Assembly: GCF_036327415.1 (NCBI RefSeq)
Contig: NZ_CP123961.1
Location: 124,001-188,000 of the forward strand
Direction of reading: 5' to 3'
Source: Bartonella grahamii subsp. shimonis
Lineage (GTDB): Bacteria; Pseudomonadota; Alphaproteobacteria; Rhizobiales; Rhizobiaceae
DNA: 64,000 bases
Shown here: positions 1-64,000 of the stretch, in pieces
Layout of the letters: every line of letters begins with the position of its first letter
Numbering within the stretch: position 1 is the stretch's first letter
Made by a program: the position numbers and the translations under genes
The notes under the pieces: generated by a model
Database searches by the model: none
What the model saw: only the letters and a program-made list of their open reading frames with translations
What the model was told of the DNA's origin: nothing

Positions 1-7
1 TTATCCA

Positions 8-358
8 TCATTTCTCCTTTCTATATTCGTCTAAGAGTGCGGTTAAAATCCACTTAAGTTCATTTCTTTCTGCCTTGGTTAAATTTCCTTGAGACGATTT
101 GCTATAAACATCTAAAAGAAAAACCGGAATATCTTTACCACCAAAAAAAGTAATAATCCTATATCCGCCACTTTTACCTTTATGTTTTGTTGGAAACCGA
201 ACTTTTCTAGCGCCACCCGTACCTTGCATAAGATCTCCGGCATTTGGATTAGCTGCAATAAAAGAAACTATATCAAATAATTCCTCAGGCGATACACCTT
301 CCTCTTTTGCAGAAATGAGATAAGCTGTTGTTTCAATGACTGTTTGCATATATTTCAT
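8..358 (-). CDS. RelE/HigB-type toxin of a type II toxin-antitoxin pair
   Basis: A 116-aa protein resembling RelE-superfamily mRNA interferases: a basic, Gly-rich central strand ([21 protein letters not shown]), then a hydrophobic strand ([10 protein letters not shown]) and a C-terminal helix ([20 protein letters not shown]). In this family the toxin cleaves mRNA on the ribosome and is neutralised by a partner. The stop codon overlaps a new ATG (TGATG, positions 6-10) preceded by an AGGAG-type ribosome binding site, so an antitoxin gene probably starts here and runs off the left edge. This toxin-first order is common for RelE/HTH pairs. It is intact, unlike the neighbouring higBA relic. Family placement is reasonably safe; activity is inferred. 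Confidence 0.75.
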
Positions 359-529
359 ATATACGGGATGCCCGTATTATTGTCAAGCAAAAATATAGAT
401 CACTCTTACTTTATCGTATCACATCTTTTGATCTTGCACGCGCTATCGCATTGATTTGCTCCTGTTGTCTCTGTTGCAAGAATTTAACTGCTGTTTGAAG
501 CTCTTTTATGCGATCTTTATCATGAGACT

Positions 530-777
530 GTTATTGAGGAATTGCTTTTGATAAATCATATTTTTTGCATAGCGAGCCAAGCACGTGCTGTGCTTACACC
601 AGCCATTTCAAGCCTAATAGCAAAATTAGCACTCATAGCGGCTTTTCCATTTAAAACTCTAGAAAGTGCTACATGAGATATACCAAGCCACTCTGCTGCT
701 TCATTAATGGATAAACCAAGCTCTTTGATAACATCTTCACGCAATAATTCACCGGGATGTAAAGGATTCTTCATCAT
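530..777 (-). pseudogene. higA: HigA-type antitoxin, frameshifted
   Basis: The N-terminal 70 residues are a clear HigA antitoxin: NPLHPGELLREDV followed by an XRE helix-turn-helix (LSINEAAEWLGISHVALSRVLNG). The reading frame stops at WLAMQKI. Removing one A from the A-run of the CAAAAAATATGAT stretch restores the family-typical continuation YDLSKAI, so a single-base frameshift truncates the protein. After the shift the frame soon meets a stop (TAA) and then continues as a coiled-coil-like stretch. HigA normally neutralises HigB and represses its own operon. The DNA-binding domain is intact, so the fragment might still bind DNA. It lies directly downstream of a broken higB, as in intact higBA operons. 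Confidence 0.75.
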
Positions 778-1072
778 TGTTTAGATCTCCTTTTTCATGA
801 TAATCTAGATAATCGATCATTTCGACATCTATGCCCTCAAAGCGAACTATTACGCGACAATTTTCATTTACAGTAATTGACCAATAATCCTTGAAATCAC
901 CCTTAAGCAAATGTAATCAAAAGGACACACAACTTAAATCACTTGGCGATACAGCTATTTCAAGAGCACCTAGAATAGGCTTTAATTTTCCAGCATGGGT
1001 AGTTCTAACCCCTTTAGTCGTAACAGTATTATAAAAGGCTTCAATCCTTTTAGGTTTAAATCCTAAAATCAT
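749..1072 (-). pseudogene. higB: HigB-type toxin, interrupted by a nonsense codon
   Basis: Reading from 1072 the frame gives a HigB-like protein: start MILGFKPKRIEAFY, then TTKGVRTTHAGKLKPILGAL, then ALEIAVSPSDL. An in-frame TGA near 917-919 interrupts it, and the same frame resumes with LHLLKGDFKDYWSITVNEN and RVIVRFEGIDVEMIDYLDYH, the classic HigB C-terminus. The end overlaps the higA start, the normal operon arrangement. A single CGA-to-TGA change would explain the stop. The toxin is therefore probably dead, consistent with the frameshift in its partner. A second, more decayed copy of this locus lies at 44.9-47.3 kb. Confidence 0.75.
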
Positions 1073-1185
1073 AAGATACAAAAAACATTCATTATTTTTA
1101 TACCACACGGCTTTTTTACTTTATAAACATTAGAACTGTCGTGAAAAAATTGCTCATTCTCATCTCTTTCTCATTATTCTACTCA

Positions 1186-1602
1186 TTATCGGAAAAGTAT
1201 AAGTTCATAATTAGGGGGAGCTAAACGTAATAGGAGCGCATCATATCCCCAATTGACAGCTGCACTTAGAAACATAACGACGATATAACCAATGACCATT
1301 GCTGTTTGATGTTCATAAGGATCTGCCCCCGCTGTATATCCAGCAAAAAGAATGAATAACACTAATAAACTCCCCCCTGCTATAAACTCTGTTAAAATAA
1401 TAACCGGTTTACGAATAAGTAAAAGAAAAAGGAAAATCAAAAAAAGACATATTTTTAATATCTTATGTAATATCTTACGAACTATAGAGAACACTCTACG
1501 CATTATAGTTATTAAAATTGAATTTTTCTCTTTTTTATTTAATTTGTTAATCGATAGAGTATCCATTACCGTTATTACATCACTCACATAGTTAATAATC
1601 AC
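1186..1602 (-). CDS. Small membrane protein of unknown function (paralogue at 47.6 kb)
   Basis: 138 aa. A basic N-terminus with an amphipathic stretch is followed by hydrophobic segments at about residues 50-66, 69-93 and 102-118, and a conserved C-terminus with AVNWGYDALLLRLAPPNYELIL. The protein at 47586-48023 ends with nearly the same motif (AAWGYDALLFRLAPPGYVLIL), so the two are paralogues. Both sit just upstream of a higB relic on the same strand, so the unit higA-higB-membrane protein was duplicated as a block. I do not recognise a function. Overlapping plus-strand frames are not convincing. Confidence 0.6.
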   Translation of the reverse strand: MIINYVSDVITVMDTLSINKLNKKEKNSILITIMRRVFSIVRKILHKILKICLFLIFLFLLLIRKPVIILTEFIAGGSLLVLFILFAGYTAGADPYEHQTAMVIGYIVVMFLSAAVNWGYDALLLRLAPPNYELILFR

Positions 1603-1679
1603 ACCTTTTGTAATTGCTAAAATCCCGCATTACAATCAGACCTTTACCAAAAGATGATCTGATAATTTTCTCAAAAAAT

Positions 1680-3053
1680 TCAAGATTTCTCAAGCGCAGT
1701 CCCCATGCGTACATCATGATGGATAATAACATCCATCAACTCTGTCACGACCGTGTCCAATGCTTCTCGTGCATCACCTTCAGCCATGAGGCGGATAACT
1801 GGTTCAGTTCCAGAAGCGCGGATCACCAGCCGTGCCTCTTTTCCCAACCGCTTCTCTGCTTGATCAATGGCCGTTTTGACGGGATTTTTTTTCAGGACAT
1901 TTTTATTTTTAATCGTTACATTTTTTAAAATTTGCGGTACAGGTTCAAACCGTTTACACAATTGGCTCATAGGGCTTTGGCTTTCCTTCATACAGGCTAA
2001 AATCTGCAATGCAGCCACCAAACCATCACCCGTAGTACCAAAATCACTAAGCACAATATGTCCTGAAGCCTCACCACCAACATTATATCCCTTTTGGCGC
2101 ATGGCATCGACAACATAACGATCTCCAACATTTGTCCTTACAAGGTGCAACCCTTTGCTGTTCAAAAAACGCTCCAGTCCAAGATTTGACATAATCGTTG
2201 TGACAACACCATTGCGCCGTAATCGTCCCATTTTATGCCAATTTTCAGCAATTACAGCAATCAACTGATCTCCATCAACCGTTTGTGCTTTTTCATCAAC
2301 AATGAGAACACGATCCCCATCTCCATCAAGAGCGATTCCCACATCAGCACGCACTTCATGCACTTTTCGTTTTAAAGAGCTTAAATCGGTTGATCCACAT
2401 TTTTGATTAATATTGGTTCCATTGGGCTCATCATGAATAGCAAAAACCTCAGCCCCCAATTCCCATAAGGCACGGGGCGCAGCTTTATAAGCAGCCCCAT
2501 TGGCACAATCCACAACAATACGCAAAGCATCTAAGCGAACATCACGCGGCAAAGTTCGTTTGGCATATTCAATATAACGATAAATATCCCCCTCAACCCG
2601 TTTTGCATAACCAATTTCGGCAGAACTTGCTAAAGACTTTGAAAGATCTGTATCGATCAATTGCTCAATTTTTGCTTCCATATCATCTGAAAGTTTAAAA
2701 CCATCAGGACCAAAAAGTTTAATTCCATTATCATAGAAAGGGTTATGAGAAGCAGAAATCATCACCCCAAGATCCGCACGCAAAGAGCGGCAAAGCATTG
2801 CAACAGCAGGTGTTGGCACTGGACCCAATAAAAAAGCTTCCATCCCCGCAGCAGTCAATCCTGAAACCAAAGCGTTTTCCAACATATAGCCAGATAATCG
2901 TGTATCCTTGCCAATCACCACACGACGTGATTGATGTTGTGAGCGGAATAAAACCCCTACAGCCATCCCCACCTTCATGGCAAAATCGGGTGTCATAGGA
3001 AATGAATTGGCTTTCCCCCGAATTCCATCTGTACCAAAATATTTTTGCACCAT
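1680..3053 (-). CDS. glmM: Phosphoglucosamine mutase
   Basis: Cytosolic enzyme that converts glucosamine-6-phosphate to glucosamine-1-phosphate, the step before GlmU in UDP-GlcNAc synthesis for peptidoglycan and lipopolysaccharide. It has 457 aa, close to the family norm. The N-terminus has [10 protein letters not shown]. The catalytic phosphoserine motif ISASHNP places the serine near residue 102. The metal-binding loop DGDGDR is at about 243-248, and the phosphate-binding loop RASGTEP lies near the C-terminus. It follows ftsH on the same strand after a gap of about 550 bp that holds a terminator, so it is probably transcribed separately. An AGAGG ribosome binding site sits very close to the ATG; the next codon, GTG, could also be the start. 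Confidence 0.96.
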
Positions 3054-3325
3054 GCCTCTTTCCTTTAATATATAATTCTTCCCTTGGCTTTTCTTTAAAA
3101 CTCTAACAGCCCCCTTGGTACAATAGCCCCCTCTCCCCGTATAAAATCAGATCACTGATCTAAACCTTCATGCATCTAGACAATCAAGCCCCCTATTCAC
3201 CATCTACACATCTAAACCACTCTCAAGCAGTTATGTTTACACCCTCACACATAAAAGCAATATTATCTCCTTAAAAGGCTTTACACATCCTTTGAACACA
3301 GCAAAAGCATAATCTCTCAACACTT

Positions 3326-3421
3326 ACCAAATCCGTAAAGGCCCAGCACCTAACCTCACACCCTACCAAATATGTAAAGGAAATCCATGCCAATCTCATA
3401 CACTTGCCAAATCCATAAAGG
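3326..3421. repeat. Three short imperfect repeats upstream of glmM
   Basis: A 16-bp motif of the form RCCAAATMYRTAAAGG occurs at 3326-3341, 3365-3380 and 3406-3421, spaced about 40 bp apart, in the otherwise geneless stretch 3054-3514. They lie on the glmM promoter side, so they could be binding sites or simple repeat debris. I see nothing else in this intergenic stretch. Confidence 0.45.
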
Positions 3422-3514
3422 AAAATACCACCTCACCTTGTAGCCTGCTAAAGCTGTCATTATACAACGGCTTTGCTTAATTTTTTGCTTCCATATTTTT
3501 GCAAATATTACATT

Positions 3515-3541
3515 AAAGGCGCAAGCTTTGCTTGCGCCTTT
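3515..3541. terminator. Strong intrinsic terminator hairpin after ftsH
   Basis: A perfect 12-bp inverted repeat (AAAGGCGCAAGC with its complement) around a 3-base loop, lying 59 bp beyond the ftsH stop codon. Read on the minus strand the stem ends in CCTTT and is followed by AT-rich sequence. It separates ftsH from glmM. Confidence 0.7.
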
Positions 3542-3599
3542 CTCAAAAAATTTAGAAGCTTTCCTAAAACATCATTACTCAAGCGTTACTAAACAGTAC

Positions 3600-5756
3600 T
3601 TATTTTTCTTTATCATCTCCCGCAGTATTGGACTTCTTTTCAGCATTGCTTTTACTTTTAGAGCGGTTGACCGATTTTGTGGTATCTTTTGTGCCTTGCG
3701 CTTTTTTCTCAGTCTCATCCATCTGTCCTTTTTTAGACTGAGCTTCCTTAAGCTCAACATTACCAGATTTTGCTGCTTTTTTCCCAACAGCTGCCTCTGC
3801 TTTGTCTACTTCGCCTTTATCAGTTTCTGCTTTATGAGGCGCTGCTTCAGCATCTTTTTCATCTACCACTGTTGTCTCTATCTTCATTTTTCCAGTTTTT
3901 GGGACAGAAGCCCCCCGTGGCGCAGCACTCTCATCTTTCTGTGTGCGTGAAGGAGGCTTTCCTGCAATAACTTCATTAATTTCAGCTCCCGTTAAAGTCT
4001 CATATTCCAATAAACCTTGTGCTAAAGCAAACCATTCTTTTCTTTTTGTTTTTAAAATTTCTGTCGCACTTTTATAGGCATCATCAATAAGCTTACGCAC
4101 TTCCATATCAATCATGCGCGCTGTTTCTTCAGAGACATTTTGTGTTCGCGCAACAGAATGACCTAAAAAGACTTCATCTTGGTTATCGCCATAAGCTACA
4201 TTTCCAAGCAGATCAGAAAATCCCCACCGTGTGATCATTGCGCGTGCTAATTTAGTTGCTTGCTCAATATCAGAAGAAGCACCAGAAGTGATATTTTCCT
4301 TTCCAAACTTTAATTCTTCAGCCACGCGTCCACCCATCATAATGGCTAAACGCGAAATCATCCACCGATAACTCATGGAATAGCGATCACCTTCCGGCAA
4401 TTGCATCACCATTCCCAATGCTCTTCCTCTTGGAACAATTGTTGCTTTGTGGACAGGATCAGCAACCGGCACATTAAGAGCAACAATAGCATGTCCTGCT
4501 TCGTGATAAGCAGTGAGTTCTTTTTCCTCTTGTGTCATAGCGGTTGAACGACGTTCAGCCCCCATCATTACCTTATCTTTTGCATCTTCGAATTCTTGCA
4601 TAGTCACAACTCTTTTATTACGGCTCGCAGCCATAAGAGCAGCTTCATTTACCAGATTCATAAGATCCGCACCGGAAAATCCTGGAGTTCCCCTTGCTAA
4701 AATTTTTAAGTCAACGTTAGGCGCTAAAGGCACGTTGCGCACATGCACTTTCAAGATTTGTTCACGCCCAGAAACATCAGGGTTTGGCACAACAACTTGT
4801 CGATCGAAACGCCCTGGTCTTAACAAAGCGGGATCAAGCACATCAGGACGGTTTGTTGCAGCAATAAGAATAATACTTTCATTGGGTTCAAAACCATCCA
4901 TTTCGACAAGCAACTGATTTAATGTTTGTTCACGCTCGTCATTGCCACCACCAAGTCCCGCACCCCGATGGCGTCCAACAGCATCAATTTCATCAATAAA
5001 GATAATACACGGCGCATTTTTTTTAGCCTGTTCGAACATATCGCGCACACGGCTCGCCCCAACGCCAACAAACATTTCAACAAAATCAGACCCTGAAATG
5101 GTAAAGAATGGTACATTGGCTTCACCCGCCACAGAACGTGCTAGCAAAGTCTTACCAGTTCCTGGAGGGCCAACAAGCAAAACACCACGTGGAATACGCC
5201 CCCCTAAGCGTTGAAATTTTTGTGGTTCGCGTAAAAATTCAACAATTTCTTGAAGATCTTGCTTTGCTTCTTCAACGCCAGCAACATCTTTAAAGGTAAC
5301 GCGTCCTTGTGCTTCATTAAGCAATCTTGCTTTTGATTTCCCAAACCCCATTGCACCGCGTGATCCATTTTGCATTTGTCGCATAAAAAAGACCCATGCC
5401 CCCACGATAATAATAACAGGTAACAAGGAAAAGAGGAGATTGAGGAAAATGCTATTTCCAGAGCTTTCAGGAATAGCTTTAACATTAACGTTTTTGCTTT
5501 CCAATTTTTGTATCAAACCTGGATCGCGAGGAGCATAGGTTGAAATAACTCTATGTTCAATGGTTTGTCCTGTTAATTTTTGACCTTGAATGGTCACAGA
5601 TTTCAACTCATTATTCTCAACTTTTTGCAAAAATTCAGAATAGGAAACCTCTCCACCACCAGAACGCTGACTCTCTCCATTAAAGAGAGAAAACGACACA
5701 ATCAAAATCAAGGCAATAACTCCCCAAATAAGGAGAGAGCGGTAATTGGAATTCAT
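3600..5756 (-). CDS. ftsH: ATP-dependent zinc metalloprotease FtsH
   Basis: Membrane-anchored AAA+ protease that degrades misassembled membrane proteins and short-lived regulators. 718 aa: a transmembrane helix at about 8-25, a periplasmic domain, a second helix at about 104-124, and the AAA+ module with Walker A GPPGTGKT (about 196-203), Walker B IIFIDEID (about 251-258) and the second region of homology ending GRFDRQ. The zinc site is HEAGH (about 418-422). A lysine-, glutamate- and alanine-rich tail from about residue 605 to the end is much longer than in typical FtsH (about 640 aa) and is low complexity. It lies downstream of tilS on the same strand, the usual alphaproteobacterial arrangement. 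Confidence 0.97.
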
Positions 5757-5870
5757 ATTCAGCCTACTTAATCAAATATAGATTTTAAACAGTTCCCTCT
5801 AACATATAACCTTGTCAGCCCCTTGCCAAGAGATGGGAGGCTGTTTATTTTCTTTTAGAGTAATTTTCCT

Positions 5871-7778
5871 TTATCTTTTCACCTCAATATTAAAAAAAGG
5901 TTCCACAACATTCACCAAGGCAGCATCTTCTCGTGAGGAAAGCCAATCGAAAGGTGCCATAATCCGCTTGATTATAACATGTTTATGAACAACTGCTTGA
6001 GAAATCAACTCTGGAATATCAAACCCTTTGTGATTTGAGATCATCAACAGCGATTGTAAAGAGGGGAAATGAGGCTTTGCAAGCTCAGAATCACTATTTT
6101 TCAATAAAAATTTCAGCTGTTCTAAATTAGCGGCTCCAATCTTTATAGCTTCAGATTCATGATTTGTGATCTGATAGCGCCCATCCCATATGAGAGTTTT
6201 ATTTGGCTCAACGATAACCTCTTTCATATTTCGTCTTTCACGCCATAAAGCAATTCCGTTCTTGTTATATTCAATAACAGAGCCCGCATAAGTAAAACGT
6301 TTCTTTTCTGGAGAATCGAGACAGAGTTTTTGAACAAACATGCTTAATTTTTGATTTGGAAGCAAATAAAATCCCCCTCCCATCAGCACCGCAAAAAGCC
6401 CCACTACGAAAGGAAAACTGGAATGCCTCTGTAAAAATAGCTCAGGCTTTGCTATGAAACAACGCCCATGTTGAACTGTAATATCCAGCGCTAAGATTAA
6501 ATCAGCAATATTTTTGGCTTGTTGACGACGCTGCAATGCGGCTTCATTTATTTTTTTAGCAATATCAGCCAGTTTTTGCGGAGAAAGAGATTGACGCACG
6601 CGCACACGTTCAAAATTGCAATCTTCATTGGTTGGATCATCAATCCATGTTTGTCCTTGTAAGCGTAAATAATTCCGTAATGTTTGGCGTTTTACACCAA
6701 GGAGTGGCCGAATCAAACGCACTTTTCTATGCAACAACGCCTCACGCGGAATACAGGATAAACCACGCTCATATAGGAGGCCATGGTTTTTTTCTGCAAT
6801 ATTTTTTCTCATTTCTCTGGCATGCTCCTCATGATATATACCCTCGGCTTCACCGTGTAATGCACCAGCAAAACCGCCCGCAGAAACTCCATCACGCATG
6901 GCACCAGCTTCACCGTTCAATGCACCAGCAAAACCGCCTACAGAAACTCCATCACGCATGGCACCAGCTTCACCGTGCAACGCACCAGCAAAACCGCCCG
7001 CAGAAACTCCATCACGCATGACACCAGCTTCACCGTTCAATGCACCAGCAAAACCGCCCGCAGAAACTCCATCACGCATGGCACCAGCTTCACCGTTCAA
7101 TGCACCAGCAAAACCGCCCACAGAAACTCCATCACGCATGGCACCAGCTTCACCGTTCAATGCACCAGCAAAACCGCCCGCAGAAACTCCATCACGCATG
7201 GCACCAGCTTCACCGTTCAATGCACCAGCAAAACCGCCTACAGAAACTCCATCACGCATGGCACCAGCTTCACCGTTCAATGCACCAGCAAAACCGCCTA
7301 CAGAAACTCCATCACGCATGGCACCAGCTTCACCGTGTAATGCATCTCTATTCTTTTGGAGACGTTGATACCGCATTTGATAGGTTTCAACCTGATCATT
7401 GAGTGTATGGCCAGTCATAATAACTGATGCGCCTTGTTTTTGTGCTTCTTTAACCAAGAGATCATAGCGTGCAACACGAGCGCTGGAAGCAATATGCGTC
7501 TTTGGTTTTTCGCCTTCCCACCGCACAGTGATATGTTTAATGTGATGGACACGACAAATTCTCGCAACAGTTTCTGCTTCACGCGTTGATTCTTGACGCA
7601 ATTGATGATCAACCGTAACAACAATCATTTCTGGAGGAACTGAGAGAGTTTCCAAATGCTCTTTGACCAAAAACATCAAAGCCAAAGAATCGCTCCCCCC
7701 TGAGACGGCAAGAATCAACTTCTGACACTGAATAAAATCCGATGTTCTAAAGAGATTTCTTGCCAATTTAACGCACAC
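5871..7778 (-). CDS. tilS: tRNA(Ile)-lysidine synthase with a large in-frame repeat insertion
   Basis: TilS converts C34 of the minor isoleucine tRNA to lysidine so that it reads AUA; it is normally essential. The N-terminal PP-loop ATPase motif SGGSDS is present, followed by TVDHQLR and MTGHTLNDQVET. After YQMRYQRLQKNRD the protein is interrupted by about 165 residues of a 20-aa tandem repeat, then resumes with GLSCIPR, RLIRPLLGV, TWIDDPTNED and the C-terminal domain. Without the insert it would be of ordinary length, about 470 aa. The open frame extends to a TTG at 7787, but a GTG at 7778 lies a better distance from the AGAGAGG ribosome binding site and is preferred. It starts within 20 bp of the cpoB stop, so the two are probably cotranscribed. 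Confidence 0.92.
   Translation of the reverse strand: MCVKLARNLFRTSDFIQCQKLILAVSGGSDSLALMFLVKEHLETLSVPPEMIVVTVDHQLRQESTREAETVARICRVHHIKHITVRWEGEKPKTHIASSARVARYDLLVKEAQKQGASVIMTGHTLNDQVETYQMRYQRLQKNRDALHGEAGAMRDGVSVGGFAGALNGEAGAMRDGVSVGGFAGALNGEAGAMRDGVSAGGFAGALNGEAGAMRDGVSVGGFAGALNGEAGAMRDGVSAGGFAGALNGEAGVMRDGVSAGGFAGALHGEAGAMRDGVSVGGFAGALNGEAGAMRDGVSAGGFAGALHGEAEGIYHEEHAREMRKNIAEKNHGLLYERGLSCIPREALLHRKVRLIRPLLGVKRQTLRNYLRLQGQTWIDDPTNEDCNFERVRVRQSLSPQKLADIAKKINEAALQRRQQAKNIADLILALDITVQHGRCFIAKPELFLQRHSSFPFVVGLFAVLMGGGFYLLPNQKLSMFVQKLCLDSPEKKRFTYAGSVIEYNKNGIALWRERRNMKEVIVEPNKTLIWDGRYQITNHESEAIKIGAANLEQLKFLLKNSDSELAKPHFPSLQSLLMISNHKGFDIPELISQAVVHKHVIIKRIMAPFDWLSSREDAALVNVVEPFFNIEVKR
6847..7343 (-). 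repeat. 60-bp tandem repeat inside tilS (8 units plus a partial)
   Basis: Eight consecutive 60-bp units plus a partial unit, nearly identical, encode GALNGEAGAMRDGVSVGGFA with only V/A, N/H and A/V variations. The period is exactly 60 bp, so the frame is preserved whatever the copy number. The repeats lie between the PP-loop ATPase domain and the C-terminal tRNA-binding part of TilS. Confidence 0.95.
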
Positions 7779-7796
7779 CGAAAACAACCTCTCTGT

Positions 7797-10004
7797 TTAT
7801 TTTGCAGATTTACAAAATATAGACTCTAATGTTTTTTGATGTTTTGACTTTCTCACAAAATGAGCACAATCATCTTTATTTGGCTCAAGAGCGACCATAC
7901 TTCTTGCCAATTTCAGCAAAATTTCGGAGGTATAGAGCTTCTTTTTATCGGCATACCATGCGGTAAGATAAACTTGTGCTGCTTCATGATAGCGTTTTTG
8001 TCCCAACAAAGATTCAGCCAACCAAAATAAAGCATCATCACTCAAAGAATCCTTCTTGTAACGATTTCGAAAAGCGCAAAAGCTTTTTTCAGCATCAACA
8101 TAGTTGGCAGAACGAATAAAATCATACCCTTCCTTATACAAAGCTTTAGAAGAAGAAAGATTGTCACTCTGATGCACTTCAATTGGAGCACTTACTTCAT
8201 GCGCTTTACTGTTTTCATGATCATGGCTCTCCACCTCAGCTTCTACAGCAGCAACCTTTGTCTGATCACCTGTACTATACACCTGCTCCATCTCTTCTTT
8301 TACAGTCTGAGATTTTTCATCCACAGCGGACTTTTCAAAGGAGCAAGAATAAACAGAAAGGTCTTTTTTATCAAAAAGCCCGTGAAACTGCTTGTTAACA
8401 TTTTTCAGATTGTTATGCTCAAGCACCATTCGTATCTTATGCAAAAGCTTATCTAAATCATAATCTTTAAATAAAGCCTGTTGATTCTCTAAAATAATCC
8501 CTTGGTGCTCTGCAACACGAGAGGCTTTTTCTACCGCGCTAGATGCTGCTTTATCTGCTGCTTCAGGTGCGCTCTTCACAGCATCAGACGCCTTATCAAC
8601 TGCATCAGTGGCTTTTTCCACCGCGCTAGATGCTGCTTTATCGGCTGCTTCTGGTGCGCTCTTCACAGCATCAGCCGCCTTATCAACTGCATCAGTGGCT
8701 TTTTCCTCCACGCTAGATGCTGCTTTATCGGCCGCTTCAGGTGCGCTCTTCACAGCATCAGCCGCCTTATCAACTGCATCAGTGGCTTTTTCCTCCACGC
8801 TAGATGCTGCTTTATCGGCTGCTTCAGGTGCGCTCTTCACAGCATCAGCCGCCTTATCAACTGCATCAGTGGCTTTTTCCACCGCGCTAGATGCTGCTTT
8901 ATCGGCCGCTTCAGGTGCGCTCTTCACAGCATCAACAGCCTTATCAACTGCATCAGTGGCTTTTTCCTCCACGCTAGATGCTGCTTTATCGGCTGCTTCA
9001 GGTGCGCTCTTTACAGCATCAACAGCCTTATCAACTGCATCAGTGGCTTTTTCCTCCACGCTAGATGCTGCTTTATCGGCCGCTTCAGGTGCGCTCTTCA
9101 CAGCATCAACAGCCTTATCAACTGCATCAGTGGCTTTTTCCTCCACGCTAGATGCTGCTTTATCGGCTGCTTCAGGTGCGCTCTTCACAGCATCAACAGC
9201 CTTATCAACTGCATCAGTGACTTTTTCCTCCACGCTAGATGCTGCTTTATCAGCTGCTTCAGGTGCGCTCTTCACGGCATCAGACGCCTTATCAATTGCA
9301 TCAGTGGCTTTTTCCACCGCGCTAGATGCTGCTTTATCAGCTGCTTCAGGTGCGCTCTTCACAGCATCAACAGCCTTATCAATTGCATCAGTAGCTTTTT
9401 CCTCCACGCTAGATGCTGCTTTATCAGCTGCTTCAGGTGCGCTCTTCACTGCATCAGACGCCTTATCAGCTGCTTCAGGTACGCTCTTCACAGCATCAAC
9501 AGCCTTATCAATTGCATCAGTGGCTTTTTCCTCCACGCTAGATGCTGCTTTATCGGCTGCTTCAGGTGCGCTCTTCACAGCATCAACAGCCTTATCAACT
9601 GCATCAGTAGCTTTTTCCACCGCGCTAGATGCTGCTTTATCGGCTGCTTCAGGTGCGCTCTTCACAGCATCGACAGCCTTATCAACTGCATCAGTGGCTT
9701 TTTCCTCCACGCTAGATGCTGCTTTATCAGCTGCTTCAGGTGCTTTCTTCACAGCATCAGCCGCCTTATCAATTGCATCAGTGGCTTTTTCCTCCACGCT
9801 AGATGCTGCTTTATCGGCTGCTTCAGGTGCGCTCTTCACAGCATCAACAGCCTTATCAACTGCATCATCAACTGCATCAACTTTATCCGTATCATGTGCA
9901 GGATATTCGGAAGCCTTTCGTGCCGCACTTTGAACAAGTGAAGTAGAATAAGCTATGAAAACCGCCATATAAAGGAGTGTTTTCCAATTGATTTTACGAT
10001 ACAT
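7797..10004 (-). CDS. cpoB: Cell division coordinator CpoB/YbgF with an expanded repeat domain
   Basis: Periplasmic TPR protein of the Tol-Pal system that in other bacteria links outer-membrane constriction to peptidoglycan synthesis. 735 aa, against about 250-330 in most relatives. There is a signal peptide (hydrophobic LLYMAVFIAYSTSLVQSA), then about 16 copies of a 29-aa repeat built on SAPEAADKAASSVEEKATDA (about residues 45-500), an intermediate region, and C-terminal TPR repeats (ALYKEGYDFIRSANYVDAE, DALFWLAESLLGQKRYHEAA) that identify the family. The repeat is Ala/Lys/Glu/Asp-rich, predicted helical, and resembles LEA or apolipoprotein-like repeats. It sits between pal and tilS, the normal position of cpoB. 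Confidence 0.9.
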   Translation of the reverse strand: MYRKINWKTLLYMAVFIAYSTSLVQSAARKASEYPAHDTDKVDAVDDAVDKAVDAVKSAPEAADKAASSVEEKATDAIDKAADAVKKAPEAADKAASSVEEKATDAVDKAVDAVKSAPEAADKAASSAVEKATDAVDKAVDAVKSAPEAADKAASSVEEKATDAIDKAVDAVKSVPEAADKASDAVKSAPEAADKAASSVEEKATDAIDKAVDAVKSAPEAADKAASSAVEKATDAIDKASDAVKSAPEAADKAASSVEEKVTDAVDKAVDAVKSAPEAADKAASSVEEKATDAVDKAVDAVKSAPEAADKAASSVEEKATDAVDKAVDAVKSAPEAADKAASSVEEKATDAVDKAVDAVKSAPEAADKAASSAVEKATDAVDKAADAVKSAPEAADKAASSVEEKATDAVDKAADAVKSAPEAADKAASSVEEKATDAVDKAADAVKSAPEAADKAASSAVEKATDAVDKASDAVKSAPEAADKAASSAVEKASRVAEHQGIILENQQALFKDYDLDKLLHKIRMVLEHNNLKNVNKQFHGLFDKKDLSVYSCSFEKSAVDEKSQTVKEEMEQVYSTGDQTKVAAVEAEVESHDHENSKAHEVSAPIEVHQSDNLSSSKALYKEGYDFIRSANYVDAEKSFCAFRNRYKKDSLSDDALFWLAESLLGQKRYHEAAQVYLTAWYADKKKLYTSEILLKLARSMVALEPNKDDCAHFVRKSKHQKTLESIFCKSAK
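8513..9862 (-). repeat. 87-bp tandem repeat inside cpoB (about 16 units)
   Basis: About sixteen 87-bp units (29 codons each) lie head to tail. One unit, near 9450-9490, is shortened. Units differ mainly at SVEEK versus SAVEK and at AVDAV/AADAV/ASDAV, in a mosaic order consistent with slippage and unequal recombination. Confidence 0.92.
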
Positions 10005-10056
10005 TCTTTTTTCCCCTTAAGAGCTTATTGAATAATTGAAACAAACAATCCTCTTT

Positions 10057-10578
10057 TTAATGACTATTCATGCCACTCAACGTTGTCACAGCACGTCGAT
10101 TTTGATTCCAACAGGAAATATCATCACATACTGCCACAGGTCTTTCTTTTCCGTAAGAAATTGTTTGAATCCGTTGTGCAGACACACCTAGAGATACCAA
10201 ATAGTTTCGCACAGCAACAGCACGGCGCTGTCCAAGTGCCAAATTATATTCACGTGTTCCCCTCTCATCAGCATGACCTTCGATCATAATAGAATAATAA
10301 GGATAATGAAGCAACCATTCTGCTTGACGCGTTAAAATACGTTCAGCATCAGCATCAAGTGAAGAAGAATCAAGACTAAAAAACACGCGATCACCTACAT
10401 TAACCGTAAATTCTTGTCCTGAGCCTGGTGACAGCTGATTCAAACCAGCATCATTCATATAAGCGCCATTCATACCGTTAAGCGCACCGACATTTTTTTT
10501 GCCACACCCACCCAAGCATAGTGAGAAAAAAAAGAGGATAACTAAAGAATGAGAGAAGGTTTTTTTGGTAGAGCGCAT
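10057..10578 (-). CDS. pal: Peptidoglycan-associated lipoprotein Pal
   Basis: Outer-membrane lipoprotein that binds peptidoglycan and the TolB propeller. 173 aa: a lipoprotein signal peptide with lipobox LGGC (Cys about 25), a short linker, and an OmpA-like domain with FSLDSSSLDADAERILTRQ, IEGHADERGTREYNLALGQ and RRAVAVRNYLVSLGV, ending RISYGKERP-type residues. The size is normal. It precedes cpoB by about 50 bp on the same strand. In many proteobacteria pal directly follows tolB; here trcR and yebC lie between them. Confidence 0.95.
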   Translation of the reverse strand: MRSTKKTFSHSLVILFFFSLCLGGCGKKNVGALNGMNGAYMNDAGLNQLSPGSGQEFTVNVGDRVFFSLDSSSLDADAERILTRQAEWLLHYPYYSIMIEGHADERGTREYNLALGQRRAVAVRNYLVSLGVSAQRIQTISYGKERPVAVCDDISCWNQNRRAVTTLSGMNSH

Positions 10579-10774
10579 AAGCCGTTTCTCCTTGGGTTTC
10601 GTAAAGAAGGATAAATTCTTAAAAATATTTTTAAGAATAACCGTTAATTCCTAATGAAGACGAAATTTTTTCTGTTTTTTGGTCATCATTTTTATTTTCT
10701 GCCAATTTTTCTTCTCTCCAGCCATTTCTCTAACTTTTTCATAAGAAATGTTTCTCTTAATACGTCATGGCTAT

Positions 10775-11470
10775 TTATGCATCATCTTGATCTTGACGAT
10801 TTTTTTGCAGCGCGTTCAGCTTTGCAAAAACTTTATCAGCATCAAAAGTCTTATGTAGATTTTCTTCACTCTCATTTTCCTCTAGAACAGCGTTTTCCGT
10901 CACAGAAGCGGGAAGCAACGACCTATCTTCTTCCAAAACAACAGGACGATTTTTCGCCGCACGCTGGAGCTCAAAATCTAAATCGATTTGCGAACACAAA
11001 CCAAGTCCTACAGGATCAAGAGGGACCAGATTTGCACTATTCCAGTGGGTTCTAAGGCGAATTTGTTCAATCGTTGCTTTTGTTGTCCCAATCAACCGTG
11101 CAATTTGTGCATCTTTCAACTCAGGATGGTTCATAACCAACCATAGGATACCATTGGGACGATCTTGGCGTCGAGAAAGAGGGATATAGCGCGCCCCTTT
11201 ACGTTTTTTTTCAGGAATATGCACCCTAGATTGAGAAATTTTCAAGCGTGCGTTTTGATCAGCCTCCACCCGTGCAATTTCACTGCGCGTCAATTGCCCA
11301 GAACTAATCGGATCTAAACCTTTAATACCATAAGCCGCATCACCATCGGCAATAGCTTTTACTTCCAAGACATGTAATTTACAAAATTCTGCAATCTGAT
11401 CAAAAGAAAGAGCTGTATTATCAACCAACCAAACAGCTGTTGCTTTGGGCATCAAAAGTTGCGTTGCCAT
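10775..11470 (-). CDS. trcR: DUF1013 cell-cycle transcriptional regulator (TrcR-like)
   Basis: 231-aa protein of the alphaproteobacterial DUF1013 family, annotated in relatives as a cell-cycle regulator (TrcR). The N-terminus LLMPKATAVWLVDNTALSFDQIAEFC and the central KKRKGARYIPLSRRQDRPNGILWLV match the family. A helix-turn-helix-like stretch (LKDAQIARLIGTTKATIEQI) follows, and the acidic C-terminus is variable. It is divergent from yebC, with about 370 bp between them. The family assignment is firm; the regulatory role comes from relatives. Confidence 0.85.
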   Translation of the reverse strand: MATQLLMPKATAVWLVDNTALSFDQIAEFCKLHVLEVKAIADGDAAYGIKGLDPISSGQLTRSEIARVEADQNARLKISQSRVHIPEKKRKGARYIPLSRRQDRPNGILWLVMNHPELKDAQIARLIGTTKATIEQIRLRTHWNSANLVPLDPVGLGLCSQIDLDFELQRAAKNRPVVLEEDRSLLPASVTENAVLEENESEENLHKTFDADKVFAKLNALQKNRQDQDDA

Positions 11471-11836
11471 TTTTATAAATCCTCTTCTGCGCCTCTTCTA
11501 TGAGGCCGGTTACCGCCCACTCAAGAGCACTAGAACTTTTTATATGTTAGGTCTCTCCAACCACTCCTAAAACAAAGCGAGGCACGGAATAAACCATTTT
11601 GCCATGAGATTACATTCTGTTATAGCGTTATTTTTGCTCAACGACAAGAGATCTCTCTTGTAATGATCCTCAACTAAGATCTCTTTACCTTTAAGATGAA
11701 TTTTCTTATAAAGAGTTTATTCGATTATTTTACCTCATGTTGTGACACATTTATTCTGGTGGGATGCGTGTTTTATCGCCTTAAATTCTAAAGAGTATCC
11801 AACTGGAAAGAAAGCTCTCAAACAGGAAAGAAAACT

Positions 11837-12583
11837 ATGGCAGGCCATTCACAATTTAAAAATATTATGCACCGTAAAGGGCGTCAGGATGCAATGCGCT
11901 CGAAAATATTTTCCAAGCTTGCACGCGAAATTACCGTAGCAGCAAAACAAGGTGCTCCTGATCCAGCCATGAATCCACGTTTAAGGTTGGCTGTTCAAAA
12001 TGCCAAAGCACAATCGATGCCGAAAGATAATATTGAACGCGCGATTAAAAAAGCTTCAGGCACCGATGTCGAGAATTATGATGAAGTGCGCTATGAAGGC
12101 TATGGACCAGGCGGCGTTGCCGTCATTGTTGAAGCTTTAACCGATAACCGCAACCGCACCGCTTCAAATGTGCGCGCCGCCTTCACAAAATCAGGAGGAG
12201 CCCTAGGAGAAACAGGTTCTGTAAGTTTCATGTTTAACCGGATTGGTGAAATAATTTATAAGCCAGAAGCAGGGACAGCCGATAACATCATGGATGCAGC
12301 AATTGAAGCCGGTGCCGAAGATGTGCAATCAGAAGAAACCGGACATCATATTACCTGCGCATTTGAAGATATTGGTGAAGTTTCCAAAACACTTGAAGCA
12401 AAACTTGGTGAAGCAGAATCGATTAAAACAATTTGGAAAGCGACCACACTTGCACCAATAGATGAAGAAAAAGCTTTATCCGTCTTACGACTAATTTCAA
12501 CATTAGAAGAAGATGATGATGTGCAAAATGTTTATGCCAATTTTGATGTCAGCGATGAGATTTTAGCAAAATTATCCGTATAA
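11837..12583 (+). CDS. yebC: YebC/PmpR-family protein
   Basis: 248 aa, the normal length. Starts [18 protein letters not shown], the family signature, followed by domain I ([13 protein letters not shown]), [39 protein letters not shown] and [18 protein letters not shown]. Members are cytosolic proteins described as transcriptional regulators; some act as translation factors relieving ribosome stalling at proline runs. In many bacteria yebC is next to ruvCAB; here it is about 8 kb away and on the opposite strand. A ribosome binding site (CAGGAAAGAAAAC) precedes the ATG. Confidence 0.95.
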
Positions 12584-12600
12584 TTTCCATCATTTGCACA

Positions 12601-12625
12601 AGCCCTCTCTTTATTCATGAGGGCT
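12601..12625 (+). terminator. Hairpin 3' of yebC
   Basis: A 7-bp stem AGCCCTC/GAGGGCT with an 11-base loop, 18 bp past the yebC stop. The following T-tract is weak, so termination strength is uncertain. Confidence 0.45.
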
Positions 12626-13653
12626 TCAAAAGCATCTGTCACCTCTCCTCTTTATCCGCACATATAAAAGCCCCGCGTCAATAGCGGGGACTAACCATTG
12701 GTGCGACAAGAAAACCACAATTAATTCCAGAAAACATAACCCTAAAAAAAGAAAGCATACAAAACTCTGTAGCCTCACGCCTTTCTTACATGCTCCAAAG
12801 ATTATCCCTATAGCCCCTCTCTATTTGAGTTTTTTGTTCTTTAAGATTAACCTCCCTACCCTAAAGTAATGAAGATAATCTGGTCTGTAAACGATTAGGA
12901 TTTTCTTGACGTATGCCTATAACGAATCACTTATGGAATTCACTTGAAATTTAAGTCCCCAAAAAAACACTCCCCTAAATATTCGCCACACACTAAAAAA
13001 CACTTAAAATATATCAAGGAGGTTTATATGCCTTATATCCCCACACCTCAAATGACAGTGTTTTGACGACATCACAGAATAAAAATAAGTAAATGGAAAG
13101 CCCGAGCTGATTGTTTAGCAAAATATTGTACAAAAAGCCGGTACATCTCTCTAATCCGTTTCGGATAAATTTTTGACTTTATGGCATTAACTTTATAACA
13201 TCGTATGTTTCATAAAATAACGTCATTTATCTTAAAAATCTGTCCTTTTGCTATTACCGAACAATCAATATTCAGACCTAAAACAACAGCGTACTTGAAT
13301 AAAACAGATCAGAGCAGCAGAAAAAGCACCCTTGGCAAGAGTCCGGACTCTTCGCAAACCAAATCGAAGAGGAAGCCCAAAAAATATATATAGCGACACT
13401 GTGAATAAAAGGTTGAAATCTAGAGACCTCAGAATTTTCGATTATATTTTTTCAAGGTATTGTTTTTGACTTTTTAAGCATTTTCCCCAAGGAAATTCTA
13501 TTATCGATAAACAACCGTAGATGATGGATGAAATCTACATAACTCCCCATGCCCACTATAATCAATTTCTTTTTTTAATAATTAAAGATAACTGAGATTG
13601 TGTAAACTTGGGACTGTATTCCCTCTATATTTTGTATTTTTAAGCATTTTATT
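12626..13653. other. Geneless interval between yebC and tolB
   Basis: About 1 kb without a convincing gene. It holds a G+C-rich hairpin at 12671-12689 (CCCCGC/GCGGGG), which followed by CTTTT on the minus strand could terminate a minus-strand transcript, and a copy of dispersed repeat family B at about 12885-13090. A 62-codon frame at 13205-13393 lacks a ribosome binding site and recognisable features. Confidence 0.6.
12885..13090 (+). repeat. Dispersed repeat family B, copy 1
   Basis: Shares blocks with copies at about 33480-33690, 35925-36065 and 57085-57300: TCTGGTCTGTAAACGAT, CCCCTAAATATTC and CACACCTCAAATGACAGT. Here a strong AAGGAGG ribosome binding site precedes an ATG (13028) that opens a 12-residue peptide MPYIPTPQMTVF. 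It may be the remains of a small gene. Confidence 0.55.
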
Positions 13654-14979
13654 TTACTGTATATTGAGCAGTGGCGACCATGCTGGATCCGAAGCATCAT
13701 TGGGTGTAGGGAGTTGTCGTTCATTGCGTCCCGTAATATCAATCGTATAAATTTTTGGTCCCATACCAGGATTTTTGCGAAAGAACATCAACACACGGCC
13801 ATTGGGTGCCCAAGTTGGTCCTTCATTGTGAAAACCCGTTGTTAAAATTCGTTCTCCTTGTCCATCAGGGCGCATAACACCAATAGAAAATTGTCCGTTT
13901 AATTGTTTTGTAAAGGCGATATAATCACCCCGTGGTGACCAAATGGGCGTTGAATAACTCCCTTCATTCGAAGAAATACGCTGAATATCACTCCCATCCG
14001 CATTCATTTTATAGATTTGCGGCTTTCCGCTACGATCTGAGGAAAAAACGATTTGTTTTCCATCCGGTGAATAAGAAGCAGAAGTATCGATAGCAGAAGT
14101 TGTTGTCAGGCGCGTCATCGTGCGGGTTCGTAAATCCATGGTGTAAAGATTTGCACTCCCATCATTTTGTAACAAACTCATGATGACTTTTTGTCCATCA
14201 GAAGAAAAACGCGGAGCAATTGTCATGTTATTAAATGTTCCGATCAACTCTCTTTGTCCCATTTCAATTTGTTGGAGATAAACATGAGGCACTTGATTGT
14301 CCTCATAAGCCATATAAGTCATTTCTTGTCTTTTTGGGGAAAAACGCGGTGTAAGCACCAATTCACTTCCATCAGACATATAAATCAAATTTGCGCCATC
14401 TTGATCCATCATTGCTAAGCGTTTAATGCGTGCATTTTGAGGGCCTGTTTCATCTATAAAAACAATTCTTGTATCAAAATAACCACTTTCTCCTGTCATC
14501 TCACTATAAATCTCATCTGCGATCATATGTGCAACACGCCGCCAACGTTCTGTCGCGGTATAAAAACGCCGTCCTTTCAATTGTCTTTGTCCAAAAACAT
14601 CCCATAAACGAAAATCGACCCTCAAACGTCCATCGATTTCTCTCATGACTTGCCCTGTCACTAAACCTTGCGCTCTTATTTTCTGCCACGACGCAAAATG
14701 CGGTTGTTTATTAGGATTAGAAATGTTTTCAAGAAAATTTGCTTTATCAAGCGGTAAAAAAAGCCCCGACCGTTCAAGATCGGCTGTCACCACAGCAGAT
14801 ATTTTCAACCCAATCGAATCATTGGAAATAAAGTCTGTAATTACAATGGGAATGGGATTAAAATCAGCGCTCGAAATAGTCCCTTTCAATTGTGCATAAA
14901 CCGATGAAATGCTTGAAAAGCACAACCCACAAGTGACAATAAACCAAGCAAAAACTTTATGTCTCGTTATAGTCATCAT
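13654..14979 (-). CDS. tolB: Tol-Pal system periplasmic protein TolB
   Basis: Periplasmic beta-propeller that binds Pal and TolA. 441 aa: a signal peptide ([21 protein letters not shown]), an N-terminal anticodon-binding-like domain ([18 protein letters not shown]), then the six-bladed WD40-like propeller with repeated blades such as [49 protein letters not shown] and [16 protein letters not shown]. Length and architecture are standard. It follows tolA on the same strand by about 40 bp, so they are cotranscribed. About 1 kb of noncoding sequence and the yebC/trcR pair separate it from pal. Confidence 0.97.
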
Positions 14980-15022
14980 GGAATGTATCCTTTCATTAAG
15001 CCAATTTATTTTTTCTCATTTA

Positions 15023-16519
15023 TCATCTTATTTCTTGGAGGGGATCAACATTAAAGTCAAAACCTTGCCCCCACAAATCATATTGATCACGTGGGAGATC
15101 TGCATAAGGTTGGCATGAAAAGACAGCGGCGTACACCTGCCTTATCATAATCGCTTGTTGACTCTCAAGACCGCTCACGGAATCAATGATAGGATCGCCC
15201 ACAATCATCCCTTCACGATCTAAGTAAAATCGCAACCGCACGACCGGGCGATTTTTTAAATCGCCACCAAGCGCCACAAGTTTAAGCTTCTGTTGAATAC
15301 ATCCCCCTACAATATTGACCAATGTTTGTGCCATTTTTGTGGTATCATTAACGTTTTTTCTTGCGCCCAAAGCTTCTGGTGTATGAGAACGTTTTGCTCC
15401 CCCTCCTTGTGACCGCGCGCGATTGAGCAAATTATTTTCCTCCATAGCTAAAATATCTTCAATGGTCTGTTTCTCTTGGTTTTTCTTATTAAGCTTTGGC
15501 ATCTTTTGATTCAATGCGTCCCTATTTTTTCTTGGAAATTCTTCGTCAAATTTTGGTTTAAACTGCGGAAGAAGAGGTTTTTCTGGAAGCGCAATTTTTG
15601 GCGCTTGATGAAAAATCTGCTCTGCTGGAACCTTCTGTACCGTTTGAGCCAATTCTTTTGGCGATATCATCTCTTCATTTTTGTGCGCAAGCTTGAGCAC
15701 ATCCTTGAGCACATCCTTTGGTGCTTTCAAAGGCATCTCAGGCACATCCTTGGGCGCATCCTTTGGTGCTTTCAAAGGCATCTCAGGCACATCCTTGTGC
15801 GCATCCTCCGGTGCTTTCAAAGGCATCTCAGGCACATCCTTGTGCGCATCCTCTGGCGCTTTCAAAGGCATCTCAGGCACATCCTTGTGCACATCCTTTG
15901 GTGCTTTCAAAGGCATCTCAGGCACATCCTTGTGCACATCCTTTGGTGCTTTCAAAGGCATCTCAGGCACATCCTTGTGCACATCCTCTGGCGCTTTCAA
16001 AGGCATCTCAGGCACATCCTTGTGCACATCCTCTGGTGCTTTCAAAGGCATCTCAGGCACATCCTTGTGCACATCCTCTGGCGCTTTCAAAGGCATCTCA
16101 GGCACATCCTCTGTTTTTGCTTCTAATAATTCTGGTTTTGTAAGTTCGGGTGCAAATGTTTCTGACGTGTTCTCGCTTGGTGGTGACGATGCTGTTTCAA
16201 CAGGACGTAGTTTTTCCTTTGGTTGAAAAGGTGTTCGACTATCTATTTCTCCATCTCCAATATGGCGTGCATCTTCTTTCTCTTGTGGTTGCATAGTTGG
16301 TTTAACGGCAGGGATTGCACGGATAGGAGCCTTCACGGCTCCTTGTTGAGAGGAAAACTCTTCCACTAAAGGAGCAAGAGTGATGGGAATTGCCTCCAAT
16401 GGTTGCGGTAAAGAAACAGAGCTTGTAAACTGAACAGCTCCCCAACTGAGAAAGATGACATGGACCACAAGAGATAAAGCCAAGCCTCGTTTCATGCTAT
16501 GATAGGAGTCTTTGTTCAT
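15023..16519 (-). CDS. tolA: TolA-like inner-membrane protein with a tandem repeat
   Basis: Energy-transducing inner-membrane protein that links TolQR to TolB-Pal. 498 aa. The N-terminus carries the single membrane anchor (RGLALSLVVHVIFLSWGAVQF). A long Pro/Lys/Glu-rich periplasmic domain follows, including nine copies of a 15-aa repeat (DVPEMPLKAPEDVHK type). The C-terminal domain IVGGCIQQKLKLVALGG to VFSCQPYADLPRDQYDLWGQ matches alphaproteobacterial TolA/TonB-C-like domains. The position tolQ-tolR-tolA-tolB confirms identity. Sequence conservation of TolA is low, so assignment rests partly on context. Confidence 0.93.
   Translation of the reverse strand: MNKDSYHSMKRGLALSLVVHVIFLSWGAVQFTSSVSLPQPLEAIPITLAPLVEEFSSQQGAVKAPIRAIPAVKPTMQPQEKEDARHIGDGEIDSRTPFQPKEKLRPVETASSPPSENTSETFAPELTKPELLEAKTEDVPEMPLKAPEDVHKDVPEMPLKAPEDVHKDVPEMPLKAPEDVHKDVPEMPLKAPKDVHKDVPEMPLKAPKDVHKDVPEMPLKAPEDAHKDVPEMPLKAPEDAHKDVPEMPLKAPKDAPKDVPEMPLKAPKDVLKDVLKLAHKNEEMISPKELAQTVQKVPAEQIFHQAPKIALPEKPLLPQFKPKFDEEFPRKNRDALNQKMPKLNKKNQEKQTIEDILAMEENNLLNRARSQGGGAKRSHTPEALGARKNVNDTTKMAQTLVNIVGGCIQQKLKLVALGGDLKNRPVVRLRFYLDREGMIVGDPIIDSVSGLESQQAIMIRQVYAAVFSCQPYADLPRDQYDLWGQGFDFNVDPLQEIR
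15703..16110 (-). repeat. 45-bp tandem repeat inside tolA (9 units)
   Basis: Nine consecutive 45-bp units encode DVPEMPLKAP followed by EDVHK, KDVHK, EDAHK or KDAPK/KDVLK. The period is a multiple of three and keeps the frame. The unit lies in the extended periplasmic domain of TolA, where length change should alter reach. Confidence 0.94.
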
Positions 16520-16626
16520 TCTTTATGCCTTATTTATGCCTTATATTTTTTCATTTTTAATCACTCTATGCTCTTTTGAAAACATTTTAAAAACAACCAT
16601 TTATGTGCAACTTTATTACTTATCAT

Positions 16627-17079
16627 TTATTGTGCTAGACTTGCTAACGCAACTTGAGAAAACCCCGCTTTTTGAATATCCGCCAGCAGTTTTAATACTT
16701 GCTGATATTCAACAGTTTTAGCAACCCGCACAAAAACCCGTTGATCTTTTTGTGTAGCATCTGCTTCCAGAAGAGTTTTAAGGTGTGCAATCAGTACTTG
16801 TGACGTTTCATAATAATCTTGATTAATGGCAAAACGCCCTTGCGCGTCAAGTGAAACCGTAAGGGGCGTTTTTTGCGCTCGTACAGGACCCGCTTGACTA
16901 CGAGGCAAATCTAGAGGAACACCGTTCACTAAAAGGGGAGCAGAGACCATAAAAATAATCAACAAGACCAGCATGACATCCACAAAAGGAGTGACATTGA
17001 TCTCACTCATCAGTTGGCTTCGTGAATGATAGCGCCTACGTGTATTTTTTCGAGAAGAAGAAGCAACAGAAATTCCCAT
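16627..17079 (-). CDS. tolR: Tol-Pal system protein TolR (ExbD family)
   Basis: 150 aa, standard for TolR. A short cytoplasmic N-terminus is followed by one transmembrane helix containing the conserved aspartate (NVTPFVDVMLVLLIIFMV, Asp about 34), then the periplasmic domain (PLDLPRSQAG, KTPLTVSLDAQGRF, VFVRVAKTVEYQQVLKLLADI). The aspartate is the proton-channel residue with TolQ. 15 bp separate it from tolQ. Confidence 0.96.
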   Translation of the reverse strand: MGISVASSSRKNTRRRYHSRSQLMSEINVTPFVDVMLVLLIIFMVSAPLLVNGVPLDLPRSQAGPVRAQKTPLTVSLDAQGRFAINQDYYETSQVLIAHLKTLLEADATQKDQRVFVRVAKTVEYQQVLKLLADIQKAGFSQVALASLAQ

Positions 17080-17094
17080 GGGATAAGCTCCTTT

Positions 17095-17808
17095 TTATAA
17101 AGAGGAAGGTGCTGTGCGAGTTTCATCAATACGCCGCGATACAATTGTTGAAAATTCATCGGCAAAATTTTCTATTTGTGCAATGATGCGCGCACTTTCA
17201 TGAGTCAACTTGTTATAAGCAATAACGGCTGGAATTGCTGCAAACAAACCAATGGCGGTTGCCAAAAGTGCTTCTGCAATACCTGGCGCGACAATGGCAA
17301 GTGATGTATTTTGAGAAGCTGAAATAGAAAGAAAAGACTCCATAATACCAATAACTGTTCCAAAAAGTCCGATAAAGGGTCCCGCAGATCCCAGTGTCGC
17401 AAGAAAACTTAATTTTGATTCTATCTTTTCACTTTCACGTCCCAGCGTCAAATCCATAGCTTTATCAATTCTGCTCTGCAAACTTGTCGATGTATGAGTC
17501 CCTTTTTCAAGAGATTTTTTCCATTCAACCATTGCCGCCATAAAAACTGCGGATATACTATTGGTGCGTTGACTTTTACATGATGCATAAAGATCTTCTA
17601 GCGCTTTGCCTGACCAAAATGTACGTTCAAACTGCTTTATTTCACGCCGCATTCTCCGATACGTAAAAATTTTATCAAAAATAATTGCCCAACTCCAAAC
17701 GGAAGCGAGCAGCAATCCAATCATAACACCTTTCACGATCCAACTCGCTTGCATAAACAAATGCAACATTCCAATTGTTTCCGGATTCATTAGTTCACCA
17801 TGCGGCAT
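17095..17808 (-). CDS. tolQ: Tol-Pal system proton channel TolQ (ExbB/MotA family)
   Basis: 237 aa. Three membrane segments are visible: about 23-43 (IVKGVMIGLLLASVWSWAIIF), about 138-160 (LATLGSAGPFIGLFGTVIGIM) and about 170-195 (GIAEALLATAIGLFAAIPAVIAY), with the family signature GPFIGLFGTVIGIMESF. It forms the proton channel with TolR and energises TolA. It is the first gene of the tolQRAB run. About 575 bp lie between tolQ and ybgC, unlike the tight ybgC-tolQ spacing of enterobacteria; a family A repeat occupies much of it. Confidence 0.96.
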   Translation of the reverse strand: MPHGELMNPETIGMLHLFMQASWIVKGVMIGLLLASVWSWAIIFDKIFTYRRMRREIKQFERTFWSGKALEDLYASCKSQRTNSISAVFMAAMVEWKKSLEKGTHTSTSLQSRIDKAMDLTLGRESEKIESKLSFLATLGSAGPFIGLFGTVIGIMESFLSISASQNTSLAIVAPGIAEALLATAIGLFAAIPAVIAYNKLTHESARIIAQIENFADEFSTIVSRRIDETRTAPSSL

Positions 17809-18119
17809 AATTTTTGTCCCTCTAAATAAAAGGTGTATTTTTTAAAATTCTATAAAACAGATTATTTTATAGTTTCTAAATTTAAGTAAAAAACTTTAGT
17901 CTCACATAAATACGTACGCTAAAACAACACTTATTTCTTAAATTTCTTTAAAAAGTGATGACTCGAGACATCTCTCAACGCCCCCCCTTATTTCAAAACG
18001 GCATTTATGAAAAATATAACCACAAAGCCTTCCCCATAAACGCTATAAAATGAAAGATATGAAAATACATGAAATCTATTATGCACCATCATCTTTACGC
18101 TCATAAAAAGAAAGCTAAA

Positions 18120-18375
18120 CCATCATACGCGTTCCAGCTTTAAATGCTGCGATAGGTCTTAATACTTGAAAAAATTCATAAGAGGCATGTTTATTCCTTT
18201 CTTAAGTGTTTTTGTAGCCACTCACCAACCCCGCTTGTGATATACAAAAAAATGTTTTTGATTAATTCCCAGCAATAGAGCTTGGAAAGAAAAAATCTTA
18301 CAAGTTTCAGAATTATCCGAAAGTGACAACGCAATGAATTATCATTATAAATCAACATTTTGTATATTCAATGTA
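18120..18375 (-). repeat. Dispersed repeat family A, copy 1
   Basis: Resembles copies at about 21660, 40330, 43995, 57720, 61420 (partial), 62510 and 63480. Shared blocks include CCGCTTGTGATRTRCAA, TTCCTTTCTTRTAYARTTT and a TTATAAATCAAC-type end. This copy is degenerate. The remaining ~300 bp of the tolQ-ybgC interval shows nothing recognisable. Confidence 0.6.
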
Positions 18376-18383
18376 CAACACTT

Positions 18384-18848
18384 TTAACCAAGGATTTTTG
18401 CAAAAAGTTCTTTGGGTAAACGTCGCGGTTTTGCCTCCTCATTAATCAGAGCAATTTCAACTTTCGCTGTTACCAACGTAGTTGCCTCATGCAAAATAGA
18501 TTGCTCCATAAAAAAGCGTGCCCCTTGGATATGATTAACACGTGTTTTAACGACTAAAAGATTATCAATTTTAGCTGGTCTTGAAAAATTAATTTCCATA
18601 TGACGAACAACAAAAAACAGTTTTTCCCCCTCAACCCCTGCTGCCAACATTTTATTATTAAAACCGGTATCCCGTAAAAACTCTGAACGTCCTCGTTCAA
18701 AAAACTCAAGATAACGCGCATGATAAACCACACCGGAAAAATCTGTATCAGCAACATAAACGCGGACCTGAAAATTATGAAAAGCATTTGTATGATTGCT
18801 CTTAAAAGGCGTTATTTCTGTCATCGGCTTCATGTCCCATAAAATCAT
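18384..18848 (-). CDS. ybgC: Tol-Pal-associated acyl-CoA thioesterase YbgC
   Basis: 154 aa hotdog-fold thioesterase. The active-site signature VYVADTDFSGVVYHARYLEFFERGR holds the catalytic Asp, and the rest of the fold (VRHMEINFSRPAKIDNLLVV, RFFMEQSI) matches. YbgC hydrolyses acyl-CoA (short- or long-chain, depending on the homologue) at the inner face of the membrane and is encoded with tolQRAB in most proteobacteria. The translated start could be Met9 (18824, MTEITPF) rather than the first in-frame ATG, since no ribosome binding site precedes the latter. Confidence 0.92.
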   Translation of the reverse strand: MILWDMKPMTEITPFKSNHTNAFHNFQVRVYVADTDFSGVVYHARYLEFFERGRSEFLRDTGFNNKMLAAGVEGEKLFFVVRHMEINFSRPAKIDNLLVVKTRVNHIQGARFFMEQSILHEATTLVTAKVEIALINEEAKPRRLPKELFAKILG

Positions 18849-19035
18849 CTAATATAGCAAATTATTTATCAATCAAAAAATTGAACACATTTTTGTGTTT
18901 AAGTTGTGAAAAGCAAAGCCTCCTCATCAATAGTGCCAAATCTTTTCGATCAGAATATGCTAAAAAAAGCACGTCTCTTGTATTTTATGTCCTTGCTATA
19001 AAATATTCACGTAGTTTCTTTTAAAAAAGAATGAC

Positions 19036-20127
19036 TTAGTCATCTTCTCCATCCCATAAAGACGTCTGAAGTGATACATCATCTTGAGCATCAGAAAGTT
19101 GAGTACGCTTTTGTATAGACGTTGAAGCAGGAGCAGAAAGCCCTAAATGGCTCCAAGCCTTTTCAGTCAAAATGCGTCCACGAGCGGTTCTTTGAATAAA
19201 ACCTTGTTGGAGCAAATATGGTTCAACAATATCTTCAATAGCATCGCGTGGTTCTGATAAAGCAGCCGCAATCGTTTCAATCCCCACCGGTCCCCCTAAA
19301 AAAGTTTCCGCAATCAGGAGCAAGTAGCGACGGTCAAGTGGATCAAGCCCAAGGTGATCGACCTCAAGACGCGAAAGCGCTTCATCGGCGATTTTTTGGT
19401 CAATTTGTTTTGCCTGTTTAACCAAAGCAAAATCACAAACGCGCCGTAAAAGCCGTCCGGCAATACGAGGAGTCCCCCGTGCTCGGCGTGCAATTTCATG
19501 AGCACCATCATCACTGATCTTGACGGCAAAAAGCCGCGCATTACGCTGCACAATATATTCTAATTCTTCTATAGTATAAAAATTGAGACGAATTGGAATG
19601 CCAAAACGGTCTCTCAGCGGTGTGGTCAAAAGCCCCAAACGTGTGGTTGCCGCTACCAAAGTAAATTTAGCCAGATCAATTTTCACCGAGCGTGCCGCCG
19701 GCCCCTCCCCAATGATCAAATCAAGTTGATAATCTTCCATGGCTGGATAAAGAATTTCTTCAATCGCTGGATTTAAGCGATGAATTTCATCAATAAATAA
19801 GACATCACGTTCTTCGAGATTGGTCAAGAGAGCGGCTAAATCTCCTGCTTTAGCAATGACCGGCCCTGAAGTAGAGCGAAAATTAACGCCTAATTCTTTT
19901 GCCATAATCTGTGAAAGCGTTGTTTTTCCTAACCCCGGTGGCCCTACAAACAAAACGTGATCCAGCGCTTCTTGCCGCGTTTTTGCCGCTTCAATAAATA
20001 TTTTTAAATTAGCCCGTGCCGCTTCTTGACCAATAAAATCATCGAGAACTTGTGGTCTTAAGGAACGATCTGGATCGTTAGGAAGGGGGGCGGAACCCAG
20101 AAGGCGTTGATCTTCATCTTTATGCAT
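19036..20127 (-). CDS. ruvB: Holliday junction branch migration helicase RuvB
   Basis: Hexameric AAA+ motor that drives branch migration with RuvA. 363 aa. Starts with [16 protein letters not shown], Walker [10 protein letters not shown] (about 62-70), Walker [11 protein letters not shown], sensor 1 ([11 protein letters not shown]), an arginine-finger region (LRDRFGIP) and a C-terminal winged helix with [10 protein letters not shown]. About 20 extra C-terminal residues are acidic. It follows ruvA by 13 bp. Confidence 0.97.
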
Positions 20128-20140
20128 TGTTACCTTGATT

Positions 20141-20755
20141 TTAAGTAGGAGAAGAAAGCAATTTGAGGCTATGGCGGATCAGCAGAGCAGAAGAAATAGT
20201 TTCCCCCTCAAGAGCGTTCATCGCAAGAGCAAGAGCACGGGATGCTTGCTCCCGTTCAAACCCTAGCTTCATCAACGCGGCAAGCGCATCATGTGCAGGT
20301 TGATTGGTCATCTCACGCTGAGGAACAGAAACAGTCTTGACCGCTTGTTCAAAGGGAAGTGTTTTACTTTTCAGTTCACCCACAATTCTTTCACTGACTT
20401 TTTTACCAACGCCCGGCGCTCGACTAATCATCGCAACATCGTTTAAGGCAATAGCCTGTGCAAGTTCATCTGGCGATAAAGTACCCAAGATTGCCAAAGC
20501 AACCTTTGCCCCTACTCCAGGAACATTTTGTAAAAGACAAAACCACTCCTGTTCAGCTCTTGTAGCAAAACCAAAAAGGCGGATTGCGTCTTCCCGAACA
20601 TGCGTTTCAATAAAAAGGCTTAACGCCTCCCCAACAGAGGGTAAAGAAGGACGGAGCCGATTTGACACAAAAACCACATAACCCACACCGTGAACATCAA
20701 GAAGGATATGATCATCAAAGATATGTTCAAGAGTGCCCTTTAATTTGCCAATCAT
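20141..20755 (-). CDS. ruvA: Holliday junction binding protein RuvA
   Basis: 204 aa, standard. An N-terminal OB-fold ([21 protein letters not shown]) is followed by tandem helix-hairpin-helix motifs ([18 protein letters not shown] and [19 protein letters not shown]) and a RuvB-binding C-terminal domain ([20 protein letters not shown]). The 4-base overlap of its start with the ruvC stop (ATGA) implies translational coupling. Confidence 0.97.
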
Positions 20756-21267
20756 ATCGCCATCCTTGCCTGATAAGATCGGTCAATACTGTTACGATGC
20801 ATACTATGACAAAGAGCAAGAGCAAGAGCATCAGCGGCATCACTGCTATCAAATTCAGCCCGTGGGAGGAGAACTTTTACCATCATATGGATTTGTTCTT
20901 TAGCACCATGTCCAACACCAATAACTGATTTTTTCACTTTGTTGGGCGCATATTCAAAAACAGGAAGATTTGCTTGCGCAGGAACCAGCAGTGCAATTGC
21001 ACGTGCTTGCCCAAGTTTTAAAGTTGCTGTAGCATCTTTGTTGACAAACACATGTTCTACAGCAGCTTCATGAGGCATAAATTGATGCGCAACCTCTGAA
21101 AGACCTTTGTGGATCTGACATAGTCTGGAAGCCAGCTCACACTGTACATCAGAAGAAACCGTCCCTGCTGCAATAAACTGAAGACGATTACCCGCAACAT
21201 CGATAACACCCCACCCTGTACGCCGTAATCCGGGATCAATGCCTATAATACGAATCGTCTTTGCCAT
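20752..21267 (-). CDS. ruvC: Holliday junction resolvase RuvC
   Basis: 171-aa endonuclease of the RNase H fold. Catalytic residues are visible: Asp in [12 protein letters not shown] near residue 10, Glu in [12 protein letters not shown] near 70, and the C-terminal pair in [16 protein letters not shown]. Resolves Holliday junctions after RuvAB migration. First gene of the ruvCAB operon; the stretch upstream to 22517 carries only a repeat. Confidence 0.97.
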
Positions 21268-21659
21268 AAACTACAGTCTATACACTTTTCCCCCTTGTGA
21301 ATAAAGACAAGACAACAAAGAAAACAGCAGCACAAGACACAACCAGTAAAAAATGGTTATGTCCCCCTCCCCAATTTATACAATTACAACACGCAACGAA
21401 CAGCACTTTATGGAACATACTTTATAGAACATAACTGAAATCAATCAAAATCATTCACACATCACAAGCAAGTGCCCTATCAAACATAAAAATTCCCTTT
21501 CTGTATCATTTCCAATGTCATAACGATTAAACATTGCAAGCGAGCAAATAGATAGTGCTGGATTGTACTTTCATAAGTGTAAAGAGGCTATGCAATGGAT
21601 TGTATACACTTTATAGAAACTTTTTACGTTATACCACGACGCGACCATAATAAGTCAAC

Positions 21660-21955
21660 CTGTTGATTTATAAATATAATTCATTTAATTTGTATGTTGA
21701 ATAAGAATTATCGAATTTCTCAATGCAAACCTCTTTATATTGAATCAATCAAAATCTTTTGTCTGCACATCACACGTGGGATTTCCGTGTGGAGTGAAAT
21801 TGTACAAAAAAGGACTAAAAATGCCTCTAATGAACCGTCTCAAATACCAAGAGCTGTCGCAACATTGGGGACTAGAAAACATGATGATTGTGCCGGCTTT
21901 CTCCTTTGCAAGGGTAAAAATGCGCGGTACTCAAGGGATGTGAATAAAAACTGAG
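21660..21955 (+). repeat. Dispersed repeat family A, copy 2
   Basis: Nearly full-length copy with GAATCAATCAAAATC, TTTGTCTGCACATCACA, GTACAAAAAAGGACTAAAAA and CCAAGAGCTGTCGCAACATT. It encodes a short frame around MPLMNRLKYQELSQHWGL whose equivalents recur in other copies. The rest of 21268-22517 shows nothing I can support. Confidence 0.65.
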
Positions 21956-22517
21956 AGGTGTTTTTGAATATGCTCATTACCACACAACAACATTGCATGG
22001 GGGGACCATCGCATGGGGGGACAGGAGCCCCATAGGGCATTCATTATATGGCATTTTATTTTGGATATTTTACGCAAAGGACATAACGTCTATTCAAAAC
22101 AAGAGAAACCCAAAAATTAAAACAATGTGTATCATCCTCATTAACCAACGCTTTACCGAAACTTTATAGGCATAAATTATAGAGCATAAATAAATTGATG
22201 TACAAGCCCCTGCTCTATCTAGCACCTGATCATTATCATAGCCAAAACAAAATCACACGATCATTAAAAAAGCGTTCCAGCTGCAATCAACCAAAGCCGA
22301 TCCCCACGAGATCAGCCACGGCCCATATGCCACACCATAATTCGAAATCAATGCCTATACCTCCCCCTCTCTTCCATAAACTCAAGATATTTTCCCACAC
22401 TCAAATAGGAATTAGGCAGAAAAAAGCACTCTAGATTGGTTTTAGTTGTGAAATTCTGGTTGTAAAAACGGGTTTACTGCTCTAAATATCGCAAGAAAGA
22501 AGCAAGAAGCTATTCTT

Positions 22518-22790
22518 CTAAGAACGCCCAAAAGCTGTTTTGAGCAATTCGATTTGTTTTCCTACTGGATTATCATCTTCTAAAGCACAGGAGGCTGCAG
22601 TTTCCCACCCAGCACGCATATACTTTATCCGCGCTTCTAAACGTAATGAATGAGAAACAAATTGGCGGAAAATTTCTGGCAATTCATGCCAATGAGGGGT
22701 TTCAAGTTCCAATGTCGGTGTATGAAGTGACATTTTTACAATTTCTTTTATTTGTTCTGATGACATTTCCCCTTCGCACAAAGCAAGGGA
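22518..22790 (-). pseudogene. 3'-end copy of rcdA (A)
   Basis: An 87-codon frame matches the last ~82 residues of the intact rcdA (SSEQIKEIVKMSLHTPTLEL to LLKTAFGRS) almost perfectly, preceded by a few unrelated residues (MCEGE). The upstream two thirds of the gene is missing. The only difference in the shared region is deletion of one lysine codon. Confidence 0.85.
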
Positions 22791-22795
22791 ATACT

Positions 22796-23126
22796 TCTAA
22801 GAACGCCCAAAGGCGGTTTTAAGCAATTCGATTTGTTTTCCCACTGAATTATCAGCGCTCAAAATACAGCTGCCCCTTCTTTACCAGAGCGCTCAAAATA
22901 CAGCTGCCCCTTCTTTACCAGAGCGCTTAAACTACAACCGCATATCTAAATGAAAAAATATGCGCTTCTAAACGTAATGAATGAGAAACAAATTGGCGGA
23001 AAATTTCTGGCAATTCATGCCAATGAGGGGTTTCAAGTTCCAATGTCGGTGTATGAAGTGACATTTTTACAATTTCTTTTTTTATTTGTTCTGATGACAT
23101 TTCCCCTTCGCGTAAAGCAAGGGAAT
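22796..23126 (-). pseudogene. 3'-end copy of rcdA (B), rearranged
   Basis: A second partial copy: the final segment (KQIELLKTAFGRS region) and the LRLEARI to SSEQIKK segment are present, but the part between them is replaced by a tandem repeat of a 34-bp unit (22855-22922) and AT-rich sequence. No long open frame remains in the gene's own direction. Confidence 0.75.
22855..22922. repeat. Two copies of a 34-bp tandem repeat
   Basis: A unit beginning GCGCTCAAAATACAGCTGCC is repeated exactly at 22855-22888 and 22889-22922, with the start of a third unit at 22923. It lies inside the rearranged rcdA fragment. Confidence 0.9.
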
Positions 23127-23130
23127 ACCT

Positions 23131-23649
23131 CTAAGAACGCCCAAAAGCTGTTTTGAGCAATTCGATTTGTTTTCCTACTGGATTATCATCTTCTAAAGCA
23201 CAGGAGGCTGCAGTTTCCCACCCAGCACGCATATACTTTATCCGCGCTTCTAAACGTAATGAATGAGAAACAAATTGGCGGAAAATTTCTGGCAATTCAT
23301 GCCAATGAGGGGTTTCAAGTTCCAATGTCGGTGTATGAAGTGACATTTTTACAATTTCTTTTTTTATTTGTTCTGATGACATTTCCCCTTCGCGTTCTGC
23401 ACGAAGAAGAAGGAGTTGAGAAGCGATTTGCATAAGTCGTGTACTTAAATACATAGCCTCTTTCGCATAGATTGCAGAAACCTCTGCCGAAAGGGAACGT
23501 GCTACCAATTTCCCTTCTGAATCAATATACGCTGCGGTTTTTTCAATCAGCGCCATTGTCTCTTCATAGAGACGATTAAAAGCATTTTCAAAAGCATTAT
23601 GCTCAATCATGATAATAGGTTCATCATAGGGACGTTTATGTACACTCAC
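23131..23649 (-). CDS. rcdA: DUF1465 protein, RcdA-type adaptor for CtrA degradation
   Basis: Family DUF1465, which includes Caulobacter RcdA, an adaptor that helps present CtrA to ClpXP during the cell cycle. The open frame extends to a TTG at 23664, but GTG at 23649 has a GGAG ribosome binding site 9 bases upstream and is preferred (172 aa). Sequence features: helical N-terminus (NAFENAFNRLYEETMALIEK), YIDSEGKLVARSLSAEVSA, AMYLSTRLMQIASQLLLLRA, and C-terminal LELETPHWHELPEIFRQFV. Two truncated copies follow it directly. Whether Bartonella uses it for CtrA turnover is inference. Confidence 0.8.
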   Translation of the reverse strand: MSVHKRPYDEPIIMIEHNAFENAFNRLYEETMALIEKTAAYIDSEGKLVARSLSAEVSAIYAKEAMYLSTRLMQIASQLLLLRAEREGEMSSEQIKKEIVKMSLHTPTLELETPHWHELPEIFRQFVSHSLRLEARIKYMRAGWETAASCALEDDNPVGKQIELLKTAFGRS

Positions 23650-23832
23650 GCTTTTATACTCCAAGTATCAGCACAAAATTACACCACTCAACGAACAGAG
23701 TCTTAAAAAGTTTCTTTTGTTACTGTATAGAACGCTTTTTTTTAAAAACTGGTACCTCTTTTAATTTTTTTGCGCAACGCGCTTTTTATACTAAGGTTAA
23801 CGCATCCAACAAACACTATAGGACCGTTTTTC

Positions 23833-24945
23833 TTATAAACGGATCAGTTTCCTTGAAAAAGACCACTGCCAAGATCGCCGTTTTTCACAATAATAGGCGA
23901 CTCCAAATTGCAGAGCAATACCCGTTATTATTAAGAAGGTATCGGAAAAAAACGTTCCTGTCATCACTGTTTTTATAATTTGTCCAAACATCGCAAAAAT
24001 GGTTCCCGTTACAAAGACCGGTAAACTATGTTTTCCTAAGATTGCTAAAGGATGTTTCTGAGAGACATAAAACCATTTATTGGCGCGCGGCAAAGAAAGA
24101 ATGAGAAAGGCTAATGCAAGAACATGGAGTAAACGTGGCAAGCTTAAAAAAGTTTTATTAAAGTTCAACAATGCAGAAGACCAGCCAAACCATCCCAAAA
24201 TGCCCCACCAGTTTAAGCGAACCCATAACAGCGCCAACAAGAGATACCCTGCCGCACAAACAGCCCAAAAAGACTGAAAAGCGATTGTTTTTCCTTGTTT
24301 AAGCGCTAAAGTACTGGTCAATCCTATAATAAATAAGAATTGCCAAGACAAAGGATTTAAAAACCACTTTCCTTCTAAAGGATAAGAAGGAGGCGCAATT
24401 TTATAAAATCCGCAGATAAGATACAGCGTAAACGAGCCCAAAAGCAGCCACTTTGTCTGTTTACAACTCAAATAAAGGATAAAAGGTGCAAAAAACATCA
24501 AAACGATATAAAGTGGAAGAATATTATTATAGCCTAATTGATGCCCAAAACTTAAGGTACTCAAAAATGCGGTAACAGGCTCTGTAAAAAAGAGTCTCAC
24601 ATTATTCATCGATAAAAGTTTTTCTGTTCGCCATAATAAAAAGGCAGCAAAAAAGAGACTTAACGTGACAAAAGTAGTAAAAAGATATGCGCCATAGAGC
24701 TGCAAAGCTCTGTACCAAAGTTTTCGGATAATAAAAGCAAAGGATTTTTGCTGTAACCGCCCATGAAAGCTTAACCCAAGAGCAATCCCTGAAAGCAAAA
24801 CAAACGCTTCTGCTGAATCAGAAAAACCGAAATTTCTATGGGTAAAAGACTCATAGAGCGTTCCGGGAATATGGTTGATGAAAATTGTCAACAAGGCTAA
24901 AGAACGAAAAACGTCAATACGTGTATCACGAAAAAAAGGTTGCAT
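23833..24945 (-). CDS. OpgC-family membrane acyltransferase
   Basis: Multi-pass membrane protein of the OpgC family, members of which succinylate osmoregulated periplasmic glucans. About ten hydrophobic segments are visible. The N-terminal signature RDTRIDVFRSLALLTIFINHIPGT is typical, followed by SDSAEAFVLLSGIALGL. The open frame extends upstream to 25047, but Met35 (24945) directly precedes the conserved start and is preferred, giving about 370 aa. No periplasmic glucan synthesis genes are seen nearby, so the substrate is unknown. Confidence 0.8.
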   Translation of the reverse strand: MQPFFRDTRIDVFRSLALLTIFINHIPGTLYESFTHRNFGFSDSAEAFVLLSGIALGLSFHGRLQQKSFAFIIRKLWYRALQLYGAYLFTTFVTLSLFFAAFLLWRTEKLLSMNNVRLFFTEPVTAFLSTLSFGHQLGYNNILPLYIVLMFFAPFILYLSCKQTKWLLLGSFTLYLICGFYKIAPPSYPLEGKWFLNPLSWQFLFIIGLTSTLALKQGKTIAFQSFWAVCAAGYLLLALLWVRLNWWGILGWFGWSSALLNFNKTFLSLPRLLHVLALAFLILSLPRANKWFYVSQKHPLAILGKHSLPVFVTGTIFAMFGQIIKTVMTGTFFSDTFLIITGIALQFGVAYYCEKRRSWQWSFSRKLIRL

Positions 24946-25099
24946 ATTATGCTCAAGAACACCTTGGTATTTCATCAGTGGACTCCCACACGCCACACAC
25001 CCTTTGAAGTCCCATAAAATGGCGGTTACCCTCATCGCAAAAAACACGAACAGGATGAAATTTTAATTTTTAAGAGTCAAGTTTCTTTTTAAGCATTTA

Positions 25100-25300
25100 T
25101 TTTTTAAAAGGCAAAAGTTTTTTAAAAGCAAAAGAACGAAAAGAATCCATACGTGTATCACAGCAAAAAGGCGACAAATTATGCTTAAAAACACTCTCCT
25201 TTCTCATAAGCAGGCTCCCACACACCCACAAATCATTTAAATTACGTGAAAATGGTGGTCACTTTCATCGCAAATAAGCATAATAGAATGAAACTTTAAT
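25100..25300. repeat. Diverged tandem copy of the opgC 5' region
   Basis: The stretch matches 24895-25090 in order: CAATACGTGTATCAC, an AAAAAAGG, ATTATGCT, TCAGTGGACTCCCACAC and CATCGCAAA-type blocks recur. It is thus a duplication of the 5' end and upstream region of the acyltransferase gene, since diverged and noncoding. Confidence 0.65.
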
Positions 25301-25338
25301 TTTAAGCATTATTTTTCTCTAAGAAACAGGGATTTGAC

Positions 25339-26001
25339 ATGACACAACAAAAAAATAAACCAATTGATTCACCTCTTTTCCCTCAGTTGATTTTAACACT
25401 TGATGTTCGGCGCAACACTCCACACACATTTTTGCAGCAAATTTTGCAAACAAAGTCTTTTGCATGCGTCATCCTCTATGATTCTGAAAAGTTGAAAGAC
25501 GATGGCTCTTTTTTACAACAACAAGCGCAAACTTACGCAAAAGATATTCAACATCATGACGCAGCCCTTCTCATCACTGATGACAGCCGCATTGCTGGGC
25601 GCATAAAGGCTGATGGATTGCACATAGAAGATGATCTTAACGCTCTTGAAAGCTTTAAAAGTGAGCAAAAGGAACAAAAAATCATAGGCTTTGGCAATCT
25701 ACGCAATCGCCATAGTGCTATGCTTGCAGCGGAAACAGGCATTGATTATCTTCTGTTTGGCAAATTAGGGGCTGATAAAAAACCCCATGCACACCCCCGC
25801 AATCTCCAGTTAGCAACATGGTGGGCAGAAATTATGGAAACCCCTGCCATTATCCAAGCAGGCAGCGATTTTTCAACCTTTGATGAAGCCTTAAAGACTG
25901 GATGTGAATTCATTGCTGTAGAAGAAGTGATTTTTGGGAACGACAACCCCTTAATACTGCTTAAAACAATGCAAGAAAAATGTGAAAACACCCCCTTGTA
26001 A
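25339..26001 (+). CDS. ThiE/TenI-like protein (thiamine phosphate synthase family)
   Basis: 220 aa TIM-barrel protein resembling the ThiE/TenI family, which couples the thiazole and pyrimidine halves of thiamine or acts on thiazole products. Visible are LPQLILTLDVR-type strand 1, AALLITDDSRIAGRIKADGLHIEDD, IGFGNLRNRHSAMLAAETGIDYLLFG, and FSTFDEALKTGCEFIAVEEVIF. The ThiE loop that normally reads TxTK is not recognisable here (GKLGADKKPHAHP), so it may be a divergent paralogue without TMP synthase activity. Its 3' end is duplicated near 27250. Confidence 0.75.
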   Translation: MTQQKNKPIDSPLFPQLILTLDVRRNTPHTFLQQILQTKSFACVILYDSEKLKDDGSFLQQQAQTYAKDIQHHDAALLITDDSRIAGRIKADGLHIEDDLNALESFKSEQKEQKIIGFGNLRNRHSAMLAAETGIDYLLFGKLGADKKPHAHPRNLQLATWWAEIMETPAIIQAGSDFSTFDEALKTGCEFIAVEEVIFGNDNPLILLKTMQEKCENTPL

Positions 26002-26283
26002 TATGGGAGGAGAATTTATAAATAAAACGTTAATAAAAATCCAAACACTCACCACTATATTACTTATATAGAACACACAATAACAGATAAAGAAGATACC
26101 TCGGAACTCAATAAAATTGCTTAATAATTCAATCAAATGAGATGAAAAAGCTAGCGTCTTTTTTTTCATATAATATATTTTCTATATATTATATGAAAAA
26201 TATAGAAAAAAGGATCATAAAAAATTTTCTAGTTCAAAATCTTATAAAAAGAAGACATTATGATTGCGGGGGAATTTATCATT

Positions 26284-26325
26284 GTTAATGTTGATCACAA
26301 ATACGTTAATGTTGATCACAAATAC
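26284..26325. repeat. 21-bp direct repeat upstream of the TIR-like gene
   Basis: A perfect tandem pair of a 21-bp unit beginning GTTAATGTTGATCACAA, each with a TTGATCA palindrome, ends 37 bp before the TIR-like start codon. The spacing of exactly two helical turns fits a possible operator, but this is inference. Confidence 0.5.
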
Positions 26326-26362
26326 CAACAATGAATGATAGAGATATGCAGGGGACATAAAA

Positions 26363-27103
26363 ATGCAATACAGCGGAACATCTGAAGATCTAAAAAACAT
26401 AGTTTGCAAGTGTGGATATCAAATTACAGATGCTAAACTTCTACCACATCAATCCCCTGGAATATATCAGATCAAAACCTCCAAAGGAGGCACTATTAAT
26501 TGGTATAAAAGCACAGGAAAACTTCAAGTTCAAGGCAAAGAAAACATAAAACAAAATTTAATAGAAGATTTAGCAAAGCATCTAGAAGAAACATCAACGA
26601 TTCCTTCTTCAAAAACTGCTTCCAATCCTTCAAATAAAAAAATCTTTATCGTTCATGGTCATGATTGTTATGCTTTAAAGGAGCTTGAAAATGCTCTTCT
26701 CAAGCTTGGTCTGGAACCATACATCTTACAAAATACAAGCGGCAATGGTTTACCCATCATTCAAACTTTGAAAAAAGAAATTTGTGACAGTTCTATAGAT
26801 TTTGGTATTGTACTCTTAACGCATGATGACATGGGTTATGCTAGATCTGATTGTGAAACAAAAGCTCGATTTCGTGCGCGACAAAATGTTATTTTCGAAA
26901 TGGGCATGTTAGCTGCCGCACTTCCTCTTGAGAGGATTGCTCTCCTACAAAAAGAAGGCATTGAAATGCCTTCAGATGTTGGTGGAGTTTACTACCTTTC
27001 TTTTAAAGAACAGGTAAAAGAAACATTTCCCAAACTTATAGAGCGCTTACAAGAAGCTGATTTCTCTTTTAATACAAATGAAATTACTCGTGCATTAAAT
27101 TAA
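26363..27103 (+). CDS. CAP12/PycTIR-type TIR-like protein, possible NAD-degrading defence effector
   Basis: 246 aa. Residues about 92-220 form a TIR-like nucleotide-binding domain of the type found in CAP12 and Pycsar effectors: strand 1 KKIFIVHGHD, ALKELENALLKLGLEPYIL, SIDFGIVLLTHDDMGYA, then RARQNVIFEMGMLAAALP, whose Glu (about 179) is the predicted catalytic residue, and IALLQKEGIEMPSDVGGVYY. The N-terminal 60 residues form a small separate domain with GGTINWYKSTGKLQVQGK, which looks like the N-terminal TBP-like fold of RNase HIII; that is a guess. A ribosome binding site (CAGGGGA) precedes the ATG. No cyclase, CD-NTase or other defence partner lies nearby, so it may act alone. Substrate and trigger are unknown. 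Confidence 0.75.
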   Translation: MQYSGTSEDLKNIVCKCGYQITDAKLLPHQSPGIYQIKTSKGGTINWYKSTGKLQVQGKENIKQNLIEDLAKHLEETSTIPSSKTASNPSNKKIFIVHGHDCYALKELENALLKLGLEPYILQNTSGNGLPIIQTLKKEICDSSIDFGIVLLTHDDMGYARSDCETKARFRARQNVIFEMGMLAAALPLERIALLQKEGIEMPSDVGGVYYLSFKEQVKETFPKLIERLQEADFSFNTNEITRALN

Positions 27104-27244
27104 ATTTGAATAATGCTTATGTTTAGTTTTTAAAGCGCACGCCCAAAACCACATGGCATCCCACCACATGCCACAGATACACACACCCTATAGGCTCAAA
27201 GAAACGGCTCATCCCCCCCCCTTCCTCAAACAGCAAGCGATTGT

Positions 27245-27325
27245 GCAAATTTTAATGAAGAAACCGCAATTCATTACCGTAGAAGAAATCATTTTAGTCC
27301 CTTTGATAAACGGGGGAGGCTGATG
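27245..27325 (+). pseudogene. Remnant of a thiE-like 3' end
   Basis: CAATTCATTACCGTAGAAG and the following bases match the intact gene at about 25907-25935 (GAATTCATTGCTGTAGAAG). The implied peptide QFITVEEIIL corresponds to EFIAVEEVIF. The match is short, so this is a weak but sensible relic of duplication. Confidence 0.5.
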
Positions 27326-27380
27326 TCATGATTTTGGTAATCGTTCCAGAAAGATTTAAGAAGCAGATAGCCTCTGATTA
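27300..27380. repeat. Dispersed repeat family C, copy 1
   Basis: Contains TGATGTCATGATTTTGGTAA, TTCCAGAAAGATTTAAG and GCAGATAGCCTCT. Similar copies lie at about 28035-28112 and 47475-47545. Confidence 0.55.
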
Positions 27381-27406
27381 GATTAAAGAAAAATAGGAAA
27401 CTCACG

Positions 27407-27708
27407 TCAGACATATACGACAGCTACAATTTCGTTTTGATTTATAGCTACTCGATACAATATATTTACAGCTACTCGATACAATATAAGGTAATTTGGA
27501 TGTGCTACAATTTCTCGTAATCCTAACACCTTCTCACTCTGTCTGTATAGATATGGATGTTCAACCAATGGCAGTACAGATGCTTCCAAAAACTTTTTTA
27601 TTCGGCGTGTAGCAGATGGATTTTCGCCAGCAATGTAAGTTAAAAAATGTAAGTTAAAATCTGACGCAAATCATCGCGCGCCGAAGACAACCAAACAATC
27701 GGAAGCAT
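27407..27708 (-). pseudogene. ParE/RelE-type toxin, disrupted by short tandem duplications
   Basis: From ATG at 27708 the frame reads MLPIVWLSSARDDLRQILTY, the start of a ParE-like toxin, and then hits a stop. A duplication of AACTTACATT-type sequence caused the stop and frameshift. The frame 27407-27589 resumes the family: SATRRIKKFLEASVLPLVEH before it, then YLYRQSEKVLGLREIVAHPN, YLILYRVA and IVAVVYV. A second, in-frame 24-bp duplication repeats LYRVA. The start overlaps the stop of the upstream antitoxin relic (TGATG), showing an original operon. Confidence 0.7.
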
Positions 27709-27899
27709 CACTTTTTCTGTTCAGCTTCAAGCTGACTGATCATAACTTCCATTTCAGCCATAACCTCATCATGCGGAATAGGAGGATACGGATTTACAAA
27801 ACTTCCCGCTACCTTATCGCGCAATCATGCAGTGTAGCTGCTCTCCTGTTCAACGGTTTCAAACTCTGAAATGAGCGGAGAAAGGGGGGTCTTCATCAT
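27708..27899 (-). pseudogene. RelB/ParD-like antitoxin relic with a nonsense codon
   Basis: Starting at 27899 or 27896 (MMKTPLSPLISEFETVEQES), the frame is broken by TGA where relatives have Trp in SYTAWLRDK, then continues LRDKVAGSFVNPYPPIPHDE and VMAEMEVMISQLEAEQKK. The arrangement and motif IPHDEVMAEM identify a small stability-determinant antitoxin. An AAGGA-type ribosome binding site precedes the start. Toxin and antitoxin are both dead in this copy. Confidence 0.7.
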
Positions 27900-28034
27900 G
27901 TATGTCCTTTCTATTCCTAAATATTGAAGATAATTACTCTTGGCTATGTTGTCAATATTAGCGAATTGAAAATGTTTAACTTTTAAGCGTCCAAAGTTCT
28001 TTTAATCTTAAAACTTAAGGCTTTTTAACCCTCT

Positions 28035-28112
28035 CAAAAAACACGGGGGCTGTTGTCATGATTTTGGTAATCATTCCAGAGAGGTTGAAAGGCGGATAGC
28101 CTCTCATTAAAA
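28035..28112. repeat. Dispersed repeat family C, copy 2
   Basis: Same block as at 27300: TTGTCATGATTTTGGTAATC, TTCCAGAGAGGTTGAAAG and CGGATAGCCTCTCATTA. It precedes the first regulator cassette. Confidence 0.55.
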
Positions 28113-28185
28113 AACAAATTTTGTAAGTAAAAACTATTTTTATTGTAAATTTCCTGAAATTACTTTATGAATTAAAAGATGTTTT

Positions 28186-28372
28186 GGTCGCATACGCAAC
28201 GACCAATAGGGCTCTAAAACCCGAAAACTCAAACATGAATTTATCCCACTCCTGTGGGTATCCCGGAATTCCGGGAGATTTTGCTATGTCCAGGTGCTTC
28301 TCAGCACTAAAAGCAAAATGCTGATTTGAGTTCAGTTTTAGACTCCCGGAATACTCATGCGAGGGCGCTCGC
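28186..28372 (+). ncRNA. Brt-like structured RNA leader, copy 1
   Basis: Begins with hairpin GGTCG...CGACC (28186-28204). An outer stem pairs CTAAAAC (28214) with GTTTTAG (28335), and an inner stem pairs AACTCAAA (28226) with TTTGAGTT (28325). Inside are the CCCAC/GTGGG hairpin (28245), the palindrome TCCCGGAATTCCGGGA (28261-28276), a GTGCT/AGCAC hairpin, and a 12-residue leader peptide frame (28286-28324, MSRCFSALKAKC). The palindrome's right half (28268-28277) can pair instead with CTCCCGGAAT (28343-28352). It ends with GCGAGGGCGCTCGC. From memory, it matches the Bartonella Brt RNA family placed upstream of Trp regulators. Confidence 0.8.
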
Positions 28373-28387
28373 AACCGGCGGGGAAAA

Positions 28388-28753
28388 ATGCAATCTCAAA
28401 ATCTTAATATTGATCTTTTTATTGGCAAAAAAATTCGTTTTAGACGAAAAATGCTAAAAATGTCTCAAACAACTTTAGGTCAACATTTAGGTGTCACCTT
28501 CCAACAAATTCAAAAATATGAAAACGGCTTAAATCGTGTAAGCGCGGGGCGTTTAATGGAAATTTCTGATATCTTAAATATTCCCATTTCCTTTTTTTAT
28601 GCGGATATCATCACAAAACAGCAGCCTCCGTACCACCATGATGAAATCGCATCAAACACAGAGGAATATCTGCTGCTCAAAAGGTTTAGAACGCTCACCA
28701 CGGTAAAAAAGAACGCCATTTTACAGCTCATCTCTGATGAAAATGCAAGCTAA
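28388..28753 (+). CDS. XRE-family regulator, Trp-like, copy 1
   Basis: 121 aa, an N-terminal XRE helix-turn-helix (KMSQTTLGQHLGVTFQQIQK, residues about 23-42) followed by YENGLNRVSAGRLMEISDIL and an acidic/hydrophobic C-terminus, the general shape of small phage-like repressors. Seven copies occur in this window, mostly downstream of the structured leader; from memory they match Trp proteins that control adhesin expression in B. henselae. The ATG is 15 bases after the last leader hairpin and is preceded by GGCGGGG. Confidence 0.85.
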   Translation: MQSQNLNIDLFIGKKIRFRRKMLKMSQTTLGQHLGVTFQQIQKYENGLNRVSAGRLMEISDILNIPISFFYADIITKQQPPYHHDEIASNTEEYLLLKRFRTLTTVKKNAILQLISDENAS

Positions 28754-28933
28754 CACCACATGGATAGCACACACCACGCTCTATTCAAAACCTCCCTTCC
28801 CCCTCGTAAATGCTTTATTACTTGAATGCAAAACACGCCACCCCTCCATTTTGAGAAACGACACGTTAAGAGACACTATTTTAATTTTTATTGTAAATTT
28901 CCTGAAATTACTTTATGAATTAAAAGATGTTTT

Positions 28934-29122
28934 GGTCGCATACGCAACGACCAAAAGGGAACTGAAAACCCTAGATCCGAGCGTAAAATAAGCCCACTTT
29001 GTGGGTATCCCGGAATTCCGGGAGATTTTGCTATGTCCAGGTGCTTCTCAGCACTAAAAGCAAAATGCTGACTCGGATTCAGTGTTTTCAGACTCCCGGA
29101 ATACTCATGCGAGGGCGCTCGC
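28934..29122 (+). ncRNA. Brt-like structured RNA leader, copy 2
   Basis: Same layout as copy 1, but the stems differ and compensate: outer CTGAAAAC (28962) with GTTTTCAG (29084); inner ATCCGAG (28975) with CTCGGAT (29072). Hairpin CCCAC-TTT-GTGGG and the TCCCGGAATTCCGGGA palindrome are kept. The leader peptide frame MSRCFSALKAKC is present and ends with TGA. Confidence 0.8.
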
Positions 29123-29137
29123 AACCGGCGGGGAAAA

Positions 29138-29515
29138 ATGCAATCTCAAAATCTTAATATTGATCTTTTTATTGGCAAAATTATTGGCAAAAAAATTCGT
29201 TTGAAACGAAAAATGTTGAAAATGTCTCAAAAAACATTAGGTCAACATTTAGGTGTCACTTTCCAACAAATCCAGAAATATGAAAACGGCTTAAATCGTG
29301 TAAGCGCGGGGCGTTTAATGCAAATTTCCGATATCCTCAATGTTCCGATTGCCTTTTTCTATGCCGATATCTTAACAAAACAACAGCCCCCATATCATCA
29401 TGATGAAATCGCATCAAGCACAGAGGAATATCTGCTGCTCAAAAGATTTAGAACGCTCACAACAGTAAAAAAGAACGCCATTTTACAGCTCATCTCTGAT
29501 GAAAATGCAAGCTAA
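29138..29515 (+). CDS. XRE-family regulator, Trp-like, copy 2
   Basis: 125 aa. Differs from copy 1 by an in-frame 12-bp duplication near the start (FIGKIIGKKIRLKRKML) and a few substitutions (TTLG to KTLG, MEIS to MQIS). The HTH residues LGQHLGVTFQQIQKYENG are identical, so DNA specificity is probably unchanged. Confidence 0.85.
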   Translation: MQSQNLNIDLFIGKIIGKKIRLKRKMLKMSQKTLGQHLGVTFQQIQKYENGLNRVSAGRLMQISDILNVPIAFFYADILTKQQPPYHHDEIASSTEEYLLLKRFRTLTTVKKNAILQLISDENAS

Positions 29516-29860
29516 CACCACATGGATAGCGCGCTATTCATAAGCATTCATACGTATTTTAAAAAGCAACCTCCATTGCAAGCATTTTTTCATTTTAGGG
29601 AGAAGAAGCCCTTCATATAATAAAAAATAAGCATCTTGACACACGATAACCCTTCATCATTATTATTTTTAACAGGACTGTTTTAAATAGTCTGGCTCTT
29701 GTCAACGTATATGCTATTTGTGTGAACTTAGCCAAACCTACCTTAACTAAGACAAAAAACTGAAAGATAAAAATAATATAGAAATGAGATTCTTATACTA
29801 CAGCTTGTAATGATGAAAGAAAAATGTGAAAATTCTGATCGGTAATGAGGAGGAAATACC

Positions 29861-30904
29861 ATGATCAAGAGAAGCATTAAGCTGCTTATCTTAAGCGTGA
29901 TTGGGCTTGCAAGTTCTGCTATCAATTCAGCTGGAAACACTGAAGAATTCTCAAATTTTGAAAGCTCTCTCAATACGATTCAAGACGCTTCAAACACACA
30001 AGAACCTTTTCAGCCCTTAAAAGCTGGAGACTATGACAAAGCCTATGACTATTACATCCAAGGTTATTATTTAAAAGCTTTTCGTGAAGCACTCCGACGT
30101 GCTGAAAAAAATGACCCTTTTGCACAAACTCTTCTTGCCCGAATTTATATGGAAGGATGTGCTGTTCCTATTGACGGTGCGCGTGCTGCTTTATGGTTTG
30201 AACGCGCCGCAAAACAGGGGGAACCCCAAGCACAACTACGCTATGGACTTATGTTGTTTGATGGTCACTTTATAAAACAAAATCAAAAACTTGGTGAACA
30301 GTTTATTCAAAAAGCTGTCAATGCAGGCGTCAAGGAAGCCTATTTTTATTACGGACAACTGCTTCTTTATAAAGCCGCACAGGAAAAACAAGCTCTCCCT
30401 GGTGTTTCTTCCCAAAGTCGTGAAAATGAAGCCATCGAGCAAGCCTTAAAATTGTACTTAAAAGGGGCTGCTCTTGGAGATGCTGAAGCTGCTTTTTCTG
30501 CTGCAAAAATTCTTTCCTTAGGCACGTTAAAACGACCAAAGGATGATCGCAATGCCCGCAAGCTCATGGAGGTAGCGGCTCAAAACAACCACTTAAAAGC
30601 TCAACTTCATTTAGCACAATGGCTTATACAGGGGCGTGGAGGAGAAACAGATTTTCACCGTGCTTTTCATTTACTTCAAAGAAATGCCATTAAAATGGTC
30701 GCACCAGCACAGATTTCCCTTGCAAGGCTTTATCGAGATGGCACAGGAACAAAAGGCGATATGATAATGGCAGCAGCATGGTATATACTCGCAAAGGAAG
30801 CAAAAATGCAAGCCCCTGATCTTGAAATAATGCTCCAAGGCATGGACAAGACACAACTGGAAAAAGCCCACAAAGAAGCAATAAAGCTCCTTCCTGTTTT
30901 TTAA
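29861..30904 (+). CDS. Sel1-repeat (SLR) protein, secreted or periplasmic
   Basis: 347 aa. A signal peptide (LLILSVIGLASSAINSAG) precedes at least five Sel1-like repeats: AQTLLARIYMEGCAVPIDGA, AQLRYGLMLFDGHFIKQNQK, AYFYYGQLLLYK, AEAAFSAAKILSLGTLKRPK, AQLHLAQWLIQGRGGETD and AQISLARLYRDGTGTKGD. Sel1 proteins act as scaffolds for protein-protein contacts; alphaproteobacterial examples include ExoR-type regulators of two-component systems and PodJ-like polarity proteins. Its function here is unknown. It splits the regulator array, lying between cassette 2 and the orphan leader. A GGAGGAAAT ribosome binding site precedes the ATG. Confidence 0.85.
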   Translation: MIKRSIKLLILSVIGLASSAINSAGNTEEFSNFESSLNTIQDASNTQEPFQPLKAGDYDKAYDYYIQGYYLKAFREALRRAEKNDPFAQTLLARIYMEGCAVPIDGARAALWFERAAKQGEPQAQLRYGLMLFDGHFIKQNQKLGEQFIQKAVNAGVKEAYFYYGQLLLYKAAQEKQALPGVSSQSRENEAIEQALKLYLKGAALGDAEAAFSAAKILSLGTLKRPKDDRNARKLMEVAAQNNHLKAQLHLAQWLIQGRGGETDFHRAFHLLQRNAIKMVAPAQISLARLYRDGTGTKGDMIMAAAWYILAKEAKMQAPDLEIMLQGMDKTQLEKAHKEAIKLLPVF

Positions 30905-30943
30905 AATACTACCCTCTGCTTCAAAGAGATAAAATTTATAGAA

Positions 30944-31051
30944 ATTCCGGGAGTTTTTGCACTGTCCAGGGGCGATAAGCCCTAAAAGCAAAAAGGCTGA
31001 TTTGAGTTCAGTATTTTCAAGCTCCCGGAATACCTACGCGAGGGCGCTCGC
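30944..31051 (+). ncRNA. Orphan, 5'-truncated Brt-like leader
   Basis: Starts inside the palindrome (ATTCCGGGAG) and lacks the left stem arms. The leader-peptide ATG is lost (CTGTCCAGG). The hairpin after it has changed on both sides (AGGGGC-loop-GCCCT instead of GGTGCT-loop-AGCAC), keeping the stem. CTCCCGGAAT and GCGAGGGCGCTCGC are present. It is followed by a 22-codon stub instead of a full regulator. Confidence 0.65.
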
Positions 31052-31070
31052 ACCCGGCGGGGGGAGGGGA

Positions 31071-31139
31071 ATGCAAACCAAAGATCTTTATAACGACATT
31101 GCCATTGGCAAAGAAAGCACACTTGTATCATTTGCTTAA
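31071..31139 (+). pseudogene. Stub of a Trp-like regulator
   Basis: ATG after the orphan leader opens MQTKDLYNDIAIGKESTLVS and stops after 22 codons. The first residues resemble the start of the regulators (MQSKNPHIDLFVGKK); the HTH domain is absent. Confidence 0.5.
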
Positions 31140-31302
31140 GCAAACAATATCCAATAAGCAAAAGAACTAGGCTATCGCGCAAATTCCAAAAGCTCTATTT
31201 TTTCATTCTTTTTGCTTGGATGAAAAACACGCCAACTCTCATTAAAAAACTATTTTTTATTGCCAATCTTCTGAAATTGCTTTATGAATTGAAAGGTGTT
31301 TT

Positions 31303-31491
31303 GGTCGTATACGCAACGACCAATAGGGATCTAAAAACCCGAAACCTCGTACATAATTTATCCCGCTTTGCGGATATCCCGGAATTCCGGGAGATTTTGC
31401 TATGTCCAGGTGCTTCTCAGCACTAAAAGCAAAAAGCTGATTCGAGGTCAGTGTTTTTAGACTCCCGGAATACCAACGCGAGGGCGCTCGC
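31303..31491 (+). ncRNA. Brt-like structured RNA leader, copy 3
   Basis: Outer stem CTAAAAAC (31331) with GTTTTTAG (31453); inner stem ACCTCG (31344) with CGAGGT (31443), both compensating relative to copies 1 and 2. The small hairpin reads CCGC-TTT-GCGG, another paired change. The leader peptide ends as MSRCFSALKAKS. Confidence 0.8.
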
Positions 31492-31511
31492 ACCCGGTGG
31501 GGGGCTTTAAA

Positions 31512-31877
31512 ATGCAAAGTAAAAATCCTCATATTGATCTTTTTGTAGGCAAAAAAATTCGTTTTAGACGAAAAATGCTAAAAATGTCTCAAAAAACATT
31601 AGGTCAACATTTAGGTGTCACTTTCCAACAAATCCAGAAATATGAAAACGGCTTAAATCGTGTAAGCGCGGGGCGTTTAATGCAAATTTCCGATATCCTC
31701 AATGTTCCGATTGCCTTTTTCTATGCCGATATCTTAACAAAACAACAGCCCCCATATCATCATGATGAAATCGCATCAAGCACAGAAGAATACCTGCTTT
31801 TAAAAAGATTTAGAGTTTTACCAACAGTAAAAAAGAAAGCCATTTTACAGCTCATCTCTGATGAAAATGCAAGCTAA
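31512..31877 (+). CDS. XRE-family regulator, Trp-like, copy 3
   Basis: 121 aa from the ATG at 31512; an in-frame ATG at 31497 adds five residues but lies within the GGTGGGGGG ribosome binding region, so 31512 is preferred. N-terminus MQSKNPHIDLFVGKK; HTH as in the other copies; C-terminal variant FRVLPTVKKKAILQ. Confidence 0.85.
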   Translation: MQSKNPHIDLFVGKKIRFRRKMLKMSQKTLGQHLGVTFQQIQKYENGLNRVSAGRLMQISDILNVPIAFFYADILTKQQPPYHHDEIASSTEEYLLLKRFRVLPTVKKKAILQLISDENAS

Positions 31878-32057
31878 CACCACATGGATAGCACACACCA
31901 CGCTTTATTCAAAGCCTCCCTTCCCCCTCGTAAATGCTTTATTGCTTGAATGCAAAACACGCCAACCCTCTGTTTTAAGAAACGACACGTTAAGAGACAC
32001 TATTTTAATTTTTATTGCCAATCTTCTGAAATTACTTTATGAATTAAAAGATGTTTT

Positions 32058-32255
32058 GGTCGCATACGCAACGACCAATAGGGCTCTAAAACCCGAAAAC
32101 CCGAAAACTCAAACATGAATTTACCCCACTTTGTGGGTATCCCGGAATTCCGGGAGATTTTGCTATGTCCAGGTGCTTCTCAGCGCTAAAAGCAAAAAGG
32201 CTGATTCGGATTCAGTATTTTCAAGCTCCCGGAATACCAACGCGAGGGCGCTCGC
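32058..32255 (+). ncRNA. Brt-like structured RNA leader, copy 4 (mismatched stems)
   Basis: Elements are in the same order, but the left arms (CTAAAAC, AACTCAAA) are of the copy 1 type and the right arms (TTCGGATT, TTTTCAAG) are of the copy 5 type, so the long stems do not pair. It looks like a recombinant of two leaders. The leader peptide frame has no stop and runs into the regulator frame. Confidence 0.75.
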
Positions 32256-32275
32256 AACCGGCGGGGGGCTTTAAA

Positions 32276-32641
32276 ATGCAAAGTAAAAATCCTCATATTG
32301 ATCTTTTTGTAGGCAAAAAAATTCGTTTTAGACGAAAAATGTTGAAAATGTCTCAAAAAACATTAGGTCAACATTTAGGTGTCACTTTCCAACAAATCCA
32401 GAAATATGAAAACGGCTTAAATCGTGTCAGCGCAGGGCGTTTAAAAGAAATTTCCGATATCCTCAATGTTCCGATTGCCTTTTTCTATGCCGATATCTTA
32501 ACAAAACAACAGCTTCCATATCATCATGATGAAATCATCTCCAGCACAGAAGAATATCTGCTGCTCAAAAGATTTAGAACGCTTACCTCGATTAAACAAA
32601 GAGCCATTTTACAGCTCATCTCGGATGAGAATACAAGCTAA
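32276..32641 (+). CDS. XRE-family regulator, Trp-like, copy 4
   Basis: 121 aa from 32276. An uninterrupted frame begins at 32165 (the leader peptide start) and would add 37 residues (MSRCFSALKAKRLIRIQ...). The conserved internal ATG with its GGCGGGG is preferred. Variants: RLKEISDIL, QQLPYHH and TSIKQRAILQ. Confidence 0.85.
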   Translation: MQSKNPHIDLFVGKKIRFRRKMLKMSQKTLGQHLGVTFQQIQKYENGLNRVSAGRLKEISDILNVPIAFFYADILTKQQLPYHHDEIISSTEEYLLLKRFRTLTSIKQRAILQLISDENTS

Positions 32642-32821
32642 CACCACATGGATAGCACACACCACGCTCTATTCAAAACCTCCCTTCCCCCTCGTAAATG
32701 CTTTATTGCTTGAATGCAAAACACGCCAACCCTCTGTTTTAAGAAACGACACGTTAAGAGACACTATTTTAATTTTTATTGCCAATCTTCTGAAATTACT
32801 TTATGAATTAAAAGGTGTTTT

Positions 32822-33014
32822 GGTCGCATACGCAACGACCAATAGGGCCTTGAAAACCCTATAATCCGAACGCGAAAATAAACCCACCCCTGTGGGTATC
32901 CCGGAATTCCGGGAGATTTTGCTATGTCCAGGTGCTTCTCAGCGCTAAAAGCAAAAAGGCTGATTCGGATTCAGTATTTTCAAGCTCCCGGAATACCAAC
33001 GCGAGGGCGCTCGC
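32822..33014 (+). ncRNA. Brt-like structured RNA leader, copy 5
   Basis: Outer stem CTTGAAAA (32849) with TTTTCAAG (32977); inner stem AATCCGAA (32863) with TTCGGATT (32964): perfect pairing with sequences different from copies 1-3. The leader peptide reads through into the regulator frame, as in copy 4. Confidence 0.8.
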
Positions 33015-33034
33015 ACCCGGTGGGGGGCTTTAAA

Positions 33035-33403
33035 ATGCAAAGTAAAAATCCTCATATTGATCTTTTTGTAGGCAAAAAAATTCGTTTTAGACGAAAAATG
33101 TTGAAAATGTCTCAAAAAACATTAGGTCAACATTTAGGTGTCACCTTCCAACAAATTCAAAAATATGAAAACGGCTTAAATCGTGTAAGCGCGGGGCGTT
33201 TAATGCAAATTTCCGATATCCTCAATGTTTCGATTTCCTTTTTTTATGCGGATATCATCACAAAACAACAGTCCCCATACCACCATGATGAAATCATCTC
33301 CAGCACAGAAGAATACCTGCTTTTAAAAAGATTTAGAGTTTTACCAACGGTAAAAAAGAAAGCCATTTTACAGCTCATCGCTGATCAAAATGAAAACTTT
33401 TAA
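33035..33403 (+). CDS. XRE-family regulator, Trp-like, copy 5
   Basis: 122 aa from 33035 (an upstream in-frame start at 32924 is the leader ATG). Ends QLIADQNENF instead of QLISDENAS, because the 3' flank conserved after other copies is replaced here by unrelated sequence. HTH residues are identical to the other copies. Confidence 0.85.
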   Translation: MQSKNPHIDLFVGKKIRFRRKMLKMSQKTLGQHLGVTFQQIQKYENGLNRVSAGRLMQISDILNVSISFFYADIITKQQSPYHHDEIISSTEEYLLLKRFRVLPTVKKKAILQLIADQNENF

Positions 33404-33479
33404 CATTATGATATAGGGCGCTACACTCTCTGTTCTTAACTTGCCTCCCACACCTCAAAGGACAGAAGTCCCTTCCCTA

Positions 33480-33690
33480 TCCAGTTGGTAAACAATCCGT
33501 CTTCTCAAAACAGAACGCTTTTAGCTTCCCATTTCATGTGGTTCATTTCACAAGATTATCCGGACAAGCCCCCCTCATATATTCACCACATATTCTCATA
33601 AAAATATCACATGTGCAAAGTTTGATGCCTTACAGCACCACACCTCAAACGATAGTATTTTACAGCAAACAGAATAAGCATTCATGCGTA
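33480..33690 (+). repeat. Dispersed repeat family B, copy 2
   Basis: Shares CCCCTCATATATTCACCACA, ATGCCTTACAGCACCACACC and CACCTCAAACGATAGTATTT with copies at about 12885 and 57085. A 23-residue frame from 33626 reads MPYSTTPQTIVFYSKQNKHS and runs to a stop just where the next frame (HAYFKKDS) would continue it. Confidence 0.55.
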
Positions 33691-33718
33691 TTTTAAAAAA
33701 GATAGCCCTCAAAAAGCA

Positions 33719-33856
33719 ATGCTTGAAAATTTTTTTGGTCAATCTGGAACAGCACCTAACGCATCATTTTATAATGGTGACAGAGGACGTGATCTTAACA
33801 TGCAAACGCAAAAAATTGCTTTTTTATCACAATCACCAAAAGCAGCTGTTTATTAA
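33719..33856 (+). other. Possible small gene or gene remnant
   Basis: 45 codons: MLENFFGQSGTAPNASFYNG followed by DRGRDLNMQTQKIAFLSQSP and KAAVY. In the same frame, codons upstream read HAYFKKDSPQKA. Joined to the frame in repeat B by one frameshift, it would form an ~80-residue protein. I do not recognise it; it may be a decayed gene of which repeat B is the 5' end. Confidence 0.3.
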
Positions 33857-34034
33857 AATATACGCCACAAGAAGCACTTCAAGCAACCTTTACAGCTGAA
33901 ACCATTATTCATTGATTAATTAACCGATTGATTAGATACCGATATGTTGTTAAGTAGCTATAGGTAAAGTTGCTCTTAATTTCTGGAATAGGAGCTTCGC
34001 AAAAAAGAGCAACAATAAGTAAGGGGAATTAACG

Positions 34035-34433
34035 ATGTTAAAATATTTATTGCTGTCACCGGTTGTGTTGGTGGCAGGTTGCGCATCTGTAGGCAATTAT
34101 TCATCAAATTATGTTGATCAAAGTCTTACAAAGCGTCAGGCACAATTAGTCGCTAACAAATTTATTAGCGGTAACAAAGGGTTTTTACCACCCGCTACAA
34201 CCACACTTCTTATAAAGAAAAATAATACAGCAGACAACTTTACTCCTGTATTTATCAATCTGTTGCGACAGAATGGATATAATGTGATTTATACAGATCA
34301 ACCCCAAAAACAACAAAACATGGGTGTGAATTTGAGTTATAGAATAAGATTAAATAGTAGCACTATAGTGTCTCTTTTTCAGTATAACGTGAACGGAGAG
34401 CCGCGTTCTTATATAAATACTCATCCCAGATGA
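34035..34433 (+). CDS. Small lipoprotein resembling conjugal transfer TrbH
   Basis: 132 aa. A lipoprotein signal peptide with lipobox VAGC (Cys about 16) is followed by NYVDQSLTKRQAQLVANKFI, LPPATTTLLIKKNN, FTPVFINLLRQNGYNVIYTD and a short C-terminus. The PPA-T-L motif and the pattern LRxxGYxVxY resemble TrbH of trb conjugation clusters, but no other trb or tra gene is present here, so it is probably a stray copy or unrelated lipoprotein. A ribosome binding site (AAGGGG) precedes the ATG. Confidence 0.5.
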   Translation: MLKYLLLSPVVLVAGCASVGNYSSNYVDQSLTKRQAQLVANKFISGNKGFLPPATTTLLIKKNNTADNFTPVFINLLRQNGYNVIYTDQPQKQQNMGVNLSYRIRLNSSTIVSLFQYNVNGEPRSYINTHPR

Positions 34434-34614
34434 ACCCGCTATTTAATGTAAACATTCTCTATATTTTAAACGTAAAGACTTAAAAGCTCTTGCGAAAGGC
34501 AAAGAGATTTGCAGCTTAATAAAAAACCTCATTTTTAGCCAGAGTGGATAAATTTTATTATAGATTGTAACAATACAAAATAGTGTAAGTTATAGCTTTA
34601 AGATTTAAGGAAAG

Positions 34615-35123
34615 AAGAATATTAAAAATAATGAAAATGCCCCATACCCTAGCAAATTATTACGCGAAGATGTAAATGCAAAACTTGGCTTATCTGTGAT
34701 TGAAGCAGCTGAATAGCTTTCTATATCCCGTGTAGCATTTTCTAGGGTATCGGTAAAAATCCTTATAACGACATTTTCAGTGGGAAATTCATTGGCAAAA
34801 AAATTCGCTTTAGACGAAAAATGTTGAAAATGTCTCAAAAAACATTAGGTCAACATTTAGGTGTCACCTTCCAACAAATTCAAAAATATGAAAACGGCTT
34901 AAATCGTGTAAGCGCGGGGCGTTTAATGGAAATTTCTGATATCTTAAATGTTCCCATTTCCTTTTTTTATGCTGATATCATTACAAAACAGCAGCCTCCA
35001 TATCATCACGATGAAGTGATCTCAAGCACAGAGGAATATCTGCTGCTCAAACGGTTTAGAACGCTCACCACGGTTAAAAAGAAAGCCATTTTACAGCTCA
35101 TCTCTGATGAGAATGCAAGCTAA
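34615..35123 (+). pseudogene. higA relic joined to a Trp-like regulator (copy 6)
   Basis: Plus-strand sequence before about 34745 encodes a HigA relic (PSKLLREDVNAKLGLSVIEA followed by a stop and LSISRVAFSRVS), matching the higA at 556-777. It then joins a Trp-like N-terminal region (GKNPYNDIFSGKFIGKKIRF) and an intact regulator body. The only usable start is ATG at 34821 (100 aa, MLKMSQKTLGQHLG), which keeps the HTH but loses the first ~22 residues. The RNA leader is absent. It may be unexpressed. Confidence 0.7.
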
Positions 35124-35303
35124 CACCACATGGATAGAACACACCACGCTTTATTCAAAGCCTCCCTTCCCCCTCGTAAATGCTTTATTGCTTGAATGCA
35201 AAACACGCCAACCCTCTGTTTTAAGAAACGACACGTTAAGAGACACTATTTTAATTTTTATTGCCAATCTTCTGAAATTACTTTATGAATTAAAAGGTGT
35301 TTT

Positions 35304-35493
35304 GGTCGCATACGCAACGATCAATAGGGATTAAAAGCCTGAAAAACTCAAACATGAATTTATCCCACTCCTGTGGGTATCCCGGAATTCCGGGAGATTT
35401 TGCTATGTCCAAGTGCTCTCAAGCACTAAAAGCAAAATGCTGATTTGAGTTCAGTGCTTTTAACTCCCGGAATACTCATGCGAGGGCGCTCGC
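35304..35493 (+). ncRNA. Brt-like structured RNA leader, copy 7
   Basis: Outer stem TTAAAAGC (35331) with GCTTTTAA (35456); inner stem AACTCAAA (35345) with TTTGAGTT (35444). The hairpin in the leader peptide changes to GTGCT-CTCA-AGCAC, keeping the stem while the peptide becomes MSKCSQALKAKC. Confidence 0.8.
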
Positions 35494-35508
35494 AACCGGC
35501 GGGGAAAA

Positions 35509-35874
35509 ATGCAATCTCAAAATCTTAATATTGATCTTTTTGTAGGCAAAAAAATTCGTTTTAGACGAAAAATGTTGAAAATGTCTCAAAAAACATTAGG
35601 TCAACATTTAGGTGTCACTTTCCAACAAATCCAGAAATATGAAAACGGCTTAAATCGTGTAAGCGCGGGGCGTTTAATGGAAATTTCTGATATCTTAAAT
35701 GTTCCCATTTCCTTTTTTTATGCTGATATCATTACAAAACAGCAGCCTCCGTACCACCATGATGAAATCGCATCAAGCACAGAGGAATATCTGCTGCTCA
35801 AACGGTTTAGAACGCTCACCACGGTTAAAAAGAAAGCCATTTTACAGCTCATCTCTGATGAGAATGCAAGCTAA
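35509..35874 (+). CDS. XRE-family regulator, Trp-like, copy 7
   Basis: 121 aa, MQSQNLNIDLFVGKKIRF start, otherwise close to copy 1. The conserved 3' flank ends here after about 45 bp, so this closes the array. It is preceded by leader copy 7 with the usual spacing and GGCGGGG. Confidence 0.85.
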   Translation: MQSQNLNIDLFVGKKIRFRRKMLKMSQKTLGQHLGVTFQQIQKYENGLNRVSAGRLMEISDILNVPISFFYADIITKQQPPYHHDEIASSTEEYLLLKRFRTLTTVKKKAILQLISDENAS

Positions 35875-35924
35875 CACCACATGGATAGCACACACCACGC
35901 TCTATCCCATGAGACACTATAATA

Positions 35925-36065
35925 AACTCCGTATTCAAATATTCATCACACATTCTCATAAGAACAGCTCGTGATTTTACGGAACTTATATCATTGCCAT
36001 CAATTATATCATTGCCATCAATGATGATATTTTACGACACAACGGGATAAATTCCCCCAAAAATT
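35925..36065. repeat. Dispersed repeat family B, partial copy 3, within a geneless interval
   Basis: Fragments of family B are present (ATATTCATCACACATTCTCA, GATATTTTACGACAC). The rest of 35875-36362 shows no gene; AT-rich sequence before efp probably holds its promoter. Confidence 0.45.
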
Positions 36066-36362
36066 CTAAAAAATTTTTGTGCAAATTTTTAAAAAGCTTG
36101 CGTCCGAGCACTTTTTATGGTCTTGCAAAGAATTGAAAAGCAAAAATACATAAAGGTCCTTTTTTACTTAAGCTTTTCTCTTTGCAAAAAACATGAGAAA
36201 GCCCATGAAGAGCACACAGGACCATGAGAGAGCCGCAAGGCTAATCAAAGGGATTTGAGCCCGAAAATAACATAAAGAGCTCACTGTTTAAAGGCAGCAA
36301 AGAAAAGCGCCATAAAGACAACAAGAGAGTTCTTTTTATAAGAATAGAATTGGATAGAAACG

Positions 36363-36938
36363 ATGAAAATTAATGGCAATGAAATTCGCCCTGGTAATGT
36401 GATTGAACATCAAGGAAGCTTATGGGTTGCTGTTAAATGCAACGCTGTAAAACCAGGAAAAGGTGGCGCATTTAACCAAGTTGAAATGAAAAATTTAATT
36501 GATGGTACAAAACTTAATGAACGCTTTCGTGCTGCTGAAACGGTTGAAAGGGTCCGTCTTGAACAAAAGGATTTCACATTTCTTTATCAACAAGGGGATG
36601 CTTTAGTCTTTATGGATTCAGAATCTTATGAACAACTTGAACTTCAAAAAGATTTTGTTGGTGAACGTGCTGCTTTTCTCCAAGATGGGATGACTGTCAC
36701 AGTTGAACTTTATCAAGAAAAACCTATCGGCATCTCACTTCCTGATCAAGTTGCTGTCACGATTGTGGAAGCCGATCCTGCCATCAAAGGACAAACGGTT
36801 ACCTCCTCTTACAAACCCGCCATTCTTGAAAACGGAATTCGTATTCTTGTACCACCCTTTATGAATGCTGGTGAACGTGTCATTGTCGACACCAACGAAT
36901 TGATTTATTTGCGCCGTGCAAATGAAAAGGATAAATAA
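36363..36938 (+). CDS. efp: Translation elongation factor P
   Basis: 191 aa, three-domain tRNA-mimicking factor that relieves ribosome stalling at polyproline. The tip loop [14 protein letters not shown] carries the lysine that is beta-lysylated in bacteria with EpmA (about residue 34). Domain III ends TNELIYLRR. Efp lies 11 bp upstream of suhB, an arrangement seen in relatives. No epmAB genes are in the window. Confidence 0.97.
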
Positions 36939-36949
36939 AGGAATAAAAC

Positions 36950-37741
36950 ATGGCCCATTCTGCAGTCATGAATGTCATGGTGCAAGCTGCAATGAAAGCA
37001 GGACGCTCGCTCGTGCGTGATTACGGTGAAGTGCAAAATTTGCAAGTGTCTTTGAAAGGACCAGCAGATTACGTTAGCCAAGCAGATCGCAAAGCAGAGA
37101 AAATTATTTTCAATGAATTAAGCAAAGCACGCCCCAAATTTAGTTTTCTAATGAAAGAATCTGAAGAAATCATTGGCGAAGATTCCCAACATCGTTTCAT
37201 TGTTGACCCTTTAGATGGCACCACAAATTTTCTCCATGGTATTCCTTTTTTTGCTATTTCCATTGCCTTAGAAAGCCAAGGAAAAATCGTTGCTGGTGTC
37301 ATTTACAATCCCGTGAGTGATGAACTCTTTACCGCAGAACGCGGCAGTGGTGCTTTTTTCAACGACCGACGCTGTCGCGTTTCTGCTCGGCGCAGACTAG
37401 AAGACTGTGTCATTGCCACAGGCATGCCTCATTTTGGTCGCCCAAATCATGGAACCTATCTAATTGAATTACGCAATGTGATGGCGGAAGTTGCCGGACT
37501 TCGCCGTCTTGGCGCTGCTGCTCTTGAGCTAGCTTATGTCGCCGCAGGAAGAATCGATGGCTTTTGGGAAGATAATCTGCAGATTTGGGATATGGCTGCT
37601 GGAATATTGATGGTTCGCGAAGCCGGAGGTTTTGTCACCGATAAAGAAGGTGACAACGATATATTCCGCAAAAAAAACATCATCGCCGGTAATGAACACA
37701 TTCGCATCAAGTTAGAAAGAGCCCTCAAAAAAGGCATTTAG
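36950..37741 (+). CDS. suhB: Inositol monophosphatase family protein SuhB
   Basis: 263 aa Mg-dependent sugar-phosphatase fold. Metal-binding motifs: GEDSQHRFIVDPLDGTTNFLHG (Glu, DPLDGT) and the C-terminal WDMAAGILMVREAGG. SuhB homologues dephosphorylate inositol-1-phosphate and also act as Nus-factor partners in rRNA transcription in E. coli. It follows efp and is followed by a duplicated fragment of its own 3' end. Confidence 0.95.
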   Translation: MAHSAVMNVMVQAAMKAGRSLVRDYGEVQNLQVSLKGPADYVSQADRKAEKIIFNELSKARPKFSFLMKESEEIIGEDSQHRFIVDPLDGTTNFLHGIPFFAISIALESQGKIVAGVIYNPVSDELFTAERGSGAFFNDRRCRVSARRRLEDCVIATGMPHFGRPNHGTYLIELRNVMAEVAGLRRLGAAALELAYVAAGRIDGFWEDNLQIWDMAAGILMVREAGGFVTDKEGDNDIFRKKNIIAGNEHIRIKLERALKKGI

Positions 37742-37847
37742 GTCTCACACTTAGACTTCAAAAATAGTATCTTTTTTAAAGGCAATGCTAAAGATCAAAC
37801 TTTACAACATCCCCATCTAGATATCCCTCATCACACAACCTTATCTC

Positions 37848-38161
37848 TTATTGAATTACGCAATGTGATGGCGGAAGTTGCCGGACTTCGCCGTCTTGGC
37901 GCTGCTGCTCTTGAGCTAGCTTATGTCGCCGCAGGAAGAATCGATGGCTTTTGGGAAGATAATCTGCAGATTTGGGATATGGCTGCTGGAATATTGATGG
38001 TTCGCAAAGCCGGGGGTTTTGTCACCGATAAAGAAGGTGACAACGATATATTCCGCAAAAAGAACATCATCGCCGGTAATGAACACATTCGCATCAAGTT
38101 AGAAAGAGCCCTCAAAAAAGGCATTTTCTTACAGTTTTTTACAAAACCCTTAGAACCTTAA
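37848..38161 (+). pseudogene. Duplicated 3' end of suhB
   Basis: Repeats the last ~90 codons of suhB (from IELRNVMAEVAGLRRLG to the KRALKKGI end) with about two substitutions (VRKAGG for VREAGG). It then reads on FLQFFTKPLEP to a different stop. There is a start-like ATG (37865) but no ribosome binding site, so it is not expected to be translated. Confidence 0.85.
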
Positions 38162-38588
38162 AAAACACGTGAAGAGAGAATTTTAAATTTTCTTTCAAAT
38201 GACGATAGGAAATAACTGATTAAATAGTGACAAAAAACGTACTCGCTATCCCCCACAAAAGCATTCCTAAACAGCTTACCTTATTGACGTTTCTGTTATT
38301 CAAATTTCCCTCCAAACAAGCTGCAAAAGGCAATAAACAAAAAAACATCATAACAAAACGCTCCAAGAAGCATTTATCGCACCCAAAGCAAAAACACACA
38401 GTCCATTCCTTCCTCAATATATGCTCTTTACAGTGCGCTATCCATTGATCTAAAAAACCTCTCCTCTCTCATACAAGCTGCCGCATATGCCCCCCGAGTT
38501 TTCACTCTTTCCACCACTGCATAATAGCAGAGATCTCACAAAATCCACTGATTTATAGAGCTGTTCCCTACCCTTTTATTCAATTGTT

Positions 38589-39525
38589 TTACAAATAGTT
38601 TATCAAATACCGACGGCATTTATAATAATGAAAATCTCTGTTTTCCGAAATTTCTTTCTGCATTTCACTTGCAACCTGTTCTTTATCTTTTTCAACAGCC
38701 TCTTCCAGCACCTTTATCTTCTCATTACCGAAGATAACTTGTAATTTTGTTTGTGTGGTAAGCTTCCCCAAAAAGATCAACCGGTTATCACATTTCTTAT
38801 TTGCTGCTTGAATCCATTCTCTGACTCCTAATTTGTACACTTTTTCAAATGTTGGATTCCCTTCAGCAATGGAAAGATCTTTTGCTCTATTTGTGTCATT
38901 CTCTTTACAAGTATTGATTACATCTCTAACTGTGAAATAATGGCAACCTTTATCAAAGACAACATAGCCCTTTTTCACTGTTTTAATAAGCTTCTTATAG
39001 TAAAGAAAAGTTTTTCTCGCTGCTTCATAATGACTGGGAACATCACACAACAACAACACATTTTATAATATAATAATAAAGTACACTCACCAGGCCAAGA
39101 TTTCGAAAGCTTTGGCATTTCCTCTATCTCTTGATGTTCTGTACTTATAGGTATGTTGTACCACAAAGTATCTGTAAATTTTTTCTTTTCATCCTCCCCT
39201 TTAGAGTTTTCCTTTTGGTGCTGTTTGCATTCAGCTTTAATCATATCATCAAGAACATATAACCACCAATGAAACAACAGCATCGTAGGTTGAATCCGTT
39301 TTTTGCTCGTAAGAGGATCTACGCACTTTTGCAGAATTATTCCATTCTTTCTCATTAATCACACTGCTTTTACACAAAATTTCTTAAAATACGAGTTATC
39401 CAAGATAACTACATATTTTTTTGATATGCTCAGCAGTGAGTTCTTTTGTCAGCGCCGTTTCATACAAAAAAACACGCTTCTCCATATCTTTGCATACAAA
39501 TATCTTCTAGCATCAAGGGCCATTA
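38589..39525 (-). pseudogene. Decayed gene of unknown function
   Basis: Two overlapping frames on the minus strand (38975-39355 and 38589-39059) plus an upstream segment (ETALTKELTAEHIKKICSYL) can be joined by frameshifts at simple-repeat tracts to give one protein: ...EIEEMPKLSKSWPGECTLLLYY then LLCDVPSHYEAARKTFLYYK and KTVKKGYVVFDKGCHYFTVRD. The C-terminal part is helical (EEAVEKDKEQVASEMQKEIS). Cysteine-rich and unrecognised. It lies downstream of a small membrane protein on the same strand. Confidence 0.5.
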
Positions 39526-39906
39526 TCCGCTGAATTTAGAAGGTGGCCAATGTCCAGGATTTTTTATCCCCAGTACGTCTCTTTCCCACTGTTTCGCTCC
39601 CTCATCCCATTGTTTCAACCATTCTTGCAATACTTTTTGAGTTTTTGCAAAAAGTCTTTGTTCCCCTTGTACAATAATCTCTTTATGTCCAGCGCACTCT
39701 TGCTCTTTTTGCTCAAGTTGTTCAGTCAAATGCGTGTTCTGATAACTTGCCAATGCAAACATTAAGATTCCCCCACAACACACTATCATTACAAAACCGA
39801 ACAAAATGTCCACTGAATATCCCAAACACCACAACCACCCCATCAATATGATATATAAAATCATAAAGCCGTATCTTATACTCCCACATTTTTCCCCCAT
39901 TTCCAA
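39523..39906 (-). CDS. Small membrane protein with coiled coil, unknown function
   Basis: 127 aa. Two hydrophobic helices (about 13-33 FMILYIILMGWLWCLGYSV and 35-53) are followed by a coiled coil (LTEQLEQKEQECAGHKE... to VLQEWLKQWDEGAKQWERDV) and an end GHWPPSKFSG. No family recognised. It appears to be the first gene of a minus-strand unit with the decayed gene downstream. Confidence 0.5.
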   Translation of the reverse strand: MEMGEKCGSIRYGFMILYIILMGWLWCLGYSVDILFGFVMIVCCGGILMFALASYQNTHLTEQLEQKEQECAGHKEIIVQGEQRLFAKTQKVLQEWLKQWDEGAKQWERDVLGIKNPGHWPPSKFSG

Positions 39907-40338
39907 ATGACCTTAATTATAGCTATTATGAATAGCTATTGCCCATTTTATGTCTTCTTCCATTTTTGCTCTCTTGTTTTGCTAGCCAATTATTAATATA
40001 ACTCTCTCATCGATTTCTCGATATTGTATTATTGTGTGTACATATGATTTTAAAATAACTACATATTATATTTTTATGAAAACAATATATAAAATATAGA
40101 TGTTTACATTGGTAAAAATAACAATTTGTATTTAATTATACTGCTCTCGTGCTTTATGTACTTTAAAGAAAAGCCTTGTAAGCCTTCAAAAGGCATGATC
40201 CATGAAATATTGGTTTTCAAAGTAATAAAAACCTTAACCTAGCCAAACAGCAAAACAAACTGCGTGCTTAGTTAGCACGGTTTCTAATATGAATAAAAAG
40301 CGTCTTTCTGCCTATTTATCAGCTCTTCTTTAAGTAAC

Positions 40339-41280
40339 CTGGCACCATTATACTCTTCGCCAGCGCCCCAATGTTTTGTGATAGCTCTTGGTACTTAAAG
40401 GGGCAAGAGAGGCTTTTATTCCTTTCTTGTACAGTTTCACCCCACACGCCAACACCGCTTGTGATGTGCAAGCAAGAAAGTTTGTTCGCTTCACTATAAG
40501 GGTTTTACATGAGAAAATCCCATGGTATTCATGATCTCTCATGAAAAACAATGAATTATCTTTATAAATCAACGTGGCGGTGCTGTTATGAAGAGAACCC
40601 CTTGCACACCTTAATAGTCCATAGAGATTAACTAGGTATTGTTTTTATATTCTGTATACAGATGAAGTATTTTTATAAAAATGCTCGATTTCATAAAGAA
40701 AAAAGAACAGCCTGTTAAGACATCAAAAAGAAAAACACCTCAATGCTTGCCCCTCTTTTTTCCATGAGAGATTTAAATTGATAAGCCCGTCTGAAAAGAG
40801 TGCTGTTTATGCCCCTGAAAATACTGCTCTTTATAATGATTACTTACTCAGGTGAAAATTGGAGTTTTGCCAAGTAGGCATAAACGCCATTTTTTGCCAC
40901 AAGTTCTGCATGGGTTCCTTTTTCCACAAGAGCGCCTTTATCCATCACGAGAATACGATCAGCTTTTAAAATTGTTGCCAAACGGTGTGCAATCACCAAT
41001 GTTGTACGATTTTGCATCAATCCTTCTAAGGCATCCTGCACCAACTTTTCACTGTTTGCATCTAAAGCGGATGTTGCTTCATCAAGCAGCAAGAGGGGTG
41101 CATTTCTTAGAATTGCTCGTGCAATACCAATGCGTTGTTTTTGCCCCCCAGAAAGCATGGTACCACGTTCTCCTACTTGTGTATTCAAGCCATCTGGTAA
41201 AGCTTGGATAAATTCAAGTGCATTAGCCGCTTTAGCGGCAGCAAGGATGTCCTCTTCATGGGTATTTTCAGTTCCAAAAA
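40339..41280. repeat. Left arm of ~940-bp inverted repeat
   Basis: Nearly identical, in inverse orientation, to 43305-44244 (single differences such as CGTGGCGGTG versus CGTCACGGTG). It spans the last ~145 codons of the ABC exporter and ~500 bp of its downstream sequence, including a family A repeat (40339-40600). Confidence 0.9.
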
Positions 41281-42634
41281 TAATATTATCACGCAATGTT
41301 CCATCAAAAATAGCGACATCTTGTGGAACATAGGAAATTGCGCTGCGTAAATCTTGCAAAGAAAGGCGATTAATTTCCATGCCATCCAGCCGAATTGTTC
41401 CACTTATCGGGTCATAAAAACGAAGGATCAAAGAAAAAATGGTGCTTTTTCCTGCTCCTGATGCCCCAACAAAAGCAACCGTTTCACCTGCCTTCACAGA
41501 AAACGAAAGCGAGCGTAAAATCTTCTCTTGTGGTCTAGAAGGATAAGTAAAATCAACTTGATCAAAAACAAGTTCACCTCGAACAGGTTTCTCCAATGAT
41601 AAAGGATTTTTAGGAGCGACAATAGTAGGTTGTTCTCGTAACAATTCGGAAAGCCGCTCAGCAGCGCCTGCTGCTTGGATTAACTCTGCCCCCAGTTCCG
41701 ATAATTGCGCAAAAGTAGAAGCTCCAAAAACCGCATAAAGAACAAATTGCCCTAATGTCCCGCCTGTCATCGTTCCATTCAAAACATCGCGCGACCCAAT
41801 CCATAAAACAGCAACCACACTGCTAAAAACCAAAAAAATTGCAAAACCCGTAAAAAAGGAGCGCAGAATTACAGAAGCACGTGCTGTTTGAAAAGCACGT
41901 TCTATCAATTGTGAAAAACGTGTTGCAACGAGTTTTTCTGCGGTAAAAGCTTGCACAGTGCGAATAGCACTTACCTGTTCTGTAGCAACAGCATTGGCAT
42001 CTGCGAGACGATCTTGCGCCGCACGCGTACGTGCGCGAACTTTACGCCCAAAAACCACCAAAGGAATGGCCACAACAGGAATAGCAGCCAGAACCAGCAA
42101 AGACAATTTAGCATTGGTAATCACCATCATCACGACGGCTCCAATCACTATAATCAACTGACGCAAAGCAGTAGAGGCAGTAGAACCTACAGCTAATTTT
42201 ATCTGTGTGGTATCTGTTAGAAGCCTTGAAACAATCTCTCCTGAATGCGACCGATCAAAAAAAGCAGGAGAAAGTTTCATAATATGGATAAACACATCAC
42301 GCCGTAAATCGGCAACAATCCGTTCTCCCAATGTGATAACACAATAATAACGTCCAGCAGAAGAAAATGCGAGAAGCAAGGCTAAGATAAACAAAATTCC
42401 GAAGTAAAAATTGATATGTCCATGGCTTGAAGTAGAAAACCCATGATCAAACATTTGGCGGATAGCCACAGGCAAAGCTAATGTGACAAGAGCAGCAACA
42501 GATAACGCTAGAAAGGCAAAGATAAACAACCAACGATAGCGTAAAAGATAAGGAAAAAAAATTGCAAGCGAAGAGAATGAAGATTTCTTAAGAGAAGACT
42601 TTGTAGATTTTTCTGAATGATTGAAGAGATTCAT
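40844..42634 (-). CDS. MsbA-like ABC exporter (fused membrane and ATPase domains)
   Basis: About 596 aa from Met15 of the longer frame (start 42634; the longer frame begins with a TTG at 42676 and lacks a ribosome binding site). Half-transporter of the MsbA/lipid A-type family: six membrane helices (FIFAFLALSVAALVTLALPV, FGILFILALLLAFSS, LIIVIGAVVMMVI and others) and an ATPase domain with Walker A GASGAGKST, signature LSGGQKQR and Walker [13 protein letters not shown]. Substrate unknown; lipids, glycans or drugs are possible. Its last 145 codons are also found inverted at 43316-43741. Confidence 0.92.
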   Translation of the reverse strand: MNLFNHSEKSTKSSLKKSSFSSLAIFFPYLLRYRWLFIFAFLALSVAALVTLALPVAIRQMFDHGFSTSSHGHINFYFGILFILALLLAFSSAGRYYCVITLGERIVADLRRDVFIHIMKLSPAFFDRSHSGEIVSRLLTDTTQIKLAVGSTASTALRQLIIVIGAVVMMVITNAKLSLLVLAAIPVVAIPLVVFGRKVRARTRAAQDRLADANAVATEQVSAIRTVQAFTAEKLVATRFSQLIERAFQTARASVILRSFFTGFAIFLVFSSVVAVLWIGSRDVLNGTMTGGTLGQFVLYAVFGASTFAQLSELGAELIQAAGAAERLSELLREQPTIVAPKNPLSLEKPVRGELVFDQVDFTYPSRPQEKILRSLSFSVKAGETVAFVGASGAGKSTIFSLILRFYDPISGTIRLDGMEINRLSLQDLRSAISYVPQDVAIFDGTLRDNIIFGTENTHEEDILAAAKAANALEFIQALPDGLNTQVGERGTMLSGGQKQRIGIARAILRNAPLLLLDEATSALDANSEKLVQDALEGLMQNRTTLVIAHRLATILKADRILVMDKGALVEKGTHAELVAKNGVYAYLAKLQFSPE

Positions 42635-42822
42635 AAGGTTTCGCTCACTATATTGGATTTGTAACACTTGATGCAACGATGCATCTTGAACACTTGTTTT
42701 TTGATGCGTGCTCAGCTATAGGAATAAATACTTTAATCAATGTATCAAAAAGACAAAGGAAGCGCACTTAAAAAAATCAAGCAAGTGCTGTTTCATTCTA
42801 TAAACGCAAAAGGTTTTTACGC

Positions 42823-43044
42823 ATGAAAGCGAACATTCATCCCAACTATCACACAATTACCGTTGTTATGACGGATGGAACCCAATATACAACGCGCTCT
42901 ACTTGGGGAAAAGAAGGCGATACTCTTAATCTAGATATTGACCCAAGAACGCATCCAGCATGGACAGGTGGCTCCCAAACACTTGTAGATCGTGGCGGTC
43001 GCCTTTCTAAATTCAAAAATCGTTTTGGTAATATTGGCATGTAA
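42823..43044 (+). CDS. rpmE: 50S ribosomal protein L31
   Basis: 73 aa, normal for alphaproteobacterial L31 (non-zinc type: no CxxC). [40 protein letters not shown], and [14 protein letters not shown] match the family. It is divergent from the ABC exporter and in the unique segment between inverted repeats. A degenerate copy of its 3' part follows. Confidence 0.97.
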
Positions 43045-43139
43045 AAGCTTATTACTGATTATAAAGAGCATAAGTTAAAAACATGATTGCCCTATTGTTA
43101 AGTGATTGGTTTTGTTATGCTGTAAAAGATGCACTTTAA

Positions 43140-43240
43140 ATATTAATTCCAAAACGCATCCAACATAAATAGATGGGGTCTTAAGCACTAATGAATCTTG
43201 GTGGCTGCGTTTTTAAAATTTAAAAATCATTTTGAAATAC
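43140..43240 (+). pseudogene. Degenerate 3' end of rpmE
   Basis: AACGCATCCAACATAAATAG and GGTGGCTGCGTTTTTAAAAT match rpmE codons NASxxWTGG-SQT and GRLSKFKN with many changes. The frame is broken. It shows the same pattern of 3' duplication found beside other genes here. Confidence 0.6.
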
Positions 43241-43304
43241 GAGCATAAATCCTTTCTCGTAGAGTATAAAGATTTGAAATGAAATAATTGCAAACTGTCC
43301 TTCT

Positions 43305-44244
43305 TTTTTGGAACTGAAAATACCCATGAAGAGGACATCCTTGCTGCCGCTAAAGCGGCTAATGCACTTGAATTTATCCAAGCTTTACCAGATGGCTTGA
43401 ATACACAAGTAGGAGAACGTGGTACCATGCTTTCTGGGGGGCAAAAACAACGCATTGGTATTGCACGAGCAATTCTAAGAAATGCACCCCTCTTGCTGCT
43501 TGATGAAGCAACATCCGCTTTAGATGCAAACAGTGAAAAGTTGGTGCAGGATGCCTTAGAAGGATTGATGCAAAATCGTACAACATTGGTGATTGCACAC
43601 CGTTTGGCAACAATTTTAAAAGCTGATCGTATTCTCGTGATGGATAAAGGCGCTCTTGTGGAAAAAGGAACCCATGCAGAACTTGTGGCAAAAAATGGCG
43701 TTTATGCCTACTTGGCAAAACTCCAATTTTCACCTGAGTAAGTAATCATTATAAAGAGCAGTATTTTCAGGGGCATAAACAGCACTCTTTTCAGACGGGC
43801 TTATCAATTTAAATCTCTCATGGAAAAAAGAGGGGCAAGCATTGAGGTGTTTTTCTTTTTGATGTCTTAACAGGCTGTTCTTTTTTCTTTATGAAATCGA
43901 GCATTTTTATAAAAATACTTCATCTGTATACAGAATATAAAAACAATACCTAGTTAATCTCTATGGACTATTAAGGTGTGCAAGGGGTTCTCTTCATAAC
44001 AGCACCGTCACGTTGATTTATAAAGATAATTCATTGTTTTTCATGAGAGATCATGAATACCATGGGATTTTCTCATGTAAAACCCTTATAGTGAAGCGAA
44101 CAAACTTTCTTGCTTGCACATCACAAGCGGTGTTGGCGTGTGGGGTGAAACTGTACAAGAAAGGAATAAAAGCCTCTCTTGCCCCTTTAAGTACCAAGAG
44201 CTATCACAACATTGGGGCGCTGGCGAAGAGTATAATGGTGCCAG
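43305..44244. repeat. Right arm of ~940-bp inverted repeat
   Basis: Inverse copy of 40339-41280, ending in a family A repeat (43995-44244). Confidence 0.9.
43316..43741 (+). pseudogene. Inverted copy of the ABC exporter 3' end
   Basis: Encodes the last ~140 residues of the exporter (from [20 protein letters not shown] to AKLQFSPE), including the signature and Walker B motifs but not Walker A. An ATG at 43397 opens 114 codons, but there is no ribosome binding site and no Walker A, so function is unlikely. Confidence 0.85.
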
Positions 44245-44929
44245 CTTGCTGAATCCCTTATGCGGCTTACTTGATAGGCTCTACGGGCACAAGCTCTACC
44301 CTAAAAACTTACCACACTCTTTAAGAAACTGAATATGAAAAATTTTTCATGTCCTCTATCACCGCCCTAAACAATAATGTTTACCGAAAATCATGACAAA
44401 TTGTAATTTGTAATTCACAAATACGCTTCTCTCATCTGCACGAGTATCCTTTTATTCTCTTTCAAAAAAACGAACACTTTTTTAACATTGTTTGCAGATC
44501 CATATTCTTGAAAAAGAGAAAAGACTCTTTTAACGCTTTTGGACTTCTTATAACTTTGTGTGAGCGCGTATGAGCAACAGCTTTTATAATAAACCAGCTG
44601 TTGGCAAAATCGTAAAATTTTATCAAATTTATCAAATTTATTTTTTGTAAATATCACCATGACCACTGTTCTTCTCTTGCAGACACGCAACCTCAAAACA
44701 CTTTCTCTTTACTCACAAATCATCTTTCCAGCCCTCTCTTCCAGTCATAGCCTATAAAATAAGGATAGAGTGCTTCGACTGAACACCATCTTCTCATCCG
44801 CCAAGCCCCAACCCCATCATTTATATTTATAGCCCTCAACTTTATAGCACCACCTGTCGTACTTTAAGAAGGCATTTTAACGATGATAGGAACGTGTACA
44901 AAAAGGATATATCTTTAGGGTGTTTATGT
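44245..44929. other. Geneless interval before the second higBA relic
   Basis: Contains a 93-codon frame at 44415-44696 (minus, RVFSLFQEYGSANNVKKVF) without a family match or ribosome binding site, and short tandem AAATTTATC repeats near 44620. Nothing else supported. Confidence 0.4.
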
Positions 44930-45097
44930 TTTAAAGCTTGCACTAAATCATAATTTTTTGCATAGTTAGCCAAGCACATGCAAAACTGACACCCGAATCA
45001 TTTCAAACCGTTCAGCTGTTTTAGTAACAGATAAGCCAAGTTCTACGATTATATCTTTAACCACAAGTTCACCGAGGTGTAGAGGATTTTCCATCAT
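44930..45097 (-). pseudogene. Second HigA antitoxin relic
   Basis: Begins MMENPLHLGELVVKDIIVEL and GLSVTKTAERFEMI, then loses most of the helix-turn-helix by deletion before CAWLTMQKNYD-like codons. It corresponds to the higA relic at 556-777. Confidence 0.65.
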
Positions 45098-45119
45098 TTT
45101 TCAGCGCTCCCTCTTTAGT

Positions 45120-45240
45120 GATCCTCTAGATAATCAACTAATTCAGCATCTATACCAGCAAAGCGAAATATTACGTGCTAATTTTCCTTTACAGTCATTA
45201 ACCAAGAACCGTTCTATTAAACTTATGTAAATATGATCAT
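45120..45240 (-). pseudogene. HigB C-terminal relic (downstream half)
   Basis: GSWLMTVKEN, a stop codon, then HVIFRFAGIDAELVDYLEDH: the C-terminal half of HigB with an in-frame TAG. Its N-terminal half is at 47105-47260, on the other side of the IS607-like element. Confidence 0.7.
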
Positions 45241-45262
45241 TTCTGATTCAATATACTTACTG

Positions 45263-46363
45263 TTAATTTACTGTTTCTTCGAGGCTGGTTTCACCAAAGT
45301 CACAGGACATTGGCCCAGAGCCTTCCTCTCCACAGGCTGACACGGTGGAACTCACCGCCAAGTTTTTGAAATTAATCGCGGCATTAATGTCTCGATCATG
45401 GTGTGTACTACAATGAGAACATCTCCACTCACGTATGTTAAGAGGCAATTGTTCAATTTTACATCCGCAATGATGGCAGATCTTACGGCTCGCATACCAA
45501 CGATTTGCAAGGACACGCGATAAATGCTGATTTTTCAGTAAGCCTTTTACATGAAGAACTTCGAGACAAAATGTACCAAAACGCTGAATTAAATCTGTTG
45601 TAACCTTATGCAAATTATCCGTTCTGATATTTCTTATCCGTGCATGAAGCTTAGCGCGTTTTTGTTTCTCCTTATGGCGGTGGCTCCAGCCTTTTTGCTT
45701 ACGACTTAAACGCCGTGATAAGCGCCGTAAACGATTTAGCAAAGCCTTATAAAGTTTAACGCTTCCTATGGTTTTTCCTGTGGAAAGCGTTACAAGTGCA
45801 TTGATGCCCAAATCAAGATTAACAATCGCTTGGTTCTCGCTTAGTGACTCTTGATTATCTGTTTCAACGCTAAGACTTACAAACCACCGATCCGCTTTAC
45901 GGCTAATGGTTGCTGACAAGATCTTTCCTTGAAATTGCAATTGTTCTCGCAGACGAACCCAACCAAGTTTGGGAATTCTTATCTTGGAACCTTGAAACTG
46001 TATTTGATCATTGGTCAAAGTAAAACGATCGTGCATTCCTTTCTTTTTAAAAGTGGGATATCAGCTTCTTCCTGAAAAGAAATTCTTAAAAGCCGCACCC
46101 AATTGAATAATTGCCATTTGGAGAGCATTTTTTGTAACTTCCATCATCCATGGAAATTGTTCTCGTTTTAGAGAATTGAATTGTCTACGGAGCGCATAGT
46201 CATTAGGCTTTGGTAAATTATTATCTTTCTTCCATACTTCATATTGCTGCCGCCATTCCTTCAGTGCCCAATTATAAGCAAAGCGCGCGCAACCACTGGC
46301 TCGAGTCATATAGCTTCGCTGTTTATTGTTTAAGTCTAGAGCGATTTTGTGAGCAACAATCAT
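45263..46363 (-). pseudogene. tnpB: TnpB (RuvC-like nuclease), internal stop and deletion
   Basis: The N-terminal part (46061-46363: IALDLNNKQRSYMTRASGCA, RFAYNWALKEWRQQYEVWKK) ends at an in-frame TGA within FFSGRS-stop-YPTFKKKG; the same frame resumes with HDRFTLTND. RuvC residues are visible: Asp in NLDLGINALVTLS, Glu in CLEVLHVKGLLKN, and Asp in HDRDINAAINF. The zinc ribbon has CHHCG and CSHC. About 40 residues normally found between the second RuvC motif and the ribbon are missing (LSRVL followed directly by ANRWYASRK). TnpB is the RNA-guided ancestor of Cas12; this copy is probably inactive. Confidence 0.85.
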
Positions 46364-47000
46364 TGCAATGCCTCTACAGCTTGACGAACATTCTCTAATA
46401 ACCTTTGATTTTTTCTCGAACGACTTCCATAAAGACGAGCACTGAAGACAGTAATAATTTCTAAAACATCTTTGGCTAAATCTTCTTCAAAACTGCTTTT
46501 TTCTCCTTGATTGAGAATAACACCCCCACCTTGTTTGGCTTCACAAATGGCGAAGACCAATTCCACACTAAAGCGCAATAAATGATTTTTATGCGTAATC
46601 ACCAAACGACCTATTCCATTTTCCCTATTTCATTTTCCCTATTTCATTTTCAATGAGAGCATCCAATAAACGTTTAAGACCTTTTTTACGATAATTCATC
46701 CCTGATCCTCAATCAGAGATGAGTTCATAAATCCAGTCTTGGCTTGCACAATAAAGCTCGAGAACCTGTTTTTGTCGCTCTAAATCGTTTTGTTGATCAT
46801 GGCTCGATACACGAGCATACGCAACGGTTTTTCTTTGAGAAAGTTCTCTCGAACGAAAAAATCATGTCTCAACTTGGAGAGGTCACAACGGCAATGACCT
46901 CCTTCAGTATGCTCAGAAATAATTTTGCCTTCACATTCCCAACGGAGTAGAGTGCTGATCAAAACACCCAAAGTTTGAGCGTCCTTACCGATCCCAAAAA
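46360..47000 (-). pseudogene. tnpA: IS607-type serine recombinase TnpA, multiply interrupted
   Basis: Visible pieces in order: MerR-like domain (FFGIGKDAQTLGVLISTLLR, GGHCRCDLSKLRHDF), the catalytic region ARVSSHDQQNDLERQKQVLE, LISD-stop-GSGMNYRKKGLKRLL, and the C-terminus VITHKNHLLRFSVELVFAIC to VFSARLYGSRSRKNQRLL. A stop and a small tandem duplication (AAAATGAAATAGGG) break the frame. The catalytic serine is in VSSHDQ. Confidence 0.85.
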
Positions 47001-47104
47001 ATCTATCCAGAATGTAGATTATTTTACACAGATATAAATAGATTACAAGTAAGCTGTTAAAGCCCACAAAATGACCTTTTAGTGAATGGAGCTAAAAGGA
47101 TGAG

Positions 47105-47260
47105 TCATTCAAAAATCACTTGGTGATATAGCTATATCAAGAGCACCTAAAATACGCCTTAGTTGCTAAGTATAGGCAACCTTCCACCTTTATACCGTAT
47201 CAGTCTTGTAGAACTTTAAACCCTTTATGTTCAAATCAAAAAATCATAATTGGATTATAT
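47105..47260 (-). pseudogene. HigB N-terminal relic (upstream half)
   Basis: Frames give FDLNIKGLKFYKTDTV, then LRRILGALDIAISPSDF before the insertion point, matching the 917-1072 higB (GFKPKRIEAFYNT, KPILGALEIAVSPSDL). With 45120-45240 it forms one HigB gene split by the IS607-like element. Confidence 0.7.
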
Positions 47261-47474
47261 TGCATAAAGATGCTTTTTCTCATTTTTCCATTTAACACAC
47301 GATAAGGTACCATTTAGGCACCATGAGAAGCTTTCCCCTTATATCATGATTTCAGAAGCCGCATGAGAAGGATAAAATAAGCCGTTTAGGTGTCTTAGGT
47401 CAAGGATGCCGTTAAGTGCTCCTTTAAAGGTTTCCCTTAAGCTTAAGGATCAAAGCTTGTTAGTCCCTTCATTA

Positions 47475-47545
47475 AACGCGGATCTGATGTCATGATTTTG
47501 TAGAGCGATTATTAAGAATTTGAGAGGCAGACAGCCTCTCATTTT
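47475..47545. repeat. Dispersed repeat family C, copy 3
   Basis: TGATGTCATGATTTTGTAGA and GAGAGGCAGACAGCCTCTCA, as in copies at 27300 and 28035. Confidence 0.5.
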
Positions 47546-47585
47546 GATTTGTATGCAAATGAAGTGCACTCTATTTATTCAGGAT

Positions 47586-48023
47586 TTATTCAGGGAGAAT
47601 AAGAACATACCCAGGAGGTGCTAAACGGAATAAGAGAGCATCGTAACCCCACGCAGCAGACATGCATACAACAGAAAAAACGCCTTCACCAATTGTTAAG
47701 AATAATGCGGACGATATAGCGGCTTCATCTGCTGTTGCGTCACGGCGTTCTAAGAGGTATCCGAAAAAAAACAAAAAGCACGCTAACATACTCGCTCCCC
47801 CAAAGAAATTTAACACGGCATGAACCGGTCCACGTATGCGGAACAGGATAAGAAAAATTATGAAAGTAAACACTCCAAATATTCCAGCGAATACTCTACG
47901 CACCATATGGCACAAATTTCGCATCATAATTACAGAAAAGCTCTGTTCTGCGTATCGATTTTTTTCTTTGGTGTTTACATTCTTAGAAGATATACTGTTA
48001 TTCTTAGAAGATATGCTGTCCAC
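47586..48023 (-). CDS. Small membrane protein, paralogue of 1186-1602
   Basis: 145 aa with hydrophobic segments at about 45-65 (GIFGVFTFIIFLILFRI), 73-93 (GGASMLACFLFFFGYLL) and 105-128, and the conserved end MSAAWGYDALLFRLAPPGYV. A repeated N-terminal octet (SISSKNNSISSKN) precedes it. It follows the split higB relic, as its paralogue follows the other higB, so the two loci are duplicates. Function not recognised. Confidence 0.6.
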   Translation of the reverse strand: MDSISSKNNSISSKNVNTKEKNRYAEQSFSVIMMRNLCHMVRRVFAGIFGVFTFIIFLILFRIRGPVHAVLNFFGGASMLACFLFFFGYLLERRDATADEAAISSALFLTIGEGVFSVVCMSAAWGYDALLFRLAPPGYVLILPE

Positions 48024-48689
48024 AACTCCCCCCCATATTTTAAGACAAAATGCTATGAAGTTAGCTATTTGTAATTATATCATCACAAAATACAAGAAAA
48101 ATTTATCCATTTTAACGAAAAAATAGGTGGTTTATTGAGGTGCAAATCTATTTTTGTTAGCAAGAGTTATTCAATCCGTTCGTCAATAGAAAAACTCCCC
48201 CCATTGAAAAAGAAGCTATCCTGACGCACAAAAACTTCATAAGCTGTTTATCTAATCCACTCAGACATCGCAACTCTCCAATCTACCCGCTTATCCACCA
48301 AACTGCAATCAAATGGATTCTGCTAATGACAAGCAATGATAACATGAAAAAGAAAAAATATCACAATATCAAACTCTTCATCAAGCTCTTCAATACAGTA
48401 CTAGCTTTATGATTTTCACGCAAAAAGTAAGTGCCCACCTCATAAACGACAACATACTAAGATGCTGCGCATTCACAAATTTCCTTTAAAGCACATCATC
48501 TCTCCTTCCCGAAATCGCACACCTCTCCCGCAATCTTATCTCTCGATAGCCTCCATAAAGACTTTTAAAATATCCACGGAGAAAACTCTCTGAGAAAGCT
48601 TTCAATCCTAAAACGCCCCCGCCATTTTTATCAAGATAAGGGCACCTCACATTACGCAGAAATATGAAAAATCTCTCCGCATTTAGGTA
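48024..48689. other. Geneless interval
   Basis: About 670 bp between the membrane protein and the first aldolase fragment. I see no gene or recognisable repeat; low-complexity AT-rich sequence. Confidence 0.5.
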
Positions 48690-48702
48690 TAGGGCTTGTG
48701 CT

Positions 48703-49290
48703 TCAAGCGCTCACTTTTTCTTGTTCTGTTGTCCATTGTCCCAAAGCCGCAAGATGATTCATCCGAGCCCGATGACTAAATGCCTTCTGTGCAACAGCAA
48801 TATTCTCATCTTTTCCAGCCCATGCTTTTAAGGCAGCTGCTTGCAATGCTCGCCCATAAGAAAAGGTCAATTTCCAAGGCAATGCGCCCAAAGAATTCAT
48901 GGCAGATAAATGCGCCGTTGCTTCCTGATCAGACTGCCCTCCAGAAAGAAAAGCAATCCCTGGAACAGCGGCAGGAACAGTCTGTTTAAGCACCTGGACG
49001 GTCTTTTCAGCAACTTCTTCAACACCAGCCTTGCACGCTTCCTTGCCATCAATCACCATATTGGGCTTTAAAATCATCCCCTCCAAAAGAACACGGGCTT
49101 CAAACAATTCTTTAAAGACGGTTGTCAAAACAGTGTGTGTCACCTCAAAGCAACGTGTAATGGAATGCCCACACGATGGTCCATCCATCAACACTTCCGG
49201 CTCAACAATGGGTACAATATTGAGTTCCTGACACAAGGCAGCATGGCGTGGGAGAACTTGTGAATTCTGATTGCCCTTCCTGCTAAGCAA
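48703..49290 (-). pseudogene. Aldolase 3' fragment, copy 1
   Basis: 195 codons. The last ~180 match the intact class I aldolase almost perfectly (from ALCQELNIVPIVEPEVLMDG to TTEQEKVSA). The first residues (LLSRKGNQNSQVLPR) are a diverged version of LPTRGAINQNAQALAR in the real gene. It lacks the N-terminal half, so it cannot be active. It repeats at an interval of 631 bp. Confidence 0.9.
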
Positions 49291-49333
49291 AGCATTTGCA
49301 TCAAGAACAATCAGCGCACACCCTTATGGCAAT

Positions 49334-49921
49334 TCAAGCGCTCACTTTTTCTTGTTCTGTTGTCCATTGTCCTAAAGCCGCAAGATGATTCATCCGAGCC
49401 CGATGACTAAATGCCTTCTGTGCAACAGCAATATTCTCATCTTTTCCAGCCCATGCTTTTAAGGCAGCTGCTTGCAATGCTCGCCCATAAGAAAAGGTCA
49501 ATTTCCAAGGCAATGCGCCCAAAGAATTCATGGCAGATAAATGCGCCGTTGCTTCCTGATCAGACTGCCCTCCAGAAAGAAAAGCAATCCCTGGAACAGC
49601 AGCAGGAACAGTCTGTTTAAGCACCTGGACGGTCTTTTCAGCAACTTCTTCAACACCAGCCTTGCGCGCTTCCTTGCCATCAATCACCATATTGGGCTTT
49701 AAAATCATCCCCTCCAAAAGAACACGAGCTTCAAACAATTCTTTAAAGACGGTTGTCAAAACAGTGTGTGTCACCTCAAAGCAACGTGTAATGGAATGCC
49801 CACACGATGGTCCATCCATCAACACTTCCGGCTCAACAATGGGTACAATATTGAGTTCCTGACACAAGGCAGCATAGCGTGGGAGAACTTGTGAATTCTG
49901 ATTGCCCTTCCTGCTAAGCAA
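49334..49921 (-). pseudogene. Aldolase 3' fragment, copy 2
   Basis: As copy 1, offset by exactly 631 bp, and nearly identical including the junction. It differs by a few bases (H/Y in RYAAL, C/R in EARKAG). Confidence 0.9.
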
Positions 49922-49964
49922 AGCATTTGCATCAAGAACAATCAGCGCACACCCTTATGGCAAT

Positions 49965-50996
49965 TCAAGCGCTCACTTTTTCTTGTTCTGTTGTCCATTG
50001 TCCTAAAGCCGCAAGATGATTCATCCGAGCGCGATGACGAAATGCCTTCTGTGCAACAGCAATATTCTCATCTTTTCCAGCCCATGCTTTTAAGGCAGCT
50101 GCTTGCAATGCTCGCCCATAAGAAAAGGTCAATTTCCAAGGCAATGCGCCCAAAGAATTCATGGCAGATAAATGCGCCGTTGCTTCCTGATCAGACTGCC
50201 CTCCAGAAAGAAAAGCAATCCCTGGAACAGCGGCAGGAACAGTCTGTTTAAGCACCTGGACGGTCTTTTCAGCAACTTCTTCAACACCAGCCTTGCGCGC
50301 TTCCTTGCCATCAATCACCATATTGGGCTTTAAAATCATCCCCTCCAAAAGAACACGGGCTTCAAACAATTCTTTAAAGACGGTTGTCAAAACGGTGCGT
50401 GTCACCTCAAAGCAACGTGTAATGGAATGCCCACACGATGGTCCATCCATCAACACTTCCGGCTCAACAATGGGTACAATATTGAGTTCCTGACACAAGG
50501 CAGCATAGCGTGCAAGAGCTTGTGCATTTTGATTGATAGCGCCTCTTGTTGGCAAAGTGTGTTCATCAATAGCAATTACCGCACGCCATTTAGCAAAACG
50601 TGCTCCCAAAGCATAATAGTCTTTTAGCCGCTCACGAAGACCATCCAACCCTTCGGTAATTGTCTCTTGGGGGAAAGCGGCCAAGGGTTTTGCACCGGTA
50701 TCAACTTTAATCCCTGGCAAAGCACCTGCATCCCGAATAAGATCCGTCAACATTTTCCCAGTTGATGCTTTTTGCCGAATGGTTTCATCAAATAAAATAA
50801 CCCCAGAGATGGCATTTTCCATTGCTTCTTTTGTACTAAAAAGCATTTCACGATAAGCACGGCGCCTATCTTCATTGGATTCAACACCAATGCTTTCAAA
50901 ACGCTTTCCAATGGTCGCCGTACTTTCATCTGCCGCCAAAATACCTTTACCCGCGTGCACCAAAGCAAGTGCAATATCTTCAAGCCGTTCATTCAT
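49965..50996 (-). CDS. fba: Class I fructose-bisphosphate aldolase
   Basis: 343 aa glycolytic enzyme of the class I (Schiff base) family, not the metal-dependent class II type. Family motifs: KGILAADESTATIGKRFESI, VILFDETIRQK, IVPIVEPEVLMDG, and the Schiff-base lysine region LEGMILKPNMVIDGK; the substrate-binding GIAFLSGGQSDQEA follows. AGAGG ribosome binding site precedes ATG. Follows pgk on the same strand; two 3' copies lie downstream. Confidence 0.95.
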   Translation of the reverse strand: MNERLEDIALALVHAGKGILAADESTATIGKRFESIGVESNEDRRRAYREMLFSTKEAMENAISGVILFDETIRQKASTGKMLTDLIRDAGALPGIKVDTGAKPLAAFPQETITEGLDGLRERLKDYYALGARFAKWRAVIAIDEHTLPTRGAINQNAQALARYAALCQELNIVPIVEPEVLMDGPSCGHSITRCFEVTRTVLTTVFKELFEARVLLEGMILKPNMVIDGKEARKAGVEEVAEKTVQVLKQTVPAAVPGIAFLSGGQSDQEATAHLSAMNSLGALPWKLTFSYGRALQAAALKAWAGKDENIAVAQKAFRHRARMNHLAALGQWTTEQEKVSA

Positions 50997-51104
50997 AAAA
51001 AATTCCTCTTTGTTCCGTTTTAATTTCCAAAAATGCGCAACACTATCAAAACACCCTACACGACCGTATAGTTTTTCTTTAACCTTCTCTTCAAAGCCCC
51101 CCCC

Positions 51105-52298
51105 TTAAGCCTGCATAAGGGCAAGAATGCCAGGCAGAGCCTTACCTTCCATCCATTCCAAAAAAGCCCCTCCAGCAGTCGAGAGATAAGTAAAATCATT
51201 GGCAACACCGGCATGATTAAGGGCAAAAACTGTATCGCCTCCTCCCGCAATTGAAACCAACTTTCCCGTCAAACTACGTTCTGCTGCATGGCGTGCAACT
51301 GCAATGGTTCCCTTATCAAAAGGAGTCATCTCAAAAACACCAAGAGGTCCATTCCACACAAGAGTAGCAGCTTTATCTATCACGGCATTGATATGCGCAA
51401 TAGAGCGCGTCCCAATATCCAATATCATGCCATCTTGTGGAATATCTTCAATGTCATAAAGACGATGCGGTGCATCTTTTTCAAAGCGAAATCCAACGAC
51501 AGCATCCACAGGGAGCAGAAGCGTACATTGACACTCTTGCGCTTTTTTAATGATTTTTTTTACCGTTTCCATTAATGCATATTCACACAGAGATTTCCCT
51601 ACATGGATACCTTGCGCTGCTAAAAAACTGTTAGCCATCCCCCCACCAATAATCAAGGAGTCAACTTTTTCCACCAAATGATTAAGCACAAAAAGCTTGC
51701 TGGAGACTTTCGCTCCTCCCACAAGGGCAACCACAGGATGTGTTGGATTGCCAAGTCCTTTTTCTAACGCCTGCATCTCACCTTGCAAAGAGCGCCCTGC
51801 ATAAGAAGGCAACAAATGCGTTATTCCCTCCACCGAAGCATGGGCACGATGAGAAACTGAAAAAGCATCATTGACATAGAGATCCCCATTATGAGCCAAA
51901 GCTTCTGCAAAAGAACAATCATTCTTTTCTTCACCAGCATAAAAACGAACATTTTCAAGCAATAAAACACTACCATTTTGTAATGACTCGACCGCAACCT
52001 GCACCGCCGAACCGATACAGTCAGGAGCAAAAGAAATAGGCTGATTAATGATCTTTTCCAGCACTTGCACCACAGGACGGAGTGAAAACTCTGGCTCTAC
52101 CTTTCCTTTAGGGCGACCACAATGAGAAAGCAGAATAAGTTTAGCACCACGCTTTTGTAACTCAACGAGTGTCTCTTTATGTCGCTCTAAGCGCGTCGTA
52201 TCACAGACCTTGCCCTGCGCCATTGGCACATTAAAATCCACCCGCACAAGAACACGCTTCCCAGTGACATCAACATCATCAAGTGTACGAAACCCCAT
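51105..52298 (-). CDS. pgk: Phosphoglycerate kinase
   Basis: Two-domain cytosolic kinase, 397 aa from Met18 of the longer frame (start 52298 with AAGGAAG 8 bases upstream; the frame opens at 52349). Motifs: RVLVRVDFNVPM, LILLSHCGRPKG, DLYVNDAFSVSHRAHAS, GGAKVSSKLFVLN, NGPLGVFEM and the C-terminal SIAGGGDTVFAL. Between gap and fba in the glycolytic cluster. Confidence 0.96.
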   Translation of the reverse strand: MGFRTLDDVDVTGKRVLVRVDFNVPMAQGKVCDTTRLERHKETLVELQKRGAKLILLSHCGRPKGKVEPEFSLRPVVQVLEKIINQPISFAPDCIGSAVQVAVESLQNGSVLLLENVRFYAGEEKNDCSFAEALAHNGDLYVNDAFSVSHRAHASVEGITHLLPSYAGRSLQGEMQALEKGLGNPTHPVVALVGGAKVSSKLFVLNHLVEKVDSLIIGGGMANSFLAAQGIHVGKSLCEYALMETVKKIIKKAQECQCTLLLPVDAVVGFRFEKDAPHRLYDIEDIPQDGMILDIGTRSIAHINAVIDKAATLVWNGPLGVFEMTPFDKGTIAVARHAAERSLTGKLVSIAGGGDTVFALNHAGVANDFTYLSTAGGAFLEWMEGKALPGILALMQA

Positions 52299-52784
52299 CA
52301 CTGCTTCCTTTTCACTTTCCATTGTTTCAAATAAAAACGCATCCAACAACCCTGCCCACTTTTCTTTCCACTTATCCCCTCTTTGCTTTTACAAAAAATC
52401 CACGACAGCCTATCTCTCACCCTCTGCTTGAAAATCCAAAGCTTTCATCGTCAAATGTACAAAAGCCCACCTGCTCTTAATCTTCATATCCCATTGAGAC
52501 AAACAAATACATTGACTCAACTTGATCTCTATTAAAGCTTCCTTTTACTTCTAGACAAAAGAATTTACATCTCCTGTTTTCTGACGTTTTCTCAAAGAGC
52601 GTCTCGTTCAGATCTTACTTTTTCAAAGTTTACTCTTGCATGCAGCTTTTAAAAGCACGTATTACCCCAGTATTAAAACAAAACACATCATCAATTTTTC
52701 AATAGTCTCTTCTCTCTAGCGCATGAGAACAACAGCCTCTATCTATTTTTCTCAAAATTGTACAAAAATGAGACTTTTTGTTAT

Positions 52785-52809
52785 AAAAAGAGGACCCTTA
52801 GGTCCTCTT
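52785..52809 (-). terminator. Intrinsic terminator of gap
   Basis: A 9-bp perfect stem AAGAGGACC/GGTCCTCTT with loop CTTA, followed on the minus strand by TTTTTATAAC. The stem overlaps the gap stop codon by two bases. Confidence 0.75.
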
Positions 52810-53815
52810 ATATTGTATTAGCAAAAGCCACAGCCGTATCACTCATACGGTTAGAAAAGCCCCATTCATTATCATACCAAACCAGAACGCGACAGAGCTT
52901 ACCATCAATCACTTTTGTTTGATCATTGTGGAAAATAGCTGAATGAGGATTATGATTAAAATCACAACTCACGAGTTTTTCTTCTGTATAATCCAAAACG
53001 CCCTTTAAAGGACCTTGTGCCGCAGTAGCAATGGCTGTATTAATTTCTTCGATTGTTGTGGAACGCTTAGCGGTAAATGTCAAATCAACCACAGAAACAT
53101 TAGGGGTCGGAACACGAATCGATACACCATCAAGCAATCCCTTTAATTCTGGCAAGACCAATCCGACAGCTTTTGCCGCTCCTGTTGAGGTAGGAATCAT
53201 AGAAAGAGCTGCTGCACGTGCACGATAAAGATCACGATGCATTGTATCCAACACAGGTTGATCACCCGTATAAGAATGGATTGTTGTCATAAAGCCCTTT
53301 TCAATACCCACGGTGTTGTGCAAGACTTGTGCAACAGGCGCCAAACAATTGGTTGTACAAGAAGCATTTGAAACAACGCGATGCTCGCTGCTTAAAGATT
53401 GATGATTAACCCCATAGACAACCGTAAGATCTGCTCCTTCAGAAGGCGCAGAAACAAGAACACGCTTTGCCCCCGCATCCAAATGAGCACTTGCTTTATC
53501 ACGCGCAGTAAAAATGCCCGTACATTCCAAAGCAATATCGATATCCAAATCTTTCCAAGGCAATTGAGCAGGATCGCGCTCTGCACATACCTTTATTAAA
53601 CCACCTCCCACGTCAATGGCATCCCCTACCACCTTAACAATCCCAGGGAAACGCCCATGAACTGAATCATAGCGCAATAAATGGGCATTTATTTCCACCG
53701 ATCCCAAATCATTAATTGCGACCACTTCGATATCTTGTCGTCCACTTTCCACAAGTGCACGTAAAATATTGCGACCAATACGACCAAACCCATTAATTGC
53801 AACACGAACTGTCAT
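52808..53815 (-). CDS. gap: Glyceraldehyde-3-phosphate dehydrogenase (type I)
   Basis: 335 aa from Met12 of the longer frame (start 53815, GAGGAAA upstream). Rossmann N-terminus [18 protein letters not shown], catalytic Cys in [13 protein letters not shown], substrate loop [20 protein letters not shown] and the C-terminal end [15 protein letters not shown]-dependent glycolytic form. It follows tkt on the same strand with about 200 bp between. Confidence 0.97.
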
Positions 53816-54014
53816 TTCACATGTTTCCTCATCAATTTTTTTAAGCACAACATTTAAAACACAATAAATGGATATTTCACCAATCCCAAATCAATAACTC
53901 CCACAATGTCAATATTTTGGTCACTCACTTATCCACAATAATGCACAAGATCATCCACAACACTGCCCAGAATATGATACACTATAACCACCGCATTCAT
54001 GACAACACAGGCTG

Positions 54015-56021
54015 TCATTTTGTCCTTTCCTCTTTGATTTTTTCCAGCTCTTTTTCAACAGTAGCAACGACATTTTCCCAAGTAATACCGAAATGCGCAT
54101 AAAGGGCATCAATTGTTCCACTTACTCCAAACCCCTCCATACCAATAAACACACCATCACAGCCAATAAAACGGTCCCATCCTTGGGCAACAGCAGCTTC
54201 AATGGCAATTTTAATCGGCGCATTTCCAATGAGAGCACGCTGATAGGAGCAAGACTGTTGAGAAAAGAGTTCAAAACAAGGCACAGAAACCACACGCGTT
54301 GGGATGCCTTTTTCTTCTAAGACTTCATGTGCTTTTACTGCAATTTGCAATTCTGAACCGGAAGCAAACAAAGTCACTAGTGCCTCATCACTTGCCGTGA
54401 GTAATTCATAAGCACCAAGCATACAGAGATTTTCTTCTTCATATTCTTGACGCAAAAGCGGTAGATTTTGTCGGCTCAAAGCCAAAGTAGAAGGCGTTTT
54501 GCGTGCTTTCAAAGCCAATTGCCAACACTCGACTGTCTCCATAGCATCAGCAGGACGAAACACAAGATGATTAGGCATTGCGCGCAGACCAGCCAAATGC
54601 TCCACGGGTTGATGGGTCGGACCATCCTCACCAAGACCAATAGAATCATGAGTCATGACATAAACCACCCGTAACCCCATGAGAGAAGACAAACGCATAG
54701 CAGGACGCATATAGTCAGAAAAGCATAAGAACGTTCCCCCATAAGGAATAAAGCCGCCATAAAGGGCAAGACCATTCATCACGGCTCCCATTGCGTGTTC
54801 GCGAATACCATAATGGAGATAGCGCCCTAAAAAATCATTCGCAGAGATACTTTTCATCTGGCTGCTTTTTGTATTATTAGATCCGGTTAGATCTGCCGAA
54901 CCACCAACGGTCTCAGTAACGACTTCATTGATCACTTCAAGAGCCATTTCCGAAGCTTTACGCGTAGCAACAACAGGGCGCTCTTCAACCAATTTCTGTT
55001 TATAAGTATCAATAACGCCATCAAATCCGCCCACGAGATCGCCCCGCATCAACCTTTCAAACTCCACCCGTTCTGACATAGGAAGATTAGCAAATTTTGC
55101 TTCCCATTTTTGGCGTTTTTTTGCAGCGTTGAGACTAGCCAAGCGCCAACTATCGAGAATATCGGCTGGAATAACGAAAGGCTCAGCATCCCACCCTAAA
55201 GCGATACGGGTTTCAGCGATTTCTCGTGCGCCCAAAGGGGACCCATGAACTTTATTGGTCCCCGCTTTATTTGGTGCTCCAAAACCAATCGTTGTTTTAC
55301 AAGCGATCAAAGTTGGTTTATCGGAATTTTGTGCTGCCTCAATAGCCCGTGCAATTGCTGCTTGATCATGCCCATTGACTTTATGGGTCTCCCAACCTGA
55401 TGCTTTAAAACGCGCAATCTGATCTGTACTGTCAGCAAGTGAAATTTCTCCATCGATAGAAATATTATTATCGTCCCACAATACAATAAGCTTATTGAGT
55501 TTTAAATGACCAGCAAGGGAAAGTGCTTCTTGAGAAATTCCTTCCATAAGGCATCCATCGCCCACCAACGCATAAGTGTAATGGTTGATAAGATCACCAA
55601 AACGGGCATTTTGTAAGCGCTCACCAAGCGCCATCCCCACGGCATTAGCCAACCCTTGTCCAAGTGGTCCAGTGGTTGTTTCGATTCCCGCCACATGCCC
55701 ATATTCTGGATGTCCAGCAAGCTTTGCCCCTAATTGGCGAAAATTTTTGAGATCTTCAAGAGAGAGATCTTCATAACCAGAAAGATACAAAAGAGCATAA
55801 AGCAACATAGACCCATGCCCTGCTGATAACACAAAACGATCACGGTTAGGCCAGCGAGGATTTTTAGGATCATGAGCAAGGAATTGTGTATAAAGAACCG
55901 TAGCAATATCGGCTGCCCCCATTGGCAAGCCCGGATGACCAGAATTTGCTTTTTCAATCGCATCAATAGCAAGAAAACGGATAGCATTGGCCATCTGATT
56001 CTGTTGGTGGGTGTTTGTCAT
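54015..56021 (-). CDS. tkt: Transketolase
   Basis: 668 aa thiamine-diphosphate enzyme of the pentose phosphate pathway. Motifs: [36 protein letters not shown], the ThDP/Mg site [23 protein letters not shown]...[26 protein letters not shown], and [13 protein letters not shown] active-site residues. It is divergent from the DUF4164-zapA pair. Confidence 0.97.
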
Positions 56022-56346
56022 GAATAATCGACCATTTCGTTAAATACGTTATTCTGTTGCTTTTTCCGTATTCTCTTAAAATTCTCAAGAAATACTATTT
56101 TTTAACCATTAGCGTGAGACTTTTTGCCACCATTTCAATAACATTCCCCTCACGCATCCTGTATATCCATGTCATTTATGCCAATACGCGCAAAAAATCC
56201 AGCTCTTAATTTATATCTCACCCCTGCTTTGCTTGCTAAAATATCCTACATACTTAAAAATAAAATGCACACAATACAAGAGTGAAAGTGATTCGTTTTT
56301 GCATAACACATTGATAAGGGATACAATTACCCAAAGGATAAAAGCA

Positions 56347-56622
56347 ATGAACCAAGAGACTACAGTTCTAAAAGATGCTCTAGAACACCTAGAAAAAGCA
56401 CTTAGAACTTTAGAGATCACCATAATAAACCGCAATGCCGTTATTGATAAAAATAACGAATGGGAAGAAGAAATTCAACGAATGAATGCTGACCGCAGCC
56501 ATCTTGCCCAAGCACTTGACAAAGCTGAGGCCCAAATTGAACGCTTAGAGTCTGTAAACAAAGAAGTTTCCAAACGTCTTATTAAAGCAATGGAAACAAT
56601 TCGTGTCGTCATTGATAGATAA
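56347..56622 (+). CDS. DUF4164 family coiled-coil protein
   Basis: 91 aa from the ATG at 56347 (MNQETTVLKDALEHLEKAL); the open frame begins at 56233 but the upstream part is unlike the family. Entirely helical, coiled-coil (IQRMNADRSHLAQALDKAEA, IERLESVNKEVSKRLIKAME). In alphaproteobacteria this gene sits directly upstream of zapA; a cell-division role is likely but not shown. 12 bp to zapA. Confidence 0.8.
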   Translation: MNQETTVLKDALEHLEKALRTLEITIINRNAVIDKNNEWEEEIQRMNADRSHLAQALDKAEAQIERLESVNKEVSKRLIKAMETIRVVIDR

Positions 56623-56634
56623 AGGTTTGAATGT

Positions 56635-57018
56635 ATGGAAACTGTTTCCGTTACCATTGATGGTAAAATTTATCGCATGGCTTGTGATAAAGGACAAGAA
56701 CGTCGTCTTATTGCGCTTGCTGCTCAGTTGGATCAATATATCACACATTTAAAGAACAATTTTGGTGAAATTGGCGACCATCGTTTATCGGTTATGGCTG
56801 GCATAATGATTATCGATGAAATGGAAGAAATAAAACGAGAAAATAAAAAATTACAAGAAGACTACGATGCTCTTTTACGACTCCACAACGAAAGAGACCG
56901 CACCATGGGGAAAATTATGCGTGACACCACACAACGCATTGAAAATCTCACCAACCAATTGCTCAAAGATGATCAAAACAGCCCAAACATTCAAGAACAA
57001 GAACAGGAAGATTTCTAA
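56635..57018 (+). CDS. zapA: Cell division protein ZapA
   Basis: 127 aa. ZapA stabilises FtsZ filaments. METVSVTIDGKIYRMACDKG and EERRLIALAAQLDQYI-type residues followed by HRLSVMAGIMIIDEMEEIKR are family features, then a coiled coil. The tail QNSPNIQEQEQEDF is variable. It follows DUF4164 closely. In many relatives a 6S RNA lies downstream; I could not identify one here. Confidence 0.93.
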   Translation: METVSVTIDGKIYRMACDKGQERRLIALAAQLDQYITHLKNNFGEIGDHRLSVMAGIMIIDEMEEIKRENKKLQEDYDALLRLHNERDRTMGKIMRDTTQRIENLTNQLLKDDQNSPNIQEQEQEDF

Positions 57019-57084
57019 AAGTACATCAACGCGTAATAAACCAGTGATTTGACTTGTCCGCCACACCTAACAGGATAAAAATTC

Positions 57085-57300
57085 TTAAACCCATACCAGT
57101 CTGTAAATGGTCCGGTTTTTTATAGAGAGGATTCCAGCTACTCACCTCTTATGAGATTAACTGAAAACTCAACAAGAAAGCCCGCCCCTGAATATTTCAC
57201 CCCTGCACAAACACTTCATATATCAAGGAGGCATCTTATATTACCACATTTCAAATGACATGTCTTTTAACTGCGCAATAAAATAACAAAACCAATATCA
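57085..57300 (+). repeat. Dispersed repeat family B, copy 4
   Basis: CCAGTCTGTAAATGGTCCGG, TATATCAAGGAGGCATCTTA and CATTTCAAATGACATG match family B; the ATG after the ribosome binding site is lost. Rest of 57019-57720 shows nothing else. Confidence 0.5.
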
Positions 57301-57719
57301 TTATAAAAAACATATAAATGACAATAAAAACAAACAAATAACGCATCATCCAAGAAAAAGGACTATATTCATGTTTCCTATGAATGCATAGCGAAAGTCC
57401 TTGCCCCTAGATAATATCAAGCAGATTCAATATATATTTAAAAATAACCTTATCTATTATACCGTAAAACACCGCCATTTGATAATATAAGCACCATGGA
57501 ATCTTTGCACCTAGAATATCCATCAGCGGGAACCAACCAAGAAAAACCGTATCGTTTATAAGCCACTGTGAATTAAGTATTTTCCCCCTTTAGAGAAGGA
57601 AAAAAGCCAAACCCGAAGATTATATTTATCTGAGACAACTTCAAACATCATAAACAACAATAATAGCTCTTAAAAACATTCCCTACCGCCATCTTTATAT
57701 TCTGGTAACACAACAATCC

Positions 57720-58025
57720 ATCCTCTCCTCAGCTCTCAAAACTCCGCGCTTTATAAAAGAGTAAACCGACGCCATTACTCACTTTGTCAACGCCCAATAT
57801 TGGACAGCCCTTAAACTTTAGAAACGGTTCATAAGAAGCGTGCCTTTCTTGTATAATTTTCAACCATATGGTCCACTTGCTTGTAACGTACAAGCGAATA
57901 GCTATGATTGACAAAACATGAACAAATTTAATTTAAACTGAGAAAATTTTGCAATATTTAGAGTTCTAATTTAATATAAAAAAACGCTGTATTATCATTA
58001 TAAATCAATATGTTGCAAAAGCGCA
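57720..58025 (-). repeat. Dispersed repeat family A, copy 5
   Basis: Degenerate copy with CTTTCTTGTATAATTTT, CACTTGCTTGTAACGTACAA and TATAAATCAATATG. 58026-58376 shows nothing I can support. Confidence 0.5.
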
Positions 58026-58376
58026 GACAAGGCATATTTTTAAAAACACACCCATCACTTTTTTCATGACATACCAGCATGATTTTTAAAGCACATAATT
58101 TTAATCTTATTCAATTCTGTTTGCAAAAGTTTAAAATGAGAAAAATTTCAAAGTTCTCATTCAAAAAGCAAAAGAATGAACTCTCACTATCAATAAACAT
58201 CTCACTCGTATAAACTTCAATAAAGCAATCCCCAATATACCTCAATGAAATCAAAGGGGGCTCCCATTAAATGCCCTACCGTAAAATCAGCTTCCTCAAA
58301 ACTAAAACAAAATCGACAAACAACATCACCGCATCTGCTTCCATCCCCAAACCTAACGACCTAAGGCAACACCTTG

Positions 58377-58782
58377 TTATCTTACGACAGGAGATAAAGC
58401 AATAATTGGTCTATTGGGACGTTCACGAGAAGCGCGTACCCCCGTTGTTCCTGAAGCCGTAAAAGTACGCATGAGATTTGTCGCACCAGGCGTTCCAAGA
58501 GGAACCCCAGCTGTCACAAGGAAGCGATCTCCCCCTTTGCAAAAGCCTTCCTGAAATGCAATGGCTGCTGCACGATCAACCATATCCTCTAAACTCCGTG
58601 CATCTTGCGTGACCACACAATGAAGCCCCCAAACTAAAGCCAAACGCCGTGCTGTTTCCACAATGGGAGATAAAGCAATAATTGATCTATTGGGACGTTC
58701 ACGAGAGGCGCGCACCCCCGTTGTTCCTGAAGCCGTAAAAACCTGTTCAAAGGCGCATGAAAAAACACCATACGTAAACGAC
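58377..58782 (-). pseudogene. Pyruvate kinase 3' fragments (one long, one short)
   Basis: 58461-58743 repeats the pyk C-terminus (FTASGTTGVRASRERPNRSI to NLMR) with few changes, then joins a second partial copy (FTASGTTGVRASRERPNRPI, IALSPVVR) ending at 58377. Both lack the catalytic A domain. They adjoin the intact pyk end at 58783. Confidence 0.85.
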
Positions 58783-60219
58783 TCAAATCCCTTTCGTTCC
58801 ATCTTGGGAGACAGAAGCAATACGCAAGAGATTTGTCGCACCAGGCGTTCCAAGAGGAACCCCAGCTGTCACAAGGAAGCGATCTCCCCCTTTGCAAAAG
58901 CCTTCCTGAAATGCAATGGCTGCTGCACGATCAACCATATCCTCTAAACTCCGTGCATCTTGCGTGACCACACAATGAAGCCCCCAAACTAAAGCCAAAC
59001 GCCGTGCTGTTTCCACAATGGGAGATAAAGCAATAATCGGTTTATTGGGACGTTCACGAGAAGCGCGCACCCCCGTTGTTCCTGAAGCCGTATAGGCAAC
59101 GATAGCTGATAGCGCAAGTGTTTCAGCTATCTGACGCGCAGCAAGAGAAATCGCATCTGTTCCTGTTGATTCTGGTGCTGGATGTTGTGCCCCAACCTGA
59201 GCTGCATAAGTGTGATCTTGTTCGATTTGCCGCGCGATTCGATCCATCATAAGCACGGCTTCTTCAGGATAACGACCAGAAGCAGACTCAGCAGACAACA
59301 TCACCGCATCTGTTCCAGCATAAACTGCTGTAGCAACATCCGACACTTCTGCGCGTGTCGGAACAGGAGATGTGATCATTGATTCGAGCATTTGTGTTGC
59401 CACCACAACAGGTTTTCCTGCTAAACGACAAGCTTTTATGAGCTCCATCTGAAGCGCAGGAACCCTTTCTAGAGGCATTTCCACTCCGAGATCACCCCGT
59501 GCAATCATAATACCATCAGATACATCAATAATTTTCTCTATATGCTCTAAGGCTTGAGGCTTTTCGATTTTAGCCATCAAAGACACTTTGCTTTTCGTCA
59601 ACCGACGCACCGCCATAATATCTTCTGGACGTTGAATAAAAGAAAGAGCAACCCAATCAACAGGCTGTTGTAAAAGAGCCTGAAGATCCTCCTTATCTTT
59701 TGACGTCATCGAATCAAAAGGCAAAATTGTATCGGGAAAACTGACACCCTTTCGATCAGAAATACGGGTTCCAGCAACCACGCGACACTGCAAAGAATGA
59801 CCATCACAAACTTGCGCGCACAGTTCCAGTTTTCCATCATCAATCAATAACCGATCCCCTGGTTTAACAGCTGAAAATACATCCTCATGAGGAAAAAAAA
59901 CACGCTGTGCATCACCAAGGACATCGCGATTATCTAACGTAAAGCTTTGCCCAACACGCAAATCTTCTTGCCCCTTAGTAAAACGACCCACACGCAGTTT
60001 TGGCCCCTGAAGATCCACTAAAATACCAATGGGGCGCCGAACTGTTTTTTCAACTTCTCGTATAGACTTGACCAAATCACCCATCATATCACGATCAGTA
60101 TGGCTCATATTAAGACGAAAAACGTCTGCTCCTGCCCTAAAAAGCTTCTCAATCATCAAACGAGAAAAAGAAGAAGGACCAAGAGTCGCAATAATTTTCA
60201 CTTTACGTGCACGTTTCAC
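58783..60219 (-). CDS. pyk: Pyruvate kinase
   Basis: 478 aa. Starts with GTG (60217-60219), overlapping the upstream stop by 4 bases. Motifs: KIIATLGPSS, RLNMSHTD, DLQGPKLRVG, catalytic KIEKPQALEHI, Mg-binding IMIARGDLGVEMP and MLSAESASGRYPEEAV; C-terminal allosteric domain to TNLLRIASVSQDGTKGI. Converts PEP to pyruvate with ATP. Fragments of its 3' end lie downstream. Confidence 0.96.
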   Translation of the reverse strand: MKRARKVKIIATLGPSSFSRLMIEKLFRAGADVFRLNMSHTDRDMMGDLVKSIREVEKTVRRPIGILVDLQGPKLRVGRFTKGQEDLRVGQSFTLDNRDVLGDAQRVFFPHEDVFSAVKPGDRLLIDDGKLELCAQVCDGHSLQCRVVAGTRISDRKGVSFPDTILPFDSMTSKDKEDLQALLQQPVDWVALSFIQRPEDIMAVRRLTKSKVSLMAKIEKPQALEHIEKIIDVSDGIMIARGDLGVEMPLERVPALQMELIKACRLAGKPVVVATQMLESMITSPVPTRAEVSDVATAVYAGTDAVMLSAESASGRYPEEAVLMMDRIARQIEQDHTYAAQVGAQHPAPESTGTDAISLAARQIAETLALSAIVAYTASGTTGVRASRERPNKPIIALSPIVETARRLALVWGLHCVVTQDARSLEDMVDRAAAIAFQEGFCKGGDRFLVTAGVPLGTPGATNLLRIASVSQDGTKGI

Positions 60220-60704
60220 GGTGGAGAATTTCCTGCAAGAGAAGGGACAACTGAATTATTTAACAAAGACTCATCCGTCAACTGTACCATCCAACTGGTT
60301 TGATTTCCGGTATCAATTTCTTTAAATTCAGCCTTTTGATATCCTCGAGGGAAACAATCATGAACCCCTTGAATGGTAAATTGGCTATCTTGTACACACA
60401 TGGTTACAGAGCCTGCCCAGCTCCCTTTTTTTTGTGCCCCTTCTGCATAAAAATAATAAAACCGTGAAGCAAGAGGCCCCTCAATTAAGGTTTTACACTC
60501 CGTCACTGGTACCGTCCACCAGCCTTCGCTCACCCACCCTGAAAATGTGCGATATCCAAGAGCAACCCCTACAGACTGTTGGGTTGTATTACAAACCCTA
60601 AAATCAGCTTTTGCAAAAATAACAAGGGGAAACAAGAGCAAAATGCTCAAGAGAAAAACCTTTAATCCTTTCTGAAACACCCAATATCGTTTTTTTAAAA
60701 TCAC
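60216..60704 (-). CDS. DUF1036 family secreted protein
   Basis: 162 aa. A signal peptide (VFLLSILLLFPLVIFAKA) precedes FRVCNTTQQSVGVALGYRTF and GWWTVPVTECKTLIEGPLAS, FYYFYAEG, then CVQDSQFTIQGVHDCFPRGY; conserved Cys pairs suggest disulfides. DUF1036 proteins in rhizobia are encoded beside pyk, as here, by translational coupling (GTGA overlap). Function unknown. Confidence 0.85.
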   Translation of the reverse strand: MILKKRYWVFQKGLKVFLLSILLLFPLVIFAKADFRVCNTTQQSVGVALGYRTFSGWVSEGWWTVPVTECKTLIEGPLASRFYYFYAEGAQKKGSWAGSVTMCVQDSQFTIQGVHDCFPRGYQKAEFKEIDTGNQTSWMVQLTDESLLNNSVVPSLAGNSPP

Positions 60705-60968
60705 AAAACTTCCTCTATAATGTCAAATTCTCAAAACAAATTACACATTTCGTTTTTCAAAAGCTTTTCAAATCTAAAACGTATATTTTTATATTTTTCT
60801 TTTTATAGCCCTTTTATCAATGCATATATCTTAAAAATTTTACAAAATATTTAAAGTCAATTTGTAAAAAAACAGTGTAGCTCGATTTACTTTTTGTTTT
60901 TCAAGCTTTTTCAACATAAATTCATCGTTGAAAAACAACTTAAAATATATAACTTGGAGAAAAATACA

Positions 60969-61229
60969 ATGAACGATACAGTAACCGATCAAACACACGC
61001 TATATCCGTAAACCAATTACGCTCTTTTATCGAACGTATTGAACGACTAGAAGAAGAGAAAAAAACCATTTCTGATGATATTAAAGACGTTTACACTGAA
61101 CTTAAAGGCTCTGGTTTTGATAGTAAAGCTGTTCGAAGCATTATACGATTGCGTAAAAAAGAAGAGCATGAACGAATGGAAGAAGAAGCAATCATTGAGC
61201 TTTATAAAAATGCGCTTGGTATGAACTAA
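60969..61229 (+). CDS. gapR: DUF2312 / GapR nucleoid-associated protein
   Basis: 86 aa from 60969 ([20 protein letters not shown]; a longer frame starts at 60894). AT-rich DNA-binding protein that in Caulobacter binds overtwisted DNA ahead of replication and transcription. Family features: [73 protein letters not shown] ribosome binding site precedes the ATG. Confidence 0.93.
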
Positions 61230-61419
61230 AACCATTGATAACATTGAAAATTTTCTTAAGAAAAGAAAATGCAAAAAAACAAATGAATGTATAAAAATTT
61301 CACCCAACAATAAGCAATTTGTATAACTTGTAACGAGACTATCGGTCACAGAATACACAATATTGCAATAGCCCTCACATTTAAAAGGATTTATAGAGCA
61401 TTTTTATCCTTGTCCTCCA

Positions 61420-61560
61420 ATCATTTTTATCCACACAAACCCTCACTTGTACGCCAATCCAGTTTGTGATGTGCAAGAGAGGTAATTTTTATGATTAAAC
61501 ATCTATAGATTTGAAATAAGAAAGTCTTACGATATTGAGGACTCTCTTTCTTCAAATTGA
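61420..61560 (-). repeat. Dispersed repeat family A, partial copy
   Basis: CCTCACTTGTACGCCAATCC and TTTGTGATGTGCAAGAGAGG match the family core in the minus orientation. Confidence 0.5.
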
Positions 61561-61564
61561 AGGA

Positions 61565-61760
61565 ATGAATAATGATGATAAATCAATTTATTATCTACGA
61601 AAAGAAACATATGAAAGTGGTCAGCAGTTGAAATCCGCTAAATGAGAGTCTGAACTGTTTACAAAAGAAGAGCTGGTTAAGGATCTTTATCTTTTAGGAT
61701 AGGCAGAAATTCGGCATATTTACATATTTGATAAAACCCCCTTAATAGAACTTTTAACAA
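61565..61760 (+). pseudogene. Short decayed gene
   Basis: ATG at 61565 (GAAGGA upstream) reads MNNDDKSIYYLRKETYESGQ, QLKSAK-stop-ESELFTKEELVK, DLYLLG-stop-AEIRHIYIFD and KTPLIELLTK. Two in-frame stops interrupt one continuous coding frame, so this looks like a small dead gene. Family not recognised. Its end abuts rimJ, which is on the other strand. Confidence 0.35.
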
Positions 61761-61764
61761 AACT

Positions 61765-62331
61765 TTATTCGAACCTATTAACGGACTCATACAGATCATT
61801 GATTCGAGAGGTTAGAATGTGATCTCTCCATTTTCCAGAAATCATCAAATAGCCCTTGGCATAGCCTTCTTTTTCAAAATGAAGACGCTTTAATAAAAGT
61901 CCGCTTTTTATGTTCTCAGGTCTATAATTTGCCATCACTCTATGCAGATGATAAACATGAAAGATATGCCGTATTAGAGCCGATAAACTCTCAAACATGA
62001 GACCTTTGCCTTGTTGTTTTTCATCAAGAGAAAAACCAAGATGACAAGCTTGAAAAACACCCCGAACCACATTTGTAAAATTTACAACACCGATAATTGT
62101 GTTTTCATTTTTTAATCGTACGGCATATCGGTATGCTTGTCCTTGTGCGCTTTCATAAGCAAATGCATTGGCGCGTGTTTCCCAAGCTGTTAGGCTATGG
62201 TAACCATCAGATCTTAACGGTTCAAAAGGACGCAGATGATTCGCGTTACGGAGGTAATAAGAAGACAGTTCAGCTGCATCTTCTAAACCGATCAATGTGG
62301 AAATTGTGCGCTTTGTTTTAATTGCCATCAT
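61765..62331 (-). CDS. rimJ: GNAT N-acetyltransferase, RimJ-like
   Basis: 188 aa. Ribosomal-protein-alanine N-acetyltransferase-like GNAT: DAAELSSYYLRNANHLRPFE, VVNFTNVVRGVFQACHLGFS, the acetyl-CoA loop DEKQQGKGLMFESL, and MANYRPENIKSGLLLKRLHF followed by FEKEGYAKGYL. AGGAGGAG ribosome binding site before ATGATG. Target protein is inferred from the family. Confidence 0.85.
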   Translation of the reverse strand: MMAIKTKRTISTLIGLEDAAELSSYYLRNANHLRPFEPLRSDGYHSLTAWETRANAFAYESAQGQAYRYAVRLKNENTIIGVVNFTNVVRGVFQACHLGFSLDEKQQGKGLMFESLSALIRHIFHVYHLHRVMANYRPENIKSGLLLKRLHFEKEGYAKGYLMISGKWRDHILTSRINDLYESVNRFE

Positions 62332-62509
62332 TTTCTCCTCCTAGAAATATTACAATAACACGTTGATTTATCCTAACAAATCATCATTTTAAACTTAAAT
62401 CATAACGTCGAATACAATAAGCTTTTCTCATCACAACACTTCTCGCATTAGAATCAATCAGAATCATTTGCTTTTCCATCATAAGCGTGGCTGGTATATT
62501 TATGGAACA

Positions 62510-62900
62510 ATCCATTGATTTATAATGACTATTTATCGTTATTCATATTGAATTGGAGCTCCGAATATCGCAAGATTCTCTCATTTCAAATCTGTTTATC
62601 TTGAATCAATCAAAATCACTTGCTTGCACATCACAAGCGGGGCTGGCATGTAGATAAAATTGTATAAGAAAAGACTAAAAATGGCTCTTATGAACCGTCT
62701 TAAGTGCCAAGGGCTGCGCAACATTGAGAGCTAGCAAATATAATGATGGCGCCGGCTTGCTACTTCACAAACGTAAAGATGGGAGCGCTCAATGATATAA
62801 GGTAAAGACAAGGGAATGTTTCTTATAAATGCTCTCAAGTGCCAAGGAGTCTGTAGCAACATTGAGGACGAGCAAAGTGTGTGATGAAACTGGCGTACTT
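62510..62900 (+). repeat. Dispersed repeat family A, copy 6 with a partial second unit
   Basis: GAATCAATCAAAATCACTTG, CTTGCACATCACAAGCGGGG, TTGTATAAGAAAAGACTAAA and CCAAGGGCTGCGCAACATTG; then a partial unit from ~62815 (AAGTGCCAAGGAGTCTGTAG). The rest of 62332-63176 shows nothing else. Confidence 0.65.
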
Positions 62901-63176
62901 CCATATACGAAATTAAAAAACTCACAGCAAAGATAGTTTTGTTTCTTTGCGTTGTAAGTTCACAGCATGCTGGTTTTGCGCTATCACATCACTATAGCCG
63001 CCCATATACAAAACCCAATGACTATCACCTTGAGGTGCTATATGTTACAGCGCGATCTAAAAAGTTTCTGCCATGACTCATCAACAACACTGTTTCCACA
63101 AAATCAGCCATAAGATCTTGTAACAAATCCCAGAAACCGTGATAATGAATACGAATCTCTCAAAATATCTTAAACA

Positions 63177-63479
63177 TTAATGTGAGCACGCTTCCATTTC
63201 TTCGCGTAAAATTTCAAGTTCTAACCATTCTTCTTCTTTTTGTGTGCAAGTATTTTTCTTTTTTTCCAACGCTGTTGATAAATGCTCGAAACGCTCTTTA
63301 TCACTGCGATAAAGGGATGGATCAGAGAGCTCTTGTTCAATTTTTTTGATTTCATTTTGCAAAACAGTAATTTCTTCAGGCAATCTTTCCAATGCATAAA
63401 CCTGCTTATAAGACAACTTGCCTCGTGCTTTTTTCTCCTGTTCCATCGGTGTTATAGTCAACTGATGAATCATGTACAC
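63177..63479 (-). pseudogene. 3' end of an ABC-F ATPase gene (Uup-like)
   Basis: 100 codons whose main part is the C-terminal extension of Uup/EttA-type ABC-F proteins: KLSYKQVYALERLPEEITVL, EIKKIEQELSDPSLYRSDKE, RFEHLSTALEKKKNTCTQKE. Neither ATPase domain is present, and the first residues belong to adjacent repeat sequence. It is a relic of a 3' duplication; the parent gene is not in this window. Confidence 0.7.
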
Positions 63480-63760
63480 ATGATAATATTTTGATTTATA
63501 ACGATAATCTATTGTTAATTTTATTGAATAAGAATCTCGAATATCGTAGGGTTGCCTTGTCTTAAATCAATTCCGTATTGAATCACAAAGCACATCTCTT
63601 GCCCCTTACAAACTAGATAAGTTTGATTGGCTTACAAGGTATGGACAGCGTATAAATAAAAACTAAAAAGGTATAGAAATGTCTTAGATGAATTCTGTTA
63701 AATGTAAGGGTTGTCACAACATTGAAACTGAAAAATTAAGAGCTTTTGTTTTTTCGTTCA
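63480..63760 (+). repeat. Dispersed repeat family A, copy 7
   Basis: TTGAATAAGAATCTCGAATATC, AAACTAAAAAGGTATAGAAA and TGTAAGGGTTGTCACAACAT match the family. 63761-64000 shows nothing I can support. Confidence 0.5.
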
Positions 63761-64000
63761 GCAATCCATAAGTGACAGTATCATGGATTCACTTCTTCAT
63801 GAGGAATTTTATACGCTCCATAAAATCTACTACATCATACTATTGACACTATTGGTCTCCCCATCGTGAAATGGCCTTTGATACATTGCAAAATGTCTCT
63901 TAAAAACAAATCCGTAAATGTGCAACACTCATATATTCTGTTTAAGGCGTTCTACTGTACAGGAAGAACATGAGATCATCAAGAACACGAACAAGAATGT

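Follow-up and report, generated by a model that had tools for sequence, protein, structure and literature searches.

Leader RNAs and the cassettes of the window

The repZ leader of I-complex plasmids works by a pseudoknot mechanism under the Inc/RNAI antisense RNA, and in FinP/FinO fertility inhibition, F-like plasmids control conjugation through an RNA whose loops are allelic. Attenuation leaders and riboswitches contain mutually exclusive helices before a gene. In the genus Bartonella, Tu et al. (2016), in the accessible part of their paper, described B. henselae RNAs (Brt) of 194-203 nt with little trp RNA, proposed an action of Brt1 on badA, called the family genus-specific and gave single-sequence folds (PMC5387305); neither "covari" nor "pseudoknot" was present in its main text as accessible. 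Since these RNAs end 10-18 nt before trp in the same source, both arms of the stems described below should be on the RNA.

In the window (the 64,000-nucleotide stretch of the Bartonella grahamii subsp. shimonis contig NZ_CP123961.1 analysed here), the six complete leaders of the initial annotation were found between 28182 and 35495, each 5' of an XRE regulator gene (Table 1). The span from P1 to P9 was 193-204 nt, followed by a gap of 15 or 20 nt to the trp start: like the Brt RNAs (~194-203 nt), they lie directly before an XRE trp gene. They were also multicopy and highly identical: 21 leader copies were placed in the window's genome, and the count with a covariance model was 24. Size, position and copy number supported the earlier assignment of these RNA-regulator cassettes to the Brt/Trp type. 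A genome taken for B. henselae Houston-1 (G023) had two identical leader copies, as stated for Brt4 and Brt9 in the accessible text of PMC5387305.

Table 1. Positions of leaders, paired arms and trp genes in the window. Paired strands are separated by a slash.
Feature	Position	Strand	Outer arms	Inner arms	P8	Remarks
Leader copy 1, P1 to P9	28182..28374	+	28214-28220 / 28335-28341	28226-28233 / 28325-28332	28269-28277 / 28343-28351	Core AUGUCCA at 28286; P9 28359-28372
trp copy 1, XRE regulator	28388..28753	+				Pfam HTH_3
Leader copy 2	28930..29124	+	28962-28969 / 29084-29091	28975-28981 / 29072-29078	29016-29024 / 29093-29101	
trp copy 2	29138..29515	+				
3'-half leader	30941..31139	+				No 5' arms; then truncated trp start
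Leader copy 3	31299..31493	+	31331-31338 / 31453-31460	31344-31349 / 31443-31448	31385-31393 / 31462-31470	
trp copy 3	31512..31877	+				ORF list begins frame at upstream GTG 31497
Leader copy 4, natural hybrid	32054..32257	+				5' arms, copy 1 type: 32086-32092, 32106-32113; 3' arms, copy 5 type: 32205-32212, 32218-32225
trp copy 4	32276..32641	+				ORF list begins frame at 32165
Leader copy 5	32818..33016	+	32849-32856 / 32977-32984	32863-32870 / 32964-32971	32907-32915 / 32985-32993	
trp copy 5	33035..33403	+				ORF list begins frame at 32924
trp copy 6	34821..35123	+				No leader before gene
Leader copy 7	35300..35495	+	35331-35338 / 35456-35463	35345-35352 / 35444-35451	35388-35396 / 35464-35472	
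trp copy 7	35509..35874	+				

The leaders share features with the systems above. Like the repZ leader with Inc/RNAI, in which loop changes set compatibility according to the accessible text of PMC10724649, they are leader RNAs with a putative pseudoknot; unlike repZ, they have two, together with a conserved P6 core, and precede antiactivator, XRE or other genes rather than a replication gene, antisense RNA being a feature of the repZ system. FinP/FinO is similar in its allelic loops, and a ProQ/FinO gene was found near one leader; however, FinP is an antisense RNA to traJ, whereas the present element precedes traM or XRE genes as their sense leader.

Pairing of the arms in Bartonella leaders

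Every outer and inner arm pair that had been listed for five copies, with differing sequences, was present. In a set of 240 distinct Bartonella leaders, the longest Watson-Crick run between own partners averaged 6.45 (inner) and 6.81 (outer), against 3.86 and 4.73 with shuffled partners (maxima in 500 shuffles: 4.10 and 4.99). This set excluded 20 distinct partial leaders; identical cores had been collapsed, so that recent identical duplicates counted once, and matches whose model-length extension plus flanks overran a locus had been removed, uncounted. When the 3' partner was slid by 1-3 columns in the 229 leaders left after a 97% identity filter, canonical cells fell from 89% to 24-63% in the outer stem and from 85% to 7-51% in the inner stem. 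In 64 leaders with an intact regulator, using the pseudoknotted structure drawn from copy 2, 195 doubly changed cells were counted versus 80 in shuffles (0 of 500 reached 195); since copy 4 and four others had been removed by hand from the 69 selected, results from these 64, including the RNAalifold result given below, are biased toward the structure. On the other hand, no long-range pair was significant in a tree-simulated covariation test with the 229 leaders (best E: 0.89 for outer and 2.5 for inner), although helix pairs nonetheless topped the ranking of distant column pairs; the simulated null had a large spread, for which recombination conflicting with the tree is the probable cause. In the same 229 leaders, doubly changed cells numbered only 11 for P5 and 12 for P8. 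For single pairs the covariation test was negative; the claim of a selected fold with compensatory arms gained its support from arm matching and the slid and shuffled controls.

Pairing was associated with the integrity of the adjacent gene. Both stems had at least 6 bp in 124 of the 143 leaders with an intact trp versus 35 of the 96 without (Fisher p=1e-15; one of the 240 had too little downstream sequence), and the genome-stratified Mantel-Haenszel odds ratio was 13 (p=4e-11; 46 genomes). The remaining 19 intact-trp leaders, copy 4 included, fell short of this length in at least one stem; in the genome taken for Houston-1, only 3 of 7 distinct leaders had 6 bp or more in each. In copy 4, whose 5' and 3' arms are of different types, neither the outer nor the inner stem pairs; its 5' half has an additional CCCGAAAA repeat, and its trp frame is open although the leader is mismatched.

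Relatives outside Bartonella and the fold

The family had been regarded as Bartonella Brt RNA only, which required correction: relatives are spread over Alphaproteobacteria. The Bartonella covariance model led to three kinds of leader in this class: those of traM, whose product is the antiactivator of Ti-type conjugation, those of XRE regulators and those of other genes. These had, in order, P1, the P2 loop pairing, the pairing of the inner strand with the P7 loop, P4, P8 around the P6 core, and P9, i.e. the same elements under other sequences. With a Bartonella-built model (R1), the leader was matched in all but one of 20 distant loci (E from 4e-16 to 0.0036), and a plasmid-built model (R2) recovered the five paired window leaders at full length, weakly (E 0.00025, 0.003, 0.05, 0.08 and 0.12), and hybrid copy 4 as fragments only. 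In the distant set (one fragment skipped; the other 71 rows collapsed to 64), own-partner runs were 6.23 (inner) and 7.03 (outer) versus 2.80 and 4.28 when shuffled (1000 shuffles each). Pairing was thus kept in homologous leaders within and beyond Bartonella, as the earlier proposal had demanded.

The annotated start codon was 12-34 nt after P9 in eight plasmid leaders. Of the 11 plasmid leaders examined first, 5 had a hypothetical gene, an unrelated gene or no gene close behind them, and leaders examined later also preceded varied open frames, so that a general-purpose or independent RNA fits equally. The traM-type core was found in 13 stretches of viral contigs, before varied open frames, and the Bartonella-type core had no exact match in them. 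The Brt leader itself gave one short, chance-like match in phage records and was present in five plasmid records, all from Bartonella. A phylum-wide search was positive in 10 of 398 genomes, all labelled as the same class or nearer; weak model matches in other members of the genus (E 7.5e-4 to 0.86) were left unused. At the gathering score, Rfam 15 had no match in the window and just two tRNAs in 20 distant loci; 3 further loci gave only sub-threshold matches, outside the leaders (24 sources compared, covering part of the distant set). By term check of the accessible texts, a Pelagibacter structured-RNA paper (PMC2704228) nowhere dealt with conjugation, plasmids or HTH regulators, and "Brt" was absent from a B. 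bacilliformis sRNA paper (PMC7717549). The orphan Bartonella RNA becomes one branch of a broad RNA family with no Rfam match where tested, whose members sit before the gene that restrains conjugation in Ti-type plasmids or, elsewhere, before XRE regulators. To the accessible text of Tu et al. (PMC5387305), the present analysis adds covariation, two putative pseudoknots, the P5/P8 alternative, mismatched hybrids and a family reaching well outside Bartonella.

The initial annotation described an outer and an inner long-range stem. Their arms do pair, but the stems are better read as loop-strand pseudoknots, crossed by a further long-range helix (P8). The outer stem looks like a pairing of the P2 hairpin loop (outer 5' arm) with the strand just before the P8 3' strand, and the inner stem looks like a pairing of the strand after P2 with the P7 hairpin loop (inner 3' arm). 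Among distant rows, enclosure of the inner 3' arm by P7 scored 4.33 versus at most 4.20 in 1000 shuffles (n=54) and that of the outer 5' arm by P2 3.98 versus a shuffle maximum of 3.98 (n=64), while the enclosing-hairpin test around the inner 5' and outer 3' arms was negative. A putative loop-strand pseudoknot with a covarying partner is a feature in common with antisense-controlled leaders of the ColIb-P9/IncB type. In minimum-energy folds, copies 2, 3 and 7 formed both stems, copy 5 formed the inner stem alone and copy 1 formed neither; RNAalifold with the 64 leaders preferred P8, which crosses both stems. The local hairpin P5 and the long-range P8 have alternative pairing potential, and the P6 domain has a near-invariant internal loop. 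These two features recall attenuators and riboswitches: P5 versus P8 before a gene, and a conserved internal loop to which some partner could bind. Unlike in those systems, a ligand being the feature of riboswitches, the paired stems are hypervariable, and no U-run of an intrinsic terminator followed P9 in the six window copies; a plus-strand U-run was found in copies 1 and 2 only after P5 (scan of 28080-29200). Sequestration of the SD by the P8 3' strand was also considered; it was possible in some copies, varied between copies in ensemble folding and was dropped as a family-wide mechanism.

Role of the leader and variability of the stems

Our main reading, to which we assign a probability of roughly 0.6, is that the leader is a cis-acting structured 5' RNA (~195-205 nt) of a family spread over Alphaproteobacteria. 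The leader would be composed of P1, P2 (with its pairing loop), the inner strand (paired with the P7 loop), P4, the local P5 hairpin, the P6 domain and P9, with P5 competing with long-range P8. Its fold would determine how strongly the next gene is expressed, in many cases a brake such as TraM or an XRE regulator, and in Bartonella the leader would be the Brt RNA ending before trp. Both pseudoknots may have to form for correct regulation, and the P5/P8 alternative may be a switch. Recombination between copies would make mismatched hybrids, and either selection would remove these or their regulator would decay.

It is improbable, in our estimate, that Brt RNAs are primarily trans-acting sRNAs using the variable arms on other mRNAs such as badA, with cis control secondary. 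Brt1 is abundant, its antisense knockdown raised badA and a Brt1 deletion was unobtainable, as stated in the accessible text of PMC5387305; however, the covarying arms follow each other rather than an outside target, many distant relatives are also directly before a regulator gene, and pairing tracks the integrity of the adjacent trp. Inverted repeats ~100 bp apart before an XRE gene might also be DNA half-sites for the regulator instead of an RNA stem. This is very unlikely: the trp HTH regions are nearly identical across the window whereas the leader arms differ, the nested hairpins P2 and P7 covary too, and traM, a non-XRE gene, follows the same element on plasmids.

With the cis-acting leader as the preferred reading, the variability of the stems has to be accounted for: one folded shape is kept while two paired stems change between copies, as if they were a changeable label. 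One possible, rather doubtful explanation is that the hypervariable stem specifies the element it belongs to and that diversifying selection acts on it, in the manner of ColIb-P9/IncB replication control or of FinP alleles, the loop being read by a trans partner (antisense RNA or other RNA copy) and the pseudoknot partner having to follow. Another, which we consider plausible at less than even odds, is compensatory drift with gene conversion, in which the arms need to pair but their sequence is free, and a pool of arm variants is passed around by recombination with no labelling. The inner stem is seldom repeated between elements: 56 of the 71 distant rows had at least 6 bp, with 48 distinct sequences (in such counts, in the Bartonella set as well, stem sequences that differ only in length are counted separately). 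Between leader L254 and leaders L257-L259, 186-187 of 189 columns outside the inner arms were identical, and the whole inner stem was replaced on both sides; mismatched intermediates under drift predict poorly such replacement alongside 2-3 other changes. In 15 Rhizobium plasmid leaders (13 of 54 plasmid records plus L245 and L246), 14 of 28 arm columns varied versus 17 of 178 others (p=1.7e-6); the inner stem had 4 alleles and the outer stem 3, combined in several ways. Among 30 Bartonella pairs with a trp third-position divergence below 5% (drawn from 140 of the 143 intact-trp leaders), differences fell in 42% of the inner-arm columns, 29% of the outer-arm columns, 3% of the P1 columns and 1% of the P8 columns; linker, loop and upstream columns also varied (19-27%), which argues against a label, and paired arms varied as much as unpaired loops with P1, P6 and P8 hardly changing, which argues against drift. 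A label would also agree with the location of the variable arms in hairpin loops and with the ProQ/FinO-family gene upstream of the leader in pGV2260. In favor of drift, the shape is preserved with free sequence in Bartonella and distant leaders, alleles are common to different copies and genomes, and hybrids exist: copy 4, and L241 among the 15 Rhizobium leaders.

The suggestion that each leader might be distinguishable was not borne out in this genome, because inner types recur (copies 1 and 7 in the window have a common one). Shared inner types were not avoided within genomes (21 of 305 pairs within versus 596 of 7321 between genomes). All 15 listed paired leaders had unique inner plus outer combinations, but random arm pairing gives such uniqueness 93% of the time, and this was rejected as evidence for labelling. 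Also against a label, no third complementary arm was seen near the leaders and no conserved antisense promoter in a scan of 28080-29200 (copies 1 and 2) plus a reading of copies 3-5. Speculatively, the family may be an RNA-based system by which alphaproteobacterial mobile elements recognise themselves. The conserved leader would have a hypervariable self-complementary stem with a loop read in trans, and conjugative plasmids, integrated elements and Bartonella cassettes would each control their own brake gene without cross-talk, new specificities arising by replacement of both arms and misfits being purged. The hypervariable yet paired stem opens several questions to testing: the reason for the many near-identical cassettes in Bartonella genomes, the setting of quorum-sensing antiactivators, and a possible use of RNA stems by mobile elements as labels of identity.

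Among the eight counts of the third-arm scan (within 600 nt), that of the inner 5' arm upstream was high (16 vs 8.3; reached by 1 of 500 shuffles), but its places were scattered short matches, for which it was rejected; that of the inner 3' arm downstream was low (1 vs 7.8). A promoter-like match was found on the minus strand at 28428-28401, with a twin in copy 2 and, by reading, a changed second hexamer in copies 3-5.

Leader fold in the window cassettes

Six complete leaders, each with an XRE regulator gene (trp) on its 3' side, were found at 28182-35495 in this 2.19-Mb genome, and all arm pairs named in the initial annotation were present in the window leaders. HTH_3 was detected in the single regulator protein tested from these cassettes. 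Neither stem paired in copy 4, the 5' half of which was of the copy 1 type and the 3' half of the copy 5 type. At least 21 leaders were placed genome-wide, and 24 were counted using the covariance model. The TIR-domain protein encoded upstream may be a defence effector.

Additional features in and around the cassettes
Feature	Position	Strand	Remarks
TIR-domain protein, CAP12/Pycsar-type	26363-27103	+	PF10137, E 2.4e-30; upstream of the cassettes
3'-half leader	from 30941	+	
trp copy without leader	from 34821	+	
Partial duplicate of the inositol monophosphatase gene (36950-37741)	37865-38161	+	C-terminal part

Brt1-9 of B. henselae were described by Tu et al. 2016 (PMC5387305) as abundant RNAs of 194-203 nt, located 10-18 nt before trp genes with scarce RNA of their own; the family was regarded as genus-specific, and RNAfold structures were given. 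Neither "covari" nor "pseudoknot" occurred in a term search of the main text. Since trp started 15 or 20 nt after helix P9 in the window, both arms are expected on the RNA according to that map.

RNAalifold (64 leaders) recovered P1, P4, P8, P6, and part of P9, and not the inner and outer stems, both of which are crossed by P8. In our model, the leader would run from P1 through a P2 hairpin (whose loop contains the outer 5' arm), the inner 5' arm, P4, a local P5, P8, P6, a P7 hairpin (whose loop contains the inner 3' arm), the outer 3' arm, and the 3' strand of P8 to P9. In the distant leaders (described below), P7 and P2, flanking the loop arms, each showed covariation of their own (P2 barely). 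The P6 internal loop (AUGUCCA and UAAAA) was near-invariant. P5 and P8 compete for one strand and are, therefore, mutually exclusive, with 11 and 12 doubly changed cells, respectively, among 229 leaders; this shared strand and the doubly changed pairs in each make a predicted P5/P8 switch plausible. In single-sequence folding, formation of P5 was almost certain for each of copies 2-5 and for copy 7; copy 1 was divided between P5 (0.57) and P8 (0.43).

Stem pairing and variation in Bartonella

Leaders were matched in 46 (BLAST) and 49 (R1, the covariance model from Bartonella leaders) of 71 genomes of the genus; 240 distinct full leaders were extracted. Stems of at least 6 bp had 48 inner and 47 outer sequences, including longer and shorter versions of one another. 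The compensatory change proposed in the initial annotation stood in that arms were far more complementary to their own partners than to shuffled or slid ones; own-partner pairing also exceeded both controls of a pair-counting tool in 64 leaders with intact regulators (copy 4 and four others excluded by hand). A single-pair covariation test with a tree null was negative, and R-scape significance is not claimed.

Both stems reached at least 6 bp in 124 of 143 leaders with an intact trp (a frame of at least 100 aa with an HTH motif) versus 35 of 96 without. The genome-stratified odds ratio was 13 (46 genomes, those with a single leader being non-contributing). This association ties the fold to cassette function. 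Locus L061 (1500-4300; 2117046-2119400 in genome G000) contained leaders spaced 370-400 bp apart, and in the three with trp cut to 13-25 codons, the inner stem failed.

In 30 close Bartonella pairs (trp third-position divergence of <5%), 42% of columns differed in the inner stem, 29% in the outer stem, 19-27% in the upstream, linker, and loop parts, 13% in P4, and 1-7% in P1, P8, and P6, a contrast that may be inflated by trp gene conversion. Several leaders, copy 4 among them, were 5'/3' hybrids, a form that recombination within the conserved middle of the leader would be expected to produce. Among 20 distinct partial leaders (window 30941-31139 and other Bartonella loci), 12 began at model position 97-100, corresponding to the P5 palindrome, which suggests a recurrent break or recombination point.

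Relatives outside the genus

In each of three members of the genus with large genomes, R1 detected a single leader; among 297 genomes of the order, it detected one outside the genus. The latter had the same structural elements in different letters, with a Prok-TraM protein gene on its 3' side and, by inspection, a TraR-like frame nearby. With this leader, BLAST matched 412 of 72,556 plasmid records, mostly from Agrobacterium and Rhizobium; none of the matches listed overlay an annotated feature. The next gene in the first eleven plasmid regions was TraM (4), an HTH regulator (2), or hypothetical, unrelated, or not close (5), and an HTH/XRE regulator in all 12 further regions, which had been picked as near relatives of L241 (one of the first eleven, a Rhizobium-type hybrid with both stems mismatched, as in window copy 4). 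R2, built from nine such plasmid-type leaders, matched 43 of 397 genomes (order), 19 of 385 (class), and 10 of 398 (phylum sample, all labelled as the same class or nearer), in overlapping samples with some matches near the limit. R1 matched 19 of 20 distant loci at the leader, and R2 matched the five paired window leaders at full length (two with E <0.01, three with E 0.05-0.12). These matches are explained most simply by homology, and less simply by convergence. Leaders from the 24 sources tested matched no Rfam family, and a literature search including few subscription papers found no description of a traM leader, noncoding RNA, or structured RNA of this kind.

The pairing expected of homologues under the initial annotation was preserved: among 71 distant rows, the inner stem had at least 6 bp in 56 (48 distinct sequences) and the outer stem in 66 (34 distinct sequences). 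L254 and L257-L259 were 98-99% identical outside the inner arms, while the entire inner stem differed. Among fifteen Rhizobium-type leaders, 14 of 28 arm columns were variable versus 17 of 178 elsewhere, and, by inspection, both stems paired in 14, all except L241 (a single G-U pair was present in the inner TGTTAG allele). A second core class, in which UAUACAACAGG replaced UAUGUCCAGG within the internal loop of P6 and the remaining fold was kept, occurred in L255, L256, L261, L263, L265, and L277. On pGV2260 (L235), a ProQ/FinO-family gene (PF04352; 1054-1386) was located 5' of the traM leader.

Proposed control of the next gene

The best-supported reading is a cis-acting leader in which both pseudoknots would bear on expression of the gene that follows. 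The hypervariable stem recalls antisense-controlled plasmid leaders, in which compatibility is set by loop changes (PMC10724649). The ProQ/FinO gene near one leader fits antisense-type control and proves nothing. Such control is opposed by the negative outcome of searches for an antisense promoter conserved among window copies 1-5, for a third arm near the leaders, and for avoidance of shared stem types within genomes. Drift with recombination is about as likely an explanation of stem variability as antisense-type control.

Alphaproteobacterial genomes of 1.4-2.0 Mb contained further members of the family (L279-L283, L285, L286, L288, L289, and L291); four had two or three matches (some near the score limit), and next genes varied, the one tested being without a Pfam match. 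Leaders at L254, L257-L260, and L262 preceded a small protein gene, the product of which at L254 (the one tested) matched RovC_DNA-bd (PF10074; 31.9 bits versus a cut-off of 26.4). We presume this protein to be comparable with the QseM-type antiactivators of Mesorhizobium integrative elements. For QseM, see PMC8627217. Viral contig L323 contained two leaders, each before a different exported-looking open frame; therefore, the RNA is not restricted to regulator genes.
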